Source: Bacillota bacterium
Lineage (GTDB): Bacteria; Bacillota; Clostridia; Peptostreptococcales; Anaerovoracaceae
Length of the DNA stretch: 64,000 nucleotides
NCBI GenBank assembly: GCA_017522185.1
Contig: JAFWZZ010000016.1
Span: forward strand, 1 to 64,000
Direction: 5' to 3'
The translations under genes and the position numbers were made by a program. Position 1 is the first letter of the stretch. Every line of letters starts with the position of its first letter. This document shows positions 1 through 64,000 of the stretch, in pieces. The notes beneath the pieces are model-generated. The model was not told where the DNA came from. It saw only the letters and a program-made list of their open reading frames with translations, and did no database searches.

Positions 1-1
1 A

Positions 2-1192
2 GTCATGCAGTTTGTGCATGAGGAAGAAGTGAAGTTTATCCGTCTCACTTTCTGTGATGTATTTGGAAAACAGAAAAATATTACCATCATGCCGGAGGAA
101 CTTTCCCGTGCATTTGAATACGGGATTGCTTTCGATGCTTCGGCAATTGCAGGGTTTGGTGACGAATCACGTTGCGATCTTCTGCTTCATCCAGACGCCG
201 AAACACTTATGCCTCTGCCATGGCGTCCTGAACACGGGAATGTAGTTCGAATGTTTGCAAGTATATCTTATCCGGATGGTGCACCTTTTGAATGTGATAC
301 CCGCACACTTCTAAAAAATGCAATAGATACGGCCGAAAAAGCAGGATATACATTTGCCTTCGGTGCTGAACAGGAATTTTATCTTTTCAACCTGGATGAA
401 GAAGGGAAACCAACCAAGATACCCCATGATGAAGCCGGTTATATGGATATTGCACCCGAAGATCGCGGTGAAAACATACGCCGTGAAATTTGCCTGACAC
501 TAGAGCAGATGGGAATTCGTCCAGAAAGTTCCCACCATGAACAAGGGCCCGGCCAGAATGAGATTGACTTCAGGTATTCCGATGCCCTTATGGCAGCCGA
601 CAACGCAATGACCTTCCAGACGATTGTAAAAACAATCGCCCGCCAGAACGGTCTTTTGGCAGATTTCTCTGCAAAGCCCCTTGATAATCAGCCTGGAAAC
701 GGGTTCCATATCAACATGTCGGTAAAACCAAACGAAAAAGATGAAAACTTTGATTATATGATTGCCGGAATTCTCGACAAGATTGAGGCCATGACACTAT
801 TTTTAAATCCTTCTGAAAATTCATACAAACGATTCGGCAAGGATAAAGCCCCCGGCTATGTGACATGGTCCAAAGAGAACCGTTCGCAACTTGTCAGAGT
901 TCCTGCTGCAGTCGGTGAATACTGCCGGGCAGAACTCCGTTCTCCTGATCCAACCGCCAATCCATATTTGGCGTTCGCACTTATGATTTACGCTGGACTT
1001 GAAGGTATGCAAAACAGGCTTCCTCTGCCTTCTCCTGCAGATTTTAACCTGTACAAATCTTCCGAGGAAACGCTGAAGCCTTTCAAAAAGCTTCCTTCTG
1101 ATATAAAGGAAGCCCGCAGAATTGCAGCGGACAGCAGTTTTATCAGAAGGCATGTGCCTGATGCAATCTTAGATATTTACTGCTGCAGATAA
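2..1192 (+). CDS. glnA: Glutamine synthetase, 5' end outside window
   Basis: Type I glutamine synthetase, which makes glutamine from glutamate, ammonia and ATP. The frame is open to the window edge. The Met at base 5 lies inside the conserved N-terminal strand (FVHEEEVKFIRLTFCD), so only about ten residues seem to be missing. Family landmarks are GAEQEFYLF (metal-binding Glu), the Glu-rich HHEQGPGQNEID segment, GNGFHINMS, NRSQLVRVP and ELRSPDPTANPYLA. The C-terminus stops at DIYCCR and lacks the long helical tail (YR..V..WE..) of ordinary bacterial GlnA, a form I associate with ANTAR-linked copies. The gene is 38 bases before an ANTAR regulator and probably shares its operon. Confidence 0.93.
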   Translation, partial: VMQFVHEEEVKFIRLTFCDVFGKQKNITIMPEELSRAFEYGIAFDASAIAGFGDESRCDLLLHPDAETLMPLPWRPEHGNVVRMFASISYPDGAPFECDTRTLLKNAIDTAEKAGYTFAFGAEQEFYLFNLDEEGKPTKIPHDEAGYMDIAPEDRGENIRREICLTLEQMGIRPESSHHEQGPGQNEIDFRYSDALMAADNAMTFQTIVKTIARQNGLLADFSAKPLDNQPGNGFHINMSVKPNEKDENFDYMIAGILDKIEAMTLFLNPSENSYKRFGKDKAPGYVTWSKENRSQLVRVPAAVGEYCRAELRSPDPTANPYLAFALMIYAGLEGMQNRLPLPSPADFNLYKSSEETLKPFKKLPSDIKEARRIAADSSFIRRHVPDAILDIYCCR

Positions 1193-1230
1193 CCCGTAAT
1201 ATATATTTCCACAAAGAAGGGAGGAAAAAA

Positions 1231-1815
1231 ATGAGTTTAAAAGAGCGCGTTTACAGTGTGCTGATTGTATCAGCTGCAGAAAACTTTGCATCCTCTTTTT
1301 CTTCACTTCTGACGGAGTCCAAATATATGCCGGTTCGCATTGTTTCCAGTATAAGTGCAGCCAAACGTGCTCTCTCAGAGCGTGCCTACGATTACGTAAT
1401 AATAAACTCCCCTTTGCACGATGATACTGGTGTGCGCTTTGCCATCGATACTTGTAATCGCCGTGGCACGATTGTTCTTCTCTTTGTCCGTGCGGATCTG
1501 CATGATGAGATTCACAACAAAGTAGTCGGATATGGTGTGTTTACTTTACAAAAACCTACATCAAAACCTACTGTTGTCACCGCACTGAACTGGATGTCCA
1601 GTGCAAGGGAACTTCTTCGTAAAACGGAAAAGAAAACCCTTTCGATCGAAGAAAAGATGGAGGAAATCAGAATTGTAAACAGAGCAAAGTGGCTCCTTAT
1701 CAGTGAAATAAACATGGATGAGCCTGAGGCCCACCGTTATATCGAGAAGCAGGCCATGGACCGATGTGTTTCAAAAAAAGAAATTGCGGAAGAAATTATC
1801 AAAACATATTTGTAA
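1231..1815 (+). CDS. ANTAR-domain response regulator (pseudo-receiver)
   Basis: RNA-binding antitermination regulator of 194 residues. Residues 1-125 resemble a receiver fold, but the position of the phosphorylated Asp reads VIINSPL, so Asn replaces Asp and the domain may not be phosphorylated. After a helical linker (SIEEKMEEIR), residues 145-194 form an ANTAR domain with the typical NRAKWLLI, EPEAHRYIEKQAMD and EIAEEII helices. ANTAR proteins bind paired RNA hairpins in leader transcripts and stop termination. The gene follows glnA with a strong AGGGAGG site, an arrangement common in Clostridia, so control of nitrogen-assimilation transcripts is the likely role. Any target hairpins before glnA lie outside the window. 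Confidence 0.85.
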   Translation: MSLKERVYSVLIVSAAENFASSFSSLLTESKYMPVRIVSSISAAKRALSERAYDYVIINSPLHDDTGVRFAIDTCNRRGTIVLLFVRADLHDEIHNKVVGYGVFTLQKPTSKPTVVTALNWMSSARELLRKTEKKTLSIEEKMEEIRIVNRAKWLLISEINMDEPEAHRYIEKQAMDRCVSKKEIAEEIIKTYL

Positions 1816-1822
1816 AAGGAAA

Positions 1823-1860
1823 AACAGAGCAGCAATTACTGCTCTGTTCTTATCTTATTT
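1823..1860. terminator. Bidirectional terminator between ANTAR and HicB genes
   Basis: A stem of 9-10 base pairs (ACAGAGCAG / CTGCTCTGT, arms 1824-1832 and 1839-1847) has a six-base loop. It is followed by T-rich sequence on the plus strand and by a T5 run on the minus strand, so it can end both the glnA operon and the convergent HicB-like gene. Confidence 0.8.
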
Positions 1861-2058
1861 TGTTGGAGTTGGCAATTGCTTACCATCTTCCTCCAGGCCA
1901 ACAATCACACAGCCAAGCAACTCTCTTGCAGATAATAGTGCATCGCTATCATCTATTCCACTGGTGGCACAATCTAAATCAGGAAATGCTACGGCAATTT
2001 CCTGTCCTTCTTCATAAGTAAATACCGCGGGATAACAAACACGTTCTGGTTTTTTCAT
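1855..2058 (-). CDS. Orphan HicB-like antitoxin-fold protein
   Basis: Protein of 67 residues with the HicB N-terminal pattern: YPAVFTYEEGQEIAVAFPDLDCATSG, then an amphipathic helix (DALLSARELLGCVIVGLEEDGKQLPTPT). This is the partial RNase-H-like fold of the HicB family. It ends directly after the fold, so the DNA-binding ribbon-helix-helix or HTH tail of full HicB antitoxins is absent. No HicA toxin frame is seen beside it; upstream bases 2059-2190 hold no coding frame. It may be a remnant of a toxin-antitoxin pair or one of the common free-standing short HicB-like proteins. Function unknown. Confidence 0.7.
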   Translation of the reverse strand: MKKPERVCYPAVFTYEEGQEIAVAFPDLDCATSGIDDSDALLSARELLGCVIVGLEEDGKQLPTPTK

Positions 2059-2189
2059 TGTATCAACTACTCTTCGCCTCCCCTTTTAGTTTTTAGATAT
2101 TGTAACTTTGCACATCTGAGACTCCAAGTAACTTGTTTATTTTTGATCATTTTCTGTAAGTTTTTGACACTCTGCACATAAAATTAGTT

Positions 2190-2217
2190 AAAAAAAGTGT
2201 AGAAAAACTCCACACCT
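2190..2217 (-). terminator. Terminator of the acetyltransferase operon
   Basis: Minus-strand hairpin (GTGTGGAG, T loop, CTACAC with one bulge) followed by a run of seven T. It lies about 100 bases past the stop of the acetyltransferase at 2319. Confidence 0.6.
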
Positions 2218-2318
2218 TGATGACAGATATCTGTATATTGCCCATATCTTCGAATACTTGCTCCGTGATATGAACATGATACATCATATTTGATTTTTTT
2301 CTCCTTAAATTTAGCAAA

Positions 2319-2798
2319 CTATTTCACATTAAAGTATTTCACATAAAACTTCATATCCGCCGGGCTGTACCCCTGCGAAATATAGAATTCCATGGCGTTG
2401 GGATTGGTTACTTCTGACTGGAATTGCAGCCTTTTACAGCCCCTTGCTATCGCAAACTCTTCGATAAAATTCAGTGCCTGCCGGCCATATCCTTTGCCGC
2501 GAACATCCGGATACAGATACAAGTCGTCCAGAATCAACGCTTTGCCGTGGGTCCATACGCTGTAAATGGTCATCAGATTAGCAAAGCCCACTGGTACACC
2601 ATCTTCCTCGAAAAGCATCAAACTGATTAACTCGTCGGAGCCAAGGGCTTCCTCAAAAGTCTTTGCAAACTGTTCATCTGAAGTCTGCCCAGTGTTGTTC
2701 CATAAGCCATCGTCCTGAATTTCCTCCGCCATGAAAGCACGGTTCATGGCAGTCCAGCATTCTAAATCAGTTTTGTTACATAAGCGGTAGGTAAACAT
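2319..2798 (-). CDS. GNAT family N-acetyltransferase
   Basis: Acetyl-CoA-dependent acetyltransferase of 159 residues, substrate unknown. LILDDLYLYPDVRGKGYGRQALNFIEEFA is the motif A region, with the R/Q-x-x-G-x-G/A pyrophosphate loop (RGKGYG). It is followed by the C-terminal FQSEVTNPNAMEFYISQGY motif of the fold. The frame stays open upstream to 2852, but I place the start at 2798 (MFTYRLCN). GGGAGGAG sits just before it, and an upstream start would run into the preceding gene. It is probably co-transcribed with the diphthine-ligase-like gene, 16 bases upstream. Confidence 0.85.
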   Translation of the reverse strand: MFTYRLCNKTDLECWTAMNRAFMAEEIQDDGLWNNTGQTSDEQFAKTFEEALGSDELISLMLFEEDGVPVGFANLMTIYSVWTHGKALILDDLYLYPDVRGKGYGRQALNFIEEFAIARGCKRLQFQSEVTNPNAMEFYISQGYSPADMKFYVKYFNVK

Positions 2799-2814
2799 TT
2801 TATAACTCTCCTCC

Positions 2815-3462
2815 CTATTCCACAAATACATCAACAATGGAAAAATCCCCAAAGTCTATCAGTTTTCCTGTCTGATAAGGAAGTTTTTCCTTGAATATCG
2901 GTCCGTCAACAACTAAAGTATGGTATTCTCCATTCTCCCCACATATATCAATACCACAGTCTTTCATCATCGAAATAGATACATCATCTATAAACTTTCC
3001 TAAAATGGATTTCGGAAGTAGCGTATTGTTGATGGATTTAATCAAACACCGGTATCCTAGTTCCACCAGTTCATATACATTTTCTTCCCGGTTTCTCTGC
3101 CACAAAGGAAACACTGCTTCAAGTTCTGCATTGGCACATCTTTCCTCAGCCCACATTCGATTGCCTTCTATATCAATATCGCCAAAGCAGGCAGCCTCTG
3201 CCCCCATGGCCTTTGCCTTCCGAAGGCTTTCTTCCATGGCAAGATGATATCGCTCTCCTTCTGATGGTGTAATCAAAAGCGGCAGCTCCAGACACTTAGA
3301 ATACGCCTCCAACATTGCATAGTCTGCTCCGTGGAAAAATGAACGGTCTATATTCTCATTGACCATGACAAGAAGCGCAACCGGTTTATGTCCCTGCTCT
3401 ATCATTTTATGTAATGCCAGCGTACTATCTTTGCCGCAGCTATATGACATGACAAAGTTCAT
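2815..3462 (-). CDS. DPH6-like adenine nucleotide alpha-hydrolase (diphthine-ammonia ligase family)
   Basis: Protein of 215 residues of the PP-loop ATPase family PF01902. The N-terminus MNFVMSYSCGKDSTLALHKM holds the SxGKDS ATP-pyrophosphate loop. Later family landmarks are GAEAACFGDID near residue 98 and CGENGEYHTLVVDGPIF near residue 180. In eukaryotes and archaea DPH6 performs the last amidation of diphthamide, but bacteria lack diphthamide, so the bacterial relatives must use another substrate. The family assignment is secure, the reaction is not. Confidence 0.85.
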   Translation of the reverse strand: MNFVMSYSCGKDSTLALHKMIEQGHKPVALLVMVNENIDRSFFHGADYAMLEAYSKCLELPLLITPSEGERYHLAMEESLRKAKAMGAEAACFGDIDIEGNRMWAEERCANAELEAVFPLWQRNREENVYELVELGYRCLIKSINNTLLPKSILGKFIDDVSISMMKDCGIDICGENGEYHTLVVDGPIFKEKLPYQTGKLIDFGDFSIVDVFVE

Positions 3463-3525
3463 CTCTGTAATCCCCCTTGTATCAAATTACATACGTTGAT
3501 TATATCATAATCCTATCTGTGAAGA

Positions 3526-3556
3526 AAGGCAGTCATCTAAATAAGATGACCGCCTT
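3526..3556 (-). terminator. Hairpin terminator after acetyltransferase
   Basis: Stem AAGGC-x-GTCATCT / AGATGAC-x-GCCTT with one internal mismatch (arms 3526-3538 and 3544-3556). On the minus strand it is followed by TTTCTTC just past the stop at 3561. Confidence 0.65.
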
Positions 3557-3560
3557 ATCG

Positions 3561-4166
3561 TTAATCTTTCTCCACCCAATACGGCAACGGAGGTTTCTCT
3601 CCTTTTGGTAAAGGGATGATGACATCTGTACGTCTTTCTCCGTAGATTTCTTTATGTTCCAATTGATTTACATCCAGATTTTTAGGAACCTCTTCATAGG
3701 ACATGGCATTAAATCGCATTCCACAAGTAGCCATCTCATACATTTTCACCCATCCATTACGCTCATAGAAACGAATTCTCCTCTTTCGGATTTCATTTTC
3801 TGCAGAATTATCGTTATCAAACGGTGTTTCAGATTCCAGAATCAAACATATATTTGGATTCTTTTCTAAGGCAATCACGTGTGCTTTCAACATCTTCAGA
3901 ATGCCTCTGCCAATGCCTTTATTACGTAAAACTTCAGGTACGCCCAAATAGTCCAGTAAATATGCCGAATTCCCTTTACGTTTCCAAATGGTTGCATAAC
4001 CTGCAATATGATTACCGGCTTCATATACAATGACATCATATTTCCCACTTAGCTTTAGATTGATGATATCTTCCAAAGGTTTAATCTCATTAGGCGGAAA
4101 GTCCGCACAAAGATGGTTTTGATACCACGTTTTATACTCATCCACTCTTAATACTCTGTTTTTCAT
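3561..4166 (-). CDS. GNAT family N-acetyltransferase
   Basis: Protein of 201 residues with a GNAT core in the middle: YDVIVYEAGNHIAGYATI, then LLDYLGVPEVLRNKGIGRGILKML, where RNKGIG is the acetyl-CoA pyrophosphate loop. RFYERNGWVKM is the conserved C-terminal motif. The remaining 50 residues, ending in PLPYWVEKD, are an extension without a recognised domain. The start is supported by AGGAGG seven bases upstream. It is monocistronic, with a terminator after it. Substrate unknown. Confidence 0.82.
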   Translation of the reverse strand: MKNRVLRVDEYKTWYQNHLCADFPPNEIKPLEDIINLKLSGKYDVIVYEAGNHIAGYATIWKRKGNSAYLLDYLGVPEVLRNKGIGRGILKMLKAHVIALEKNPNICLILESETPFDNDNSAENEIRKRRIRFYERNGWVKMYEMATCGMRFNAMSYEEVPKNLDVNQLEHKEIYGERRTDVIIPLPKGEKPPLPYWVEKD

Positions 4167-4248
4167 TTCTCTACCTCCTATTGTTTATGAGTATAGGAGT
4201 GTAGAATTGAGCAAACAATAGGGGTGCCCTAAGTCGGACTTATACGTC

Positions 4249-5007
4249 TTATTTTGGCTTTATCTGCATATATTCTCTTTTCACACGTTCATAATAAGTT
4301 TGTGATATAGGGCATGCATCCCCGTCAACAAAGATAGCAAGCCAGTTTCTTCTGCCGTTTCGAATGATTTCGCTGACAGCTTCTAGATTCACAGCAAAAC
4401 TTTTATGACACTGCACAAAAGTATCTCCAACGATCTGTGTACAAAAATCTCGCAGCGTAATTCTTTTTAATTCAAAGCGGCCAGAAGTACAATGCACTGT
4501 CAAAAGCTTATTCTGCACTTCGGCATAAAGAATTTCTTTCCGTTCAATCATCAACTCACCCTGGTCATGTTCCAAATATACAAAATTACTGAGCTGTCGC
4601 TTTTGATCCTTCAAAATTTCATCCAGATAAAGGCATAGTTTTGCCTGGACATCCGTTCTCTCGATAGGCATAGAAATAAAGTTCTTACGCTTATAGCTTT
4701 CGTATCCCGCAAGTTGAGGATATCCCACCATATTGTAACTAAGATTCGTTAGGAGAAGAACAGGCTTATCTTCGTAACGTTTCTTTTGACGCAATAGATT
4801 CTCAAGGACGGTTCCACTTTTCGGTTTCATTTTAACTTGAAAGATAAACAAGTCAATATTAAATTCTTCACTCTGAATGATAGTCTCCGCTTCCCCCGTA
4901 TCTGTAGTAGCGATAAGATTTACCATATCTTCCAATCCACCAATAATACTCGAAGCTAAGTGTTCATTGATTTTGTTTTTCTGAGAAACCATCATAATTG
5001 TAATCAT
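4249..5007 (-). CDS. LytTR-family DNA-binding regulator with degenerate receiver
   Basis: Regulator of 252 residues. The C-terminal 105 residues form a LytTR domain (VYLEHDQGELMIERKEILYAE, LLTVHCTSGRFELKRITLRDF, FVQCHKSFAVNL), which binds DNA with beta strands. The N-terminal half has the length of a receiver, but the acidic pair is missing (VSQKN) and the acceptor position reads LFIFQVKM with Gln, so phosphorylation is unlikely. No histidine kinase gene is adjacent. The start at MITIMM has GGAGG five bases upstream. Targets are unknown; such regulators often control peptide signalling or surface functions. Confidence 0.82.
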   Translation of the reverse strand: MITIMMVSQKNKINEHLASSIIGGLEDMVNLIATTDTGEAETIIQSEEFNIDLFIFQVKMKPKSGTVLENLLRQKKRYEDKPVLLLTNLSYNMVGYPQLAGYESYKRKNFISMPIERTDVQAKLCLYLDEILKDQKRQLSNFVYLEHDQGELMIERKEILYAEVQNKLLTVHCTSGRFELKRITLRDFCTQIVGDTFVQCHKSFAVNLEAVSEIIRNGRRNWLAIFVDGDACPISQTYYERVKREYMQIKPK

Positions 5008-5114
5008 GCCTACCTCCTCGATATAGATTATCTGTACATTTTACCTCTACTTTACGATACGTTCAATGGCATCTTAGGGCTGTATTGGACAAGAAAAGCA
5101 TACAAAAAGAAAAA

Positions 5115-5140
5115 GCCGAGAGATTTGATTGTCTCCCGGC
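5115..5140 (-). terminator. Terminator of the ECF sigma operon
   Basis: Stem GCCGGGAGA / TCTCTCGGC on the minus strand with an eight-base loop and one G-T pair, followed by TTTTTCTTTTT. It lies ten bases past the stop at 5150. Confidence 0.85.
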
Positions 5141-5149
5141 AAAGGATAC

Positions 5150-5950
5150 TTAATTCACTCTTTCAAGTGTAAATTTATGATTTTTATTATCGTCTATGGC
5201 GCATCCCATTTTCATGTCAACCGTTTCTGTGGTTCCATCATCAAAGTTTACACCACAGGTTATAACAACACCATCTAAAAGTTCCTGATAATGTTTTTCT
5301 AAGTCCTGAATTGTTGGATCTTCTGCTGAAATGAAATCCCCGCCATCTGATAAAGGAATTCCTTCTCTAGCAATATTAATCCATATCGTCTCTGAACTTT
5401 GCAGATTATAGTCTAATGTAAAGTTGGAATAATATTTTACTTCACTACCGGGACCGCCACCATTTTGGCCTGCATTGATTACATCAATTTCATTTCCCTC
5501 AGCTATATTACTTTTACCCTTTTTTTCTACTATCTGAAAACCACCTTTGTTCACACTGTAATCAATATTTTTAATATGTTCCCCTTCAAATTTAATTGGA
5601 ATATTGATACAGTAATATCCACTATCATACTCGTCCGTTCCTATAGAATGTCCCCCTATACCTGGATTGATTGCCAATTTCTCGCCAATGTGCAATTCAT
5701 CTTTTGTGCTGTCATCAGCCGCATTTACCACTAAAACAAAGCTTTGTGCATCTTTCGCAAAGAAGCCATTGCCTGCAGTTACACCAAATACTGAAAGCAT
5801 AACGATACACGTAGCGATTAAAGTTCTTTTTGCCATAAAACCGAATGCAGTCTTCCTTGATTCTTTCATTGATTCTACCTCCACATGAAAATGCTTGGAG
5901 GTATGTAATACCTTGAACGCATCCTTATATTTTTCACGATTCGTCTTCAT
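5150..5950 (-). CDS. Putative membrane-anchored anti-sigma-like protein
   Basis: Protein of 266 residues encoded directly after, and overlapping by 17 bases, an ECF sigma factor gene. The N-terminus (about 40 residues, charged) would be cytoplasmic. One membrane segment (TLIATCIVMLSVFGVTAG, near residues 43-60) precedes an extracytoplasmic region of about 200 residues rich in Gly, Asp and Lys. Position and topology match the anti-sigma partner of an ECF factor, but I recognise no named anti-sigma domain. By inference it holds the sigma factor inactive and senses an external signal. Confidence 0.6.
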   Translation of the reverse strand: MKTNREKYKDAFKVLHTSKHFHVEVESMKESRKTAFGFMAKRTLIATCIVMLSVFGVTAGNGFFAKDAQSFVLVVNAADDSTKDELHIGEKLAINPGIGGHSIGTDEYDSGYYCINIPIKFEGEHIKNIDYSVNKGGFQIVEKKGKSNIAEGNEIDVINAGQNGGGPGSEVKYYSNFTLDYNLQSSETIWINIAREGIPLSDGGDFISAEDPTIQDLEKHYQELLDGVVITCGVNFDDGTTETVDMKMGCAIDDNKNHKFTLERVN

Positions 5951-6419
5951 TCCACGCCTCCTTCAACTTTTCTTTGAGAAGTTTCCTGCCTCGCGCCAAT
6001 TGACTCTTTACCGTATTTTCTTTAACCTGTAAAATCTCACTTATTTCGCTGATTGAATAATCTTCAAAGTAAAACAAATGCAACACCACCCTGTATTTTC
6101 TTGGCAGAGACATAACCGTATCGAACACCTGACTGTCTTCCTGCGTCTCAAAAGGCAGCTCCTGCATATACTCCTGAAAAGTTATACGATTTCGCTTCCA
6201 AAATGACAGCACTATGTTTTTCGCCTGATTGATGGTAACACGCAGAAGCCATGCTTTGATGTGCTGTTCACTTTCGAAATCCTGTTTACTTTTCAAATAT
6301 TTCAAATAGGTTTCTTGCACAATGTCCTCTGCATCCTGAGCATTCTTGCATATACTGAATGCTGCAGAAAACAAATTGTCTTTATATTTTTTTACCAGTA
6401 ATTCTATTGGCACCCTCAT
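5934..6419 (-). CDS. ECF-type RNA polymerase sigma factor
   Basis: Sigma-70 family group IV factor of 161 residues. Region 2 is LFSAAFSICKNAQDAEDIVQETYLKYL (residues 14-40), including the DAEDIVQET core. Region 4 is LPRKYRVVLHLFYFEDYSISEISEILQVKENTVKSQLARGRKLLKEKL (about 109-156), an HTH for the -35 element. GAGGAG precedes the start. Its stop overlaps the putative anti-sigma gene, so the two are translationally linked. A promoter-like TGCAAC element upstream suggests autoregulation. The regulon is unknown. Confidence 0.9.
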   Translation of the reverse strand: MRVPIELLVKKYKDNLFSAAFSICKNAQDAEDIVQETYLKYLKSKQDFESEQHIKAWLLRVTINQAKNIVLSFWKRNRITFQEYMQELPFETQEDSQVFDTVMSLPRKYRVVLHLFYFEDYSISEISEILQVKENTVKSQLARGRKLLKEKLKEAWNEDES

Positions 6420-6464
6420 GCATTAACTCCTCATTTTTGTTTCTCGAAAAGGCCTTTCAACAAT

Positions 6465-6493
6465 CATACAAATCGACCCCCTGAAAAGTTGCA
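6465..6493 (-). promoter_or_regulatory. Candidate ECF-type promoter of the sigma operon
   Basis: On the minus strand TGCAAC followed by TTTT (-35 type of many ECF factors) at 6488-6493, then 17 bases, then TGTATG at 6465-6470, 45 bases before the sigma gene. The -35 is ECF-like; the -10 is weaker. Confidence 0.45.
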
Positions 6494-6528
6494 TTTAGTT
6501 GAAATTTTCTATCATCGAATCAGACTTA

Positions 6529-6557
6529 TTGACATCAGTAATCAAATCACGTAAAAT
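6529..6557 (+). promoter_or_regulatory. Strong sigma-A promoter for a small RNA
   Basis: TTGACA at 6529-6534, exactly 17 bases, then TAAAAT at 6552-6557. No coding gene follows on the plus strand. The predicted transcript starts near 6564 and runs into a hairpin plus T-run near 6650, convergent with the small toxin gene. Confidence 0.75.
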
Positions 6558-6563
6558 ATAAGT

Positions 6564-6650
6564 ACAAAAGAGCTACCGATGAACGGTTTGCTCCAACAGA
6601 TGATTTATAAGAAATAAACCGCTTTGTTTGGTAGCATGGGCGGTTTTTTC
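6564..6650 (+). ncRNA. Candidate antitoxin small RNA, about 85 nt
   Basis: Predicted from a consensus promoter at one end and an intrinsic terminator at the other; there is no open frame of note. GCTACC (6572-6577) can pair with GGTAGC (6630-6635), and AAACCGC (6616-6622) with GCGGTTT (6640-6646). It is transcribed towards the toxin gene and overlaps the expected 3' end of the toxin mRNA. This is the geometry of Gram-positive type I antitoxins such as RatA and SR4. It also carries the 12-base sequence ACGGTTTGCTCC found in the toxin leader. The start and end are inferred. Confidence 0.6.
6616..6650. terminator. Shared terminator of small RNA and toxin mRNA
   Basis: Stem AAACCGC / GCGGTTT (6616-6622, 6640-6646) followed by T-rich sequence on the plus strand. 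On the minus strand, downstream of the toxin stop, the same stem is followed by ATTTCTTAT, a weaker tail. Confidence 0.6.
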
Positions 6651-6666
6651 TTATATCAAAGAAAAT

Positions 6667-6747
6667 CTAATGCTTGTTATAAAACAAGGCGATGATTGTT
6701 GCGATAACCATTGTGTAAGCTAAAAGCTGATCTAATGTTATGTACAT
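6667..6747 (-). CDS. Small hydrophobic type I toxin-like peptide (holin-like toxin type)
   Basis: Peptide of 26 residues: MYITLDQLLA, then a single membrane helix (YTMVIATIIALF), then a short basic end (YNKH). The pattern of a few N-terminal residues with L-x-Q-L, one helix and a Lys tail matches the short 'putative holin-like toxin' peptides of Firmicutes. The start at 6747 is set by GGAGG eight bases upstream; an ATG six bases earlier is too close to that site. The ribosome site is sequestered in a hairpin, the promoter carries a LexA box, and a small RNA converges on the gene. By inference it damages membranes when produced during the SOS response. No homology search was possible. Confidence 0.72.
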   Translation of the reverse strand: MYITLDQLLAYTMVIATIIALFYNKH

Positions 6748-6756
6748 CTTCATCAC

Positions 6757-6777
6757 CTCCTATCCGTAAGATAGGAG
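6757..6777 (-). promoter_or_regulatory. Hairpin hiding the toxin ribosome site
   Basis: In the toxin leader CTCCTATC pairs perfectly with GATAGGAG (8 bp, five-base loop), which covers the AGGAGG that drives toxin translation. Such sequestration is typical of type I toxin mRNAs, which stay silent until refolded or processed. Confidence 0.75.
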
Positions 6778-6796
6778 CAAACCGTCCACCGTTGAT

Positions 6797-6830
6797 GACT
6801 TGCCTGCATCTATGATGCAGCGCGCAAGTC
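6797..6830 (-). other. Leader hairpin A of the toxin transcript
   Basis: GACTTGC-CTGCATC-TAT-GATGCAG-CGC-GCAAGTC: two stacked 7-bp stems, a three-base loop and one three-base bulge. It lies in the predicted 5' leader of the toxin mRNA. Its loop context ATC-TAT-GAT is identical to that of hairpin B. Confidence 0.7.
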
Positions 6831-6838
6831 ACATGCAA

Positions 6839-6869
6839 GGTTTCACAAATCTATGATTTGATTGAAACC
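6839..6869 (-). other. Leader hairpin B of the toxin transcript
   Basis: GGTTTCA-CAAATC-TAT-GATTTG-AT-TGAAACC: stacked 7-bp and 6-bp stems with a bulge on the same side as hairpin A and the same apical loop, eight bases away from it. The arms differ in sequence while the architecture is kept, which suggests selection for structure. Confidence 0.7.
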
Positions 6870-6899
6870 ACTGCTGTCAAGGGTAACTCTTCTATAAAT

Positions 6900-6935
6900 A
6901 TTATATCATCGCTCGTACGAAAGAACAAGCGTTCG
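6900..6935 (-). promoter_or_regulatory. LexA-box promoter of the toxin gene
   Basis: On the minus strand the -35 TTGTTC (6923-6928), 17 bases, and -10 TATAAT (6900-6905) predict a start near 6893. The -35 lies inside CGAACGCTTGTTCT (6922-6935), a GAAC-N4-GTTC palindrome matching the Gram-positive LexA/DinR box. A repressor there would block the promoter until DNA damage. A second TTGACA (6875-6880) downstream has only a poor -10. Confidence 0.7.
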
Positions 6936-6966
6936 TATCTATATTTTTATAATTTCTATAATAAGA

Positions 6967-6989
6967 AAAGCACTCATTACAAGTGCTTT
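6967..6989 (-). terminator. Terminator of the lipoprotein gene cluster
   Basis: AAAGCACT / AGTGCTTT (6967-6974, 6982-6989) hairpin followed on the minus strand by CTTATTATAG. It is the first good stem past the stop at 7138. The stretch between (about 6990-7137) is AT-rich and I see nothing else in it. Confidence 0.5.
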
Positions 6990-7137
6990 CTATCGTTAAT
7001 ACGCAAAAGATTCTTCCGTATCCTATATACACCAAAAACGTCAAGATTTCTGGAAATTTCTATATATTTTGTCCTATATAGGATACAGGATATCTCACAA
7101 TTCGTATCTAAATTTCACCTTCCCTTTAGCTGCAACC

Positions 7138-7782
7138 TTAAAAACTAATATCATCGCTGAAAAATTCGTCTCCGCAGTACGTAACTTCGCCCTTAAAATG
7201 TGCTTTCTGTAATTTTTCGATTAACAATTGCGCTTGCTGTTCTTCTAAGTCAGTAACCTTCTTGTCATAAATCAGCAGGATATCAATTTTGGTCCCCGGA
7301 TGGGTAATAAATGCATCGTAGTCTTTCAGAAACTCTTCTGTCAGATCTGCATCAATACCAATGCTATAAGTATCTGTTTCCAGTTCGCCGCCCTGCAACC
7401 CCGTGGTTTCTTCGATTATCGCTCCCACATTTTCCAGAATGGTGCTCGCATGATACACCCTTGCTGCATCTGATTTGAGCACTTTGTTTACAGGATCATA
7501 GGTTACGAAAAACTCAATGCGGTCATCATCTCCATAAAAGGTGGCATGAAAAGTTCCATCATCATCCGAATACGCATCACAGCAATACAGCCTGTGTCTG
7601 CCCAAGGCTTTGCGATACGTGTTATTTACAAGTCGCTCTACAGAATCCTCACTAACGGTTTTTACTGATGCCGACTGACTGCTGTCAGGTTTCACATCTT
7701 CTACAGGGTCTGCCGGCTGACATCCGATTAATAGCATCAGCATCAAAATCAGACTCACACAACACAATAAAAGTCTTTTCAT
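7138..7782 (-). CDS. Hypothetical lipoprotein
   Basis: Protein of 214 residues with a lipoprotein signal: MKRLLLCCVSLILMLMLLIGC, lipobox LLIGC with the lipidated Cys near residue 21. An Asp/Ser-rich linker and a mature domain of about 170 residues follow, which I cannot assign. The start at 7782 is preferred over an in-frame GTG nine bases earlier because GAGGAG overlaps that GTG. It is the last gene of a long minus-strand series and should be anchored on the outer face of the membrane. Confidence 0.7.
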   Translation of the reverse strand: MKRLLLCCVSLILMLMLLIGCQPADPVEDVKPDSSQSASVKTVSEDSVERLVNNTYRKALGRHRLYCCDAYSDDDGTFHATFYGDDDRIEFFVTYDPVNKVLKSDAARVYHASTILENVGAIIEETTGLQGGELETDTYSIGIDADLTEEFLKDYDAFITHPGTKIDILLIYDKKVTDLEEQQAQLLIEKLQKAHFKGEVTYCGDEFFSDDISF

Positions 7783-7810
7783 TCTAGTCACTCCTCAATT
7801 TGCATTCTGT

Positions 7811-8293
7811 TTATCTCGTAATGGTTAGTTTAAAGTCCAAATACGGGTCAGCAAAGAATTCACCCAGTACTTCCGGTGTCACTTTGTCCAGAGGACAGGA
7901 AGTCTCTATATAAGGTGTGCTTTCACTTCCCAGCCAAACATACCACAACTCCAGTTCATTCACTTCTTCCCATAAGGCGAAATGTTCCTGAATATAGTTT
8001 ACGATTCCCGGTAAATCCAATAAAGGATTCCCACCCATTTCGGCAAAATGTTTCTTTTCCGTTTTCGGTGCCTGGTCGTAAGGTTCGCTAATCCATACGT
8101 TTGGAAACTCAAACATATCTTCATCCGCACACCAGGCAATGACGCCAGGTTCATCTTTGTCAATGCCCTCCAGAAAATCCATATCCAGCATCACACCATT
8201 TGCCAAAGCCTCGTTGATAGAAAACAAATGGATATATGGATTCTCTTTTCCATGTAACTGTGCATCACTTGCAAAATAACATACTTTACTCAT
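7811..8293 (-). CDS. Hypothetical cytoplasmic protein
   Basis: Acidic protein of 160 residues without signal or membrane segment. It contains several aromatic clusters (LWYVWLGSES, IAWCADEDMF) and no catalytic motif that I recognise. The start has AAAGGA seven bases upstream. Its neighbours are a lipoprotein and a membrane protein of unknown function, in the same direction and with short gaps. Small acidic proteins in such clusters are sometimes immunity proteins, but nothing here proves that. Confidence 0.65.
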   Translation of the reverse strand: MSKVCYFASDAQLHGKENPYIHLFSINEALANGVMLDMDFLEGIDKDEPGVIAWCADEDMFEFPNVWISEPYDQAPKTEKKHFAEMGGNPLLDLPGIVNYIQEHFALWEEVNELELWYVWLGSESTPYIETSCPLDKVTPEVLGEFFADPYLDFKLTITR

Positions 8294-8323
8294 TACTGAT
8301 TCCTTTCTAATTAAAACTGCCTT

Positions 8324-8824
8324 CTACCACACACCCCTGCAAACGATGTGCTCAATGGCAAACACCATCGCCGTTGTGAATACATTCACCGCGACAATCG
8401 TGATGAAAAGCTTCTTGCTTTCCACATTCTTCTTAAACATATTATACACTACCGGCACTTCCACCGCCAGCGTCAACAATCCATATGTCATCCCGATAAT
8501 ATATCTCGGCGTGTTGTTCAAAAATCGTTCAAAATCATATCCCAGCAACTGATACTGTCCCAGTCCCCAATCCAGGAAAAACGGCGCAACAAAAGACAGT
8601 AGATTGGCCAGCATAACAATTACACCTACACGAAAACTACTTTCCTTCACGCACCAGCACAGCACGCCAATCTCAATAACCAAAGTCGGTACCACTACCC
8701 ACGGCAGTATATCAAAAGGCTGTGTCTCCGATATCCAGTGCCAGGATGAATTGGCGAATGCAAAGGTGGTTGTACAAATCATGATCAAAACCGCCATAGC
8801 CAGCCGTCTATATGTAACTTTCAT
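8324..8824 (-). CDS. Hypothetical membrane protein, four to five helices
   Basis: Protein of 166 residues. Hydrophobic segments lie near residues 8-24 (LAMAVLIMICTTTFAFA, possibly a signal), 40-57 (WVVVPTLVIEIGVLCWC), 66-84 (VGVIVMLANLLSFVAPFF), 110-130 (IIGMTYGLLTLAVEVPVVYNM) and 140-160 (FITIVAVNVFTTAMVFAIEHIV). This makes an integral membrane protein without a recognised family. AGGGGTG precedes the start. Part of the minus-strand series of unknown genes. Confidence 0.65.
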   Translation of the reverse strand: MKVTYRRLAMAVLIMICTTTFAFANSSWHWISETQPFDILPWVVVPTLVIEIGVLCWCVKESSFRVGVIVMLANLLSFVAPFFLDWGLGQYQLLGYDFERFLNNTPRYIIGMTYGLLTLAVEVPVVYNMFKKNVESKKLFITIVAVNVFTTAMVFAIEHIVCRGVW

Positions 8825-8847
8825 CTCGTCACCCCTAACGTTTAACT

Positions 8848-9036
8848 TTATTTCTTCTTAAACAACTTCGCAAAGAATCCCGGCACGCTGTTCCAGGATT
8901 TATCCTTTCTTGCGATGGTGCCTTCTCCGTTGTTGCTGGCAGGCATGGAGAATAACCCCTCTTTCTCACGTTCTTTTGCGAATTCATCAAATAACTCTTT
9001 GCTAGTATAGATTTTGTCATTATCTGCTTTACTCAT
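8848..9036 (-). CDS. Small hypothetical protein translationally coupled to the DUF1835 gene
   Basis: Peptide of 62 residues, highly charged, starting MSKADNDKIYTSKELFDEF and ending with basic VPGFFAKLFKKK. The start at 9036 overlaps the stop of the upstream gene as ATGA, with AAAGGAG at correct spacing, so it is translated by coupling. An in-frame Met 13 codons earlier lacks a ribosome site. No family recognised. Confidence 0.6.
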   Translation of the reverse strand: MSKADNDKIYTSKELFDEFAKEREKEGLFSMPASNNGEGTIARKDKSWNSVPGFFAKLFKKK

Positions 9037-9944
9037 CGTGTTTCTCCTTTCCTCAATATACGAATCCACGGACATTCATGATCCACCGCTACCAGCTCCA
9101 GCTTCTCCGCCTCCAGGAAATAATCAAAACGATAGGAAAGCCAGCTGTCCCGGATACCAATGCCCTGATCTAACAGTCTTCCAATCAGTTTTGTCTGGTA
9201 GAAATCGACCTCCTGCTGCTCAACTTCCTGCCAAATCAGCCCATCGTAGAAATCTTCCGTTGCACTCACCACGCAGCCATTAACCACAACACGCAGCGGT
9301 GCATTTGCTTCCCGTAACGCTTCCCACTGGCTGGCACAGAACCGGATTTCTTCTACATCCATCAAAGTCTGCAGCGCAGCATACTGACTCCACTCTTCTT
9401 CACTGACTTCGCCCGAACTTAACTTTTCTTTAGGAAATTCCACAAAGTTAACTTTATCGAGCGGCACCTCGCGTCTACACATCTCATAACAAATCCAGGT
9501 CATGCCACACATGTCTTCTGGCTTGCGGACATACCAGAGTCGCACAGCTTCACCGTCCTGCACACGCTGACAAAATGTATCCAGTCGTATCATAGTATCT
9601 TTCACACGTCTTTCAACCGCCTCTTCTTGAAGATAGGCAAATCGTTTCAGAACGTGTTTTCGTTCTTCCAGAAAATCATCTCCGATTCCACCTATGTTCA
9701 ATAGCAAATCAAAGCAGAAGACGTCCGTCCCTTTACCGCCCAGCGGCACAGCCTTCTCCCTTTTTTCCTGCTCCTTCGCAAGCCAGTCAGCACGCAACTG
9801 TTCAAGTTCCTCCTCAGATGGCTTCGTATCACCATAGAATACAAACCCCGGAATCCCTTGCGTTCTTGGAAAAGTGCCCTTCCCATATCTTTGCGCCATC
9901 ATCAGGCTGATACTTGCACTTTCGTTAAATACGACTTCTAACAT
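9033..9944 (-). CDS. DUF1835/DUF3658-type protein
   Basis: Protein of 303 residues. The N-terminus MLEVVFNESASISLMMAQ and the later FDLLLNIGGIGD and VRLWYVRKPEDMCGMTWICYEM segments are typical of DUF1835 (about residues 1-150). The C-terminal part (WSQYAALQTLMDVEEIRFCASQWEALREANAPLRVVVNG) matches the DUF3658 half that often follows. The biochemical role of these domains is unknown to me. AGGAGGAG precedes the start. It is coupled to the small gene at 8848 by a 4-base overlap. Confidence 0.75.
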   Translation of the reverse strand: MLEVVFNESASISLMMAQRYGKGTFPRTQGIPGFVFYGDTKPSEEELEQLRADWLAKEQEKREKAVPLGGKGTDVFCFDLLLNIGGIGDDFLEERKHVLKRFAYLQEEAVERRVKDTMIRLDTFCQRVQDGEAVRLWYVRKPEDMCGMTWICYEMCRREVPLDKVNFVEFPKEKLSSGEVSEEEWSQYAALQTLMDVEEIRFCASQWEALREANAPLRVVVNGCVVSATEDFYDGLIWQEVEQQEVDFYQTKLIGRLLDQGIGIRDSWLSYRFDYFLEAEKLELVAVDHECPWIRILRKGETR

Positions 9945-9987
9945 CTCTGCTCCTCCTAAAACGTCGCTTGCTGCACATCATATCAAA

Positions 9988-10374
9988 CTACACCGGCATC
10001 TTTCTCTGACGTAACAGGTTCTTTGCAGCTGCCTTTGCATCATCGTTATAACCTTTTCCATTCAAAATCTTATACAACGCATCGTTAGAATGGTTTCTAA
10101 AAGAAATCTCATATTCCTCCGCACGTGTCAACGGTCTGTCCTTTTTCGGACCAACGGAAAGATCTTCCATAAACCAAAAGATATAGGAACAGTCCTCACA
10201 AATAAAGTTGGTTGCCTCCGGATTTGCCCAGTCCAAATCAAAAAAGGTCATACCAACCGTATTCATCAAAGTTTTTCTATCAAAAAACTTCTTGCCGCCA
10301 CAAATCGGGCATACCAGTTCAATCTCTCTATCTCCGACATATATCGTCCTTTCCATTGCAATTTTCTTATCCAT
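9988..10374 (-). CDS. Zinc-ribbon protein, function unknown
   Basis: Protein of 128 residues with two CxxC knuckles, CPICGGKKFF and CEDCSYIFWFME, about 45 residues apart, which should bind one zinc ion. The C-terminal part (DALYKILNGKGYNDDAKAAAKNLLRQRK) is helical. The start at MDKKIAME (10374) is chosen because AGAGAGG precedes it. The next gene upstream is also a zinc-ribbon gene. Confidence 0.65.
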   Translation of the reverse strand: MDKKIAMERTIYVGDREIELVCPICGGKKFFDRKTLMNTVGMTFFDLDWANPEATNFICEDCSYIFWFMEDLSVGPKKDRPLTRAEEYEISFRNHSNDALYKILNGKGYNDDAKAAAKNLLRQRKMPV

Positions 10375-10413
10375 TCTTATTACCTCTCTCGAACCTTTGT
10401 GGTATATCAATAC

Positions 10414-10626
10414 CTACTCTATGGTCAAATCCACAATCATTTTCCCGCACTTGCGGCAGACCCACGCATCTGCAAAACTGCCATTCCATATTCCCTTTGT
10501 CACAGCTATGTCGCCTTCATCATCAGGATGAAAGAACAGCTTTTTCTTCTTTTCACCCCAAAAGGCAGGTCGCCCGCTTTGCAGATAGCCTTTTTCCATG
10601 TTTGCATTGCAATATGGACAAATCAT
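10414..10626 (-). CDS. Short zinc-ribbon protein (PF20097-like)
   Basis: Protein of 70 residues. It begins MICPYCNANMEKGYLQSGRP, continues with WGEKKKKLFF, and ends with the second knuckle WVCRKCGKMIVD. The CPYC...G.i.s...i.W layout is the common short family often labelled PF20097 or DUF6487. Predicted to bind zinc; function unknown. GGAGG lies upstream. It is encoded 18 bases after the small membrane gene. Confidence 0.7.
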   Translation of the reverse strand: MICPYCNANMEKGYLQSGRPAFWGEKKKKLFFHPDDEGDIAVTKGIWNGSFADAWVCRKCGKMIVDLTIE

Positions 10627-10644
10627 TTTGTACCTCCATCAAAC

Positions 10645-10848
10645 TTATTCATCTCTTGCTTCCTCCATCTTCCCAAGCCCCGTCACTGTATCCGGCAGAT
10701 CGTGAAACACGCCGACCGACTCAATATGAACGGTTTCGCCTTTTTCTGTCTTTATGAAAATACGAATAGCTACAAGGATGCTAAGCGCAATCAGCAAACC
10801 TCCAAAAATCCATGGTAAAAGGTCAAAGAATTCAAATATTCTTTCCAT
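10645..10848 (-). CDS. Small single-helix membrane protein
   Basis: Protein of 67 residues. MERIFEFFDLLPW is followed by one membrane helix (IFGGLLIALSILVAIRIFI), then a charged tail with HIESVGVFHDLPDTVTG. The start at 10848 is set by AAGGAG nine bases upstream; an ATG three codons earlier is directly against that site. Function unknown. It has its own promoter and a leader hairpin upstream. Confidence 0.6.
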   Translation of the reverse strand: MERIFEFFDLLPWIFGGLLIALSILVAIRIFIKTEKGETVHIESVGVFHDLPDTVTGLGKMEEARDE

Positions 10849-10882
10849 GAAGTTCATCTCCTTTTTCTGACATATAACAAAA

Positions 10883-10923
10883 CGAGCACAACAACAAAAC
10901 ATTACATTTCGTTATTGTGCTCG
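10883..10923 (-). terminator. Leader hairpin or terminator before the small membrane gene
   Basis: Perfect 9-bp stem CGAGCACAA / TTGTGCTCG (10883-10891, 10915-10923) followed on the minus strand by TTTTGTTAT. It lies between a promoter at 10971-10999 and the gene at 10848, so it may be an attenuator of that gene, or simply the end of a transcript from the right. Confidence 0.6.
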
Positions 10924-10970
10924 CGCGTCTTTCTAGTCGTTCATATGCCTAATCCCCCTAATTTGCTTAC

Positions 10971-10999
10971 ATTATACTTTATTTGGATAGCAAAGTAAA
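10971..10999 (-). promoter_or_regulatory. Candidate promoter of the zinc-ribbon and membrane gene series
   Basis: Minus-strand TTTACT (10994-10999), 17 bases, TATAAT (10971-10976). Downstream, AGGGGG precedes a three-codon frame ATG-AAC-GAC-TAG (near 10935-10946) and then the hairpin at 10883. Confidence 0.5.
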
Positions 11000-11033
11000 G
11001 TGTATGTATTCTGCCAGACTCGATGGACTTACC

Positions 11034-11216
11034 TTAGAAGATTGTTTTTCTCTTTGCCGGATCATAGTCAAATATGATGAATTTGCAATATGGACATTCT
11101 CTCATAGCAAATCTCCCCTTCTTCATCAGTACGCCAAAAACACTAAAGCTGCAATTAAAATAATAAAAATCAAATTCCCTATACCAATTCTACGCCAATG
11201 ATTATTTCTACAGCTT
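11034..11216 (-). pseudogene. Remnants of a small membrane and a zinc-ribbon gene
   Basis: Two short minus-strand frames without the size of intact genes. One (stop at 11126-11128) reads RRIGIGNLIFIILIAALVFL and lacks a start codon. The next, 11034-11105, has AGGGGAG and an ATG and encodes 23 residues (MRECPYCKFIIFDYD...KTIF), then a stop; sense codons (GKSIESGRIH) continue behind the stop. Together they look like decayed copies of the membrane plus zinc-ribbon genes found at 10414-10848. They could also be real very small peptides. Confidence 0.3.
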
Positions 11217-11420
11217 CTATCCCGACTTTTTGCCTTGTTTTAAGCATTCAATTAAATTTGAAACAGCAGATACAATCCATCCGATGGCTATCACAATGAG
11301 AGCAAGACGCCAACCTATAGATACTTCAATCACAGCAGTAAAAGCATACAACGCAATGACGCTAATCATCAAGCATATTATGTTAACCGCGGTTTTTGCT
11401 ATCGTGCGTTTATTCATCAT
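11217..11420 (-). CDS. Small membrane protein, two helices
   Basis: Protein of 67 residues with two membrane segments (TAVNIICLMISVIALYAFTA and LALIVIAIGWIVSAVSNLI) and a basic end (KQGKKSG). The start is placed at one of two adjacent ATG codons (11420 or 11417), with GGTGGAG upstream. The frame extends further but without a ribosome site. No family recognised. Confidence 0.55.
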   Translation of the reverse strand: MMNKRTIAKTAVNIICLMISVIALYAFTAVIEVSIGWRLALIVIAIGWIVSAVSNLIECLKQGKKSG

Positions 11421-11538
11421 TACATCTCCACCATTTCTTATTTCTGTAATCATCGTATCACTATTACAGTCAATAATAAACGGAGGATAACGCGAATTAG
11501 CCCTGTCTATTTCATCCAAAATGACGCATATTTAGCAA

Positions 11539-11856
11539 TTAAAAGTTAAACCAAGGTAAATCCTTGTATTTACCAGGCGTATTTTCCCCAAAATTGGTCC
11601 ATCCAATGTTTTTCACAAACACGGACTTACACTCTGGAAAAACAAATTCGTTCAAATAGGCTATAAAGGTTTCCTCACTATAACAAAGAACCGTTTCACC
11701 TTCTTCGCCTATAACTCTATACTTCTCAGCATCTGGGGACGTCGGCAGCCATTTGTCACAAAACTCCATGCAGTATTCATCTAAGTTGTCGGCTACCTCA
11801 TCTGGAACCAAATAGATCATGCTGTCGCTGTCAGCACTTAAAATAATTTTTTTCAC
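11539..11856 (-). CDS. Hypothetical protein of a conserved Clostridial family
   Basis: Protein of 105 residues with a GTG start (GGTGGAG upstream): MKKIILSADSDSMIYLVPDEVADNL, CMEFCDKWLPTSPDAEKYR, ETFIAYLNEFVFP and a C-terminus ending DLPWFNF. I recall similar small acidic proteins in many Clostridia, all uncharacterised. It is encoded 18 bases after the DUF2812 pair and may be the last gene of that operon. Confidence 0.65.
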   Translation of the reverse strand: MKKIILSADSDSMIYLVPDEVADNLDEYCMEFCDKWLPTSPDAEKYRVIGEEGETVLCYSEETFIAYLNEFVFPECKSVFVKNIGWTNFGENTPGKYKDLPWFNF

Positions 11857-11874
11857 TTCTCTCCACCTTCCCCA

Positions 11875-13188
11875 CTATAACTCACCAGTCAGTTTTTCTC
11901 CAATAATTTCCTTTTGTTCACTGCTTAGCTTCTCAGGTGTATCCAGCCAAATCACACGATCCGGATAAAGCAGCAGCCATCTGTCGTAGTCCTGGTTGTA
12001 GTACACTGTTTCCGCGCCAAAGGCCGGTTCGTCTACTTCTTTATAGTTGTACATCTCTTTGATATCATCCGGATAGAACAGTTCCTCATCAAGCTCATCT
12101 GGTTCCAGCCAGTATTTCACGGCCAGATCATACACCTTTTCATAGTCAGTCACGTATATTTCGTAATACATTGCCTTACCCTGGGACTCATCACCGCCCT
12201 CATATCTCATTAAGAATGGGGATGCTTCTCTCCATTCATAATGCCCAGCCTCATCTGTTTTGCAAATTCCCAGATCTTCCAGAGTCAGCGGAATTCCCTT
12301 TGGCTCTGCTTCGTCTGGAATCACCTTTGGTACTACAAACACCGAGACAACAAGAACGATAATGACAACAATTGCAAACAATCCGCCATTACTTTTCTTA
12401 CTATTGTTATACTTTGCTGACAGCTTTGGAAACAGAATCCAAAATACCATTATCGAAACCGCTAATACAGCAACCAGAGAAAGGAAAAACGGCCAGTCTT
12501 CATCAAAAGCGGCACCCAGCAGATTTCCTACGATTACATTACCAAAGAGAATCGCTAAAAGAAGGACATCCAGTATTCTGCTAACCTGCGTTCTCTTGTA
12601 AATCGGTGATAGACCTGCATCTACAGCCTTCTTCGCTTTTCGATACCATATCAGGTATTCAGCCATAGATGCAATCAGTATGATTCCAAGGAGAGGTAGC
12701 ACAGCCAAATTAATCAAGGAATCAAAATCTGCAAACAAGTCAATCCGCAGAGGGAAATATGCCATTTTCATCATAAGGCCTAGAATCACCATTAATGCCG
12801 CAGGTAACAGCAGTCTCAGTGCCTTACAGCGGTCGTGTACCAATTCCAGTTTTACCTTTGGGTCCGTATGTATTGGCTCTGCTTCCATGTCTTCCGTTTC
12901 AAAAATTTGGATATTTCCAGCATCAAAAGCATGTTTCCATCCTCCTGCTTCGCAAAAGGCAATGAATTCATCCAAAACATCACCTGTTACATCGGTATCT
13001 ACAACTTCCACACTAAAGCGAACTTTTCGTGGATTGCTTCTCCGAAATCCCCAGATTGCACCCGTCTTACTGGTCAGCTCCCAGCCATCAGCTGCAGCTT
13101 CTTCCAGATATTCCGCAATGGTATCCAGTTCGTTGTATTCGTAATTAATTCTTTTTGTGAACGTATCTTTCTGTGTCATGTCTCTCAC
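11875..13188 (-). CDS. DUF2812 membrane protein, copy 2
   Basis: Protein of 437 residues. Residues 10-100 form the DUF2812 domain (YNELDTIAEYLEEAAADGWELTS, GFRRSNPRKVRFSVE, CEAGGWKHAFDAGNIQIF). Several membrane helices follow (LLPAALMVILGLMM, LAVLPLLGIILIASM, VLLLAILFGNVIVG, LVAVLAVSIMVFWILF, FAIVVIIVLVVSVFVV), then a soluble tail of about 140 residues. PadR-linked DUF2812 proteins are widespread in Firmicutes but have no proven function. It is a diverged duplicate of the upstream gene. A GTG at 13188 and an ATG three codons later are both possible starts. Confidence 0.8.
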   Translation of the reverse strand: MRDMTQKDTFTKRINYEYNELDTIAEYLEEAAADGWELTSKTGAIWGFRRSNPRKVRFSVEVVDTDVTGDVLDEFIAFCEAGGWKHAFDAGNIQIFETEDMEAEPIHTDPKVKLELVHDRCKALRLLLPAALMVILGLMMKMAYFPLRIDLFADFDSLINLAVLPLLGIILIASMAEYLIWYRKAKKAVDAGLSPIYKRTQVSRILDVLLLAILFGNVIVGNLLGAAFDEDWPFFLSLVAVLAVSIMVFWILFPKLSAKYNNSKKSNGGLFAIVVIIVLVVSVFVVPKVIPDEAEPKGIPLTLEDLGICKTDEAGHYEWREASPFLMRYEGGDESQGKAMYYEIYVTDYEKVYDLAVKYWLEPDELDEELFYPDDIKEMYNYKEVDEPAFGAETVYYNQDYDRWLLLYPDRVIWLDTPEKLSSEQKEIIGEKLTGEL

Positions 13189-13199
13189 CCCTTAGCTCC

Positions 13200-14483
13200 T
13201 TATCTTTCTTCAACCTTCACTTTTTCTCCAATCATTTCCTTTTGTTTCTCTGTCAAATCAAATCCTCTCGTCTCCAGGTAAAGGATTTTTTCATCATACA
13301 GCAGCAACCACATGGTCAGGCTCTCTGCCTTTCCTAAAAGAAAAACTTTGTCTGCGCCGAATGCCTTGTCTGCCACTTCTTCATATACTTTGTCTCTGGC
13401 AAGGTACCCCTCTTCCACAATTGCATCATAGAAACGATCAAAACGCGCAGTGTAGAGTTCATAATATACTTTCTTTGAACCCCAACGGTCTGAACCGCTT
13501 TCGTGCCGGTCCAGCGGCGATCCCTCATGAACAACCCAGTGTTCGCTGGTTCCAGTGGATGTCTCACCCAGCTCCTGTACCGTCAGGAAAACATCGCCCT
13601 CGTCTTCGCTCAAAGATGCCGGCATAAAGAAGGTATAGGATGCCCAGACCATCAACGCAACAAAGGCGACACCAAGCAGTAAAAACAGCCCGGTATGCGT
13701 TTTCCCGTCTTTGTTGAACTTTGCCTGGTACAGGTTATACAGGAATATAAACCCTGCAGTGCCGATGATGAAGAAAAATACCAATGCAATCAACACCGTT
13801 GACTGACTGTAAAATGCATCCACCACATCGTCCAGCCAGATTGCTGCCGTAGCCCAGATATAGATAGCTATGTCAAGGAAGCGTGCAACCTTGGTTTGCT
13901 TATACCTCGGTGCCTTTCCCATGGTGACTGCCTGTTTTGACCGGCGATACCAAAGGCAGAATTCTATGCACTGATATAGTGCCATCATTGCCAGCGTAAT
14001 CAGAACAAAGATGTTCACCACAATGCCGCTGGTGTACATATCCCGGTAATCCAAATTCCAGATTAGAAACCCGCTGATGAGAAGCGCAATGGCCACCATC
14101 GACAAATTCAAACCGATAGAAAGTCCTCTGCAGTGACGATAAACCAGGTCCAGCTTTACCTCTTCGTCCGTATGGATCGGATCCGCATCCGGATTTTCGT
14201 TTTCAAAGAACTGCAGCTTTCCGGCATCAAAGATGTGTTTCCAGCCATCTGCCTCGCAGTATTCGATAAACTGCTGTTTTTGCGTTTCATCGATATCAGC
14301 CTCTACAATTTCCACGCTGAATTTCGCCTGTCTCGGTTCCGTCTTGCGGAAGCCAAAGGTGTTTCCCAGAAGACTGGTCATTTCCCATCCGTTGGCCGCC
14401 TTGTCCTCCAGAAACTCAGCCAGGGTATCCAGTTCCTTGTAGCTAAAATAAAATCTCTTTGTCCAAACGTTCTTTCCTCTCAT
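13200..14483 (-). CDS. DUF2812 membrane protein, copy 1
   Basis: Protein of 427 residues with the same order as its downstream neighbour: DUF2812 domain (YKELDTLAEFLEDKAANGWEMTS, GFRKTEPRQAKFSVE, CEADGWKHIFDAGKLQFFEN), membrane helices between about residues 125 and 285, then a soluble tail. The start overlaps the PadR stop as ATGA with a GGGGGG-type site, so it is translationally coupled to the repressor. Such pairs resemble sensing membrane proteins controlled by their own PadR; that role is inference. Confidence 0.82.
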   Translation of the reverse strand: MRGKNVWTKRFYFSYKELDTLAEFLEDKAANGWEMTSLLGNTFGFRKTEPRQAKFSVEIVEADIDETQKQQFIEYCEADGWKHIFDAGKLQFFENENPDADPIHTDEEVKLDLVYRHCRGLSIGLNLSMVAIALLISGFLIWNLDYRDMYTSGIVVNIFVLITLAMMALYQCIEFCLWYRRSKQAVTMGKAPRYKQTKVARFLDIAIYIWATAAIWLDDVVDAFYSQSTVLIALVFFFIIGTAGFIFLYNLYQAKFNKDGKTHTGLFLLLGVAFVALMVWASYTFFMPASLSEDEGDVFLTVQELGETSTGTSEHWVVHEGSPLDRHESGSDRWGSKKVYYELYTARFDRFYDAIVEEGYLARDKVYEEVADKAFGADKVFLLGKAESLTMWLLLYDEKILYLETRGFDLTEKQKEMIGEKVKVEER

Positions 14484-14800
14484 CGCTGTCCCCCCTTGAA
14501 ATACTGCTGATAATCACGGATCAAAAGCATGTGCCGCTCGTGTTCCTGTTTCAGCCTTTCCTTACCCTCATCTGTCAATTGATAACTTCTCTTGCTGCCA
14601 ACGGCTTCGGTCTCTTTGATCAATCCCTCTCTCTGAAAATCCCCCAGCAGTGCGTACAAGGTTCCCGGCCCCAGTTTGATTCGCTGGTCCGTCATTTCCT
14701 TTACCACCGCCATGACATCCACGCCGCATCGCTCTTCCTGCAACGCCATGAGCACGTAATACATCTGCTCCGTCAAAGTCTTGAATTTCTCTCGCGCCAT
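14480..14800 (-). CDS. PadR family transcriptional regulator
   Basis: Repressor-type protein of 106 residues. MAREKFKTLTEQMYYVLMALQEERCGVDVM opens the winged helix, LGPGTLYALLGDFQREGLIKE is the recognition helix and turn typical of PadR, and SKRSYQLTDEGKERLKQE forms the wing and the start of the dimer helix. The start at 14800 (GGAGG six bases upstream) is preferred over one seven codons earlier. Two near-identical palindromes around its promoter are probable operators, so it likely represses itself and the two DUF2812 genes until a ligand binds. Confidence 0.9.
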   Translation of the reverse strand: MAREKFKTLTEQMYYVLMALQEERCGVDVMAVVKEMTDQRIKLGPGTLYALLGDFQREGLIKETEAVGSKRSYQLTDEGKERLKQEHERHMLLIRDYQQYFKGGQR

Positions 14801-14851
14801 TTGGAACCTCCTTTCACCCATTTCCCCGTTATGTTTCTCTTATTATATTCC

Positions 14852-14868
14852 GTATCGATATTCGATAC
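14852..14868. promoter_or_regulatory. PadR operator candidate 1
   Basis: Perfect palindrome GTATCGA-TAT-TCGATAC downstream of the padR transcription start. It shares the core TATCGA-N3-TCGATA with operator 2. Confidence 0.7.
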
Positions 14869-14882
14869 CCCTTTTCACCCTC

Positions 14883-14911
14883 AATTTATCACAGTAAAGC
14901 GCCGGTGTCAA
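14883..14911 (-). promoter_or_regulatory. Promoter of the padR-DUF2812 operon
   Basis: Minus-strand TTGACA (14906-14911), 17 bases, TAAATT (14883-14888). It is flanked on both sides by the palindromic operators. Confidence 0.75.
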
Positions 14912-14914
14912 CAA

Positions 14915-14939
14915 AAAGATATCGAATATCGATATCTTT
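14915..14939. promoter_or_regulatory. PadR operator candidate 2
   Basis: Perfect 25-bp palindrome AAAGATATCGA-ATA-TCGATATCTTT directly upstream of the -35. Together with operator 1 (centres about 67 bases apart) it suggests two PadR dimers around one promoter. Confidence 0.7.
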
Positions 14940-14955
14940 ATTTTCTGCATAGAAA

Positions 14956-14975
14956 AAGCACTCTTTCGAGTGCTT
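14956..14975 (-). terminator. Terminator of the XRE regulator gene
   Basis: AAGCACTC / GAGTGCTT hairpin with a four-base loop, followed on the minus strand by TTTCTATGC. Confidence 0.65.
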
Positions 14976-14989
14976 GTGTTGGCTGCTTT

Positions 14990-15562
14990 CTACAGCTTCA
15001 GTTTCCCCGTATTCACAAAAGCATCCTTGCCATAGGTAAATTTCTTCTCGTTGGTATCGGATGGCAGTTCCACAGCCGTCAGCACCCATTTTCTGATGTT
15101 GACCAGCAGCTTCACGCCGTCTTTCTTTGCCAGATAATATGGTGACATGTCGCTGAGCATATCGGCAGTGTCTACCGGACTGATTTCCGGTGCAGTCAGG
15201 GTGTCGATGATGAAATCCGTTAACTTGAACTTCTTGGAACGGCTCAGCACGTAAACCTCCCACGGTTCTCCGTAGAATTCTTTCAAAATCTCGTTATATG
15301 CGCTCAGTTTGCTCTTGTATTTGGTCTTGTCCAGCGCTTTGGTCATGATCTTCACCGCGGACGTGCCCTCATCACTTAAGAAATAGTCCACGGTCACGCC
15401 GAACACCTTAGCCAGCTCCTGCAGGTTCATCACATCCGGCATACCTTTGTCAGTCTCCCATTTGGTGATAGCCTGTCTGGACACGTTCATGATTTCCGCC
15501 AGCTGCTCCTGGGATAATCCGAATCTCTTTCTGATGTCTTTCAATTTTTCTCCTAATGTCAT
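14990..15562 (-). CDS. XRE family transcriptional regulator
   Basis: Protein of 190 residues. The N-terminal HTH_3 domain (LGEKLKDIRKRFGLSQEQLAEIMNVSRQAITKWETDKGMPDVMNLQELAKVFGVTVDYFL) is of the type that begins many Clostridial regulators. The C-terminal 120 residues have no recognised domain; LLVNIRKWVLTAVELPSDTN suggests a small ligand or protein-contact region. The start at MTLGEKL is set by GAGGAG nine bases upstream. It has its own terminator; targets unknown. Confidence 0.85.
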   Translation of the reverse strand: MTLGEKLKDIRKRFGLSQEQLAEIMNVSRQAITKWETDKGMPDVMNLQELAKVFGVTVDYFLSDEGTSAVKIMTKALDKTKYKSKLSAYNEILKEFYGEPWEVYVLSRSKKFKLTDFIIDTLTAPEISPVDTADMLSDMSPYYLAKKDGVKLLVNIRKWVLTAVELPSDTNEKKFTYGKDAFVNTGKLKL

Positions 15563-15667
15563 GTTCGTCATCTCCTCTCTATGGCTCAATCATACCGTAT
15601 CCTGCAAAAAAGACCAGCATCAAAAGCTTACATCCATGCTACTTTCCGTAGCATCGCCGGCAAAAGT

Positions 15668-16162
15668 CTAATTCTTCTCGTATGCAAACCGCGGATAATT
15701 GTCCTCCACCACATAGATGATCCCGCAACGGGTAAAGCCCAGCTTCACAAGAAGGTTCTGCATCACCACATTGTCTCCATGGGTGTCGATACGCAGGTGG
15801 CCACACTGTTCATAGGCCCAGTTCAGACAAAAAGTACCGATGCCCTTCACGGAGCCGTCCCCGGCGATGCGGTGAACCACGCCGTAGTCATCGTCGCCAA
15901 TCCACTCCCCATCTTCGATATTCGCATAAGTCAGTTCGATGTTTTCGCCATGGTCGAAGAAGAACACGCCCACTACACGGCCGTCTTCCTCGCAAACAAA
16001 GCTTTTCTCTCTGCGGATGTCTTCGTGGATCAAATTCTCCGGCGGCCAGTTGGTCGGACCCCATTGGTTCGGATTTCCATGGTCCGCCATGAACTGTCTT
16101 GCGTAAGCATAAATCTCCATCATGCGCTCAAAATCTTTTTCCGTTGCGTGTCTGATAATCAT
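15668..16162 (-). CDS. GNAT family N-acetyltransferase
   Basis: Protein of 164 residues that begins MIIRHATEKDFERMMEIYAYARQFM, a classic GNAT start. In the core GVFFFDHGENIELTY, VHRIAGDGSVKGIGTFCLNWAYEQC carries a loose acetyl-CoA loop, and LRIDTHGDNVVMQNLLVKLGFTRCGIIYV is the conserved C-terminal part. Substrate unknown. It is the last gene of a minus-strand group with ogt, a SagB-like reductase and a MATE exporter. Confidence 0.85.
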   Translation of the reverse strand: MIIRHATEKDFERMMEIYAYARQFMADHGNPNQWGPTNWPPENLIHEDIRREKSFVCEEDGRVVGVFFFDHGENIELTYANIEDGEWIGDDDYGVVHRIAGDGSVKGIGTFCLNWAYEQCGHLRIDTHGDNVVMQNLLVKLGFTRCGIIYVVEDNYPRFAYEKN

Positions 16163-16186
16163 TTTCCTACCTCTGTTATTCTAAGG

Positions 16187-16690
16187 TTATTCTAACGCGC
16201 CTTCCAGTTTCAACAGCGCGATCTTATTCTCAATTTCACCGCCGTAGCCGGTCATCTTCCCGCCTGCTCCCATGACTCTGTGACAAGGCACGATAAGACA
16301 AATGGGATTTGCTCCCACAGCACCGCCTACTGCCTGGGCAGACATCTTTTCTATGCCACGTTTCTCAGCAATTTCCCGGGCAATGTCCCCATAAGTTACG
16401 GTTTTCCCATAGGGTATTTCCCGCATAATCTCCTGCACGTCCCGGCGGAAGTCCGTCAGATTCTCAATCCGATAGGCCGGCGTAAAATCCGGCATGCCTC
16501 CAGCAAAATATGCATCCAGCCAGCGGATGGTCTCTTCAAAAACAGCAGTCAGACGTTTCTCCCCGTCCAGCGAATGGTTTGATGTATCCTTTGATCCATC
16601 AAACCATAGCCCGGTCAGCACCTCGCCATCGCCGGACATCCACATATCATCAAAGCCTTTCGGTGTCTCATATCTCCACAAGTAGTTCAT
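16187..16690 (-). CDS. ogt: Methylated-DNA--protein-cysteine methyltransferase
   Basis: DNA repair protein of 167 residues that transfers alkyl groups from O6-guanine to its own cysteine. The active site reads LIVPCHRVMGAGG (PCHR motif) near residue 137, preceded by the helix-turn-helix region GKTVTYGDIA and AVGGAVGANP, and followed by TGYGGEIENKIALLKLEG. Length and order fit Ogt/Ada-C proteins. The stop-to-start gap to the reductase gene is two bases. Confidence 0.93.
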   Translation of the reverse strand: MNYLWRYETPKGFDDMWMSGDGEVLTGLWFDGSKDTSNHSLDGEKRLTAVFEETIRWLDAYFAGGMPDFTPAYRIENLTDFRRDVQEIMREIPYGKTVTYGDIAREIAEKRGIEKMSAQAVGGAVGANPICLIVPCHRVMGAGGKMTGYGGEIENKIALLKLEGALE

Positions 16691-16692
16691 GT

Positions 16693-17460
16693 TTACTCCG
16701 CTTTCCTGCCGGCTGATGCCAGATAAATCACCATTTCTTCGTCCCCGTCTAAATCCAGCAGCTGGTCCATCAGGTTCTGATTATAGATGCCAATGGCGCA
16801 AACCCCTGCATTCAGGGATTCGCCTGCAAGATATAGATTTTGGCATACATGTCCCACATCGATCAGAATCTTCTTGTGAGCCTGCACGTCAAACTTCCAT
16901 TCTGCTCTGTATGGCACGGTGCTCCACGCGAAAATCACGGAAGCCTTGCCTGCAAAGTACGGCACGAAAGGCTGTCTTTCTGCCATGGTCATCTCATCGA
17001 TCAAAGCAGCTATGTCTTCTACTTCCTTCAGGAACACCAGTCTGTGCTCGAAAGGCTGATAACGGTAAATGCCCTGTGCCAGGCCGTTCACCTTTCTCAC
17101 AAAAATATATGTCTCAAAAGTATTGGTTCCGCCTGCAGACGGCACGGTTCTCATGATTCTGCCCGCATCCGTAATCTTTCTTACACCCTGGGTAGACCAT
17201 AACAAATAGGACAATTCCTCTAATGTCAGTGCCTCGTCAGTGTACTTTCTTACGCTTTCGCGGTCACCAATACAATCAAAGACGTTAGCTTTGGTCACCA
17301 CGTCCTTTGATGGCTTTGGTAATGTAATCAAAAGCTGACCTTCTTCTGCCGGTTTTTCTGCCTCAGGCTGTGGTACGCCGGATGCGGCACCTGTTTTTAC
17401 GCCCTTCAGCATCTCAAAATCTGTCTTTAAAAACGCTCTTTCTCTTTCAAATCTTCCCAT
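16693..17460 (-). CDS. SagB/ThcOx family nitroreductase-fold dehydrogenase
   Basis: FMN-dependent oxidoreductase of 255 residues. RESVRKYTDEALTLEELSYLLWSTQGV is the conserved FMN-binding entry of the SagB/ThcOx clade, PSAGGTNTFETYIFV the middle motif, and HKKILIDVGHVCQNLYLAGESLNAGVCAIGIYN the C-terminal one. Members oxidise thiazolines in peptide natural products, but stand-alone copies like this one, without a cyclodehydratase nearby, usually have other and unknown substrates. It directly abuts the MATE gene. Confidence 0.87.
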   Translation of the reverse strand: MGRFERERAFLKTDFEMLKGVKTGAASGVPQPEAEKPAEEGQLLITLPKPSKDVVTKANVFDCIGDRESVRKYTDEALTLEELSYLLWSTQGVRKITDAGRIMRTVPSAGGTNTFETYIFVRKVNGLAQGIYRYQPFEHRLVFLKEVEDIAALIDEMTMAERQPFVPYFAGKASVIFAWSTVPYRAEWKFDVQAHKKILIDVGHVCQNLYLAGESLNAGVCAIGIYNQNLMDQLLDLDGDEEMVIYLASAGRKAE

Positions 17461-18840
17461 TTATGTTTCCTCTCTTCCTAATCTTCTATATACCGTTCTC
17501 CACATAGTGGTATAGCATGCCGTGCCACCAATCACGTTGGAAATGGGCTCTGCCAGAAACACACCCATGACGCCAAATCCCAGTCGCGGTAGTAATATCG
17601 TAAGCGGCACCACGATGATCACCTTTCGCAGTGTGGAGAAGAAAATCGAATGTTTCGCATCCCCCACTGCCTGAAAGGTAGACTGTCCCGCAAACTGCAG
17701 TGCCATAAAAATAAAGCCAAAGAAATATACCTGTAACGCCTTTCCGCCACTTGCCAACATCTGCACATCGTCGGTGAAAACGTGGAACCAAAAGGCAGGA
17801 AAGGCAATAATCGCCAGCCACGCAACCAGGGTATAAAGGATACCCAGCAGGCTGAAAAATTTGATGCCCGACTTCACTCGTTCTCCATTACCAGCCCCAT
17901 AGTTATAACTGATGACCGGCTGACCGCCGTTTACCAGACCGAAAATCGGCAATACTGTAATTTCACGAATGGCATTGAGCACTGTCATAATGCCAACATA
18001 GAGGTCCCCGCCAAAAGTCTGCAGCGTCACATTGCACAGCACCTGCACCAGGCAATTACTGCCGTGAACGATAAAGTTGGCACTGCCCAGCTTTAAAATC
18101 TTTGATGTGGTCCTTTTGCTCAGACGCACGGAATCCCACTGGAGTCGAATCGGCGTCTTGCTGCCGGTCAGAAAACCCAGCACCCAAATGGCAGAAACCG
18201 CCTGGCTGAGCACCGTCGCCAAAGCCGCACCACCAACGCCCATATCCAGCACGAAGATGAACAAAGGATCCAGCCCAATGTTCAGCACCGCGCCTATGAT
18301 GGTTGTATACATGCCGATTTTGGGAAATCCCTGGGCATTGATAAAGCCGTTCATCCCTACAGAAATCATAGTGAATGCCGTACCCAGCAGATAGATTCTC
18401 AAATACTCTGCCGCATAGACATAAGACGCATCACTGGCACCAAAGAGATACAGAATTGGCTTGCAGAACACATAGCCCACAGCCATCAAAGCAAAGGAAG
18501 TCAATACAAGCAGTCCAAAGGAATTGCCCATAATGCGTCTGGCCTCTTCTTTGTCATCTCGTCCCCTTGCCATGGCAAAGAGGGGCACGCCACCATTCCC
18601 AAAGAGAGCCGTAAAGGCCATGATCAAAGAAATGATCGGGAAAGTCAGGCCCACACCGGTCAGCGCCATACTGTCTGCCTCACCCAAGTGGCCCAGGTAG
18701 ATTCTGTCCACCACGTTATACAGCAGCGATACCAGCTGTGCCAAGGTCAAAGGAATGGCCTGGATGACGATGCATTTCCAGACCGGTCCTTCGCCGAAGT
18801 TATTCTGTTTTGGTTGTCGTCTTTGTTCCCTGGTTGTCAT
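17461..18840 (-). CDS. MATE family efflux transporter
   Basis: Membrane protein of 459 residues with about twelve helices in two related halves. It starts IVIQAIPLTLAQLVSLLYNVVDRIYLGHLG, the usual first MATE helix with the NxxDxxxlG pattern, and has GMNGFINAQGFPKIGMYTTIIGAVLNIGLDPLFIF as the loop and helices 5-6. The second half includes PVISYNYGAGN. It exports drugs or metabolites in exchange for Na+ or H+; the substrate is not predictable. The neighbouring reductase is co-transcribed. Confidence 0.92.
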   Translation of the reverse strand: MTTREQRRQPKQNNFGEGPVWKCIVIQAIPLTLAQLVSLLYNVVDRIYLGHLGEADSMALTGVGLTFPIISLIMAFTALFGNGGVPLFAMARGRDDKEEARRIMGNSFGLLVLTSFALMAVGYVFCKPILYLFGASDASYVYAAEYLRIYLLGTAFTMISVGMNGFINAQGFPKIGMYTTIIGAVLNIGLDPLFIFVLDMGVGGAALATVLSQAVSAIWVLGFLTGSKTPIRLQWDSVRLSKRTTSKILKLGSANFIVHGSNCLVQVLCNVTLQTFGGDLYVGIMTVLNAIREITVLPIFGLVNGGQPVISYNYGAGNGERVKSGIKFFSLLGILYTLVAWLAIIAFPAFWFHVFTDDVQMLASGGKALQVYFFGFIFMALQFAGQSTFQAVGDAKHSIFFSTLRKVIIVVPLTILLPRLGFGVMGVFLAEPISNVIGGTACYTTMWRTVYRRLGREET

Positions 18841-18850
18841 CGTTTCCTTC

Positions 18851-19843
18851 CTACTTCCGAATATAACGTTGGTTTTTGCTGTTTGGTTTCTCTGGAATCG
18901 TCATTTGCACCAGATTCAGTTTCAATGCCGGGTGCATATAGTGTTTTCTAAAAGTCTCCTTTGATTTTAAACCCAGTTTTTCCATAATGCCGTTGGCTGT
19001 GTATGGCACATCATACTCCATGACATCCAAGAGACGCTTCACATATTCAGATAAATAACCTTCATATTCTCCTGATTGTGTCACGAAAGTTTCCAGTATT
19101 TCATCAATTCGTTCTAGCATAAACAAAATAAAAGAATTTGAGGAACCCTCTACGTGGCATTTGGAAATCGCGTCATAGTATTCCTGCTGGAATTTCTCAA
19201 TCTGGCTTTCGATTGGAATATATGCAAAAGCCGGTTTCCACTGAGACAAGATTGCCGTATGCCAGAGTCTTGCCATTCTTCCGTTTCCATCTGTAAAAGG
19301 ATGGATAAACACGAACTCATAGTGAAATATGCTGGCCAAGATCAAAGGATGTACCTTCTCTTTTGCAGCATTCATCCAATCAAAAAGGTCAGTCATTAGC
19401 TGCGGCACAAGTTTTGCCGGTGGCGCCATGAAGATGCATTGGTCTCCATTGAAAACGCCTTCCTCGCCTAAACGAAATACACCAGATTCATGTTCCAGAT
19501 ATTTTGTCATGACACCATGTAATCGCTTCAGCTCATCTATGTCAAAAGGATTTACTTCGCCAACCTGTTCATAGGCATCATAGGCATTTTTCACTTCCTG
19601 AATTTCTCTTTGCTCTCCAAGGACAAGTCTACCATTGATGACATCCCGCACCTGACCAAGAGACAAAGAGTTTGCTTCGATTTTTAAAGAAGAATGAATC
19701 GATTTGATTCGATTATTCTTTCGAAGATGTGGTTTCGAAACCATCCCCGCCATGACACTCATCTGCCCCAGCTTCTCTGAAATCGAAGAAACATACAGGA
19801 GCATTTCATTGGTAATCTCAAAGGGTGGTTGATATCTATCCAT
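18851..19843 (-). CDS. Fic family protein (probable AMP transferase)
   Basis: Protein of 330 residues. The Fic active-site loop reads HPFTDGNGRMARL, near residue 190, and matches HPFx[D/E]GNGR, so an AMPylation-type activity is likely. An N-terminal SLKIEAN segment resembles the inhibitory [S/T]xxxE[G/N] helix that blocks ATP. A C-terminal winged-helix-like region (YTANGIMEKLGLKSKETFRKHYM) may bind DNA. The start at 19843 is set by GGGAGG; no antitoxin gene accompanies it. Target protein unknown. Confidence 0.87.
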   Translation of the reverse strand: MDRYQPPFEITNEMLLYVSSISEKLGQMSVMAGMVSKPHLRKNNRIKSIHSSLKIEANSLSLGQVRDVINGRLVLGEQREIQEVKNAYDAYEQVGEVNPFDIDELKRLHGVMTKYLEHESGVFRLGEEGVFNGDQCIFMAPPAKLVPQLMTDLFDWMNAAKEKVHPLILASIFHYEFVFIHPFTDGNGRMARLWHTAILSQWKPAFAYIPIESQIEKFQQEYYDAISKCHVEGSSNSFILFMLERIDEILETFVTQSGEYEGYLSEYVKRLLDVMEYDVPYTANGIMEKLGLKSKETFRKHYMHPALKLNLVQMTIPEKPNSKNQRYIRK

Positions 19844-19925
19844 GAGTACGCCTCCCATCTTGCGTATTATCTTGCTTACTATCTTGCCCATATTATACAC
19901 CTGCTATGCATGGAATGCAAACAAA

Positions 19926-19948
19926 AGCAGACAGAAAATCTGCCTGCT
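19926..19948 (-). terminator. Terminator of the adenosine deaminase gene
   Basis: Ten-base arms AGCAGACAGA / TCTGCCTGCT with one G-T pair and a three-base loop, followed on the minus strand by TTTGTTTG. Confidence 0.75.
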
Positions 19949-19958
19949 CTCCGTTCCT

Positions 19959-20939
19959 TTATATTTGCTGCACCGCCAGCAGCCGTTTCTTTGTTTCTTC
20001 GTCCGCAAAGCTGGCTTCGATGGCATAATTGTTCATCTTAATAATGTCATCATTGGTGAAACCCATCTTGCGGCAAAGTTCATATTCTTTCTCTAAGTCC
20101 GTATCCAGCACGGTCAGGTTGTCCGTGTTGACAGTTACGCGGGCACCCTTCTTGTATAGCACATATAACGGATGTGTTTCATCTCCAGTCAGGCCATACT
20201 CATAGGACAGGCTGCTGTCAGGACACATTTCCAGCGTCACGCCTTTTGCGATGACCTCTTCCGTCAGTTCCGGCAATAAGGCCGCCTGATAGCCGTGGCC
20301 GATTCTGGTTGTTCCATACTTCAGCGCGTCGCCCACAGTAAACTCGCTGTGGGTCGTCGCAGGAATGCCCAGTTCCTCTGCCAGCTCAAATAATTCGGCA
20401 AAGCCTTCCATCTGTTCTTCGTAACCGGCCATGTCCATGGCAACAACACCTTTACCTAAGTATTTTTTTGCAAGGTGTACAGTCTCCAGGTTTGCCTCCC
20501 GGTTGTCGGTCGGGTCGCAGTGATTCATGGTACAAAGAATTAAGCCGGCCTGCAGTGTCTTGCAGTTGGCAAGGCCGTCATTTAAGCCTTTAATGGCCGC
20601 TTTGACCGCATCTTCCTGACTCATGTCCTGCTCTAAGTGATACTGTGGAGCAAAACGAAGTTCCGCATAAATCAGACCCTCTTCATCGAGACGCTCCACC
20701 AGCTCCTTGGTGATGCGGTACAGTCCCTCTTCATTCTGCATAGCCCTAAGCGGCGGATTAAAAGTCAAAAAGTCCGGGTCATATTCCCCTTCCGGAATCA
20801 TCATGGATTTCTTTACTTCCTCCAACGTCATACTGCATTCCGGTTCAATGCCGTACTTCTTCGACAGCTCGTAGACGGTCTCAGGTCTCGCCGACCCGTC
20901 AATATGTAAATGTAAGTCGATTTTATTTTTGATGTTCAT
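19959..20939 (-). CDS. add: Adenosine deaminase
   Basis: Zinc enzyme of 326 residues converting adenosine to inosine. The N-terminal KIDLHLHIDGSARPET gives the HxH metal site. CTMNHCDPTDN, MAGYE, ATTHSEFT (metal His), RIGHGYQA (catalytic His) and ARVTVNTDNLTV (metal Asp) follow in family order. CDPT replaces the more usual R-x-x motif, and NTDN the usual NTDDP. It is free-standing, with its own promoter and terminator, and serves purine salvage. Confidence 0.9.
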   Translation of the reverse strand: MNIKNKIDLHLHIDGSARPETVYELSKKYGIEPECSMTLEEVKKSMMIPEGEYDPDFLTFNPPLRAMQNEEGLYRITKELVERLDEEGLIYAELRFAPQYHLEQDMSQEDAVKAAIKGLNDGLANCKTLQAGLILCTMNHCDPTDNREANLETVHLAKKYLGKGVVAMDMAGYEEQMEGFAELFELAEELGIPATTHSEFTVGDALKYGTTRIGHGYQAALLPELTEEVIAKGVTLEMCPDSSLSYEYGLTGDETHPLYVLYKKGARVTVNTDNLTVLDTDLEKEYELCRKMGFTNDDIIKMNNYAIEASFADEETKKRLLAVQQI

Positions 20940-20977
20940 GGTTTGTCCTCTTCAAATTTAGAATATTTATGTTACTA

Positions 20978-21006
20978 ATTATACTAAGGAATCATATTTT
21001 GTTCAA
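20978..21006 (-). promoter_or_regulatory. Promoter of add
   Basis: Minus-strand TTGAAC (21001-21006), 17 bases, TATAAT (20978-20983), about 40 bases before the add start. Confidence 0.7.
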
Positions 21007-21107
21007 TCCTTATGACCAGTCCACATGATGGTATTCTGCCCTGTATATACAACTGGAAAAAGAAAAGCAGATGACATTAGCCATGTATAACACTGTATAG
21101 CACAATT

Positions 21108-21137
21108 TTGACGAGGCTTACAAGCATACTGTATAAT
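21108..21137 (+). promoter_or_regulatory. Promoter of the coiled-coil gene
   Basis: TTGACG (21108-21113), 18 bases, TATAAT (21132-21137), giving a leader of about 60 bases before the gene at 21204. Confidence 0.7.
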
Positions 21138-21203
21138 AAGAATATCCAGGAAACATTGAGATTTAGCCAAAATGACACAATATAAGATAAGCAGTCGATT
21201 CTC

Positions 21204-22040
21204 ATGGGAGATGTTAGACAATTTTATTTTAGAATTGATGCGGAGGCTGCGGAACGGTTTCGGAAGTTTTGTGACGAGGAGAAGATCACCCAGGCTCAGG
21301 GCTTTGATGACATCATGCGGTTACTGGAGCTAAACCAGGCGAAGGCTGCTTTGCCCGATTATGTGGCCAACATCGAGGAAGTCCAGCTTTGTGTTTCGAA
21401 GATTTTGGACCTGTACACTCTCGCGCTTGGCGGAATTAAGATGGCTGACGAGAAAGCCCACAAAGAATATCGCCGCCAGCTTACCGACCAGTCCGACTTT
21501 ATCGAGACGCTAAAGGCAGAGATTGCAACAAAAGACATGCTGATAGCTTCTGCGGAAGCATCAAAGATTGCAGCCGAAGATCACGCTCTGGCGGAACAAC
21601 AAAAGGCCTCTACCGCACAAGCGCAGGCTGATGCAGCAAAGGAAACAGCTGAACAGGTAAAAAAGAACAACGAATTTCTGACCAGTGAGAATGCCCAACT
21701 AAAAAAGGAGCTTAAGGATTTGTCTGCCCTAAAGGCAGAGCTCACTGACATTCAAATGAAGCTCCGCCTGACAGAGCAGCAACTGATAGATGCGCAGCGA
21801 GAAGCAGAAATCAACCTGGAACGGTCATTGGCTCAACTGCGAGTAGATTACGCCAAAGAGTTTTCCGTCCAGGAACGAGACTTTGAGCGAAAACTCGCCA
21901 ACCTGGAAATCGAGCTTTCCAAGGCAGCCGCCATTTCCGAGGCCAGAGCCAACCAGATTGAAAAAATAGAGAAACAGCATGCCTTAGAAGTCGAAAAGCT
22001 GAATGATAGGCTGGATGGGCTGTGGAATAAAAGGCAGTAA
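21204..22040 (+). CDS. Orphan coiled-coil protein
   Basis: Protein of 278 residues. The first 45 (MGDVRQFYFRIDAEAAERFRKF, then ITQAQGFDDIMRLLEL) resemble a ribbon-helix-helix opening. From about residue 80 to the end it is one long coiled coil rich in Ala, Glu, Lys and Gln (for example KAEIATKDMLIASAEASK). This layout recalls plasmid KfrA-like and other DNA-associated coiled-coil proteins, but no family is certain. The ribosome site is poor, with no clear AGGAGG before the ATG. It stands alone on the plus strand between two minus-strand operons. Confidence 0.7.
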   Translation: MGDVRQFYFRIDAEAAERFRKFCDEEKITQAQGFDDIMRLLELNQAKAALPDYVANIEEVQLCVSKILDLYTLALGGIKMADEKAHKEYRRQLTDQSDFIETLKAEIATKDMLIASAEASKIAAEDHALAEQQKASTAQAQADAAKETAEQVKKNNEFLTSENAQLKKELKDLSALKAELTDIQMKLRLTEQQLIDAQREAEINLERSLAQLRVDYAKEFSVQERDFERKLANLEIELSKAAAISEARANQIEKIEKQHALEVEKLNDRLDGLWNKRQ

Positions 22041-22070
22041 TAGTTTCCCTCTACTTTGAGCATTTAAAAA

Positions 22071-22092
22071 CCGAATAGATTTCTCTATCCGG
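22071..22092 (-). terminator. Terminator of the hydantoin/KDG operon
   Basis: CCGGATAG / CTATTCGG on the minus strand (one mismatch), followed by TTTTTAAATG. It lies 63 bases past the stop of the aminotransferase at 22155. Confidence 0.65.
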
Positions 22093-22154
22093 CTAATGTC
22101 ATATTAGGCTATTTGTTCGTTCCCTAACCATTTTGTATCTGGTTTTACATCCTC

Positions 22155-23336
22155 TTAAGCTTCGGCCTTCCACACCTTCAAATTCACCAAGAATGACTCT
22201 ATTCTATCCATTCCTCTTTTAATATTTTCCATAGAGGTTGCAAATGATATTCTAATATACCCCTCTCCAAAATCGCCAAATGCATCGCCTGGAACAACTA
22301 CAACCTGTTCTTTTTCCAATAACTTCATAGCGAATTCTTCACTGGTCATACCGGTATCTTTAATTGAGATAAACGCATAGAATGTGCCTTTTGACTTTTC
22401 ATATTTAATATAAGGCATTTTGGATAGTCTCTCTGAAATATAGTTTCTTCTTTTTTCATATTGTTCAACCATCATGTTCAGATGTTCTTTTCCACCTTCT
22501 AAAGCTTCCACTGCACCATACTGGCACGGCATCGCTACACATGCAGCAATATTTTCCTGAAGTTTAGTAATATTACTAATGATTTCCGATGGACCTGCAA
22601 CATAACCCACACGGAAGCCTGTCATTGCAAAGGTCTTTGAAAAACTATCGAACACAAGAGTTCTCTCTTTCATGTCAGGAAGAGATGCAATGCTGATATG
22701 CTTGGCTTCATCAAATATGATATGCTTATATACCTCATCAGAGAAAACAAGCAAATCATATTTCTTTGCAATATTTGCAACCTTTATCAAAACTTCCTCA
22801 GATAAAACAGTGCCTGTAGGATTGCATGGAGAATTAATCATTATTGCTTTTGTTGATTTGGTAATGCTCCTCTCAATTTTCTCAGGATCTAGTGAAAAAC
22901 TGTTTTCAAAATCAACAGGTACACTGACAGGAACGCCGCCACACATTTTGATTTGCTGAGCATAGTTTGTCCAGCAAGGTTCACTTACAATAACCTCATC
23001 ACCCGGATTAAGAGTTACTTTCAGTGCCTGATAGATACCACCCATTGCTCCTGTTGTAACAGTAATCTCGTCCACAGAATTGTATAGCAAACCGCATTCT
23101 CTCTCCAAATATCTTGAAATCGCTTCCCTCAAGGGTTTAATTCCGGCATTTTCAGAATACTTTGACTTTCCTTCCTTAAGTGCACGAATGGTTGCCTCAA
23201 CAACATTATCTGATGCAGTAAAATCGGGCTCACCAATGGTAAAGCTTATTGGATTATCATATTCAAGTGCTTTATTAAACATTTTTCTGATTTTAGAATG
23301 TTTAATTGACTGTGTATTATCTGATATGTAATTCAT
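22155..23336 (-). CDS. Class I/II PLP-dependent aminotransferase
   Basis: Enzyme of 393 residues transferring an amino group to a 2-oxo acid. ITVTTGAMGGIYQAL, SEPCWTNY, NSPCNPTG, VFSDEVYKHI and the PLP lysine in SFSKTFAMTGFRVGY appear in the expected order; the C-terminal GYIRISFA holds the carboxylate-binding Arg. It is the last gene of a six-gene operon whose other members open hydantoins and handle 2-keto-3-deoxy acids. The likely task is to turn the amino acid released by the carbamoylase into a 2-oxo acid; this is inferred from context. Confidence 0.88.
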   Translation of the reverse strand: MNYISDNTQSIKHSKIRKMFNKALEYDNPISFTIGEPDFTASDNVVEATIRALKEGKSKYSENAGIKPLREAISRYLERECGLLYNSVDEITVTTGAMGGIYQALKVTLNPGDEVIVSEPCWTNYAQQIKMCGGVPVSVPVDFENSFSLDPEKIERSITKSTKAIMINSPCNPTGTVLSEEVLIKVANIAKKYDLLVFSDEVYKHIIFDEAKHISIASLPDMKERTLVFDSFSKTFAMTGFRVGYVAGPSEIISNITKLQENIAACVAMPCQYGAVEALEGGKEHLNMMVEQYEKRRNYISERLSKMPYIKYEKSKGTFYAFISIKDTGMTSEEFAMKLLEKEQVVVVPGDAFGDFGEGYIRISFATSMENIKRGMDRIESFLVNLKVWKAEA

Positions 23337-23350
23337 GTGATGACCCTCCT

Positions 23351-24310
23351 CTATTTTTCAACAAGATGAATAGCGAATCCGCCGATACACTCAGTAAGGT
23401 ATACAGATGTAAGCCTATCACCCTTATACTTTGCCGTAGAAAAGTCGAATTCCACGCCTTTCTTTTCCAGATAGTAAACAGCTCGCTCAACATTTCCTGT
23501 TCCTATGGCGATGTGACCATGAGTTCCCGGAAATCTCTTTCTGCATACTTCTATAGCATCAGAGGCAAAAGTTGATGCTGATTTGACGTCGGATTTGAAT
23601 CCAAACAGCTCATTCAATTTTCTGACCTGCGCATTTGCTTCTGCTTCATCGTCATTATTTATTCCAATATGAACAACTCTAAAGTTCAACATTTTATCTA
23701 CAGCTTCTGCTGTAATTCTTTCTATTTCATCGAATCTGTCATTATTTACAAGATCCCCTTTTACCATCCAGCTTCCGCCACATGCAATGATTTTCCTGAA
23801 ACCAAGATATTCGCAAAGGTTGTCCTTATTAATTCCGCCGGTCGGGATAAACTTAAGGTTTGTGTATGGTCCTGCAAGAGCCTTCATCATCTTAAGTCCT
23901 CCGGCAGCTTCTGCAGGAAAGAACTTAACAGTATCCAGTCCTACCTCTAACGCCATTTCAATTGCGTTAGTATCCATACATCCCGGAACAATTGGAATAT
24001 TCTTTGATACACAGTAATCTACAACACTTGGATTGTAACCTGGAGTTACAATGAACTTTGCTCCTGCCGCAACGGCACGATCAACCTGTTCAGTTGAAAG
24101 CACCGTTCCGGCACCAAGCAGCATGTCCGGGCATGCTTCAGCAATGTTTTTAATAGACTGTTCAGCTGCTGCAGTTCTAAAAGTCACTTCAGCACAGTTA
24201 ATTCCACCCTTCTGCAAGGCCTTAGCTACATCTGCTGCCTTATCCGCATCTTCTAATACAACAACAGGAACGATACCTATTTTCGATATTTCTTTAAGTA
24301 ATTCACTCAT
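23351..24310 (-). CDS. KHG/KDPG aldolase fused to a VOC (glyoxalase-fold) domain
   Basis: Protein of 319 residues. Residues 1-205 are a class I aldolase: INCAEVTFRT carries the catalytic Glu, GAGTVLSTEQVDRAVAAGAKFIVTPGY follows, and LDTVKFFPAEAAGG holds the Schiff-base Lys. Such enzymes split KDPG to pyruvate and glyceraldehyde-3-phosphate, or 4-hydroxy-2-oxoglutarate to pyruvate and glyoxylate. Residues 210-319 (VVHIGINNDDEAEAN, GTHGHIAIGTGNVERAVYYLEKKGVEF, GGFAIHLVEK) form a VOC-type module, seen in some Firmicute homologues, with unknown role. It directly follows the sugar-acid kinase, which favours the KDPG reaction. Confidence 0.88.
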   Translation of the reverse strand: MSELLKEISKIGIVPVVVLEDADKAADVAKALQKGGINCAEVTFRTAAAEQSIKNIAEACPDMLLGAGTVLSTEQVDRAVAAGAKFIVTPGYNPSVVDYCVSKNIPIVPGCMDTNAIEMALEVGLDTVKFFPAEAAGGLKMMKALAGPYTNLKFIPTGGINKDNLCEYLGFRKIIACGGSWMVKGDLVNNDRFDEIERITAEAVDKMLNFRVVHIGINNDDEAEANAQVRKLNELFGFKSDVKSASTFASDAIEVCRKRFPGTHGHIAIGTGNVERAVYYLEKKGVEFDFSTAKYKGDRLTSVYLTECIGGFAIHLVEK

Positions 24311-24323
24311 TAGAATCTCTCCT

Positions 24324-25349
24324 TTATCTCTGCACTCTACCGCTTCCGTCTCCGGCCATCAGCTTCTTAACATCATCAACCGTTACTCTGTTGAAGTCAC
24401 CGATTACGCTATGCTTCAGGCATGACGCAGCTGTTGCAAATTCGAGCGCCTCTTCCAATGTATCGTAGTTGTTAAGTCCGTAAATCAGACCACCGGCAAA
24501 ACTGTCTCCGCCGCCTACTCTGTCAATGATATCATTGATGTTATAATGTCTGCTTACGTAGAATTTTTCCCTGTTATTGATGCATGTTGACCATCCGTTT
24601 ATATCAGCACTCTTTGATTCACGAAGAGTGATAGCAATCATTTTAGCGTTAGGATACTTTTCAAGAACCTTATTTCCAAGGATCTCATACTTAGAATTGT
24701 CGATTTCACCTGATTCAACATCCACATCAATTGTAATTCCAAGGGATTTCTGAACATCTTCTTCATTTGCAATAAGGACGTCACAGTAACCGGCTATTTC
24801 AGACATTACTTCCTGAGCATTTTTACCATACTTCCACAGATTCTTTCTGTAGTTCAGGTCACAGGACACTGTAATATTTCTCTTCTTTGCTTCCTTTACG
24901 CTTTCAATTGAAAGTTTCATAAGGCTTTCGGAAATTGCGGGAGTAATTCCGCTGATATGCATCCATTCCACACCATCAAAAGCCTTGTCCCAGTCAACAT
25001 CTCCCGGGCCTGCAAGAGAAATGCTTGAATATGCTCTGTCATAGATTACCTTACTTGGCAGCTGATTTGCTCCTGCATCAAGATAGTATATTCCTACACG
25101 TCCGTCTTTTCTGATGATTCTGCTGGTATCTACATTGAATCTTCTAAGCTCACCAATGCAGGCATCTGCAACTGCATTCTCAGGCAGGAAGGTAAGAAAA
25201 GCTGCGTCCATGCCATAATTGGCAAGAGAAACTGCAACATTAGCTTCTCCACCTCCGAAAGTTGCCTCTAAAAAAGGTGTCTGCATCAGTCTTTCATGAC
25301 CGGGAGCTTTAAGTCTTAGCATTATTTCGCCAAAAGTTAGTACTTTCAT
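24324..25349 (-). CDS. kdgK: PfkB family sugar kinase, probable 2-dehydro-3-deoxygluconokinase
   Basis: Ribokinase-family enzyme of 341 residues. The N-terminal [13 protein letters not shown] and [16 protein letters not shown] (substrate side) and the C-terminal [17 protein letters not shown] (anion hole and catalytic Asp) are clear. The neighbouring KDPG aldolase points to 2-keto-3-deoxygluconate as substrate, phosphorylated to KDPG. It is translated with the downstream aldolase (13-base gap). Related kinases for other 2-keto-3-deoxy acids cannot be excluded. Confidence 0.87.
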
Positions 25350-25378
25350 ATTTATTACCTCTCACTTTATTAAAATAA

Positions 25379-26782
25379 TTAAATTCCGTTGTAACATGCG
25401 GCATACATTTCTGCCGGAATAAACTTACCCATTCCATAAGTTCCAACAAACTTCCCATCTTCAACTGCAAGGTTTCCTCTCAGGAAGACCATGTCAATTT
25501 TGCCAATCTGTTTTCTTCCCTCATAAACGTTGTAATCAACACCGTTCGGATTATCTTCAAGTCGGATAACACCTTCGTAGTTAGGATTAAAGATAACAAT
25601 GTCAGCATCTGACCCCACCTGAATAGCCCCTTTTCTCGGATAAATTCCATTTATCTTTGCTGGTTTTGATGAAATCAGCTCAACAAATTTGTTTTTCGAA
25701 ATACGACCTGTCTCTACGCCATACGTCCAAATCATTGCGAATCTATCTCCCGCTCCAGGTGATCCATTTGGAATATTGGTAAAGTTGTCTCTTCCGGCCT
25801 GTTTCAATTCCTTTACATCGATTCCGCAGTGGTCTGAAGAAATTGCCGTAAGAAGACCTTTATTCAAAGCGTCCCACAATGCATCCACATCCTCCTGATC
25901 TCTTAATGCCGGTGAGCAGACATATTTTGCTGCTTCATTGAAATCCGGATTATCAAGAACTTCCTTTGTGGTTGTAAGGTAATGGGTGCATGTTTCTCCA
26001 TTTACATTCACGCCTCTACCTCTTGCATACACGATTTCGTCAAGCGCTTCTCTGGATGTGACATGTGCGATGTAAAGGGGCACGCCTGTTTTTTCAGCTA
26101 AATAACAAGCTCTGTGAACTCCTTCGGCTTCGGTATATGGAGGTCGTGAAACATAATGATACCGCGGAGTCAGCTGCCCCTTTTTCACACATTCATCTCT
26201 GAGGAAGTTGATGATTTCGCCGCTTTCTGCATGAACAAAAACAGTTGCGCCAACTTTCTTGCATTCTTCCATTATTCTTACCAGAGTACCGTCATCACAA
26301 TGAAGCGGTGATCCGTTATAAGCCATGAAAGCTTTGATATTCGAAATCCCTTTTTCTGGGAACTGCTTTATTTCATTAAACATGCTATCCATAATATATG
26401 TAATCATCGCATGGAGTGAAAAATCCACACAGGATTTATCTTTTGCTCTGACATTAATTCTATAATCTATTGAATCAAGTAGCCCTGTATCTGGATCCTG
26501 TGGTGCAAAGTCAATAATTGTGGTAGTCCCGCCTCTTATAGCAGAATCCGTAGTTTCATAACCTGCAGTGTCTTTATTTCCAACATTGCATAATGCTGAA
26601 AAATGCGTATGTTGGTCTACACCACCAGGCATTACATATTTCCCTGTAGCATCAATGATTTGGTCAGCTGTTTCATCTAAATTGAACCCTATAGCCGCAA
26701 TTTTTTCATCTTCTATAAGAACATCTGCCTTGTATTCGTCAATGTCAGTTAGAACAGTTCCGTTTTTTATTAAAACTCTCAT
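25379..26782 (-). CDS. hydA: Dihydropyrimidinase/hydantoinase
   Basis: Cyclic-amide hydrolase of 467 residues (amidohydrolase superfamily). Metal ligands are visible in order: VMPGGVDQHTHF (HxH), NIKAFMAYNG (carbamylated Lys), TVFVHAES, PLYIAHVTS and AISSDHCG (Asp). The family opens 5-substituted hydantoins or dihydropyrimidines to N-carbamoyl amino acids. The start overlaps the stop of the racemase gene as ATGA. Together with the racemase and M20 carbamoylase this makes a full hydantoin-to-amino-acid set. Confidence 0.92.
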   Translation of the reverse strand: MRVLIKNGTVLTDIDEYKADVLIEDEKIAAIGFNLDETADQIIDATGKYVMPGGVDQHTHFSALCNVGNKDTAGYETTDSAIRGGTTTIIDFAPQDPDTGLLDSIDYRINVRAKDKSCVDFSLHAMITYIMDSMFNEIKQFPEKGISNIKAFMAYNGSPLHCDDGTLVRIMEECKKVGATVFVHAESGEIINFLRDECVKKGQLTPRYHYVSRPPYTEAEGVHRACYLAEKTGVPLYIAHVTSREALDEIVYARGRGVNVNGETCTHYLTTTKEVLDNPDFNEAAKYVCSPALRDQEDVDALWDALNKGLLTAISSDHCGIDVKELKQAGRDNFTNIPNGSPGAGDRFAMIWTYGVETGRISKNKFVELISSKPAKINGIYPRKGAIQVGSDADIVIFNPNYEGVIRLEDNPNGVDYNVYEGRKQIGKIDMVFLRGNLAVEDGKFVGTYGMGKFIPAEMYAACYNGI

Positions 26783-27519
26783 AGATATAAACCCTCCTTT
26801 ATTCTTTCGAAACCGATTACATCCTTCTTTTCTGGATACTTATAAGTATTCACCTTGCTTGTCTTAATCCCAAGCTTTACATATGCCTCAGCCAGCTTCA
26901 CAGCCGGAGAAACCCCATCAAGGACAGGAACGCCAAGTTCTCTGTTTAGTGCTTCAACAAAATCAACAAAACCGGCACATCCAAGGAGAATGCATTCAGC
27001 ACCATCTTCTTTTATTGCCTTTTTTCCCTGCTCAATCAAAGCCTCAAGTCCCTTTTCCGGATTCCTCCCAAATTCTAGAACATCAAGTCCAGTGCTACGT
27101 ATAGAGCGACAAAAGTCCTTACATCCATATGCTCCAACAAGATCATCTGTAACCTTTACTGATCTATCAAGCACTGATAGAATGCTGAAATATGGAGCAA
27201 TTACCTTTGCAACCGACATGGCAGATTCGGCAATTCCTAAAACTGGCTTATCAGTTGCTTCTCTTGCTGCCTGAAGCCCTGGATCACCAAAACATGCTAT
27301 TATATATGCATCACAGTTTTCTTTATCGCCTTTAATAACTTCGTCTACAACGCCCACTGCAGCCATATATTCATCTACATATCCTTCTATACTTGCAGGA
27401 CCGATTGTTGGGCTTACAACTAGTAATTCCGTATCAGAGTCACATACACTCTCAGCCATTCTTCTGATACTTTCCGTCATTTCCAGGGTAGTATTAGGAT
27501 TAATAATTTTTATTTTCAT
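26779..27519 (-). CDS. Asp/Glu/hydantoin racemase family protein
   Basis: Enzyme of 246 residues beginning MKIKIINPNTTLEMTESIR, typical of hydantoin and allantoin racemases. The two active-site cysteines are visible in AYIIACFGDPGLQAARE (near residue 80) and CILLGCAGFVDFVE (near residue 183). It would interconvert hydantoin enantiomers so that the neighbouring hydantoinase can use both. It overlaps the carbamoylase gene by 20 bases and the hydantoinase by 4, so the three are tightly coupled. Confidence 0.88.
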   Translation of the reverse strand: MKIKIINPNTTLEMTESIRRMAESVCDSDTELLVVSPTIGPASIEGYVDEYMAAVGVVDEVIKGDKENCDAYIIACFGDPGLQAAREATDKPVLGIAESAMSVAKVIAPYFSILSVLDRSVKVTDDLVGAYGCKDFCRSIRSTGLDVLEFGRNPEKGLEALIEQGKKAIKEDGAECILLGCAGFVDFVEALNRELGVPVLDGVSPAVKLAEAYVKLGIKTSKVNTYKYPEKKDVIGFERIKEGLYL

Positions 27520-28693
27520 CTAAGTTACCTCCATCGATTGTTTTAATCGCTTCAATTAGAACCATCGTTCCTTTTTCAATGTGTTCCTCTTTTGAAAACT
27601 CATCTTTGTGATGGCTTATGCCATTTACGGATGGTATAAAAAGAAGTGCACTCGGCATTATCATGCTTGTATTAATTAGATCATGGCCTGCTCCGCTGTA
27701 AACAGTAGTTTCTTTGTATCCAAGCTTCTCTGCACATTCTTTAAAGACTGCTGTAAGTTCAGGCGAACATATGGTATTCTCCTGCTCTATAATCTTTGTC
27801 ATCTCAATATTTTCTCCGGCATGCTTCTGCTGAAGTTCCTCAATTACCTCATGCATGTCAATCATGTCTTTATCTCTAAGTTCAATGATAAACTCTGCTT
27901 TTCCCGGAATTACATTGACAGCTCCCGGTTCCAGATTTAATACTCCGATAGTGCACACCATTGTATTATTTTTTCTTCGTGCCATGTCGTATGCATCCGT
28001 GATAATATTACATGCCATTTCAAGAGCATCATGTCTCAAATACATTGGAGTGCTTCCGGCATGGTTGGTAACTCCGCTCACAACCACTCGGTATCTGATT
28101 ATTCCAAAAATTCCAGGCACAATGCCTATCTCCATATTTGTCTTTTCTAGAATTCCACCCTGTTCAATATGGTATTCCAGGTATGCAAGATAATCTTCTC
28201 CTTTTCGTACGGAGCTGTTAAAGTCAGACACGGTCATACCATACTCTGCCATCTTCTCAATCATGCTTTCTTCGAGTTTGGCACCTGCAAAGGCTTTGCT
28301 TCCAAATGTGCCTCCAACAACATTCCCCTCTTCTTCGTTAAAGGCGATAATCTCTATAGTATGTTTGTTCTGATAGTTCATTTCTTTAAGCACCCTTACA
28401 GCTTCAATTCCGGCAAGTACACCTAGTGCACCATCATACATCCCACCATTTGGAACAGTATCAATATGGGAACCGATTGCTATTTTCTTACTATCAGTGC
28501 CTTCTAAAACCCCAGTAAGATTTCCTACAGCATCTATATGCGTCACTAAGCCTGCTTCCTCCATTAGAAACTTAACGAAATCCCTGCCTTTGAAAAAAGC
28601 CTCAGAATATGCCATTCTGCTTGTTCCTTTACCTTCTTCATATCCGATATTTCCTAGTTTTTTTATATCGGCCATAAGTCTATCAATATTCAT
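27500..28693 (-). CDS. M20 family N-carbamoyl amino acid amidohydrolase (HyuC/allantoate amidohydrolase type)
   Basis: Zinc hydrolase of 397 residues. IAIGSHIDTVPNGGMYDGALGV carries the first metal His and the bridging Asp, IIAFNEEEGNVVGGTFGSKAFAG the catalytic Glu pair, and EYHIEQGGILE another ligand. The dimerisation insert with SGVTNHAGSTPM and the final HDLINTSMIMPSALLFIPSVNGISHH complete the family pattern. It removes the carbamoyl group from N-carbamoyl amino acids (allantoate or ureidopropionate in relatives). It is the first gene of the operon, divergent from the LysR regulator. Confidence 0.88.
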   Translation of the reverse strand: MNIDRLMADIKKLGNIGYEEGKGTSRMAYSEAFFKGRDFVKFLMEEAGLVTHIDAVGNLTGVLEGTDSKKIAIGSHIDTVPNGGMYDGALGVLAGIEAVRVLKEMNYQNKHTIEIIAFNEEEGNVVGGTFGSKAFAGAKLEESMIEKMAEYGMTVSDFNSSVRKGEDYLAYLEYHIEQGGILEKTNMEIGIVPGIFGIIRYRVVVSGVTNHAGSTPMYLRHDALEMACNIITDAYDMARRKNNTMVCTIGVLNLEPGAVNVIPGKAEFIIELRDKDMIDMHEVIEELQQKHAGENIEMTKIIEQENTICSPELTAVFKECAEKLGYKETTVYSGAGHDLINTSMIMPSALLFIPSVNGISHHKDEFSKEEHIEKGTMVLIEAIKTIDGGNLDENKNY

Positions 28694-28820
28694 GTTTTCG
28701 AAAAATCCTTTCTCTCCATCAATATATCTATGGATTGGTATGCAGACACCTATAAACTGTATTTACAAATATCCTCCATTAAATTATACTATACGCAGAC
28801 AATCAACAATCTCAAATATA

Positions 28821-28844
28821 CGGAATATGTTTTCGGATATTCCG
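28821..28844. promoter_or_regulatory. Candidate LysR operator
   Basis: Inverted repeat CGGAATAT-N8-ATATTCCG about 30 bases before the LysR start, in the 180-base gap between it and the divergent hydantoin operon. It is a plausible site for the LysR protein, controlling itself and the operon. Confidence 0.55.
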
Positions 28845-28873
28845 AATTCTCTTCGTGCTAAGGAGTCACTTAA

Positions 28874-29746
28874 ATGAACACAAAACAACTTCAGTCATTT
28901 GTTACTGTTGCAAAAATACATAACATTGCAGAAACTGCGAAAATATTAGATTATTCGCCTTCAACAATTCATGCCCACCTGTCCTCTCTTGAGGAAGAAT
29001 TGGAATGCAAACTATATAGAAGGCTGTCCTCAGGTATTGTTTTAACTGAACTCGGCAATCAGTTTCTCCCCTATGCGGAGGATATCCTTGCCAAATATAA
29101 TGAAGCTATGCAAATGTTCTCATCGTCTGCAAATTTCCTAAGAATTACTGCCAGTGAAACAAGTGACAATGTAGTGATGAAATATCTTCTGGATATGTAT
29201 ATAAACAAATTTCCACATATCAACATCGAATATGTTAAGATGATTACAGCTTCTTCAATTTCGAGCATTGCTTCCGGGGAATCCGACGTAGCATTTATAT
29301 GTGAACAAAGTGAACCAATTAATCCTGCTATTAAAGTCAGTCACCTTTGTACAGTCCCCTTGTACCTTGCAGCTGCACCTTCACATCCTGCAGTAAAGCA
29401 TGGTATCAAAAAAAGCAAAATACTAAATACCTTACTAAGCACTGGCAGTTACAAAAGTAATGTAGCATTATTTAAAATGTGCGGATGTAATTTCGAAGAT
29501 TATTTTCATGATTCTAGAAATATTGGTGAGATGTCTATTATCAAAAGGTTAGCTATTGAGGGAAAGGGAATTGCCCTTTTACCGAAAGAAATAATTCTAG
29601 AAGAACTAAATAATTCCAGCCTTCATCTCATTTCCGATCCTGATTTATTGCTTTATAACAACATATACATGGTTGTGAATTCTTACAAAACCCAAAAAGA
29701 AAGCACAAAAGACCTAATCAAAATGGCTATAGGTTTATTTCAATAA
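28874..29746 (+). CDS. LysR family transcriptional regulator
   Basis: Regulator of 290 residues. The N-terminal HTH is MNTKQLQSFVTVAKIHNIAETAKILDYSPSTIHAHLSSLEEELECKLYRR, followed by the usual effector-binding region with two alpha/beta subdomains (LRITASETSDN, IASGESDVAFICE, VSHLCTVPLYLAAAPSHP, KGIALLPKEIILEEL). It is divergent from, and adjacent to, the hydantoin/KDG operon, so it most likely controls that operon in response to a pathway metabolite. AAGGAG precedes the start. Confidence 0.88.
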   Translation: MNTKQLQSFVTVAKIHNIAETAKILDYSPSTIHAHLSSLEEELECKLYRRLSSGIVLTELGNQFLPYAEDILAKYNEAMQMFSSSANFLRITASETSDNVVMKYLLDMYINKFPHINIEYVKMITASSISSIASGESDVAFICEQSEPINPAIKVSHLCTVPLYLAAAPSHPAVKHGIKKSKILNTLLSTGSYKSNVALFKMCGCNFEDYFHDSRNIGEMSIIKRLAIEGKGIALLPKEIILEELNNSSLHLISDPDLLLYNNIYMVVNSYKTQKESTKDLIKMAIGLFQ

Positions 29747-29758
29747 CATCTAAAAAAA

Positions 29759-29805
29759 GAGCTGTCGCTCCAGCGTAACTTATCTAGTCAACTGTGCGAC
29801 AGCTC
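29759..29805. terminator. Bidirectional terminator between lysR and the amidohydrolase
   Basis: Ten-base arms GAGCTGTCGC / GCGACAGCTC (29759-29768, 29796-29805), followed by CCTTTTATT on the plus strand and TTTTTTTAG on the minus strand. It serves two convergent genes. Confidence 0.85.
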
Positions 29806-29815
29806 CTTTTATTGC

Positions 29816-31240
29816 TTAAAGCTTATCTTCTTCCATGAACACAGCATTTGTACCGTGAATTTCGAAGAATTCTTTTGCAGCACGCTTTCCGATTTCGTCA
29901 GGATATTTCTTGATCTTTTCCAGTGATTCGTTTTCATCTATGGTTAAGATTTTCTGATCCTTCATGATAACTCGGCCGTTTACTACAGAAAGTGCAACCT
30001 CCTGCCCTCTTGCGCTATAAACCAAATTCGGAATAATATTACGCATTGGGTATGTATAAACAGGTAGCATAGATGGGTAATTCAAGTCAATAGCAATAAA
30101 GTCAGCCTGCTTACCCGGTTCTAGAGAACCTACAATATCATCTACACCAACTGCTTTTGCGCCTTCAATAGTAGCCATTCGTAAAGCCTTCCATGCCGGC
30201 ATAATTTCAGGATTTTGATACTTAAGCTTATTGAACATGCATACATTCTTCATCTCATGAATAATGTTATGACAATTATTGCCTGGAGCTTGGTCGGATC
30301 CTAATGCAACATTTCCACCCGCTTCTTGGAACACCAAACTTGGACAAACAATTCCATCAATGATGCCAATCGATGCTGGATTTACAATCATTGATGCTCC
30401 GCTCTTTGCAATCGTTCTTGTTTCTTCATCGTTACAATCAGTTAGGTGAACTGCAATCAGGCTGCTATCTAACAGACCTAACTCCTCAAGGAATGCAGTT
30501 GGACGCTTACCATATCTTTTTACAATCTGATAAGTTTCTCTATCACCTTGTTGTACATGCATATGAATTTTTGTGTTTCTTTCTTTAGCGATTCGCTGAA
30601 TCTTCAAAAGCATTTCTGGGCTTACAAAGTCTGCACCCTGAGGTCCAAACAAGATTCTGATTCTTCCGTCAGCCTTGTTATGCCACTTATCATACAGTTC
30701 AATGTTTCTATTTAATGACTTTTCACCCAATTCATCGTCAAACTCGTATAATTCACCAGGTTTATAGACTCTGACTTTAGCCGCTCTAATTGTCTGTGTA
30801 ATATTTCCTCTAACGCCAATTTTCTCTATAAACCGGCAAACATTATCCATGTTTGATTCATAATCGCCAATGGTAGTTGTGCCAGCCTTAATGGCTTCAA
30901 TAATTGCAACCTCACTGCCGGCATCACGTTCTTCATTTACAACCGCATTGTCGAATGGCTGTAAACCATACATCATCCAATTATTTGTATCCTGAGCTAA
31001 ACCTCTCATTACATTACAAGCTGTGTGCATATGTCCGTCGATAAAGCCCGGCATAACTGCATGATGGTCTAATTCCAAAACTTCATCAGCTGTATATTCT
31101 TTGTCACATTGAGATTCATCTACGAAACCCAATATTTTCCCTTCGTTTACAAGCATCGCCTTGCCTGTAACATAACCAAGACCCTCGCCTACCATCGTGT
31201 AAAAATGAGGCGCTTTCACGATCATATCTATCTTTTTCAT
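29816..31240 (-). CDS. Amidohydrolase/deaminase of the TRZ/ATZ-SAH deaminase clade
   Basis: Metal-dependent hydrolase of 474 residues. VMPGFIDGHMHTA gives the HxH site, KIHMHVQQGDRE the third His region, LIAVHLTDCND the fourth, and VALGSDQAPGNN the metal Asp. Members deaminate or dechlorinate purine- and triazine-like rings or cleave amidines; the substrate cannot be read from sequence. It is encoded 21 bases after an NhaC-type transporter under a sigma-54 promoter, so transporter and hydrolase probably serve one compound. Confidence 0.85.
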   Translation of the reverse strand: MKKIDMIVKAPHFYTMVGEGLGYVTGKAMLVNEGKILGFVDESQCDKEYTADEVLELDHHAVMPGFIDGHMHTACNVMRGLAQDTNNWMMYGLQPFDNAVVNEERDAGSEVAIIEAIKAGTTTIGDYESNMDNVCRFIEKIGVRGNITQTIRAAKVRVYKPGELYEFDDELGEKSLNRNIELYDKWHNKADGRIRILFGPQGADFVSPEMLLKIQRIAKERNTKIHMHVQQGDRETYQIVKRYGKRPTAFLEELGLLDSSLIAVHLTDCNDEETRTIAKSGASMIVNPASIGIIDGIVCPSLVFQEAGGNVALGSDQAPGNNCHNIIHEMKNVCMFNKLKYQNPEIMPAWKALRMATIEGAKAVGVDDIVGSLEPGKQADFIAIDLNYPSMLPVYTYPMRNIIPNLVYSARGQEVALSVVNGRVIMKDQKILTIDENESLEKIKKYPDEIGKRAAKEFFEIHGTNAVFMEEDKL

Positions 31241-31261
31241 TTTAACCTCGTCTAGTCGTAT

Positions 31262-32791
31262 TTACGCTATTGCACCCTTCTTATCAGCAGCTTTTGACAT
31301 TACAACTAATGCACCTATCAGAAGAATTGCAGCAACAATAACACTTAATACATACTGTCTTGTCAGACCACCGATTAAGAATCCAATTGCAGCACAGCTA
31401 CCAACAGTAAGACCATAAGGAAGCTGAGTCTTTACGTGAACTACATGGTTACAAGAAGCACCTGTAGAGGAAAGAACTGTTGTGTCAGAAATTGGGGAAC
31501 ACTGGTCGCCAAATAAACCGCCACCGATTACAGCTGCAACAACATATGGGAAGGAAATATCAAACGTAATTGCCATAGGGAATGCAATTGGCATCATAAT
31601 TGACCAAACACCCCAAGATGAACCTGTAGAAAATGAGATTAATGCTCCAAACAAGAATACCATGAATGGTACAATGCCAGGAGTCAGATAAGACTCAACA
31701 ATACCTGCAATGAAAGCACCAACTTCCATCTGGCTTGTAATGCTTCCGATTGACCATGCGCAAATCAAAATAAATGGAACACTAATCAGTTCAGCCATAC
31801 CATTTACAAAGTGGTTAAATGCCTGTGTAGGAGAGAACAACTTTTCCACTACACCAATTACACCTGCACCGATACCGCCTGCAACGAAGCCTAAAGTAAT
31901 TCCCAGTGTAATATTAGCATTTCTAAATGTGCCAACAAAACCATTAGTCGCAATATCTCCTGTCCACATAATTACTCCAAATAATGTAGCAAATAAGCAA
32001 ATCAGAGGAATGATAAAGTTTCTAGTTTTTGGCATATAACCTTCAGGTAACGCGCTTTGCTTTTCAGGAACTAAAGGCTCTACTCCATCAGGAAGTAATT
32101 TACCTTCTTTTCTAGCTCTTAATTCTTCCTCATGCATTGGACCGATGTTCAGGTTAAACGCTGCAACAACAAGTACAGTTACCATTGCAAATAGACCATA
32201 CATATTAAATGGAAGCATGTTTAACCAAATTCCCCATTCATTTCCAGTGACGCCGCCTGCAATCAGTTCAGCCGCAATCAGACCTGTGATAAATGGTCCA
32301 TAACTGGAGATTGGAGAGAATGTAGCAAGATTACATCCCATGGAGTCTAAGATGTAAGCCAGCTTTGCTCTTGATACTCTAACTGTATCAGTCACTGGTC
32401 TCATGATAGTACCTAAGATCAGGCACGGTTCAGTATAAGAGAAAATAAATGCTGATAAAGCAGTAACAATCTGGCCTTTCTTTGCATTATTAATTTTTTT
32501 GGTTACTAGTTTTGCGAAAGCCTGTGCAGATCCTGTCACCCTTAACATTGCAACAAGACCCCCAGATAAAGTTACTAGTACCAATAGACCTGCATTCCAT
32601 TCACTTGCCATAGACGGAATAATAAAATCACTAAAGATTTTAATAAAGCCTACGATAGGATTGTACCCATTCAGCATTGTAGAGCCAACCCATACGGCAA
32701 CGAACAGAGACAGAATTGTCTGTTTAGTTTTCAGCGCTAATGCGACTGCCACCAGTGGTGGAATCAGACATAAAATTCCAAAAGTATCCAT
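31262..32791 (-). CDS. NhaC family antiporter
   Basis: Integral membrane protein of 509 residues with roughly twelve helices. IPPLVAVALALKTKQTILSLFVAVWVG at the start, FIFSYTEPCLILGTIMRPVTD in the middle and STGSSWGVWSIMMPIAFPMA with GGGLFGDQCSPISDTTVLSS near the end are hallmarks of NhaC-type transporters. Family members exchange Na+ for H+ or for organic anions such as malate and lactate. Cotranscription with an amidohydrolase suggests uptake or exchange of its substrate or product. It follows a -24/-12 promoter. Confidence 0.88.
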   Translation of the reverse strand: MDTFGILCLIPPLVAVALALKTKQTILSLFVAVWVGSTMLNGYNPIVGFIKIFSDFIIPSMASEWNAGLLVLVTLSGGLVAMLRVTGSAQAFAKLVTKKINNAKKGQIVTALSAFIFSYTEPCLILGTIMRPVTDTVRVSRAKLAYILDSMGCNLATFSPISSYGPFITGLIAAELIAGGVTGNEWGIWLNMLPFNMYGLFAMVTVLVVAAFNLNIGPMHEEELRARKEGKLLPDGVEPLVPEKQSALPEGYMPKTRNFIIPLICLFATLFGVIMWTGDIATNGFVGTFRNANITLGITLGFVAGGIGAGVIGVVEKLFSPTQAFNHFVNGMAELISVPFILICAWSIGSITSQMEVGAFIAGIVESYLTPGIVPFMVFLFGALISFSTGSSWGVWSIMMPIAFPMAITFDISFPYVVAAVIGGGLFGDQCSPISDTTVLSSTGASCNHVVHVKTQLPYGLTVGSCAAIGFLIGGLTRQYVLSVIVAAILLIGALVVMSKAADKKGAIA

Positions 32792-32832
32792 TTTTCTACC
32801 TCCTATTATATTTGGATTTCATATAATATAAT

Positions 32833-32849
32833 AGCAAGGACTGTGCCAA
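32833..32849 (-). promoter_or_regulatory. Sigma-54 promoter
   Basis: Minus-strand TTGGCAC-AGTCC-TTGCTA: the GG (-24) and GC (-12) are ten bases apart as required. It lies 42 bases before the NhaC gene, next to the gene of a sigma-54 activator. Confidence 0.85.
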
Positions 32850-32861
32850 CAGAAAAAAACA

Positions 32862-32873
32862 TTGAAATTTCAA
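32862..32873. promoter_or_regulatory. Palindrome upstream of the sigma-54 promoter
   Basis: TTGAAATTTCAA, a perfect 12-bp palindrome just upstream of the -24 element. It could bind the neighbouring activator or another regulator; it is closer than a typical enhancer. Confidence 0.4.
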
Positions 32874-32942
32874 CATTCTTTTTCTTCATATCCTATTTCT
32901 GTAACTTTTTTTTTACTTTTTTGGTAAAGATTTTTTTATTCT

Positions 32943-34301
32943 TTACTTTCTCAATCCATATTTAAGAATTTTATAGTTTAATGCTTGCTTTGTTATCTTT
33001 AATTTTTCTGCAGCTCTTGTTAAATTATTTGTAGAATCTAAAGCCTGAATAAGAAGTCGCTTTTCATATTCTTCTAAACGTTCAGGAAGACTCATATCTT
33101 CTCCATAGCTGATTAGTCTTTCATTCTGGTGGCTATAATTATTTAAAAGATATGGTGGTAAATCATCTTTTTTTATTTCAGACGAGCCAATTACATTAAA
33201 AGCACCTTCAATTACATTCTTCAGTTCCCTGACATTTCCTGGCCACTGATAATTCAAAAACACTTCCATTACTTCTTGAGTAACTCCTGAAACATTCTTA
33301 TTCATTCTGTTATTATTTTGTTCGATAAAAAAGTTCACAAGTAGAGGTATGTCTACAATTCGTTCTCTAAGTGGTGGAATGTCCATAAGTACTGTACTCA
33401 GTCTGTAAAACAGGTCCTCACGCAGTATGTTATCTTTAACACACAGCAGAGGATTTTTATTAGTAGCACTGATGATTTTCAAATCCAAGTCTACTGTATT
33501 ATCTGAACCTATCCTTCTCACCCTTTTTTCTTCAATGACCTTTAGTATTTTGGCCTGCATACCCAGGTCCATAGAATTAATCTCATCGAGAAAAAGGGTT
33601 CCTCCATTGGCCATTTCAAACAATCCTGCCTTATCCTCTGCGCCGGTAAAGCTGCCTTTTGTTGTTCCAAAAAGTATTCCCTCAAGTAATGTGTTTGGAA
33701 TTGCAGCGCAGTTCTGGGATATAAAGGGTTTTGATGCTCTTGCTCCGGAAGTATGAACGCTCTGTGCAAACATTTCCTTTCCGGTTCCTGTTTCCCCGCA
33801 GATCATTACTGCCGAATCAGTATTAGCAACCATAGAAATAATACTTTTAAGGTCATTCACTTTCTTAGATGCAGATACAATATCATTTACATGATACAAA
33901 GAGTTAGATTGATTGCAGACTTTAGGCATTTCAATAAACTTTCGTTGCACATCCGTATCAATGCCTCTGGATAAGTCAATTGCGCCTACTATGTTCCCAT
34001 TTTCTAGAATTGGCAACGTGCTGCAAATGTTTGTCATGCAGTCGCCATGTGGCGTTGTTAGATGCTCAATCCTATCATAAATTGGTTGACCAGTTTTCAA
34101 CACCTGCATAATAGTGCTATCTTCCTCTTTTATCTCCGGATGAATTTCTAAAATGCTTTTTCCAATTATCTGCTTTAATCTCAGGTTGTATATGTCTGTT
34201 CGAAAATTCACATAGTAATTTATAATTCCATTTTTATCTGTTACGATTATGCCATCAAAATAGTTAAAAATATTTAAAAGGCTTTCAATATTCTTAATCA
34301 T
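32943..34301 (-). CDS. Sigma-54-dependent transcriptional activator (PAS-AAA-Fis)
   Basis: Regulator of 452 residues. An N-terminal PAS-like sensor (YFDGIIVTDKNGIINYYVN) precedes the AAA+ domain: Walker A GETGTGKE, LFGTTKGSFTGAEDKAG (the GAFTGA loop is GSFTGA here), Walker B GGTLFLDEI, and FYRLSTVLMDIPPLRER. The C-terminal Fis-type HTH is NNLTRAAEKLKITKQALNYKILKYGL. It sits directly upstream of the sigma-54 promoter of the NhaC-amidohydrolase operon and is its likely activator. Confidence 0.92.
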   Translation of the reverse strand: MIKNIESLLNIFNYFDGIIVTDKNGIINYYVNFRTDIYNLRLKQIIGKSILEIHPEIKEEDSTIMQVLKTGQPIYDRIEHLTTPHGDCMTNICSTLPILENGNIVGAIDLSRGIDTDVQRKFIEMPKVCNQSNSLYHVNDIVSASKKVNDLKSIISMVANTDSAVMICGETGTGKEMFAQSVHTSGARASKPFISQNCAAIPNTLLEGILFGTTKGSFTGAEDKAGLFEMANGGTLFLDEINSMDLGMQAKILKVIEEKRVRRIGSDNTVDLDLKIISATNKNPLLCVKDNILREDLFYRLSTVLMDIPPLRERIVDIPLLVNFFIEQNNNRMNKNVSGVTQEVMEVFLNYQWPGNVRELKNVIEGAFNVIGSSEIKKDDLPPYLLNNYSHQNERLISYGEDMSLPERLEEYEKRLLIQALDSTNNLTRAAEKLKITKQALNYKILKYGLRK

Positions 34302-34322
34302 GATCTAATCTCCTAGACGTAC

Positions 34323-34982
34323 TTATTTCCCTATTCTTCTGCGTTCTCTAAGTTTCAATACAGTCATCAGCATACCAAAAACAAATGACAACATAGCAGC
34401 AAATGCTACCTGTAGCCCCTTTGGAAGAAGGAATCCAATTGTATTAATCGGAATCCAGAAGAATGGTACAGTTTTAAAAAAAGTAAAGTCGACAAACTCA
34501 CCCCATTCAACCGACTGTGTTGCCTCAATTGCATTCATCCGGTGATTATTTAAAAAACGCGCATCTCCGTAACTACTAAAAATCCTAATGGCGGCTGAAT
34601 GAATAGGCGCAAAGAATAAATTAAGTAAAATACTTGTAAATAAGGCTGTGGCAAAACGATTCCCATAAAAAGGCAACATCCCACTTTTCATGACCAATGG
34701 AACACCCAATGACAACACGTTAAACATTATTGTTACGAATAAGCCACTTATACCCCACACCAGTGCTTTAAATGCAGTGGCTTTATTGAACTCCCAATTA
34801 TCATAAAGGATTCTTGAAGACAGAAGTTCTCCACTAGTGGCAAACATTGCAAACTGAACAAACCCTGCAATAAAAGGATGGGTTTCATTAGAATAGTTAA
34901 AAAGTCCTGTAACTAGCAAAACAGCTACTACTCCAAAAAATATAAAATAACAAATAATCCATTTAAAATCCGTTTTTCTCAT
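34323..34982 (-). CDS. Multi-pass membrane protein, possibly Mpv17-like
   Basis: Protein of 219 residues with four to five helices (IICYFIFFGVVAVLLVTGLF, ALVWGISGLFVTIMFNVLSL, FATALFTSILLNLFFAPIHS, LQVAFAAMLSFVFGMLMTVL). The segment FFKTVPFFWIPINTIGFLLPKGLQ resembles the WP...N..lP...R loop of Mpv17/PMP22-type channels, but this is a weak resemblance. The start at 34982 is supported by AGAGG. It is encoded just upstream of the sigma-54 activator (21-base gap), so it may belong to the same system. Confidence 0.65.
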   Translation of the reverse strand: MRKTDFKWIICYFIFFGVVAVLLVTGLFNYSNETHPFIAGFVQFAMFATSGELLSSRILYDNWEFNKATAFKALVWGISGLFVTIMFNVLSLGVPLVMKSGMLPFYGNRFATALFTSILLNLFFAPIHSAAIRIFSSYGDARFLNNHRMNAIEATQSVEWGEFVDFTFFKTVPFFWIPINTIGFLLPKGLQVAFAAMLSFVFGMLMTVLKLRERRRIGK

Positions 34983-35133
34983 TCCATAACCTCTCATTTT
35001 TCTAAGATATTTTTAGTATATCAATTTAAAATCATTAGAAAAGTCCAAGAGAGTATAATTTTTATTGAACTTTTAACTAAATTCATAGAACTTTTAGTTA
35101 CCTATTTCTGTTAATTGATTTAAAATAAACAAA

Positions 35134-35163
35134 AAACACTGAACCAAATCGGCTACAGTGTTT
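35134..35163 (-). terminator. Terminator of the LuxR-type gene
   Basis: AAACACTG / CAGTGTTT stem followed on the minus strand by TTTGTTTATTTT, 41 bases past the stop at 35204. Confidence 0.75.
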
Positions 35164-35203
35164 CTTCTAAAAAATGTTGTTCCTCAAAAATAGTAGTAAA
35201 TGG

Positions 35204-35983
35204 TTACAGTTCGTCAAAATTAATCTTATCAGTAGATAATGGTATACTTTGTAAAAGCTGAACCCTGTTCTTTACATGCATTTTTTTATACAAGCTATTA
35301 AAATGTTTTTTTACGGTGCTTACACTGACGTTTAGCATCTTAGCAATTTCATCATTACTAAATCCCTTAACAGCATAATTTAAAACCTCAGACTCTCGTC
35401 TAGTTAAACCAAACTTACTGCTAATTCTTTTATTATATCCTTCAGCAAATAGAAAGCGTGCATCACCTTTCTTTGCCTCATAAAACAATCTGTACGCCAA
35501 GTGCTTTTTCAATATGTCCAAGATAAATAGATCTCTTTTACAGAAATCCCTTTTGGATTTTCCACGATAAAAATTTATCACACCAATTACCTCATCCTTG
35601 AAAACAATATTAATCCCCATTGAATATACGAATCCATTCTTTTTAAGGAAGCTCTTGTAAAAGATGTTGTCTTTGACAGAATCGGCAGAAACCATATCAC
35701 TTTGATTATAAGCAAAACTTTCTTCACTAATCAATGTCCAATATAAAGGGTTGTCACTATATAGTTTTTCATAAACTACTATTTTCTCATCATTAATCCC
35801 TTTAGAGACAGTATTATAGACTACCTCATCTTTAACTAAGGAGAAACAGGCACAGTCATACGGGATAAGTTTCCCTATCCAGTCTAGAAATCTATTTCTC
35901 ATCTCATCAAAAGAATAAATGAAAGAAATATTATATGCAATTTCATTTACAAACAACCATTCGCTTTCCTCTAAAAAAGCCAT
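35204..35983 (-). CDS. LuxR family transcriptional regulator
   Basis: Regulator of 259 residues. The C-terminal HTH is clear: FGLTRRESEVLNYAVKGFSNDEIAKMLNVSVSTVKKHFNSLYKKMHVKNRVQLLQ. The N-terminal 180 residues look like a GAF-type sensor (FLDWIGKLIPYDCACFSLV, YSMGINIVFKDEVIGVINFYRGK). No receiver domain or kinase partner is present. GGAGG precedes the start. It may control the neighbouring membrane protein or transporter genes. Confidence 0.82.
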   Translation of the reverse strand: MAFLEESEWLFVNEIAYNISFIYSFDEMRNRFLDWIGKLIPYDCACFSLVKDEVVYNTVSKGINDEKIVVYEKLYSDNPLYWTLISEESFAYNQSDMVSADSVKDNIFYKSFLKKNGFVYSMGINIVFKDEVIGVINFYRGKSKRDFCKRDLFILDILKKHLAYRLFYEAKKGDARFLFAEGYNKRISSKFGLTRRESEVLNYAVKGFSNDEIAKMLNVSVSTVKKHFNSLYKKMHVKNRVQLLQSIPLSTDKINFDEL

Positions 35984-36056
35984 ATTACCTCCAGCTTTTT
36001 ACAATCAAGTATAAAATCCCCTCATAATAGTTTACAAATATTACCTTCGGCTTTTC

Positions 36057-36085
36057 ATTATATCACATTTCTTATTGATGTGAAC
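36057..36085 (-). promoter_or_regulatory. Candidate promoter of the LuxR-type gene
   Basis: Minus-strand TTCACA, 16 bases, TATAAT (36057-36062). The rest of 35984-36255 is AT-rich without a gene or structure that I can support. Confidence 0.45.
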
Positions 36086-36255
36086 AAAAAAATATTGAGA
36101 AAGCATCAGAATCATTACTTCCTTGGCGAAAACAACTATCCGTAATACTATTAATATGATATCACAACATTAAACTCGAGTCTATCTGAGTTAAAGATAG
36201 CACTGCATCTTTTTCAACCTGAATAACATACTTTTTCAGACCCCAAAAGCAAAAA

Positions 36256-36277
36256 AGACCAAGCAAAAGCTTGGTCT
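36256..36277 (-). terminator. Terminator of the DpnD-like gene
   Basis: Perfect 9-bp stem AGACCAAGC / GCTTGGTCT with an AAAA (minus strand TTTT) loop, followed on the minus strand by TTTTTGCTTTT. Confidence 0.85.
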
Positions 36278-36322
36278 CCGCTAGATTCAGATTTGTTGAA
36301 ATCATTATAACAACGTTGATGC

Positions 36323-36526
36323 TCATTTACAACCCGGTTTATCAAGCTTTGCCACTGACCATCTATCCCGAACTTCAAACTTTATATCGCTGTAGTCCAT
36401 TGCGTCCAGTGCAATATCTTCTTCCACATATTTTTCTTCAATTATATTCAAAGCTTCCGTCTCAGATAAACCATCAATCTGAACTCTTCCTTTCAGGATT
36501 TCAATTACCTCTATTTCATAAAACGT
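36323..36526 (-). pseudogene. DpnD/PcfM-like small protein with ACG in place of a start codon
   Basis: A 68-codon frame encodes FYEIEVIEILKGRVQIDG, SETEALNIIEEKYVEEDIALD, DYSDIKFEVRD: the YEIEV...E.eAl..v...Y...eivLda.D pattern of the DpnD/PcfM family (PF14207). The codon where Met is expected, seven bases after a good GGAGG, reads ACG; no ATG, GTG or TTG in frame lies near. Either the start was lost by a T-to-C change or ACG is used inefficiently. A strong terminator follows, so the unit was once a working gene. In some mobile elements such genes lie near restriction systems. Confidence 0.6.
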
Positions 36527-36553
36527 ATTTACACCTCCAGTTTGGTATAAATA

Positions 36554-36577
36554 AGGGCATACGAAGTTGTATGCCCT
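36554..36577. other. Perfect 9-bp hairpin upstream of the DpnD-like frame
   Basis: AGGGCATAC-GAAGTT-GTATGCCCT. No T-run of note on either side, so it is not a convincing terminator. It lies 16 bases before the GGAGG of the DpnD-like frame and could be a leader structure. The stretch to 36647 holds nothing else that I can support. Confidence 0.5.
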
Positions 36578-36647
36578 GCCACTTTTATGTCACTCGAACT
36601 TCTCCCGATTGCTGATGAGACATATAAAAGCCTCTCTTATAAAAAAA

Positions 36648-36671
36648 CGGAGGAGATAAAAATCTCCTCCG
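36648..36671 (-). terminator. Terminator of the XRE regulator gene
   Basis: Perfect 10-bp stem CGGAGGAGAT / ATCTCCTCCG followed on the minus strand by TTTTTTTATAAG. Confidence 0.88.
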
Positions 36672-36734
36672 AATATTCCTTCTACTTCTTTAAGTGTCTC
36701 GTAGTGCGACATAATTGTCCCATCTAAATTACAT

Positions 36735-37319
36735 CTACACCTTCATCTTCATCAGCCCATGCCGATTACAATACACATACAAGAACCCTCTTCCCCGGAA
36801 CCGGAATCTGCACTCGGCATTGCCCTCCGGATACAGCTTCACCATCTGAAACTTATCCCCGGTCACGTAGGCTAGGAAAGAAATATAGTGCTGTTTTGTC
36901 ATCTCGTGGTTCACAGTGACAAACTGCTCGTCTTCCACCTTCTCAATCCGCACTTCATGAGCCCCATCCACTTCTTCAGCTTCCAGTGGCGGCAGGGTTA
37001 CACCGCAGCAGCTGATGACAGCTTCCCCCATGGTATGCATTACATTGCCGCAGACCGGACAGACATAAATCTTGGACCGCATCAGATTTCCGCTCACATT
37101 TCTATTCATTACCGTATTCCCAGACAAAAGCTCCATCACAGAAACATCCAGCGCCGCCGCCAGACTGTCTAACAAAGAAATATCCGGCAGGCCTTTTGCC
37201 GTCTCCCACTTAGAAACCGTCTTTGGGCTTACATCTATCTTTTCCGCCAACTCCGCCTGGGTCATGTTTTTCCCCTCGCGTAAAGCTTTGATGGTCATGC
37301 CTGTTACGTAATTATCCAT
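36735..37319 (-). CDS. XRE family regulator with C-terminal zinc-ribbon-like domain
   Basis: Protein of 194 residues. The N-terminal HTH (MTIKALREGKNMTQAELAEKIDVSPKTVSKWETAKGLPDISLLDSLAAALDVSVMELL) is followed by YVCPVCGNVMHTMGEAVISCCGVTLPPLE, a Cys-rich module (CxxC and CC) like a desulfoferrodoxin-type or zinc ribbon, and then a beta-rich tail. This HTH plus metal-module layout recurs in Clostridia and may sense metals or redox state. The start at 37319 is set by GGAGAGG; an upstream Met lacks a ribosome site. Confidence 0.82.
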   Translation of the reverse strand: MDNYVTGMTIKALREGKNMTQAELAEKIDVSPKTVSKWETAKGLPDISLLDSLAAALDVSVMELLSGNTVMNRNVSGNLMRSKIYVCPVCGNVMHTMGEAVISCCGVTLPPLEAEEVDGAHEVRIEKVEDEQFVTVNHEMTKQHYISFLAYVTGDKFQMVKLYPEGNAECRFRFRGRGFLYVYCNRHGLMKMKV

Positions 37320-37407
37320 ATCTTTAACCTCTCCTTTGTCTCTAACTATCCCCATGATAGCCGAAAAAAATCCACGACACAACCTACGCATCGTGGACTT
37401 TGTCTTC

Positions 37408-38124
37408 TTATTCCTCTGTCACTTCCCAGGCAGTTTCCAGTGCCACCTCAATCATGTTGGTCATGCCTGTTTCTCTCTGTTCACTGGACATCTGCTCCTT
37501 GGCTTCCGGCAGACCGGCCACGGTCAAAAGGCACAGTGCCTTTGCGCCGCCTGCAGCCGCATTACAGTATAATGCGAAGCTTTCCATTTCTGCCGCCAGC
37601 ACGCCCATGTCTTCCCACGGTTTTGTTGCCCCCGGCTTGCGGTAAAATACGTCTGTGCTCAGAACGTTGCCTACAGCAAAATGCAGTTCTCTGGCTTCCG
37701 CTTCTGCCACCGCCTCACGGAGCAGATCAAAGGAAGCCGTTGCCGCATAGTTTCCAGGCAGTCCGTACTGGTTAGCGTAATTGGTATCACTGCATGCACC
37801 CATGGCAATGACCAGATCTCCCAACTCCAGTTCTTCACTGAATCCGCCGCAGGAACCGATACGAATCAAATTCTCCACGCCATACATGTGAATCAGTTCA
37901 TAAGAATAAATCCCCATAGATGCACAGCCCATGCCGGTTCCCATGACGGAAAGTTCCTTACCCTTGTAGGTTCCGGTATAGCCGTACATGCCGCGAACAT
38001 CAGTAAACTGTATCGCATCTTCGAAATAGGTTTCTGCAATGTATTTCGCACGGAGAGGATCCCCCGGCAGTAAAATGGTCTTGGCGATATCGCCTCGTTC
38101 CGCGTTATTATGTGGTGTAGCCAT
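37408..38124 (-). CDS. deoD: DeoD-type purine nucleoside phosphorylase with altered catalytic loop
   Basis: Protein of 238 residues, close in length and layout to hexameric PNP, which splits purine nucleosides with phosphate. Present are LLPGDPLRAKYIAE (phosphate Arg), RGMYGYTGTYKG, GTGMGCASMGIY, LIRIGSCGG and LAAEMESFALY (ribose Glu). In E. coli and B. subtilis the base-protonating Asp lies in TVSDHI; here the same place reads TVAGLP, so Ser-Asp is Ala-Gly. Activity or substrate range may differ. It is encoded after the ATPase and the oxidoreductase genes on the same strand. Confidence 0.85.
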   Translation of the reverse strand: MATPHNNAERGDIAKTILLPGDPLRAKYIAETYFEDAIQFTDVRGMYGYTGTYKGKELSVMGTGMGCASMGIYSYELIHMYGVENLIRIGSCGGFSEELELGDLVIAMGACSDTNYANQYGLPGNYAATASFDLLREAVAEAEARELHFAVGNVLSTDVFYRKPGATKPWEDMGVLAAEMESFALYCNAAAGGAKALCLLTVAGLPEAKEQMSSEQRETGMTNMIEVALETAWEVTEE

Positions 38125-38147
38125 AATTTTTCTCCTTCATCTGTGGC

Positions 38148-38840
38148 CTATTTATCCAGCCAGCTTGGTCTCATATACAGCTTCAGCGGATACACGTTTT
38201 CCATGTCCATCAAAGCTTTCAAATCATCCAGCAGGTCTTCCCTGCAGGTGTTCCATACAACCGGAATACCTAACTTCCCGCTCACTTCCGAACAAAGCCG
38301 GTAGCCCTTCACAATCATCTCTGCCGTAGTTTCTGTCAGCATATGAGTGTTGTTGATGATTCCATCAAACTTCAGCCCCGTCTCCAACTCAATGCTTTCC
38401 AGATGCTCTATCATGCCATCCACTGTGTCTGTCTCCATGCGGTTGCCGTTGAGGACACAAAGAAGCTCCACATCGTCACCGGTCAGATACTTGGCGAACT
38501 GTTTCAGCACTCTGGCACCGCTGTCGTTGCCGCCCACATCTACGACTACCTGGTAGTCCGGGTTTTCCAAAGGTCCGCGGACTGCTGCCGTAATAGCCGG
38601 TAGATCTTCCGTAATATCAAAGCCAAAGGTGTTATAGATGGTTTCCACCCCTGCTTCCGTCAGCATCTTCTGCCGCTCGCGGGAACGGAAATATGGATTG
38701 GCAATATCCATATCAAGAAGCGCCACTTTATCGTGGCGCCCTTCTGCATCGATTTTCTTTTTCAAATCCAGAGCAAAGTTCACGGCAAATTCAGTCTTGC
38801 CGCTGCCGTAATGCCCTGCAATCACCGTAATTCTTTTCAT
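38148..38840 (-). CDS. P-loop ATPase next to the 2-oxoacid oxidoreductase
   Basis: Protein of 230 residues with an N-terminal P-loop (MKRITVIAGHYGSGKTEFAVNFAL) and a second ParA/MinD-type element VALLDMDIANPYFRSRE, then VVVDVGGNDSGARVL. It lacks obvious partner-specific domains. Such ATPases often follow indolepyruvate/ketoacid ferredoxin oxidoreductase genes, perhaps for cofactor loading or regulation; this is unproven. The start at 38840 is set by AAGGA. It is encoded 11 bases after the gamma subunit. Confidence 0.75.
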   Translation of the reverse strand: MKRITVIAGHYGSGKTEFAVNFALDLKKKIDAEGRHDKVALLDMDIANPYFRSRERQKMLTEAGVETIYNTFGFDITEDLPAITAAVRGPLENPDYQVVVDVGGNDSGARVLKQFAKYLTGDDVELLCVLNGNRMETDTVDGMIEHLESIELETGLKFDGIINNTHMLTETTAEMIVKGYRLCSEVSGKLGIPVVWNTCREDLLDDLKALMDMENVYPLKLYMRPSWLDK

Positions 38841-38851
38841 CGAAAAATCCT

Positions 38852-39388
38852 TTATTCTTCCTTCCAAGCCATGATAGCTCTCTTATTGTCCGGAATAAAC
38901 TTCGCCTTTTCACCCTTCATCACGTAGGCTAAAGTCTTGTCAATAATATCGATATTGACGATATCACAAGTTCTCAGCATAGCCCCCAGCATAACCATGT
39001 TGGTGGTCTTCTCGTTTCCGATTTCACCAGCTGCAATGCCCAGAGTATCAACATAGTGAACCTGTACGTCATCACGCTTCGGTGCAATGGTTACGGAACT
39101 GGAGTTGATGAACAGGTGGCCGCCTGGTTTCAGCATAGGCTCAAACTTTTCCAGGGATGGACCGTTCATGGCAACCAGAATATCACAGGTTGCGCCTACC
39201 GGAGAGGAAATCGGTTTGTCAGACACGCAGACTGTACAGTTGGCTGTACCGCCACGCATTTCAGGTCCGTAAGTCGGCATCCAGGTGACTTCTTTGTTGT
39301 CAAACATCGCACTGTATGCGATCAGCTGGCCGATGAGCAGAACCCCCTGGCCGCCGAACCCTGCAACGATAATTCTCTGCATAGCCAT
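38852..39388 (-). CDS. vorC: 2-oxoacid:ferredoxin oxidoreductase, gamma subunit
   Basis: Subunit of 178 residues: RIIVAGFGGQGVLLIGQLIAYSAM, TWMPTYGPEMRGGTANCTVCVSD and GAMLRTCDIVNIDIIDKTLAYVM are the gamma-domain hallmarks of KOR/VOR enzymes. The complex converts a branched-chain or related 2-oxo acid and CoA to acyl-CoA, CO2 and reduced ferredoxin. The order delta-alpha-beta-gamma and proximity to ilvE favour 2-oxoisovalerate, but 2-oxoglutarate is not excluded. Confidence 0.88.
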   Translation of the reverse strand: MAMQRIIVAGFGGQGVLLIGQLIAYSAMFDNKEVTWMPTYGPEMRGGTANCTVCVSDKPISSPVGATCDILVAMNGPSLEKFEPMLKPGGHLFINSSSVTIAPKRDDVQVHYVDTLGIAAGEIGNEKTTNMVMLGAMLRTCDIVNIDIIDKTLAYVMKGEKAKFIPDNKRAIMAWKEE

Positions 39389-39389
39389 C

Positions 39390-40136
39390 CTACTTCACCT
39401 CCTCAGGACACTTGAACTGTTTCACCGGATAGTAAGGAATCATGTTTTCCTTCAGCCATTCTGTCGCCTTAACCGGTGTCATACCCCAGTTGGTTGGACA
39501 AGTAGAAAGCAGTTCTACAAACGCATAACCTAAGCCCTTTTCCTGTACCTCAAAAGCTCTGTGAATCGCCTTCTTCGCTGCACGAACTGCACTCGGACTA
39601 TGTAAGGATACGCGTTCTACATAAACAGCACCGTCTATGGTGTTCAGCAGTTCACAGATTCGAAGCGGATTACCAGCCTGTTCTACCGTTCTGCCTTCAA
39701 CACAGGTAGTCGCCTTTTGGCCTACCAGTGTAGTCGGTGCCATCTGGCCGCCGGTCATGCCGTAAATCGCATTATTAATAAAGAAAGTGCAGAATTTTTC
39801 GCCTCTGCCTGCCGCATGAATCAGTTCGCCGATACCGATAGAAGCCAGGTCCCCGTCACCCTGATAAGTGAATACAGGGGAGTTTGGATGAACTCTTTTG
39901 ATACCGGATGCAACTGCAGGCGCTCTGCCGTGGGAGGCTTCAATCATGTCTACATTTAAATACTGGTGCGCAACGATGGAACAGCCTACCGGTGATACGC
40001 CGATGGCATCTCCCAGCTGACCACGCTCATCTAAAACTTCCATAATCAGTCGGTGAGCAATACCGTGGGTACAACCCGGGCAATAATGGGAAACCTTTTC
40101 TCGCATGCCTTTTGTCACTTCAAATACAGGCTTCAT
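39390..40136 (-). CDS. vorA: 2-oxoacid:ferredoxin oxidoreductase, beta (TPP) subunit
   Basis: Subunit of 248 residues that binds thiamine diphosphate: HYCPGCTHGIAHRLI (CxxC and conserved His), YQGDGDLASIGIGELIHAAGRGEKFCTFFINNAIYGMTGGQ (GDG...N metal-TPP motif) and APTTLVGQKATTCVEGR. One base separates it from the gamma gene. Electrons from the ylide intermediate pass to the delta ferredoxin subunit. Confidence 0.9.
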   Translation of the reverse strand: MKPVFEVTKGMREKVSHYCPGCTHGIAHRLIMEVLDERGQLGDAIGVSPVGCSIVAHQYLNVDMIEASHGRAPAVASGIKRVHPNSPVFTYQGDGDLASIGIGELIHAAGRGEKFCTFFINNAIYGMTGGQMAPTTLVGQKATTCVEGRTVEQAGNPLRICELLNTIDGAVYVERVSLHSPSAVRAAKKAIHRAFEVQEKGLGYAFVELLSTCPTNWGMTPVKATEWLKENMIPYYPVKQFKCPEEVK

Positions 40137-41216
40137 CTATCTCACCTCCATAATCTTCTTAGTTCTTTCCGCGATTTCTTCAGGATCCAGCAGCACGCCG
40201 CCAACTTTGTTGATCAAAGATACCGGAATACGTCCGTTCAGCGCCAGTTTCACATCCTGCATCATCTGGCCCATGGAAAGTTCAACAGCGATCACGTGCT
40301 TTGTACTTTCGCCGATCTGTTCAAAAGCAAAATCCGGGAACGGCCACAAAGTCTTCGGTCTAATGAGACCCACTTTGATGCCTTCTTCCTTCAGGATTTC
40401 CATGGCTTCGCGGGCCATTCTGGATGTACTGCCATAGGAAACGAAAACAACTTCTGCGCCTTCTACATCTATAATTTCTGCTTCTGGCAGCTCTTTCTTT
40501 GCCTTTTCGTACTTTGGCGCCAGTACATTCATATTGAAATCTTCCAGTACTTCCTGCTGGAGGAATACGGAATTGATTGCGTTACGTTCTCTCTGGTTCT
40601 TATGGCCGGTCAACGCCCATGGCTTCGCAGCCGGAATATCTTCTTCCTTCATGGCCTCTCTCGGCTCAGGAACGCAAACAGGTTCCATCATCTGGCCCAG
40701 CATACCGTCTGCACAAATCATGACAGGATTTCTGTATTCGTCAGCCACATCAAAGGCGTTATAGATCATTTCGCAGGCTTCCTGAATGGACTTTGGTGCG
40801 TATACGATGATGTGATAGTCACCGTTACCGCCGCCTCTGGTTACCTGGAAATAGTCGGCCTGCCCAGGCTGAATGCCGCCGATGCCCGGACCGGAACGCA
40901 TCACGTTGATAGCAACCACAGGTGCCTGGATAACCGCTAAGTCAGAAAAACCTTCCTGCATCAAAGCAATCCCCGGTGAAGATGAGGAAATCAGCACTCT
41001 GCCACCGGCAGAAGCTGCACCGTATGCCATATTCACAGAAGCCAGTTCACTTTCTGCCTGAATAAACGAACCGCCAACCTTCTTCAGTTCTCTGGACATG
41101 TATTCAGGAACTTCGTTCTGTGGTGTGATCGGATAGCCGAAGTAGAAACGACATCCTGCATTGATTGCGGCAATGGCAAAAGCCTCATTGCCCTTTAATA
41201 ATCTCTTTTCCTGCAT
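40137..41216 (-). CDS. vorB: 2-oxoacid:ferredoxin oxidoreductase, alpha subunit
   Basis: Subunit of 359 residues beginning KGNEAFAIAAINAGCRFYFGYPITPQNEVPEYM, with FIQAESELASVNMAYGAASAGGRVLISSSSPGIALMQEG, MRSGPGIGGIQPGQADYFQVTRGGGNGDY and a C-terminal transketolase-like domain (VIAVELSMGQMMQDVKLAL). This is the pyrimidine-binding half of the enzyme. The stop abuts the beta gene start. Confidence 0.9.
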   Translation of the reverse strand: MQEKRLLKGNEAFAIAAINAGCRFYFGYPITPQNEVPEYMSRELKKVGGSFIQAESELASVNMAYGAASAGGRVLISSSSPGIALMQEGFSDLAVIQAPVVAINVMRSGPGIGGIQPGQADYFQVTRGGGNGDYHIIVYAPKSIQEACEMIYNAFDVADEYRNPVMICADGMLGQMMEPVCVPEPREAMKEEDIPAAKPWALTGHKNQRERNAINSVFLQQEVLEDFNMNVLAPKYEKAKKELPEAEIIDVEGAEVVFVSYGSTSRMAREAMEILKEEGIKVGLIRPKTLWPFPDFAFEQIGESTKHVIAVELSMGQMMQDVKLALNGRIPVSLINKVGGVLLDPEEIAERTKKIMEVR

Positions 41217-41227
41217 GTCGCCACCTC

Positions 41228-41458
41228 CTATTCGACTTCATATATGTTGATTACGCCGTCAGGACACATCACCGCACAGCTCGCACATCCGATGCAGGCT
41301 TCCTGATCCGTAATACCGATAGGATGATAACCACCCTGGTTTACTTCACTTTTATCGATAGCCAATAAGTGCTTTGGACAAGCGGCTGCACAGAGTTCGC
41401 ATCCTTTGCATCTGTTCTTGCGAAACTCCAGTTTAAATTTCTTTTTCATATTCTGCAT
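41228..41458 (-). CDS. vorD: 2-oxoacid:ferredoxin oxidoreductase, delta (2x4Fe-4S) subunit
   Basis: Ferredoxin-like subunit of about 75 residues with two complete 4Fe-4S motifs: CKGCELCAAACPKHL and CIGCASCAVMCPDGV. It carries electrons from the TPP centre to free ferredoxin. It is the first gene of the operon. Two Met codons three apart (41458, 41449) flank the optimal distance from AGGAGG, so the exact start is open. Confidence 0.88.
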   Translation of the reverse strand: MQNMKKKFKLEFRKNRCKGCELCAAACPKHLLAIDKSEVNQGGYHPIGITDQEACIGCASCAVMCPDGVINIYEVE

Positions 41459-41501
41459 GTCCCTCCTTTGTCATCTTCGACAAGTGATTTTTATTAGGTT
41501 C

Positions 41502-41530
41502 ATTATAGCTTATGGGGTCATGATGCACAA
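41502..41530 (-). promoter_or_regulatory. Promoter of the vor operon
   Basis: Minus-strand TTGTGC (41525-41530), 17 bases, TATAAT (41502-41507), about 45 bases before the delta subunit. Confidence 0.65.
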
Positions 41531-41573
41531 GCAGTATTTTGTTTGATTTTACAATATATTTCATCTTATATTG

Positions 41574-41602
41574 TTGACACATCACAACTTTAGCAGTAAG
41601 AT
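41574..41602 (+). promoter_or_regulatory. Promoter of ilvE
   Basis: TTGACA (41574-41579), 17 bases, TAAGAT (41597-41602). It is divergent from the vor promoter. Confidence 0.7.
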
Positions 41603-41657
41603 AGAGACATAGTTTTGACAAAAAACGAACGAAAATATATAAAGAGAGGGCAAACTT

Positions 41658-42743
41658 ATGAAGTATGAATTTCCTGTAACTTTAAACACCAATCCAAAAG
41701 AAAAACCGTCCCCTGTAGGACTTCCGTTTGGTAAGTATTTTACTGATCACATGTTTGTGATGGACTATAACCAGGAAGAAGGCTGGCATAACGGTCGCAT
41801 CGTGCCTTATGCTCCAATCCAGTTAGACCCTGCAGCAATTGTTCTGCACTACGGACAGGAAATGTTCGAAGGTTTAAAGGCGTACAAGACACCGGAAGGC
41901 AGAGTACAGCTTTTCAGACCACATATGAACGCAAAGAGAACCAATAACACCAACGACAGACTCTGCATCCCACAGATCGACGAAGAATTATATGTAGATG
42001 CAATCAAGGCTTTAGTAGAAGTTGACCAGGACTGGATTCCGGAAGGCGAAGGCACTGCATTATACATCAGACCTTTCATCTTCGGTGATGAACCTTATTT
42101 AGGCGTAAGACAGTCCATGACATATAAGTTCATGATTATCTTAAGCCCTGTTGGTCCTTACTTCGTAAACGGTCTGCAGCCAACTAAGATGTACGTAGAA
42201 GACGTCTATGTAAGAGCGGTCAAAGGCGGTACCGGTGAAGCGAAGTGCGGCGGCAACTACGCAGCAGCACTGAAGGCACAGGAAATCGCCCACGAAAAAG
42301 GTTATGAACAGATTCTGTGGTTAGACGGTATCGAACAGAAATACATCGAAGAAATCGGTGCTGCTAACGCATTCTTCGTAATCGGCGACGAAGTAGTTAC
42401 AAGTGAACTGAACGGCTCCATCCTGCCAGGTATCACTAGAAACTCCATCATCGCTCTTTGCAAAGAAAAAGGCTACAAAGTTTCCGAAAGAAAGATTTCC
42501 ATTGATGAATTAGTTGATGCATACCATGCAGGTCAGTTAAAGGAAATGTTCGCATCCGGAACAGCTGCTATCGTATCCCCTGTTGGTCAGTTAGAATACA
42601 AGGGCGAAAAGATGGTAATCAACAACTTCGAAATTGGTCCTGTTGCAAAAGAAATGTATGACACAATCTACGGTATCCAGACAGGCAAGATCGAAGACTT
42701 CATGAACTGGACCGTTCCTGTGGCAGACGAAGACGAAGAATAA
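41658..42743 (+). CDS. ilvE: Branched-chain amino acid aminotransferase
   Basis: Class IV PLP aminotransferase of 361 residues, of the longer type. PAAIVLHYGQEMFEGLKAYKTPEG, LYIRPFIFGDEPYLGV, AVKGGTGEAKCGGNYAAALKAQ (PLP Lys in GEAKCGGNYA), ILWLDGIEQKYIEEIGAANAFFV and GSILPGITRNSIIAL are all present. It interconverts Val, Leu and Ile with their 2-oxo acids. Divergence from the vor operon suggests a link between branched-chain amino acid catabolism and synthesis. The AAA ATPase gene follows by four bases. Confidence 0.94.
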   Translation: MKYEFPVTLNTNPKEKPSPVGLPFGKYFTDHMFVMDYNQEEGWHNGRIVPYAPIQLDPAAIVLHYGQEMFEGLKAYKTPEGRVQLFRPHMNAKRTNNTNDRLCIPQIDEELYVDAIKALVEVDQDWIPEGEGTALYIRPFIFGDEPYLGVRQSMTYKFMIILSPVGPYFVNGLQPTKMYVEDVYVRAVKGGTGEAKCGGNYAAALKAQEIAHEKGYEQILWLDGIEQKYIEEIGAANAFFVIGDEVVTSELNGSILPGITRNSIIALCKEKGYKVSERKISIDELVDAYHAGQLKEMFASGTAAIVSPVGQLEYKGEKMVINNFEIGPVAKEMYDTIYGIQTGKIEDFMNWTVPVADEDEE

Positions 42744-42747
42744 GATT

Positions 42748-43944
42748 ATGAAAGAAAAACTATTTCATTTAAACAAACAATTATATACGCTCTCTGTTTT
42801 TAGAAATATGCTGGAAACTCCTGTGGTTTCCAGCTTTCAAAAACTATTACGTGCCATGGAATACGGCTCTTTAGAAGAACAGCTTTCCTGTTATGGCACG
42901 TTTTCTCATGTCCTTTTTGAAGGCGGTAGCAATCTGACAGACATCATTAGAGACGCTGCACTGGATTGCGACAATCCGTATCTGTCTGCAAAGATGGCGG
43001 ACGGGAGCATCTCCCCTGCCATGGAGGCAGCCTTTGGTGCAGAGCTGGAACTGCTGAATCAGCTGGCTGTACTAGAGAGTGCTGACCTGCAGGCAGCCAT
43101 GGACTTCGATGGATATCTTGCCGGCTGGGAAACCTCTGCATGCGATCTGGCCGCTGATTACCAGAAGATGCTGGACAGCCTGCCGGTAAAAGGTCATGGG
43201 ATCTTTGCCAAATACAAAGCATTCCGCGTGAAAGACGGACACCTGATTCCGGTAACGCATCCTGACAATCAGACCATCGATCAGCTCTACGGCTATGGAC
43301 GCGAAAGAAACCAGGTGCTGCAAAACACCCGCGCTTTGATGGAAGGCAAACCTGCCAGCAACGTGCTGTTATACGGAGATGCGGGAACCGGAAAATCTTC
43401 CACCATTAAGGCCTGCGTCAACGCCTTTTGTGACCAGGGGCTGCGTCTGGTGGAGTTTGACAGATTCCAGCTTCGCGAAATCCCTGCGATCATCGAGCAG
43501 CTTTGTGACAACCCTCTAAGATTTATTTTCTATATCGATGATCTCAGTTTCGAAGACAACGGCGACGACTTCTCCGCCCTCAAAGGCATTCTGGAAGGCG
43601 GTGCCACCGGCAGTGCGCGTAACATCGCCATCTACGCAACCAGCAACCGAAGACATTTGGTCAAAGAGTCTATGGAAGCCCGCATGGGTACCGACCTGCA
43701 CCTGAACGACACTCTGCAGGAAACCATGAGCTTATCGGCCAGATTCGGCCTGACCATCACCTTCTCCAAACCGGAAAAGGACTTATATCTTGAAATCGTA
43801 AAGAGTCTGGCCACAGAATACGGCGTTGATTTGGACGAAGGGGAATTGTTCCGCAAAGCTGAAGCCTTTGCTATTCGCGCCAACGGCAGAAGTCCGAGAA
43901 CGGCCAAACAGTTCGTGCAGCAGGTCTGCACAGGACTGAAATAA
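42748..43944 (+). CDS. DUF815-type AAA ATPase
   Basis: Protein of 398 residues. The N-terminal 180 are helical and family-specific. The C-terminal AAA domain has ASNVLLYGDAGTGKSSTIKACVNAF (Walker A), RFIFYIDDLSFEDNGDDFSALKGILEGG (Walker B) and NIAIYATSNRRHLVKES with LSARFGLTITF (sensor region), as in DUF815 proteins. Function unknown. It is transcribed with ilvE, which is probably incidental. A terminator follows. Confidence 0.82.
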   Translation: MKEKLFHLNKQLYTLSVFRNMLETPVVSSFQKLLRAMEYGSLEEQLSCYGTFSHVLFEGGSNLTDIIRDAALDCDNPYLSAKMADGSISPAMEAAFGAELELLNQLAVLESADLQAAMDFDGYLAGWETSACDLAADYQKMLDSLPVKGHGIFAKYKAFRVKDGHLIPVTHPDNQTIDQLYGYGRERNQVLQNTRALMEGKPASNVLLYGDAGTGKSSTIKACVNAFCDQGLRLVEFDRFQLREIPAIIEQLCDNPLRFIFYIDDLSFEDNGDDFSALKGILEGGATGSARNIAIYATSNRRHLVKESMEARMGTDLHLNDTLQETMSLSARFGLTITFSKPEKDLYLEIVKSLATEYGVDLDEGELFRKAEAFAIRANGRSPRTAKQFVQQVCTGLK

Positions 43945-43958
43945 AGACAAAGATATGA

Positions 43959-43990
43959 AAAACCCGGACAGATTCCTCTGCCCGGGTTTT
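43959..43990 (+). terminator. Terminator of the ilvE operon
   Basis: AAAACCCGG-x-CAG / CTG-x-CCGGGTTTT stem followed by CTTGACTCATTTTT. The remaining stretch to 44164 is AT-rich leader of the ABC exporter gene; I see nothing else in it. Confidence 0.8.
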
Positions 43991-44164
43991 CTTGACTCAT
44001 TTTTAGGTTTGTAGGTTTATTATGGTAGTTCAATGCAAAATATATCTTACCCCTTTTGCACTTTTAGTATACCTGGAAATTTTGTTGAATTATGGCAGTT
44101 TTCTGTGTAGATTTTGTGTATTTATGGTATGATAATATCGTTGACTATCATTAAAGGAGTAACT

Positions 44165-45898
44165 ATGTTAAAAGAATTTGCAAAATACTATAAACCCCAC
44201 TGGAAGCTCTTTGCCCTGGACATGACCTGCGCGTTCATCGTGTCCTGCTGCAACCTGTTCTATCCGGTGATTACCAAGAATATCATCAATGACTATGTGC
44301 CAAACCAGAACCTGCGTCTGTTTCTGATCTGGGCTGTGGTGCTTCTGCTCATCTACGTACTGAAGGCGTTCTTAAATTACATCATTCAGTACTGGGGACA
44401 CATGGTCGGTGTCCGTATCCAGGGTGACATGAGACACAAGCTGTTCCGTCACCTGCAGAAACTGCCATTCTCCTATTACGACGAACACAAAACCGGTACC
44501 ATCATGTCCAGACTGATTAACGACCTGTTCGAAGTTTCCGAGCTGGCCCATCATGGACCGGAAAACCTGTTTTTATCTTTGATTGTGCTGGGCGGCGCCT
44601 TTGTGGTACTGGCACAGATTGATATGGTGCTGACTTTGATTACTTTCGCGATTCTGCCGTTTATGGTCTTCTTCGCGTTCAAGTCCAAAAACATGATGAA
44701 CGATGCTTTCACTGAAACCCGTAAACAGACGGCGGAAATCAATGCCAACGTGGAAACCGCCATCGCCGGTATCCGCGTGTCCAAAGCCTACACCGCACAA
44801 AACCATGAAATCGCAAAATTCGACATCGCCAACGAGAACCTGAAGTCTGCCCGCTACGGCGCCTACCGCGCTATGGGGATCTTCAACTCCGGCATGGGCC
44901 TTTTCATGGACCTGCTGTATCTCATCGTACTGGCAGCTGCAGGTATGTTCTTCTTCTACGGACGCATTGACGCCGGAGAATTCGCAGCCTTCCTGCTGTA
45001 TATCTCCATGTTCCTGCAGCCTGTGAACAAGCTGGTTGCCTTCTACGAACAGTTTCAGGAAGGCATGACCGGATTCCGGAGATTTCAGGAAATCATGGCG
45101 ATTCCGGAAGAACCGGAGGCCGACAACCCTGTTGCAGTAGACCATCTGGATGGCAACATTTGTTTCGAGAACGTGACCTTCCATTATACCTCCGGGGATG
45201 ACGATGAGGATGAGCCGGCAGAGCCTGTCATCAGTGATCTGTCACTCTGCATTGAGCACGGCAAGACCCTGGCCCTGGTTGGACCTTCCGGCAGCGGAAA
45301 GACCACCCTTTGCCATCTGATTCCAAGATTCTACGACATCGACGGTGGCCGCATCACCATCGACGGCATCGATATTACGGATATCTCCCGCTACGACCTG
45401 CGAAAGAACATCGGTATGGTTGCCCAGGATGTATTCCTGTTCAACGGCACCATTCGCGAGAATATCGCCTACGGCAGACTGGATGCTACCTTTGATGAAA
45501 TCGTAGAAGCCGCAAAGAAGGCCAACATCCACGACTATATCATGACCATGGAGCACGGTTACGACACCCAGGTCGGCGAACGGGGCATCAAGCTGTCTGG
45601 CGGCCAGAAGCAGAGAATCTCCATCGCCCGCGTATTCCTAAAGAACCCGCCGATCCTGATTCTGGACGAAGCCACTTCTGCACTGGATAACGCAACCGAA
45701 ATGCTGATCCAGCAGTCCCTGGAAGAGCTTGGCCGCGGCAGAACCTCCATCATCGTCGCCCACAGATTATCTACAATCAAAAATGCCGACGAAATCATCG
45801 TTCTGACTTCTGACGGCATCAAAGAGCGCGGCACCCATGAGGATCTGATTGCTGCTGGCGGCATGTACGCAGAGCTGCACAAGTATGCGCTGCGATAA
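44165..45898 (+). CDS. ABC transporter, fused permease and ATPase (MsbA-like exporter)
   Basis: Exporter half-molecule of 577 residues: six-helix membrane domain (residues 1-320) and nucleotide-binding domain with LALVGPSGSGKTTLCHLIPRFYD (Walker A), GMVAQDVFLFNGTIRENIAYGR (Q loop), IKLSGGQKQRISIARVFLKNPPILILDEATSALDN (signature and Walker B) and IVAHRLSTI (H loop). It probably acts as a homodimer since no partner gene adjoins. An insert DDDEDEPAE lies before Walker A. The start at 44165 has AAAGGAG; an upstream in-frame Met has no such site. Substrate unknown. Confidence 0.92.
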   Translation: MLKEFAKYYKPHWKLFALDMTCAFIVSCCNLFYPVITKNIINDYVPNQNLRLFLIWAVVLLLIYVLKAFLNYIIQYWGHMVGVRIQGDMRHKLFRHLQKLPFSYYDEHKTGTIMSRLINDLFEVSELAHHGPENLFLSLIVLGGAFVVLAQIDMVLTLITFAILPFMVFFAFKSKNMMNDAFTETRKQTAEINANVETAIAGIRVSKAYTAQNHEIAKFDIANENLKSARYGAYRAMGIFNSGMGLFMDLLYLIVLAAAGMFFFYGRIDAGEFAAFLLYISMFLQPVNKLVAFYEQFQEGMTGFRRFQEIMAIPEEPEADNPVAVDHLDGNICFENVTFHYTSGDDDEDEPAEPVISDLSLCIEHGKTLALVGPSGSGKTTLCHLIPRFYDIDGGRITIDGIDITDISRYDLRKNIGMVAQDVFLFNGTIRENIAYGRLDATFDEIVEAAKKANIHDYIMTMEHGYDTQVGERGIKLSGGQKQRISIARVFLKNPPILILDEATSALDNATEMLIQQSLEELGRGRTSIIVAHRLSTIKNADEIIVLTSDGIKERGTHEDLIAAGGMYAELHKYALR

Positions 45899-45929
45899 AA
45901 GAAGTTTAATTGTAATCATTTCAAATTAA

Positions 45930-45970
45930 AAAGAGCTATGTATCAAATAAAAACTGATACATAGCTCTTT
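45930..45970. terminator. Strong bidirectional terminator
   Basis: Perfect 16-bp stem AAAGAGCTATGTATCA / TGATACATAGCTCTTT between two convergent genes (ABC exporter and a membrane protein). Confidence 0.88.
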
Positions 45971-45988
45971 CTGTTCATAAGGTTAAGT

Positions 45989-46534
45989 TTAATCCTCAAT
46001 TTCAGCAATATATAGAATAATATGCTCGGTCACACCTTCTAAACCGGCATCTTCATTCATAATGTACTTTATCTTTAAATGCTGACCATTTCCTTCAACC
46101 ACACCACCATAACATTTAGGTCGGTTATATCCATTTACAATTTCACCAACGCCATTATATTGAAAGTAGATGTCATTAACTGTAAATGATTCTATGTCGT
46201 GCCCCATAAATGGCATTGGATGAAAGTCTTCTACAAGCCCTTCCACCACATACATTTCACCACTTTTGTAAATTTCTTTATATTGAAAGTGTTCTTTGAT
46301 TAGATCTACTTCTGCCCATATTCCAGCAACAAGAATGAAAGGTCCCACTATACCGGCAATGATCCTTAATAAACTTGTAATGAAGATGTCCCATTTGGTT
46401 TCCTTTGCTTTTTCCTCTGCACTTTTTTTCTTAATAGCAAAGACAAGCATTCCGCTACCAACAAGAACCGGTATTAAAAAACTAAATAAATGTCCCACCA
46501 TACTGAAATGATACGAATATAAAATAGTTTCCAT
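45989..46534 (-). CDS. Hypothetical membrane protein
   Basis: Protein of 181 residues. Two N-terminal hydrophobic segments (MVGHLFSFLIPVLVGSGMLVFAI and FITSLLRIIAGIVGPFILVAGIWA) frame a charged loop. A soluble domain of about 110 residues follows (MYVVEGLVEDFHPMPFMGHDIESFTVNDIYFQYNG). No recognised family. It is co-transcribed with the short gene at 46538 (3-base gap). Confidence 0.65.
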   Translation of the reverse strand: METILYSYHFSMVGHLFSFLIPVLVGSGMLVFAIKKKSAEEKAKETKWDIFITSLLRIIAGIVGPFILVAGIWAEVDLIKEHFQYKEIYKSGEMYVVEGLVEDFHPMPFMGHDIESFTVNDIYFQYNGVGEIVNGYNRPKCYGGVVEGNGQHLKIKYIMNEDAGLEGVTEHIILYIAEIED

Positions 46535-46537
46535 ACC

Positions 46538-46783
46538 CTATCCTCTCACACTTTTCACATCCTGCAGTTGAAATCTGTATTTCTGCTCCACTTCAGGATA
46601 TTTCTCGTGATCCACTTCTTCTAAAAACATCTCCAGCGGACGCACCCACAGTGCACAATCCTCATACAGCTTACGGTACACGACATAATCTTCCCCTGTT
46701 TCAGAATGCTTGGCTACATCCACCAGCAGATAATAGTCACCTTTGAAATGTTTATAGATACCATTTATCTTAATCTGATTCAT
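46538..46783 (-). CDS. DUF1653 family protein
   Basis: Protein of 81 residues: GIYKHFKGDYYLLVDVAKHSETGEDYVVYRKLYEDCALWVRPLEMFLEEVD matches DUF1653, a small beta-rich family starting G.Y.HfKG..Y.vl..a.HseT.e..VvYr.ly.....wvRp..mF. Function unknown. The start at 46783 is preferred (AAAGGA upstream). Confidence 0.85.
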   Translation of the reverse strand: MNQIKINGIYKHFKGDYYLLVDVAKHSETGEDYVVYRKLYEDCALWVRPLEMFLEEVDHEKYPEVEQKYRFQLQDVKSVRG

Positions 46784-46857
46784 TTTTCTACCATCCTTTC
46801 TTTCCCCATCATACCACACCCCTCTCCAGAAAAAAACACAAAAAAACCAAAATTTGC

Positions 46858-46886
46858 TGTCACACTTTTCCGTCTCCCGCCGTCTA
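46858..46886 (+). promoter_or_regulatory. Candidate ECF (SigV-like) promoter of the O-acetylation operon
   Basis: TGTCAC followed by ACTTTT (46858-46869), with CGTCTA starting 17 bases after CAC (46881-46886). B. subtilis SigV, SigX and SigM promoters read TGAAAC...CGTC with the same spacing. The operon encodes its own ECF factor, so autoregulation is likely. Confidence 0.55.
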
Positions 46887-46921
46887 TATTACAGAATCAC
46901 ACAAAAGGGGTAATGACATAT

Positions 46922-48319
46922 ATGGTATTCAGCAGTTTACCGTTTATCTTAATTTTCATGCCGGCGTTTTTTAGCATGTATTATCTGACGCCGGACAAGT
47001 ATAAAAATCACATACTGCTTGCCGGGAGCCTCTGCTTCTACGCAGCAGGCACCCTCCATCATCCTTCCCACTTTGCCATTTTTGTTGCCTGTATTACAGC
47101 AGACTATTTCCTGGGAAAAAAAATGGATAGCCGGCCACAGCATAAAAAAGCATATCTGACTGCAGGCATCATCTTTCACCTTGCCTGCCTGGGATACTTT
47201 AAATACGCAGGGTTTCTGCTGGACGAGCTGGAGAAAATGGTTGTTCTGGGTGATATCAATATCGATATCCTTCTGCCAATCGGCATTTCATTCTATACCT
47301 TTCAAGGCATTTCCTATCTGGCAGATGTCAGCAAAGGCACCATCAAGGCAGAACAAAGCTTCCTTAATTTTGCAGTGTATCTTTCCATGTTCGAGCAGCT
47401 GATAGCTGGCCCCATCGTCACCTATCCCCACGTGGAAGAAAAGCTTCACAACCGTCATGTGACAAAGGATTACGTAAAAACAGGCTTTGTAGTCTTTGTC
47501 TTTGGTCTGGGGCTGAAAGTCCTTCTTGCTAATCCCATTGGAAAATTATGGACAGACGTAAACACCATTGGTTTTGAAAGCATTTCCACACCATTGGCCT
47601 GGATGGCAGTCTTTGCCTACTCACTGCAGTTGTACTTTGATTTCTTTGGATATTCTTTGATGGCTATCGGACTTGGTAAGATGCTGGGTTTTGATCTTCC
47701 CCAAAATTTCGATCATCCCTATCTCAGTCTGACCATGACTGAATTCTGGCGGAGATGGCACATCACGCTGGGCAGCTGGTTCCGTGAATATGTCTATATT
47801 CCACTGGGCGGCAGCCGCAAAGGCGGACTGATTACTGTCCGTAACCTGTTTATCGTCTGGCTGTTTACAGGGGTATGGCACGGCGCAGGTTACAACTTTG
47901 TTCTTTGGGGAATTACATTATTTGTGATAATCGGATTAGAAAAACGGTTCTTCGGCAATACTCTGACAAAGATACCAGCCGCAGGTCATATCTATATGGC
48001 GGTACTGATTCCGCTGACCTGGTCGCTTTTCGCCATTGACGACATTTCACAGCTGGGCTTATTCTTCTCCAGGCTTTTCCCAGCTTCTCCAGATGAGGTC
48101 TGGTCCATATTTACAGGGGACTATATCAAATACGCCAGCCTCTACTGGCCATTCTTCGCTGCTGGCCTCTGGCTCTGTACCAAACAGCCATACCGGCTGC
48201 TGGAGAAATACAAGAACAATACTTTGTTCATCGGGGGTTTGCTGGCAGCCATTCTTGCTGCCAGCCTGTACTGCATGTATCGAGGATTCGACGATCCGTT
48301 TCTGTATTTTAGATTTTAG
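46922..48319 (+). CDS. MBOAT family O-acyltransferase (AlgI/PatA-like)
   Basis: Membrane enzyme of 465 residues with about eleven helices. It starts MVFSSLPFILIFMPAFFSMYYL, the usual AlgI/DltB opening. LPIGISFYTFQGISYLADVSKG, FGYSLMAIGLGKMLGF, TEFWRRWHITLGSWFREYVYIPLGGSRKG and WLFTGVWHGAGYNFVLWGI (catalytic His in the last) are MBOAT hallmarks. It transfers acetyl groups across the membrane to a periplasmic-side acceptor enzyme. The next gene encodes an SGNH lipoprotein, and the last genes a SigV/RsiV-like pair, so cell-wall O-acetylation is the likely role. Confidence 0.9.
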   Translation: MVFSSLPFILIFMPAFFSMYYLTPDKYKNHILLAGSLCFYAAGTLHHPSHFAIFVACITADYFLGKKMDSRPQHKKAYLTAGIIFHLACLGYFKYAGFLLDELEKMVVLGDINIDILLPIGISFYTFQGISYLADVSKGTIKAEQSFLNFAVYLSMFEQLIAGPIVTYPHVEEKLHNRHVTKDYVKTGFVVFVFGLGLKVLLANPIGKLWTDVNTIGFESISTPLAWMAVFAYSLQLYFDFFGYSLMAIGLGKMLGFDLPQNFDHPYLSLTMTEFWRRWHITLGSWFREYVYIPLGGSRKGGLITVRNLFIVWLFTGVWHGAGYNFVLWGITLFVIIGLEKRFFGNTLTKIPAAGHIYMAVLIPLTWSLFAIDDISQLGLFFSRLFPASPDEVWSIFTGDYIKYASLYWPFFAAGLWLCTKQPYRLLEKYKNNTLFIGGLLAAILAASLYCMYRGFDDPFLYFRF

Positions 48320-48332
48320 TGAGGTAATCAAT

Positions 48333-49082
48333 ATGAAAAAGACAGTTTTAATCTTAACATTGCTCTTTGCCCTGCTACTGACAGGCTGCGGCAGTCAGAA
48401 AGGTGAACCGGCACCCAACGAAAAGCTGAAACCGGAAAAACAAGTGGAAGAAACACAGGAAGAAGCACAGGCTAAACCTACAAAGAACCGGGAGCCTGTT
48501 TCCATGAAAAACACCCTATTCATCGGCGACTCCCGTGGCGTAGGCATCTGTGAATACGGCGGACTGGATGAAGTAGACTTCTTTACATCCGTCGGCATGA
48601 GTGTGTATAATGTCTTTGATGACGTTGTGTCTGTACCCAATGTGGGAAAAATTGCTTTAGAAGAACTTCTGAAAGCTAAATCCTACGATAAGGTCTACAT
48701 TATGCTGGGCATCAACGAAATTGGCTATCAGGCGGAGGAGATTTTAAAACGTTATTCCAATCTCCTGGAAACCATAAAAGAAACACAGCCTGATGCGAAA
48801 ATCTTTGTACATGGAAATCTCCATGTAACCAAAGAGCGCTCCCAGTCTGACAAAATCATCAATAATCCGGCCATCAACCGACTCAATGCATCTTTGGAGA
48901 AATACGCAGATAACAACCGTATTTTCTATTTAGACATCAACTCTTTGTTCGATGATAACGAAGGAAATCTGGATCCTGAGAAAACATCTGACAACGTGCA
49001 CGTTTACGCCAAATACTACATTGACTGGGCAAACTGGCTTGTAGAAGAAACCACAGCGAAACTTTCGGAGGCAGACAATTGA
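48333..49082 (+). CDS. SGNH-hydrolase-fold lipoprotein (PatB/DltD-like partner)
   Basis: Protein of 249 residues. MKKTVLILTLLFALLLTGCG is a lipoprotein signal (lipobox LLTGC), followed by a Lys/Glu-rich linker. The SGNH domain has NTLFIGDSRGVGI (catalytic Ser), YIMLGINEIGY (GxxN) and SDNVHVYAKYY (DxxH). Anchored outside, it could accept acetyl groups from the MBOAT protein and place them on peptidoglycan or another polymer. The in-frame Met nearly 100 codons upstream lies inside the MBOAT gene; 48333 is the start (GTGAGG upstream). Confidence 0.85.
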   Translation: MKKTVLILTLLFALLLTGCGSQKGEPAPNEKLKPEKQVEETQEEAQAKPTKNREPVSMKNTLFIGDSRGVGICEYGGLDEVDFFTSVGMSVYNVFDDVVSVPNVGKIALEELLKAKSYDKVYIMLGINEIGYQAEEILKRYSNLLETIKETQPDAKIFVHGNLHVTKERSQSDKIINNPAINRLNASLEKYADNNRIFYLDINSLFDDNEGNLDPEKTSDNVHVYAKYYIDWANWLVEETTAKLSEADN

Positions 49083-49570
49083 TATCAAAAGCTGAATTCT
49101 GTAACTACATCAAAGAATACGAAAATGTCATGTATATCACGGCATACAGCATCCTCAAAAACGACCATGATGCTGCTGATGCCATCGGCGAGGCTATTCT
49201 CAAGGCCTATTCCAACCTGAATAACCTAAAAGATCCCAAGGTCTTCCGTTCCTGGATACTCCGCATCGTACACAATGAGGCCGTTTCCCTCATCCGGAAA
49301 AACCGGCCTGTCACAGAACTGGAAAATGCCTGTCACATTACCGATGGAGACAATGAAACAAAACGAACAGAAAAGATGGATCTGAAGGAAGCCGTTGAGA
49401 ATCTGCCACAGCCCTATCGAACGGTTATTACCCTCTATTACTATCAAAGCCTGTCAATGGATGATATTGCAGGGATCACGGGCACCTCAGCACTGACAGT
49501 ACGCAAGCAGTTATCCCGTGGACGGAAAATGCTACGAACCATGCTAAAGGAGGATTTCTTACATGAATAA
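49079..49570 (+). CDS. sigV: ECF-type sigma factor, SigV-like
   Basis: Factor of 163 residues with a TTG start overlapping the preceding stop (GGAGG upstream). Region 2: YITAYSILKNDHDAADAIGEAILKAYSNLNNL, and RSWILRIVHNEAVSLIRKNRP. Region 4: LPQPYRTVITLYYYQSLSMDDIAGITGTSALTVRKQLSRGRKML. The downstream RsiV-type gene overlaps its end by 8 bases. In B. subtilis SigV responds to lysozyme and drives peptidoglycan O-acetylation, which fits the upstream acyltransferase genes. Confidence 0.88.
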   Translation: MISKAEFCNYIKEYENVMYITAYSILKNDHDAADAIGEAILKAYSNLNNLKDPKVFRSWILRIVHNEAVSLIRKNRPVTELENACHITDGDNETKRTEKMDLKEAVENLPQPYRTVITLYYYQSLSMDDIAGITGTSALTVRKQLSRGRKMLRTMLKEDFLHE

Positions 49571-50474
49571 ATTTGATGAAACCCTAAAAAAGAACGCAAC
49601 AGAGCACCCAATCGAAACACCCGCATCTGTGCGTGAACATATTGATGAAATACTGGCAGATCTGCCGGAAACACCGGAGGCACAAACTTCTAACGTCGTA
49701 TCCTTCCCAAAGAAACGCAGCTACAGCCGTTATCTGTCCACTGCGGCCTGTATTGCATTCGTGTTCTTCTTTGCCATGCCAAATTTGAGCAGCAATTATG
49801 CCTTAGCCATGTCAAAGATCCCGATTTTGGGTGAAGTCATCGAAGTGCTGACCATCCGCTCCTATAACTATGAGGACGGTAATTATGAACTGGATATCAA
49901 AGTGCCTGGCATCGACGCAGAATCCGAATCTGCCGCTGATATCAATGCCAATGTTGCAGATCTGACAGATCAGGTTGTGGTGCAGTTCTACGATGATTTG
50001 GAAAAGAACGAAGGAAAAGGCCATGGTGCGGTAAACATCGACTACACAGTTCTGACCAATACCAAGCAATGGTTCACCCTGCACCTTATCGTAGCGGAAA
50101 CTGCTGCCAGCAGCAATCTGTATTATAGATATTATCACATCGATAAGGAGTCAGGACAGAATGTAGCCTTGGGCGACCTGTTCCAGGATAATCTCTATGC
50201 AGAAGTCATCACGGCTGAGATTAAATCCCAGATGGAAAGACAGATGCAGAAAGATGACGCCATAGAATACTTCGTCAATGACCCTGACCTTGGAGATGAC
50301 TTTATCACCATCGACGCAAAGCACAACTTCTATATCAACAAAGAAGGCAGCCTTGTCATTCCATTTGACAAATATGAGGTAGCACCAGGATCGATGGGTT
50401 GTCCTGAATTTATAATTCCAACGAAGACATTTAAGAACCTACTGAAAAACGAATACAGAGACTTATTCTCCTAA
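49563..50474 (+). CDS. rsiV: RsiV-like anti-sigma factor (DUF3298)
   Basis: Protein of 303 residues. A cytoplasmic N-terminus of about 55 residues would hold the sigma factor. One membrane helix follows (YLSTAACIAFVFFFAMPNL), then an outer region of about 220 residues with a DUF4163-like part and DUF3298 (GQNVALGDLFQDNLYAEVITAEIKSQM, FYINKEGSLVIPFDKYEVAPGSMG). In B. subtilis the outer region of RsiV binds lysozyme and is then cleaved to free SigV. It is adjacent to its sigma factor. Confidence 0.88.
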   Translation: MNKFDETLKKNATEHPIETPASVREHIDEILADLPETPEAQTSNVVSFPKKRSYSRYLSTAACIAFVFFFAMPNLSSNYALAMSKIPILGEVIEVLTIRSYNYEDGNYELDIKVPGIDAESESAADINANVADLTDQVVVQFYDDLEKNEGKGHGAVNIDYTVLTNTKQWFTLHLIVAETAASSNLYYRYYHIDKESGQNVALGDLFQDNLYAEVITAEIKSQMERQMQKDDAIEYFVNDPDLGDDFITIDAKHNFYINKEGSLVIPFDKYEVAPGSMGCPEFIIPTKTFKNLLKNEYRDLFS

Positions 50475-50486
50475 TAAATCTTACTT

Positions 50487-50518
50487 AAAAAGTTGCTATC
50501 AGCCGATAGCAACTTTTT
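50487..50518 (+). terminator. Terminator of the sigV-rsiV operon
   Basis: Perfect 14-bp stem AAAAAGTTGCTATC / GATAGCAACTTTTT with a four-base loop. It can also end the ilv operon from the other side. Confidence 0.9.
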
Positions 50519-50535
50519 CCATGTACTAATTATAT

Positions 50536-51747
50536 TTACATCTGCACGCCGGAGTCCTGCGGATCGTAGCCCGCTTCACGCAGTGCTTCGATAATATCTT
50601 TCTTGTGGTCAGGACCGAAGCATTCTAACGTAATCTTCAGTTCTACTGCCGCACTTCTATTGGTGCTGACAAACTGGTTATGATCCAAACGGATGACATT
50701 GCCCTGTGCGTTTGCAATGACAGATGCCACATTGACAAGCTCACCTGGTTTATCCGGTAACAGAACAGAAACGGTAAAAATTCTTTCTCTCTTAATCAGA
50801 CCGTGCTGTACTACGGAAGACATGGTAATCACGTCCATGTTACCGCCGCTTAAGATGGAAACGATTTTCTTTCCTTTTACGTCAAGTTGCTTCAGCGCTG
50901 CCACGGTCAGCAGACCGGAATTTTCTACAATCATCTTGTGATTTTCTACCAGGTCCAGGAAGGCAACGACCAGTTCATCGTCTTCCACCGTAATCACACC
51001 GTCCAGGTTTTCCTGTAGATACGGGAAGATGCCGCTGCCCGGTGTCTTCACTGCTGTGCCATCAGCGATGGTGCTGACATTTGGCAGGGTCACAACTTCA
51101 CCGGCTTCCAAAGAAGCCTTCAGGCAGGCCGCTCCTGCAGGCTCCACGCCGATGACTTTGATCTTCGGATTCATCATTTTTGCCAGAGTGGACACACCGG
51201 TAGCCAGGCCGCCACCACCGACAGGAACCAGAATGTAGTCAACCAGAGGAAGTTCTTTGATGATTTCCATGGCAATGGTACCCTGTCCTGTTGCCACGTC
51301 CGGATCGTCAAATGGATGAATAAATGTATATCCTTCATCTTCCGCCAGCTGCTTTGCGTAAGCTGCCGCTTCATCATACACATCTCCGTGAAGCACCACT
51401 TCCGCACCGTAACTCTTGGTACGGTTTACCTTCATCAGTGGTGTTGTCGTCGGCATAACGATCACAGCCTTACAGCCGTATGCTTTTGCCGCATATGCCA
51501 CGCCCTGTGCATGGTTTCCCGCCGATGCCGCAACCAGTCCCCTTGCTCTCTCTTCTTCTGTCAAAGTGCTGATTTTGTAATAAGCACCTCTGATCTTATA
51601 TGCACCTGTCACCTGCATGTTTTCAGGTTTCAGGTAAACTTTGTTTCCACACTGTTCGCTGAGGTATTCGGAATAGGTCAGCTTGGTTTCGATGGCGACC
51701 TGCTTCACGACCTCTGTTGCTTTCTCAAAAGCGTCTAATGTTAACAT
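50536..51747 (-). CDS. ilvA: Threonine ammonia-lyase
   Basis: PLP enzyme of 403 residues forming 2-oxobutanoate from threonine. AYKIRGAYYKI holds the PLP Lys, VAASAGNHAQGVAYAA the substrate loop, VPVGGGGLATGV the phosphate cradle, and SILSGGNMD a late motif. The last 75 residues form one ACT-like domain (VSVLLPDKPGELVNVASVI), as in the shorter catabolic-type or Clostridial enzyme rather than the two-ACT E. coli IlvA. It is the last gene of the ilv operon, one base after ilvD, and supplies the isoleucine branch. Confidence 0.92.
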   Translation of the reverse strand: MLTLDAFEKATEVVKQVAIETKLTYSEYLSEQCGNKVYLKPENMQVTGAYKIRGAYYKISTLTEEERARGLVAASAGNHAQGVAYAAKAYGCKAVIVMPTTTPLMKVNRTKSYGAEVVLHGDVYDEAAAYAKQLAEDEGYTFIHPFDDPDVATGQGTIAMEIIKELPLVDYILVPVGGGGLATGVSTLAKMMNPKIKVIGVEPAGAACLKASLEAGEVVTLPNVSTIADGTAVKTPGSGIFPYLQENLDGVITVEDDELVVAFLDLVENHKMIVENSGLLTVAALKQLDVKGKKIVSILSGGNMDVITMSSVVQHGLIKRERIFTVSVLLPDKPGELVNVASVIANAQGNVIRLDHNQFVSTNRSAAVELKITLECFGPDHKKDIIEALREAGYDPQDSGVQM

Positions 51748-51748
51748 A

Positions 51749-53416
51749 CTAGTCCTCCATCACCGCACCTTTACAAGAAGGAGCTACTAACTTGGAATAT
51801 CTGTACAGCCAGCCGCTCTTTACGTTTGGTTCTTTTGGAACGGCAGCCGCTCTTCTTGCTTCAAATTCTTCGTCGCTTACGCGGGCGTTAATCTTGGCAC
51901 CAGGAATATCGATTTCGATGATATCTCCATCCTTAAGCAGGCCGATGTTACCGCCGCTTGCAGCTTCCGGACAAACGTGACCGATGGAAGCGCCACGGGT
52001 TGCTCCACTGAAACGTCCGTCAGTGATTAAGGCAACGCTCTTATCCAGCTGCATGCCAGCCAGTGCGGAAGTCGGATTCAGCATTTCTCTCATGCCCGGA
52101 CCGCCCTTTGGACCTTCGTAACGGATTACCACTACGTCACCGGCTTTGATTTCGCCTGCGTAGATTGCCGCGATTGCATCCTCTTCACTGTCAAAGACTC
52201 TTGCAGGGCCGCTGTGCTGCAGCATTTCCGGTGCAACGGCGCTTCTCTTTACGACGCAGCCATCCTGGGCGATGTTTCCTCTCATGATGGCGATACCGCC
52301 AGTTTTACTGTAAGGGTTTTCAGAAGGTCTCATGGCATTGTGATCCAGGGAACCCTTACCTTCGATATTTTCGCCTACTGTCTTGCCGTTGGCAGTCAGA
52401 AGTGTTGTATCAATCAGGCCTATCTTATTTAATTCCGCAAGAACCCCCTGTACACCTCCTGCGTTGTTCAGGTCGTGCATATGTGTACCGCCTGCCGGTG
52501 CCAGATGACACAGGTTCGGTGTTACAGCACTCATCTCATTAAACATTTCCAGATTCAGCTCTACGCCTGCTTCGTGAGCGATGGCCAGCAGGTGCAGTAC
52601 GCTGTTGGAAGAGCATCCTAAAGCCATGTCGCAGGCCAGTGCGTTTCTGATAGACTTTTCGTTGACGATGTCCCTTGCCTTGATATCCTTTTCCACCAGG
52701 TTCATGATAGCCATACCTGCGTGCTTTGCAATCATCATTCTGCCGCTGTGTACCGCAGGAACAGTACCGTTACCAGGAAGCGCGATACCTAATGCTTCGC
52801 ACAGGCAGTTCATGCTGTTTGCCGTATACATACCGGAACAGGAACCGCAGCCCGGACAGGTATTCTGTTCGAATTCTAACAGGCCTGCATCGTCGATTAC
52901 GTCTGCTTTTCTTGCGCCGACTGCTTCGAACATCTTGGACAGGGATGTTTCCACGCCACCTACCAGACCACTCATCATCGGTCCGCCGGAGCAGACTACA
53001 GTTGGAATGTTCAAACGCAGCGCGCCCATCAGCATGCCAGGAACGATTTTGTCACAGTTTGGTACCAGAACCAGACCATCAAACTGATGTGCATTGGCCA
53101 TGGTTTCCACACTGTCTGCGATTAACTCACGGCTTGCCAGAGAGTACTTCATGCCGATATGTCCCATTGCGATACCGTCACAAACGCCGATAGCAGGTAC
53201 CATAATCGGAGTACCGCCAGCCATTCTGACACCGGCCTTTACCGCTTCTGTCACCTTATCCAGATGCATATGGCCCGGCACGATTTCACTATGGGCAGAC
53301 ACGACCCCGATCAAAGGTCTTTCCAGTTCTTCTTTTGTATATCCCATGGCGTAGAACAAAGATCTCATCGGAGCTCTTTCTACACCTTTTAACACGTTAT
53401 CACTTCTTCTTGCCAT
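51749..53416 (-). CDS. ilvD: Dihydroxy-acid dehydratase
   Basis: Iron-sulfur enzyme of 555 residues for the third common step of Val/Ile synthesis. Cluster Cys and family motifs are [64 protein letters not shown] and [25 protein letters not shown] full-length match to IlvD. It is separated from ilvC by a hairpin in the gap. Confidence 0.96.
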
Positions 53417-53448
53417 TTTGCTTACCTCATTCTATCAAAAGATACAAC

Positions 53449-53478
53449 AAATTGCTGGTCTTTGAAAACCAGCAATTT
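53449..53478 (-). terminator. Hairpin between ilvC and ilvD
   Basis: Perfect 11-bp stem AAATTGCTGGT / ACCAGCAATTT followed on the minus strand by GTTGTATCTTTTG. The T-run is weak, so it may be a partial terminator or an RNA-stability element that lets ilvBNC exceed ilvDA. Confidence 0.6.
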
Positions 53479-53493
53479 GCAATACATTACGTC

Positions 53494-54522
<1,029 letters not shown>

Positions 54523-55023
54523 TTATAATTCGTTTATATTTGCTTCAATACCGGTAATACCCGTTCTGCATACTTCTAAAACGTGGTACGTTTCCATTAA
54601 GTCCACAAACCCATCGATTTTTTCCGGTGTACCTGTCAGTTCAATAATCATACTGTCCGCTGACAAGTCTGCAATCTTACCTCTAAAAACATCTACAATA
54701 GCTTTAATGTCTGCTCGCTCCGCAGGTCCTGCTTCTACCTTCAGTAACAGCAGTTCTCTGTATAAGCTGTTTTCACGGTTGAGTACATGTACGCTTTCTA
54801 CCACTTCCAGCTTTTCTGTCTGGGTGATAATCTGCTGCATAGACTGCTCCGTTGCGCTGAAGACAATGGTGAGTCTGATTAAATCTGGATCCTTGGTTAC
54901 GGATGAGGTAATAGAGTCAATATTAAATCCTCTTTTACCAAAATGGCTGACAACTCTCGTCAGAACGTTTACCTGGTTGTGAACAAGAACGCTGACGATT
55001 TCTTTTTTCAATGGTTTATACAT
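54523..55023 (-). CDS. ilvN: Acetolactate synthase small (regulatory) subunit
   Basis: Protein of 166 residues with an N-terminal ACT domain (VSVLVHNQVNVLTRVVSHFGKRGFNIDSITSSVT) that binds valine for feedback inhibition, and a C-terminal domain (VDVFRGKIADLSADSMIIELTGTPEKIDGFVDLM) typical of IlvN/IlvH. It is encoded directly after ilvB. Confidence 0.94.
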   Translation of the reverse strand: MYKPLKKEIVSVLVHNQVNVLTRVVSHFGKRGFNIDSITSSVTKDPDLIRLTIVFSATEQSMQQIITQTEKLEVVESVHVLNRENSLYRELLLLKVEAGPAERADIKAIVDVFRGKIADLSADSMIIELTGTPEKIDGFVDLMETYHVLEVCRTGITGIEANINEL

Positions 55024-55039
55024 ATCCGCGTCCTCCTTC

Positions 55040-56698
55040 CTAATCGATAATCATGTCTTCCGCAGATTTACCTGCCGGAATCATCGGTAATACTCTTTCT
55101 TCTCTGGAAATCACACATTCAATCCAGACCGGGCCGTCTGCCTTAAGAGCCTTGTCCATAGCGGCTTCGAACTCTTCCGGTGTGGTCGCTCTGTAACCTT
55201 TTGCGCCAAAACCTTCTGCCAGTTTCACATAGTCCGTCTTTCTTTCCGGCGTCGTATTGGAATATCTGCCGTCATAGAAGATGGTCTGCCACTGGTAAAC
55301 CATGCCCAATACCTGGTTATTCATGATAACCGTAATAATCGGCAGGTTCTGGCTGACGGCGGTGCAGGCTTCGTTCAGGTTCATATGGAAGGAACCGTCG
55401 CCTGTAATATGTATCACTCTGTCGCCAGGACAACCCATCTTGGCACCGATGGCTGCGCCGTAGCCGAAGCCCATGGTTCCCAGGCCCCCGCTGGTGATAA
55501 ACTTCTTCGCTTTGTTATGTTTCAGATACTGTGCAGACCACATCTGGTGCTGGCCTACGTCAGTTACATAAATCGTATCTTCATCAGTCTTGTCGCTGAT
55601 AATGTCCAGAATTTCCTTCGGATGTAATGGCGCATCGGATTCTACCACTCTGCTTCTCTTCTTCCATCCGTCTACACGGTTGTGCCATTCGTCATGCTTG
55701 ATCTCTTCCACAAGCGGCAGTGCCTTTGTCAGGAAGTCCTTTACGTCGCCGACTACAGCCTTGTCAATGACAACGTTCTTGTTGACTTCACTCTTGTCGA
55801 TATCGACCTGGACGATCTTTGCTCTGTGGCCGAATCTGCCAGGATTCAATGCAACTCTGTCACTGAATCTTGCGCCCAGTGCGATGACTAAGTCACACTG
55901 GTCGATGGCTCTGTTTGCAGCGATCGTACCGTGCATACCCAGCATGCCCAGGTTCAGATCATGGTCGTAACCCACAACACCTGCAGACATCAAAGTATGT
56001 GTCACAGGAATATCCGCTTTTTCTAACAGTTCAACTAATTCTTTTTCTGCACCGGATGCTACTACACCGCCGCCAACATAAGCAACCGGCTTCTGTGCCT
56101 CATTGATCAGTGCAACCGCTTCTGCGATATCTTCATCAGAAATCTGCGGTCTGGCCTTGAGCGGCATCGGTTCCTTGTTGGTGAATTCGGTTATGGCTGC
56201 CGTAACATCCTTTGTAATATCGATAAGAACAGGACCCTTTCTTCCGCTGTTTGCAACTCTGAACGCATCACGCAGTGCAGGTTCCAAATCTTCAATGCGG
56301 TTTACAAAATAGTTGTGCTTGGTAATGGCCATAGTCACGCTGGTAATGCTGACTTCCTGGAAGGAATCCTTACCAATGAGGGAGTCCGGTACGTTGGCGC
56401 AAATCGCAATCACCGGAATACTGTCCATAAATACAGTCGCAAGGCCTGTTACCAGATTTGTCGCGCCCGGTCCACTGGTAGAAAAGCACACACCAGTCTT
56501 GCCGGTTGCTCTCGCATAGCCATCAGCAGCATGAGATGCACCCTGTTCATGGGCAGTCAGCACATGCTTGATTTTGTCACTGTATTTGTAGAGCTCGTCA
56601 AAAATATTCAGCGCGGTACCACCCGGATAACCGAAAACGGTGTCAACGCCATGGTCGAGCAATACTTCTAATACAATCTGAGATCCTGTTAATTTCAT
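55040..56698 (-). CDS. ilvB: Acetolactate synthase large subunit
   Basis: Thiamine diphosphate enzyme of 552 residues, first common step of the branched-chain pathway. VFGYPGGTALNIFDEL with HEQGASHAADGYARATGK carries the catalytic Glu. GVCFSTSGPGATNLVTG, VGGGVV, GMLGMHGT and the metal-TPP motif VIHITGDGSFHMNLNEACTAVSQNLPIITVIMNN are clear. It is the first gene of the minus-strand ilvBNCDA operon, with a consensus promoter upstream and no leader of T-box type. Confidence 0.95.
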   Translation of the reverse strand: MKLTGSQIVLEVLLDHGVDTVFGYPGGTALNIFDELYKYSDKIKHVLTAHEQGASHAADGYARATGKTGVCFSTSGPGATNLVTGLATVFMDSIPVIAICANVPDSLIGKDSFQEVSITSVTMAITKHNYFVNRIEDLEPALRDAFRVANSGRKGPVLIDITKDVTAAITEFTNKEPMPLKARPQISDEDIAEAVALINEAQKPVAYVGGGVVASGAEKELVELLEKADIPVTHTLMSAGVVGYDHDLNLGMLGMHGTIAANRAIDQCDLVIALGARFSDRVALNPGRFGHRAKIVQVDIDKSEVNKNVVIDKAVVGDVKDFLTKALPLVEEIKHDEWHNRVDGWKKRSRVVESDAPLHPKEILDIISDKTDEDTIYVTDVGQHQMWSAQYLKHNKAKKFITSGGLGTMGFGYGAAIGAKMGCPGDRVIHITGDGSFHMNLNEACTAVSQNLPIITVIMNNQVLGMVYQWQTIFYDGRYSNTTPERKTDYVKLAEGFGAKGYRATTPEEFEAAMDKALKADGPVWIECVISREERVLPMIPAGKSAEDMIID

Positions 56699-56751
56699 AA
56701 GTTTTCTCCTTTGTAATAAAGATGAAAATGAGCAGATTCGCTCACAAGTTT

Positions 56752-56779
56752 ATTATAGTACACCAAAAATAAATGTCAA
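56752..56779 (-). promoter_or_regulatory. Promoter of the ilvBNCDA operon
   Basis: Minus-strand TTGACA (56774-56779), 16 bases, TATAAT (56752-56757). Confidence 0.75.
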
Positions 56780-56786
56780 CACTTTT

Positions 56787-56831
56787 TGTTTTTGCACAAC
56801 AAAAAATACAACCATTTATTTTGCAAAAACA
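56787..56831. promoter_or_regulatory. Inverted repeat between the divergent ilv and leu promoters
   Basis: Ten-base arms TGTTTTTGCA (56787-56796) and TGCAAAAACA (56822-56831), 25 bases apart, exactly between the two -35 boxes. A candidate binding site for a regulator of both operons; it does not match the CodY motif. Confidence 0.5.
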
Positions 56832-56842
56832 CAAATTGAACC

Positions 56843-56871
56843 TTGACATTCCCCCTCCCTTCCTATATATT
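56843..56871 (+). promoter_or_regulatory. Promoter of the leu operon
   Basis: TTGACA (56843-56848), 17 bases, TATATT (56866-56871); start near 56879. Confidence 0.75.
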
Positions 56872-56879
56872 ATAACCAT

Positions 56880-57082
56880 AACATCTGCCATGACGGGAAT
56901 AAGCCTTCATGTTGGTTTTACAGAGAGCAATCGGTTGGTGGAAGATTGTAAACCTTTGCTGGCGTCTCACCCCGGAGCGGAGAAACGAGCGGGCACGATT
57001 TTGTGTCAAGAAGAGTGGTACCGCGGAAACAGTCGTTTTCGTCTCTTTTACGATTTTTGATGTCGTCAAAAGAGGCGTTTTT
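56880..57082 (+). ncRNA. T-box leader riboswitch of the leu operon
   Basis: The conserved T-box AGTGGTACCGCGG lies at 57014-57026. It is preceded by the stem I elements AGAGAG and GGTTGGTGG and followed by a terminator (CGTCTCTTTT / AAAAGAGGCG, 57040-57049 and 57068-57077, then TTTTT). In the expected specifier position, before ACCCCGGAG, the codon CTC (56966-56968) fits leucine. Uncharged leucyl-tRNA would pair with both sites and let transcription go on into leuA. The specifier assignment comes from pattern comparison, not from a computed fold. Confidence 0.9.
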
Positions 57083-57120
57083 ACGTTTCGGACATAATTT
57101 TTTTCGGAGGTATATGGAAA

Positions 57121-58830
57121 ATGAAGAACTACACAAAGTACAGCGTCGGCTATTATCCGCCGCCAATGAATCCGGTAGAATATGACTGGCCAAAAAAGGA
57201 TCACATCGAAACAGCACCTATGTGGTGCAGCGTTGACCTGCGTGACGGCAACCAGGCCCTGATTGTACCTATGAGCCTGCAGCAGAAACTGGATTTTTTC
57301 AAGTACTTAGTAGAAATCGGTTTCAAAGAAATCGAAGTCGGCTTCCCTGCCGCTTCTGAAACAGAATACGAGTTTTTGAGAGCTCTGATTGAGCAGGACT
57401 TAATCCCGGACGATGTTACCGTGCAGGTTCTGACCCAGTCCAGAGTACATATCATCGATAAGACATTCGAAGCACTGAAAGGCGCAAAGAACGCCATCGT
57501 GCATTTATATAACTCTACTTCCTTTGCACAGAGACAGCAGGTTTTTCGCGCATCTGAAAAGGAAATCATCGACATCGCAGTAGAAGGTGCAACTTTAATG
57601 AAGAAGTACGCCAAGGAAAATCCGGAAACCAACTTCCGTTTTGAGTATTCTCCTGAAAGTTTCACAGGAACAGAAATGGAATTCGCACTGGAAATCTGTA
57701 ACAAGGTTATCGACATCTGGGAACCAACTCCTGAGCAGCCTGTCATCATCAACCTGCCTGCCACTGTACAGATGTCCATGCCGCACGTATATGCAAACCA
57801 GATCGAATACATGAGCAAAAACTTACACTGCAGAGAAAACGTCATCGTTTCCCTGCATCCGCATAACGACAGAGGTACCGGCGTTGCTGACGCGGAATTA
57901 GGCATCTTAGCCGGCGGCGACAGAATTGAAGGTACACTGTTCGGTAACGGCGAAAGAACCGGTAACGTGGATATCATCACTTTGGCGATGAACATGTTCA
58001 CCCACGGCGTGGATCCGAAACTGGACTTCAGCAATATCTTAGAAGCCGTTGAAAAGTACGAAGAATACACCGGCATGAAGGTAAACCCTAGACAGCCATA
58101 CGCTGGCGAATTGGTATTCGCGGCATTCTCCGGCTCTCATCAGGATGCGATCGCAAAGGGCATGAAGTGGAGAGAAGAAACTGATCCATCCAGATGGACC
58201 GTTCCATATCTGCCAATCGACCCACATGATGTAGGCAGAGAATACGAAGCTGACGTCATCAGAATCAACAGCCAGTCCGGTAAGGGCGGTATCGCATACA
58301 TCATCGAAAGAGATTACGGCTACGCACTGCCGAAGGCAATGATGGCGGAAATCGGCTACATGATGAAGGACATCTCCGACAAGCGTCATGAAGAACTGGC
58401 ACCAGCTGAAATCTTTGAGGCATTCAGAAAAGAATACATCAACGACTTCACACCGATCGACATCACCGACGCTACATTCAGCCACTTCTCCTCCACCAAG
58501 GACGACAACGAGGTTTACGGCGTAAGAATGCGTGTGGTTATCGACGGTCAGACTTACAACCTGGAAGCTGAAGGTAACGGCCGTCTGGACGCCGTATCCA
58601 ACGCACTGCGTAAGACAGAGTACCACTTCGACTACAAGTTCGTAACCTACTCCGAACACGCTATCAGCGCGGACTCCAATTCCAAGGCTGCAGCTTATGT
58701 CTGCATCGCCGACAAAAACGACAACTACTATTGGGGCGTAGGTACACATGCCGACATCATTTTGGCATCTGTCAACGCTTTGGTTTCCGCACTGAACAGA
58801 ATGAACAAGAAGATTCACTTCGTAAAGTAA
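57121..58830 (+). CDS. leuA: 2-isopropylmalate synthase, long (type 2) form
   Basis: Enzyme of 569 residues condensing acetyl-CoA with 2-oxoisovalerate, first step of leucine synthesis. MWCSVDLRDGNQALIVPMSLQQK is the type 2 opening (metal Asp, Arg), SLHPHNDRGTGVADAELGILAGGDRIEGTLFGNGERTGNVD the metal-binding HxH and signature. The C-terminal region (FEAFRKEYIND onward, with VVIDGQTYNLEAEGNGRLDAVSNAL) is the LeuA dimer domain that binds leucine for inhibition. GGAGG lies ten bases upstream. Confidence 0.95.
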   Translation: MKNYTKYSVGYYPPPMNPVEYDWPKKDHIETAPMWCSVDLRDGNQALIVPMSLQQKLDFFKYLVEIGFKEIEVGFPAASETEYEFLRALIEQDLIPDDVTVQVLTQSRVHIIDKTFEALKGAKNAIVHLYNSTSFAQRQQVFRASEKEIIDIAVEGATLMKKYAKENPETNFRFEYSPESFTGTEMEFALEICNKVIDIWEPTPEQPVIINLPATVQMSMPHVYANQIEYMSKNLHCRENVIVSLHPHNDRGTGVADAELGILAGGDRIEGTLFGNGERTGNVDIITLAMNMFTHGVDPKLDFSNILEAVEKYEEYTGMKVNPRQPYAGELVFAAFSGSHQDAIAKGMKWREETDPSRWTVPYLPIDPHDVGREYEADVIRINSQSGKGGIAYIIERDYGYALPKAMMAEIGYMMKDISDKRHEELAPAEIFEAFRKEYINDFTPIDITDATFSHFSSTKDDNEVYGVRMRVVIDGQTYNLEAEGNGRLDAVSNALRKTEYHFDYKFVTYSEHAISADSNSKAAAYVCIADKNDNYYWGVGTHADIILASVNALVSALNRMNKKIHFVK

Positions 58831-58851
58831 CAGACATAGGAGGATTTCACT

Positions 58852-60132
58852 ATGGGAATGACAATGACACAAAAGATTTTGGCTGCACATGCCGGCTTGG
58901 ATCACGTAACTGCCGGCCAGCTGATCGAATGTGAACTGGACGTGGTCATGGCCAACGACATTACCGGCCCGATGGCGCTTCCAATCTTCCGTCAGATGGC
59001 AGACAAGGTTTTTGACAAAGATAAGGTGGTTCTGGTTCCTGACCATTTCACACCGAACAAAGACATCAAATCCGCACAGAACGCCCGCGACATACAGGAT
59101 TTCTCCCGTGAGCAGGGCCTGACCCATCACATGGTGCAGGGTAAATGCGGTGTCGAACACGCAATCCTGCCGGAAAGAGGTATCGTGGTTGCCGGCCAGT
59201 GCATCATCGGTGCTGACTCCCACACCTGCACATACGGTGCATTAGGTGCTTTCGGCACAGGCGTCGGCACAACCGATATCGCTGCAGGCATGGCGACTGG
59301 ACAGACATGGTTCAAGGTGCCATCCGCAATCAAATTCGTACTGACAGGTAAGCCTGGTCCTTACATCAGCGGCAAAGACATCATCTTACATATTATCGGA
59401 CGCATCGGCGTTGACGGTGCGCTGTATAAGTCTATGGAATTCACCGGCGACGGCGTACAGCATCTGACTATGGACGACAGATTTACTATCTGTAACATGG
59501 CCATCGAAGCAGGCGCAAAGAACGGCCTCTTCCCTGTTGACGAACAAACTATCGCTTACATGGAAGAACACGCTCCAGGCAAGGAATACAAGGTATTCGA
59601 AGCTGATGCAGACGCAGAATATGACGAAATCATCGAAGTAGATCTGGCAACTGTCAGACCAACCGTTGCTTTCCCTCACCTGCCAGGTAATGCGCACACC
59701 ATCGATGAAATCGAAGCGGAAGAAAAGATTTACATCGATCAGGTTGTCATCGGTTCCTGCACCAACGGCCGCATGAGCGACATGAGAAAAGCAGCTGCCA
59801 TTCTGAAAGGCAGAGAAGTTGCTCCGGAAGTCCGTGTTATGGTCATCCCGGCAACACAGAAAATCTTTGTACAGTGCATGGAAGAAGGCCTGGCGAAAAT
59901 CTTTGTTGAAGCAGGCTGTGCATTCAACACCCCTGGATGCGGCGCATGTATGGGCGGTCACATGGGCGTTATGTGCAAAGGCGAAAAATGCGTTTCTACT
60001 TCCAATCGTAACTTCGTAGGACGTATGGGCGACGTAGACTCTTTGATCTATCTGGCTTCCCCAGAAGTGGCTGCAGCCAGTGCCATCGCAGGCTACATCG
60101 CAAATCCGGAAAAGATTGGAGGAGAACAGTAA
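58852..60132 (+). CDS. leuC: 3-isopropylmalate dehydratase large subunit
   Basis: Aconitase-family protein of 426 residues (short, archaeal/Firmicute LeuC2 type). 4Fe-4S ligands are in [13 protein letters not shown] and [40 protein letters not shown] is a family motif. It isomerises 2- to 3-isopropylmalate with LeuD. The stop overlaps the leuD start by one base. Confidence 0.94.
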
Positions 60133-60626
60133 TGAAAGCACAAGGAAAAGTTTTGAAATATGGAGATAACGTAGACACTGACGTAATCATCCCTGCAAGA
60201 TACTTAAACTCTTACGACGCAAAAGAACTTGCAAGCCACGCCATGGTAGACATCGACCCTACATTCGTGGAAAGATTAGAACCTGGCGACATCATGGTTG
60301 CCTGCAAAAACTTCGGCTGCGGTTCCTCCAGAGAACACGCACCGCTGGCACTGAAGACGGCCGGCGTCAGCTGCGTCATCGCAAAATCTTTTGCTCGTAT
60401 CTTCTACCGCAATGCCATCAACATCGGCTTCCCTATCTTAGAATGTGAAGAGGCCGTAGAAGGCATCGACGAATACGATCAGGTGGAAGTTGACTACGAA
60501 ACAGGCGTGATTTACAACAAGACCAAAGGAACCCAGTTCCAGGCCCAGCCATTCCCTGCTTTCCTGCAGAAGATGATTGAGACCAACGGTCTGGTAAACT
60601 ACGTAAACGAAAAAAAGGAGAAATAG
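60132..60626 (+). CDS. leuD: 3-isopropylmalate dehydratase small subunit
   Basis: Swivel-domain subunit of 164 residues: [68 protein letters not shown]. The GSSREHAP motif contacts the substrate. It partners with LeuC, encoded just upstream with overlapping A (stop/start). Confidence 0.95.
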
Positions 60627-60630
60627 CCTT

Positions 60631-61701
60631 ATGAATTATAACATCGCGGTTGTAAAAGGCGACGGCATCGGCCCTGAAGTCGTTACCGAAGCGATCAAAG
60701 TTTTAGATAAAGTTGGAGAAAAATACGGTCACCAGTTCAACTACAACTACGTATTAGCCGGTGGCTGCGCCATCGACGAAGCCGGAGAGTGTCTGCCTGC
60801 TGAAACCATCGAAATCTGCAAGGCATCCGATGCGGTACTGCTGGGTGCCGTAGGCGGACCGAAGTGGGATCACGTTCCCGGTGACCAAAGACCGGAAAGA
60901 GCCTTATTAGGCTTAAGAAAAGAACTGGGCCTGTTCGCAAACCTGAGACCAGCTGTAGTTTTTGATGAATTAGCCGATGCTTCCCCGCTGAAACCGGAAA
61001 TCATCGACGGTGGATTAGATATCGTAGTCGTGAGAGAGCTGACCGGCGGCATCTACTTTGGCGAAAAAGGCTTTGTTGAGGAAACCCCTCTTGGCCCTGC
61101 CGCTTACGATGTAGAGCAGTACGCGGAAGAAGAAGTCCGCAGAATTGCCCGCGTAGCCTTCGACATGGCCATGAAACGAGACAAGAAAGTTACCAGCGTG
61201 GACAAAGCCAACGTACTGGAAAGTTCCAGACTCTGGAGACGCGTTGTGACAGAAGTCGCTGCAGAATATCCAGAAGTGGCGTTAGACCACATGTACGTGG
61301 ATAACGCGGCAATGCAGCTGGTAAGAAATCCGAAGCAGTTTGACGTCATCGTGACCAGCAACATCTTCGGGGACATCTTATCTGACGAAGCCAGCCAGAT
61401 TACAGGCTCCATCGGCATGCTGCCTTCTGCATCTCTTGCAACAGGAAACTTCGGTATGTACGAACCAGTTCATGGCTCCGCACCTGACATCGCAGGACAG
61501 AACCTGGCAAATCCGATTGCAACCATCCTGTCCGTGGGCATGATGCTGAGATATACCCTGGGACTGGGTAAAGAGGCAGACGCCATTGACGCGGCAGTGG
61601 ACAAGTTCCTGAAGGCCGGATACAGAACCCCGGATATCGCGGCTGGCAGAGACGCTATCGGTACCGTAGAATGCGGCGATAAGATTGCAGCGTTTATCTA
61701 G
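60631..61701 (+). CDS. leuB: 3-isopropylmalate dehydrogenase
   Basis: NAD-dependent enzyme of 356 residues, last oxidative step to 2-oxoisocaproate. [78 protein letters not shown], and [47 protein letters not shown] are all present. Final gene of the leu operon, four bases after leuD, followed by a strong terminator. Confidence 0.96.
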
Positions 61702-61731
61702 ACAAATAATAAATCTTCTATATACCACTAT

Positions 61732-61772
61732 AAAAGGGAGGCTTCGGCATGAATTGCCGGGGCCTCCCTTTT
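61732..61772. terminator. Bidirectional terminator of leu operon and folD
   Basis: Perfect 11-bp outer stem AAAAGGGAGGC / GCCTCCCTTTT, with a further inner TTCGGCA / TGCCGGG-like pairing, between convergent leuB and folD. Confidence 0.88.
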
Positions 61773-61788
61773 GTGTTTCTTTATTACT

Positions 61789-62649
61789 TTATTTCTCCAT
61801 CGTCTTCTCTGCCGCCTCGATGACATGCTTCATCAAAAGCGTTGTGGTCATGCTGCCTACGCCGCCAGGGACAGGAGTAATTGCCTCTACGACCTCGCTG
61901 ACAGGCTCAAAATCAACGTCTCCCACCATTTTACCCTCTTCATTGAAATTGATACCAACGTCGATGACAGTCTGTCCCGGACGCACCATTTCAGCTGTCA
62001 GGGTATTTCTGTGACCAGCTGCTGCGATGATGATATCTGCCTGTTTGCACAGGAGGGCCATGTCTTCTTCTGTTGTCTTTGTGTGACAGATGGTAACCGT
62101 CGCGTTTTCCGCCATCAGCATCAAAGCGACCGGCTTGCCGATGACCAGGCTGCGGCCGATGACTACGACCTTCTTTCCCTTTACCGGGATGTCATAGTAC
62201 TTCAGGATTTCCATGCAACTTTCTGCCGTACAAGGTGCATAACCGCCTTTTTTCTGCAGGAACAGGCCTGCCAGAGATCCGTCCCCGATGCAGTCCATAT
62301 CTTTTTCTATGGCGATGCTGTTACGGATACGCTCGCTGTTCAAATGCTTAGGCAGCGGCTGTAACAGCAGGATGCCGTGAATCTTCTCGTTACAATTGAT
62401 GAAATCGATGATATCCATCAGGTCTTCTTCCCTGATATCTGCCGGGCAGATGAACTTTTCGATGGCAACAGCCACCTGCTGTGCCTTCTTGACCGCACCG
62501 TTTTCGTATGCGATGTCGCTGCCGTTTTCACCAACTCTTACGATTGCCAGCGTCGGTGCCGTGCCCTCTTCACACATTGCAACTGCTCTTTCTAACAGCT
62601 TTTCATTCAGCGCGTCTGCCGCAACTTTTCCTTTTAATAATCTAGCCAT
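61789..62649 (-). CDS. folD: Methylenetetrahydrofolate dehydrogenase / methenyl-THF cyclohydrolase
   Basis: Bifunctional one-carbon enzyme of 286 residues. LAIVRVGENGSDIAYENGAVKKA corresponds to the Tyr-x-x-x-Lys site (YENGAVK). Then come GILLLQPLPKHLN, DCIGDGSLAG, PCTAESCMEILKYYDIPVKGKKVVVIGRSLVIGKPVALML (coenzyme loop) and TVIDVGINFNEEGKMVGDVDF with TPVPGGVGSMTTTLLMKH. It is next to fhs and works with it in formyl- and methylene-folate interconversion. Confidence 0.95.
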   Translation of the reverse strand: MARLLKGKVAADALNEKLLERAVAMCEEGTAPTLAIVRVGENGSDIAYENGAVKKAQQVAVAIEKFICPADIREEDLMDIIDFINCNEKIHGILLLQPLPKHLNSERIRNSIAIEKDMDCIGDGSLAGLFLQKKGGYAPCTAESCMEILKYYDIPVKGKKVVVIGRSLVIGKPVALMLMAENATVTICHTKTTEEDMALLCKQADIIIAAAGHRNTLTAEMVRPGQTVIDVGINFNEEGKMVGDVDFEPVSEVVEAITPVPGGVGSMTTTLLMKHVIEAAEKTMEK

Positions 62650-62740
62650 ATATTTTTACCTCGTTTGTCAGAATTTCAATATGTATATCTTATCCTTTTT
62701 TTAGCGTCTCGTCAACTTTCGCAGTTCTCTACAACGATTC

Positions 62741-62762
62741 TCCCTTTTCATCAAAAAAGGGA
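62741..62762. other. Short perfect hairpin in the folD-fhs gap
   Basis: TCCCTTTT / AAAAGGGA (62741-62748, 62755-62762), without a T-run on either strand. It lies in the probable leader of folD; role unknown. Confidence 0.4.
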
Positions 62763-62818
62763 AAGGAAAAATCGTAAATTTCGGGGATTTCTTTACAACA
62801 ACTGCACTTTTATGAAAG

Positions 62819-62853
62819 AAAGGGTAAGATTTCTTTATAAAACCTTACCCTTT
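62819..62853 (-). terminator. Terminator of fhs
   Basis: AAAGGGTAAG / CTTACCCTTT stem, followed on the minus strand by CTTTCATAAAAGTG. It lies 67 bases past the fhs stop. Confidence 0.6.
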
Positions 62854-62919
62854 TTCAACCATTCTAATGTTTATTGTAAAGATTCGTCGAGATGCGTCGA
62901 AAATCAACCGATCTAACAA

Positions 62920-64000
62920 CTAGAACAATCCAGTAATCTTACCAGTATTATCTACGTCGATTCTTTCCGCAGCCGGTACCTTTGGCAGACCTGGCATTGT
63001 CATGATATTGCCTGTCTTTGCAACGATGAAACCTGCACCAGCGTCAATCTTCAGGTCAGTTACTGTGATTTCGAAACCTCTTGGTGCACCTAACAGAGAA
63101 GCGTTATCAGAGAAGCTGAACTGTGTCTTTGCCATACATACAGGTACGTTGTCAAAGCCTAAGTCGGTCAGTTCCTTGATCTGCTTCTTTGCAGCTGCAG
63201 TGAAGTTTACGCCGTCAGCTCTGTAAACTCTCTTTGCGATAGTTTCGATCTTTTCTGCGATCGGCATATCCAGCGGATATACGAAGTCGAAGTTGTTTTC
63301 CTGTTCGCACAGACGCAGTACTTCTTCAGCCAGTGCTACGCCGCCTTCGCCGCCCTTGCCCCATACCTGGGACAGAACTACATTAACGCCTAATTCCTTA
63401 CACTTTTCTTCAACCAGCTTCAGTTCTGCTTCAGTATCTGTAGGGAATTCATTGATTGCTACGACTGCAGGCAGACCATAAACCTTTGTTACGTTTTCCA
63501 CGTGCTGTAATAAGTTTGGCAGACCCTTTTCCAGAGCTTCCAGGTTTTCGTTAGGCAGGTCTTCCTTCTTCACGCCGCCGTGGTACTTCAGAGCCTTTAC
63601 AGTTGCTACGATAACACATGCGGAAGGAGCGATACCGGCCTTACGGCACTTGATGTCGATGAATTTTTCTGCACCTAAGTCAGCAGCAAAACCAGCTTCT
63701 GTTACAACGTAGTCAGCCAGCTTCAGTGCCATCTTTGTTGCCATTACGGAGTTGCAGCCGTGAGCGATGTTTGCGAACGGGCCGCAGTGGATGAATGCAG
63801 GTGTATGTTCCAGAGTCTGTACCAGGTTTGGCTTCAGAGCATCCTTCAGCAGAGCAGCAACTGCACCCTGTGCCTTCAGCTGACCAACTGTTACAGGTTC
63901 GCCTGCATATGTGTAACCAACGATAATCTTGGACAGCTTGTCCTTCAGATCGTCGATGTCCTTTGCCAGACACATGATTGCCATAACTTCGCTGGCAACT
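62920..64000 (-). CDS. fhs: Formate--tetrahydrofolate ligase, 5' part outside window
   Basis: C-terminal two thirds (about 360 residues of roughly 556) of the ATP-dependent ligase that forms 10-formyl-THF. The frame is open to the window end, and the first visible Met lies in [14 protein letters not shown], an internal conserved segment. Other landmarks are [59 protein letters not shown] and ICFFAAA-type C-terminal regions, ending NTGKITGLF. The enzyme serves purine synthesis and, in acetogens or amino acid fermenters, formate and glycine metabolism. Confidence 0.95.

Follow-up and report, generated by a model that had tools for sequence, protein, structure and literature searches.

This locus raises the question of whether a member of the Clostridia encodes a type I toxin-antitoxin pair whose toxin is controlled by LexA. 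It is found in a 64,000-nucleotide stretch of contig JAFWZZ010000016.1 (GenBank assembly GCA_017522185.1, family Anaerovoracaceae), which is called the window below. We think it quite probable that this is a type I toxin-antitoxin module on the chromosome, belonging to the SOS regulon. The parts are as follows.

6529..6557, plus strand: antitoxin RNA promoter (TTGACA from 6529, 17 nt, TAAAAT to 6557; 11 of 12 consensus positions)
6564..6656, plus strand: predicted antitoxin small RNA of about 93 nt, its ends placed by promoter, terminator, and fold (z -4.79 versus shuffles)
6570..6594, plus strand: conserved antitoxin 5' hairpin, GAGCTACCG-ATGAA-CGGTTTGCTCC (seen in the fold and as a pattern in relatives)
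6606..6656, no strand assigned: bidirectional terminator common to both RNAs (stem in the folds of both strands; T-runs)
6667..6747, minus strand: toxin-like peptide gene, ATG at 6747 to stop at 6667, MYITLDQLLAYTMVIATIIALFYNKH, 26 aa, a single hydrophobic helix
6756..6760, minus strand: Shine-Dalgarno sequence GGAGG, 8 nt upstream of the peptide ATG
6757..6777, minus strand: hairpin burying the Shine-Dalgarno sequence, CTCCTATC / GATAGGAG (MFE and centroid folds)
6774..6791, minus strand: leader element CGGTGGACGGTTTGCTCC, with the same sense sequence as in the antitoxin 5' hairpin (inverted repeat with 6577-6594, 89%)
6793..6880, minus strand: two extra long leader hairpins (from the fold; by eye missing from related loci L015-L017 and L025)
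6882..6889, minus strand: toxin mRNA 5' arm GAGTTACC, counterpart of the antitoxin 5' arm GAGCTACC
6900..6928, minus strand: toxin promoter (-10 TATAAT 6905-6900, spacer 17, -35 TTGTTC 6928-6923)
6923..6934, no strand assigned: predicted LexA box GAACAAGCGTTC (GAAC-N4-GTTC, 8 of 8 positions), overlapping the toxin -35

A preliminary description of this region reported a 26-residue one-helix peptide with a ribosome site, a TATAAT promoter whose -35 lies inside a GAAC-N4-GTTC box, and a long structured leader, and all three stand. The box it placed at 6922-6935 is the one listed here plus one base on each side, and the toxin mRNA folds with a z score of -6.3 relative to shuffles. The -35 is poor, matching 3 of 6 consensus positions, and the spacing of the toxin promoter is identical in L015, L016, L017, and L025. 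The leader element, a counterpart of which is found in relatives, forms with the antitoxin 5' hairpin the longest inverted repeat (18 nt). The extra leader stretch of about 90 bases is placed in the loop of the 5' hairpin.

The same description proposed a convergent small RNA with a consensus promoter and terminator. The promoter is borne out, and antitoxin promoters of homologues match at least 9 of 12 positions in 116 of 150 cases, versus 10 of 151 for a reversed control. The terminator is evident in the folds and T-runs, and the homologue in genome G011 aligns at the same place, but the element is absent from the output of a consensus scan, which allows only loops of 3-8 and which reported one other terminator, at 6990-6966 on the minus strand. 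By sequence, with the predicted ends, the toxin mRNA and antitoxin RNA would overlap at their 3' ends by about 49 nt. Promoter-like sites in the stretch are not above chance (8 found, 9.4 expected), and promoter-like matches taken alone were not counted as evidence. The signal above chance comes from comparison, in the hairpin pattern of family genomes and the boxes at toxin promoters given below. A gene for an ECF-type sigma factor (Sigma70_r2 and r4) is located at 5934-6419, just past the antitoxin promoter.

The peptide had been likened to Gram-positive holins. This fits two of the ten peptides scanned, which pass the Hol_Tox cut-off of 23.3 (L149 with 24.0 and L180 with 23.5 bits), and not the window peptide, which has no match to the Hol_Tox profile PF16935 or to any Pfam or NCBIfam family. 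A reading frame led by a Shine-Dalgarno sequence is present in 97 of the 103 loci that have the leader, and 93 of these 97 encode strongly hydrophobic peptides; the remaining four resemble misreads. Among 101 pairs of homologous peptides, which have members in common and hence are not independent, mean pS is 0.42 and mean pN is 0.07, with pN below pS in 100 pairs. The peptides thus appear to be under purifying selection, which fits a type I toxin-antitoxin pair, as do the convergent, near-consensus antitoxin promoters. Peptide types vary on the same RNA and include STYEE/TYEA-like and MLTIEGLIAVIS...LGYSLGK-like forms. Of the eight toxins of the STYEE type (L004, L006, L007, L010, L018, L022, L172, and L182), seven apparently start with ATT or ATC and one with TTG. 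These non-ATG starts sit behind strong Shine-Dalgarno sequences, and the ATT/ATC starts are possibly a brake on translation.

The product might alternatively be a small membrane protein, induced in the SOS response, whose role at natural levels is to adjust membrane potential, division, or recombination instead of killing, with the RNA as a plain antisense regulator. We consider this unlikely. The window peptide and its kin are indeed single helices with charged ends, the ATT/ATC starts of one clade imply low output, and the module at L008 has a uvrB-like neighbor by eye; DinQ of E. coli provides an established example (PMC3567139). However, two layers of repression together with a buried Shine-Dalgarno sequence fit a harmful product better, as does the loss of the toxin with retention of the antitoxin that is seen by eye in L060 and in another copy of the module elsewhere in this genome.

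The genome encodes LexA (PF01726, 68.7 bits against a cut-off of 23.7, with the open reading frame read). Perfect GAAC-N4-GTTC sites occur 19 times genome-wide and the reversed pattern 21 times, which is a chance number, so the count by itself is uninformative and the position of a box is informative. Apart from the site in the locus, 17 of 18 perfect sites were scanned for nearby open reading frames, the site at window position 27559 being left out. Boxes are found just upstream of the nameable genes recA (GAACATTTGTTC) and radA (GAACATTCGTTC, the gene name being a by-eye assignment based on the N-terminal sequence), and one perfect box (L031) is located 98 nt upstream of an open reading frame of unknown function. 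The lexA promoter carries GAACAAGTGTTT, which matches 7 of 8 positions. In C. difficile, the uvrB box is GAAC-N4-GTTC and those of lexA and recA are GAAC-N4-GTTT (PMC4234289), and because the latter deviate in this way, 7-of-8 matches are meaningful.

The second copy of the module, at G000:C21:116357 (L035:1058-1270), has a perfect box 2 nt from its -10 and retains the leader, terminator, and antitoxin; by eye, a toxin-like hydrophobic peptide is not seen between its leader and terminator. One genome thus holds a copy with the box at 17 nt, in the window, and another with the box at 2 nt. Within this genome the exact combination of box and TATAAT at 2 nt occurs in the second copy alone, and allowing one mismatch adds four more sites (control, two).

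Boxes recur at the toxin promoters of relatives. In 100-nt regions from 101 distinct loci (of 103 with the leader, those dropped being duplicates or too short), a box matching at least 7 of 8 positions is present in 33, versus 2.0 expected by shuffling; the window's own box falls outside the 100-nt region, owing to its long leader, and is not among the 33. The same search finds 1 box among 102 antitoxin promoters (80 nt) and 1 among 99 regions further upstream (100 nt). With a wider search region, applied to 104 of 107 loci, the count is 37 of 104, the window's own locus included. Of these 37, 18 have the box 2 nt from the -10, 2 have it at 3 nt, 4 at 8 nt, and 5 at 17 nt (the window's own locus, L015, L016, L017, and L025); 7 have other distances and 1 has no recognized -10. 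Some of the boxes, such as those of L154 and L172, are probably chance occurrences. Among named carriers, Butyrivibrio hungatei XBD2006 (L053) has the box and Coprococcus comes MSK.16.63 (L057) lacks it. In L008, a single box is common to the module and to a divergently transcribed neighbor that by eye looks like uvrB.

The recA genes of these genomes provide a reference. A box of at least 7 of 8 is found in all 28 upstream regions, from 27 genomes with and without a module box, where chance would place one in an estimated one region in eight (330 nt scanned per region). These 28 regions are what remained of 30 loci after L214 (truncated at its 5' end) and L216 (below cut-off) were set aside; a recA match was obtained in all but one of the 29 genomes. 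Chance as the source of the boxes at toxin promoters was rejected on the basis of their excess over shuffling, their set distances from the -10, and the boxes at recA.

It is very improbable, in our estimate, that the box binds another regulator or is a chance occurrence in its own genome. The chance-level genome-wide count would agree with this explanation, as would the presence of another word, TTCGACA, at the same place in some promoters that lack a box, but the motif is also found at the recA, radA, and lexA genes of the same genome and in every recA region scanned. TTCGACA occurs at the box position in 10 of the 67 box-less toxin promoters (L064, L085, L091, L093, L100, L121, L126, L127, L133, and L153) and in none of the 37 with a box, the reversed word being found in none and its reverse complement in 1 of 104; perhaps it is another operator. 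Control by LexA, which the preliminary description had proposed, is thus supported at the sequence level for the window's toxin promoter by the encoded repressor, by the motif at recA, radA, lexA, and the second copy, and by recurrence of the box in relatives. The resemblance to tisB/istR of E. coli that was also claimed, in convergent layout, holds for the placement of the box on the toxin promoter, but 67 of the 104 related loci, G011 (L004) among them, have no box of at least 7 of 8.

The module is patchy within the genus: by BLAST, it is present in one of 12 other genomes, the box-less G011. At the family level, the search for the same block in relatives that had been suggested finds the antitoxin 5' hairpin pattern, at up to one mismatch, in 15 of 197 genomes (the window's own included; reversed control, 0). 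A similar pattern is found in 16 of 297 genomes of the order, all 16 in the same family. GTDB contigs contain at least 118 stretches with the exact pattern. Among the matches listed, 40 of 80 titles say Lachnospiraceae and a few name Megasphaera, Anaerovibrio, and others; some twenty more are genera that we take to be Lachnospiraceae. Several genomes have two hairpin matches apiece. A leader was not found by regular expression in 46 of 153 antitoxin matches, a count that includes some cut by contig ends and that is too high, as a variant leader can be made out by eye in L056 and L072 at the least.

Ten viral contigs (L217-L226) carry the antitoxin hairpin; in several, the leader and terminator are also visible by eye, and four show the same sequence. 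The module therefore also travels with prophages or neighbors of prophages. BLAST of the module against phage records gave no match. Antitoxins that appear by eye to have lost the rest of the module are found next to an apparent uvrB and its LexA box (L060), near a LexA box (L169), in a locus interrupted soon after the antitoxin by an apparent insertion (L118), and ahead of another gene (L014). Such orphan antitoxins may protect against sister toxins. Adjoining the G011 module, at L004:1800-2060, is an apparent second convergent pair, an RNA with promoter and terminator and a 32-aa peptide, MEQIFLSFINSVIASVVAYYICKWLDRENRKR when translated by eye, that has a weak, sub-cut-off match to a C. difficile type I toxin model.

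This distribution bears on the idea that the locus is a type I addiction pair brought by mobile elements, with an incidental LexA box and a purpose other than SOS control. The viral contigs, the double matches in several genomes, the patchiness within the genus, the degenerate copies, and the box-less loci would all suit it. Nonetheless, we find it improbable, since boxes at toxin promoters far exceed the shuffled expectation and keep preferred distances from the -10, and the toxin-less copy in the same genome retains its box.

The 5' element has the same sequence in both the toxin mRNA and the antitoxin RNA, and it is therefore not a plain antisense match, which qualifies the earlier reading of the locus as a type I pair. 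For longer segments, simple 5' antisense pairing was not supported, as cognate partners equal non-cognate ones (45-46 of 99 loci), with cognate and non-cognate duplex energies of -18.34 and -18.66 for the linker and -21.83 and -21.36 for the hairpin segment. The element is instead a hairpin repeated in inverted order, so its arms can be exchanged.

Short-arm energies were calculated for 92 loci, or 88 where the leader 5' arm is used, the window's own not among these. The antitoxin 5' arm pairs with its own 3' arm at -10.2 kcal/mol (shuffled -9.75, sd 0.13) and with the leader element at -9.90 (shuffled -9.65, sd 0.13), the cognate being barely better in the latter case, where the best of 30 shuffles reaches -9.91. 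The leader 5' arm pairs with the antitoxin 3' arm at -8.5 kcal/mol (shuffled -7.9, sd 0.12), with the leader's own middle at -6.6, and with the leader's own 3' element at -6.8 (shuffled -7.2). Sense identity of the two elements is 0.632 within loci and 0.573 between loci (sd 0.007; 100 distinct pairs), and kinship among the loci inflates this comparison as it does the arm-energy and covariation tests. Cofolding of the 5' regions gains only 1.0 to 7.0 kcal/mol in seven loci and in a second, shorter test on the window's own locus.

The leader may also pair with an arm of the terminator. Of the loci with a stem, 69 of 81 with a GGCGG leader have a GGCGG terminator, and 4 of 5 with a GGACGG leader have a GGACG terminator, the exception being the window's locus; no stem was found in a further 20 loci of the first kind and 1 of the second. 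These matches come from few clades, and the terminator stem would have to open. Arm exchange combined with 3' pairing is the most likely model for the RNAs on the basis of these data, and competition for a shared partner is the alternative.

We infer LexA binding, transcription, and toxicity along the following lines. In an undamaged cell, LexA on the box over the -35 would block the toxin promoter, and any leaky toxin mRNA would be silenced by the constitutive, convergent antitoxin RNA. The antitoxin 5' arm could pair with CGGUUUGCUCC of the leader and the leader 5' arm with the antitoxin 3' arm, with GCUACC and CGGUUAGC among the arms of this proposed exchange, and the 3' ends of both RNAs would pair over about 49 nt. 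Such pairing might block ribosome loading or invite RNase III, adding to the hairpin that buries the Shine-Dalgarno sequence. Upon DNA damage, RecA would trigger LexA cleavage, toxin mRNA would exceed the antitoxin, and the 26-aa membrane peptide would then be made and could depolarize the membrane or slow growth.

The closest parallels by description come from E. coli, Enterococcus, and Bacillus. The tisB/istR-1 pair of E. coli has a LexA-controlled toxin, a constitutive RNA antitoxin, a 29-aa membrane peptide, and a structured leader (PMC4147584, PMC8309996), and, as in that pair, the box lies on the toxin promoter and not on that of the antitoxin in the relatives counted above. In contrast, tisB and istR-1 are divergent, whereas the window genes converge and their RNAs overlap at their 3' ends, and the E. 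coli LexA motif is CTGT-N8-ACAG (PMC4234289). The dinQ/agrB and symE/symR pairs of E. coli are likewise described as LexA-controlled type I toxins in a different host (PMC4147584); SymE is cytosolic (PMC8309996), unlike the predicted membrane peptide of the window.

The par system of Enterococcus plasmid pAD1 (fst, RNA I/RNA II) resembles the module in its convergent RNAs, its bidirectional terminator, and the repeats with pairing potential at the 5' end of each RNA; pairing in par involves the 5' repeats as well as the common terminator (PMC8167048). However, par has direct repeats DRa and DRb at its 5' ends, whereas in the module these ends carry a hairpin in inverted orientation; its two direct repeats are located at other places (6658/6723 and 6808/6849). 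The window differs further in that its peptide has no NCBIfam match and the module no Rfam match, and SOS control is not among the features of par in the passages of PMC8167048 that describe it. (The same paper once places TisB in Bacillus subtilis, an apparent slip, as its next sentence refers to the E. coli membrane.) A scan with 4227 Rfam families at gathering score gave no match in the window and, in 20 loci, only a tRNA outside the module; four matches at a relaxed threshold (E 0.41 to 4.4) were taken as chance.

Hol_Tox peptides and the TxpA/RatA- and BsrG/SR4-type pairs of Bacillus also comprise small Gram-positive peptides with 3' overlap of toxin and antitoxin (PMC4147584); the window peptide has no Hol_Tox match and the module no Rfam match. 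A 2014 review states that the Gram-positive type I pairs described until then overlap at their 3' ends (PMC4147584). Heat-dependent decay is described for bsrG, bsrE, and yonT RNAs, with symE, tisB, and dinQ as the examples of SOS control (PMC6562991). Neither LexA nor SOS is mentioned in the main text of a 2020 study of type I pairs in C. difficile (PMC7699646). In agreement with the preliminary description, which knew of no described case with this set of parts, the open-licence papers searched give LexA-controlled type I toxins only for E. coli, and a Gram-positive LexA-controlled pair was not found in their titles and abstract openings.

A broader proposal, which we offer tentatively and think somewhat less likely to be right than wrong, is that Clostridia have a large family of SOS-linked type I modules, as yet undescribed, to which this locus belongs. 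In such a family the antitoxin 5' end would be a sense copy of the toxin mRNA 5' end, acting by arm swap with the leader or by competition for a common partner. Several kinds of toxin peptide would be carried on one RNA chassis, and orphan antitoxins may confer cross-protection.

In Lachnospiraceae and Anaerovoracaceae the LexA box sits at several set distances from the -10, which suggests that a coupling between DNA damage and an RNA-guarded membrane peptide arose more than once. The module offers an RNA family that is absent from Rfam and has an unusual sense-copy design. It also makes testable whether SOS-driven dormancy, as proposed for TisB, might occur in gut anaerobes facing DNA-damaging drugs.
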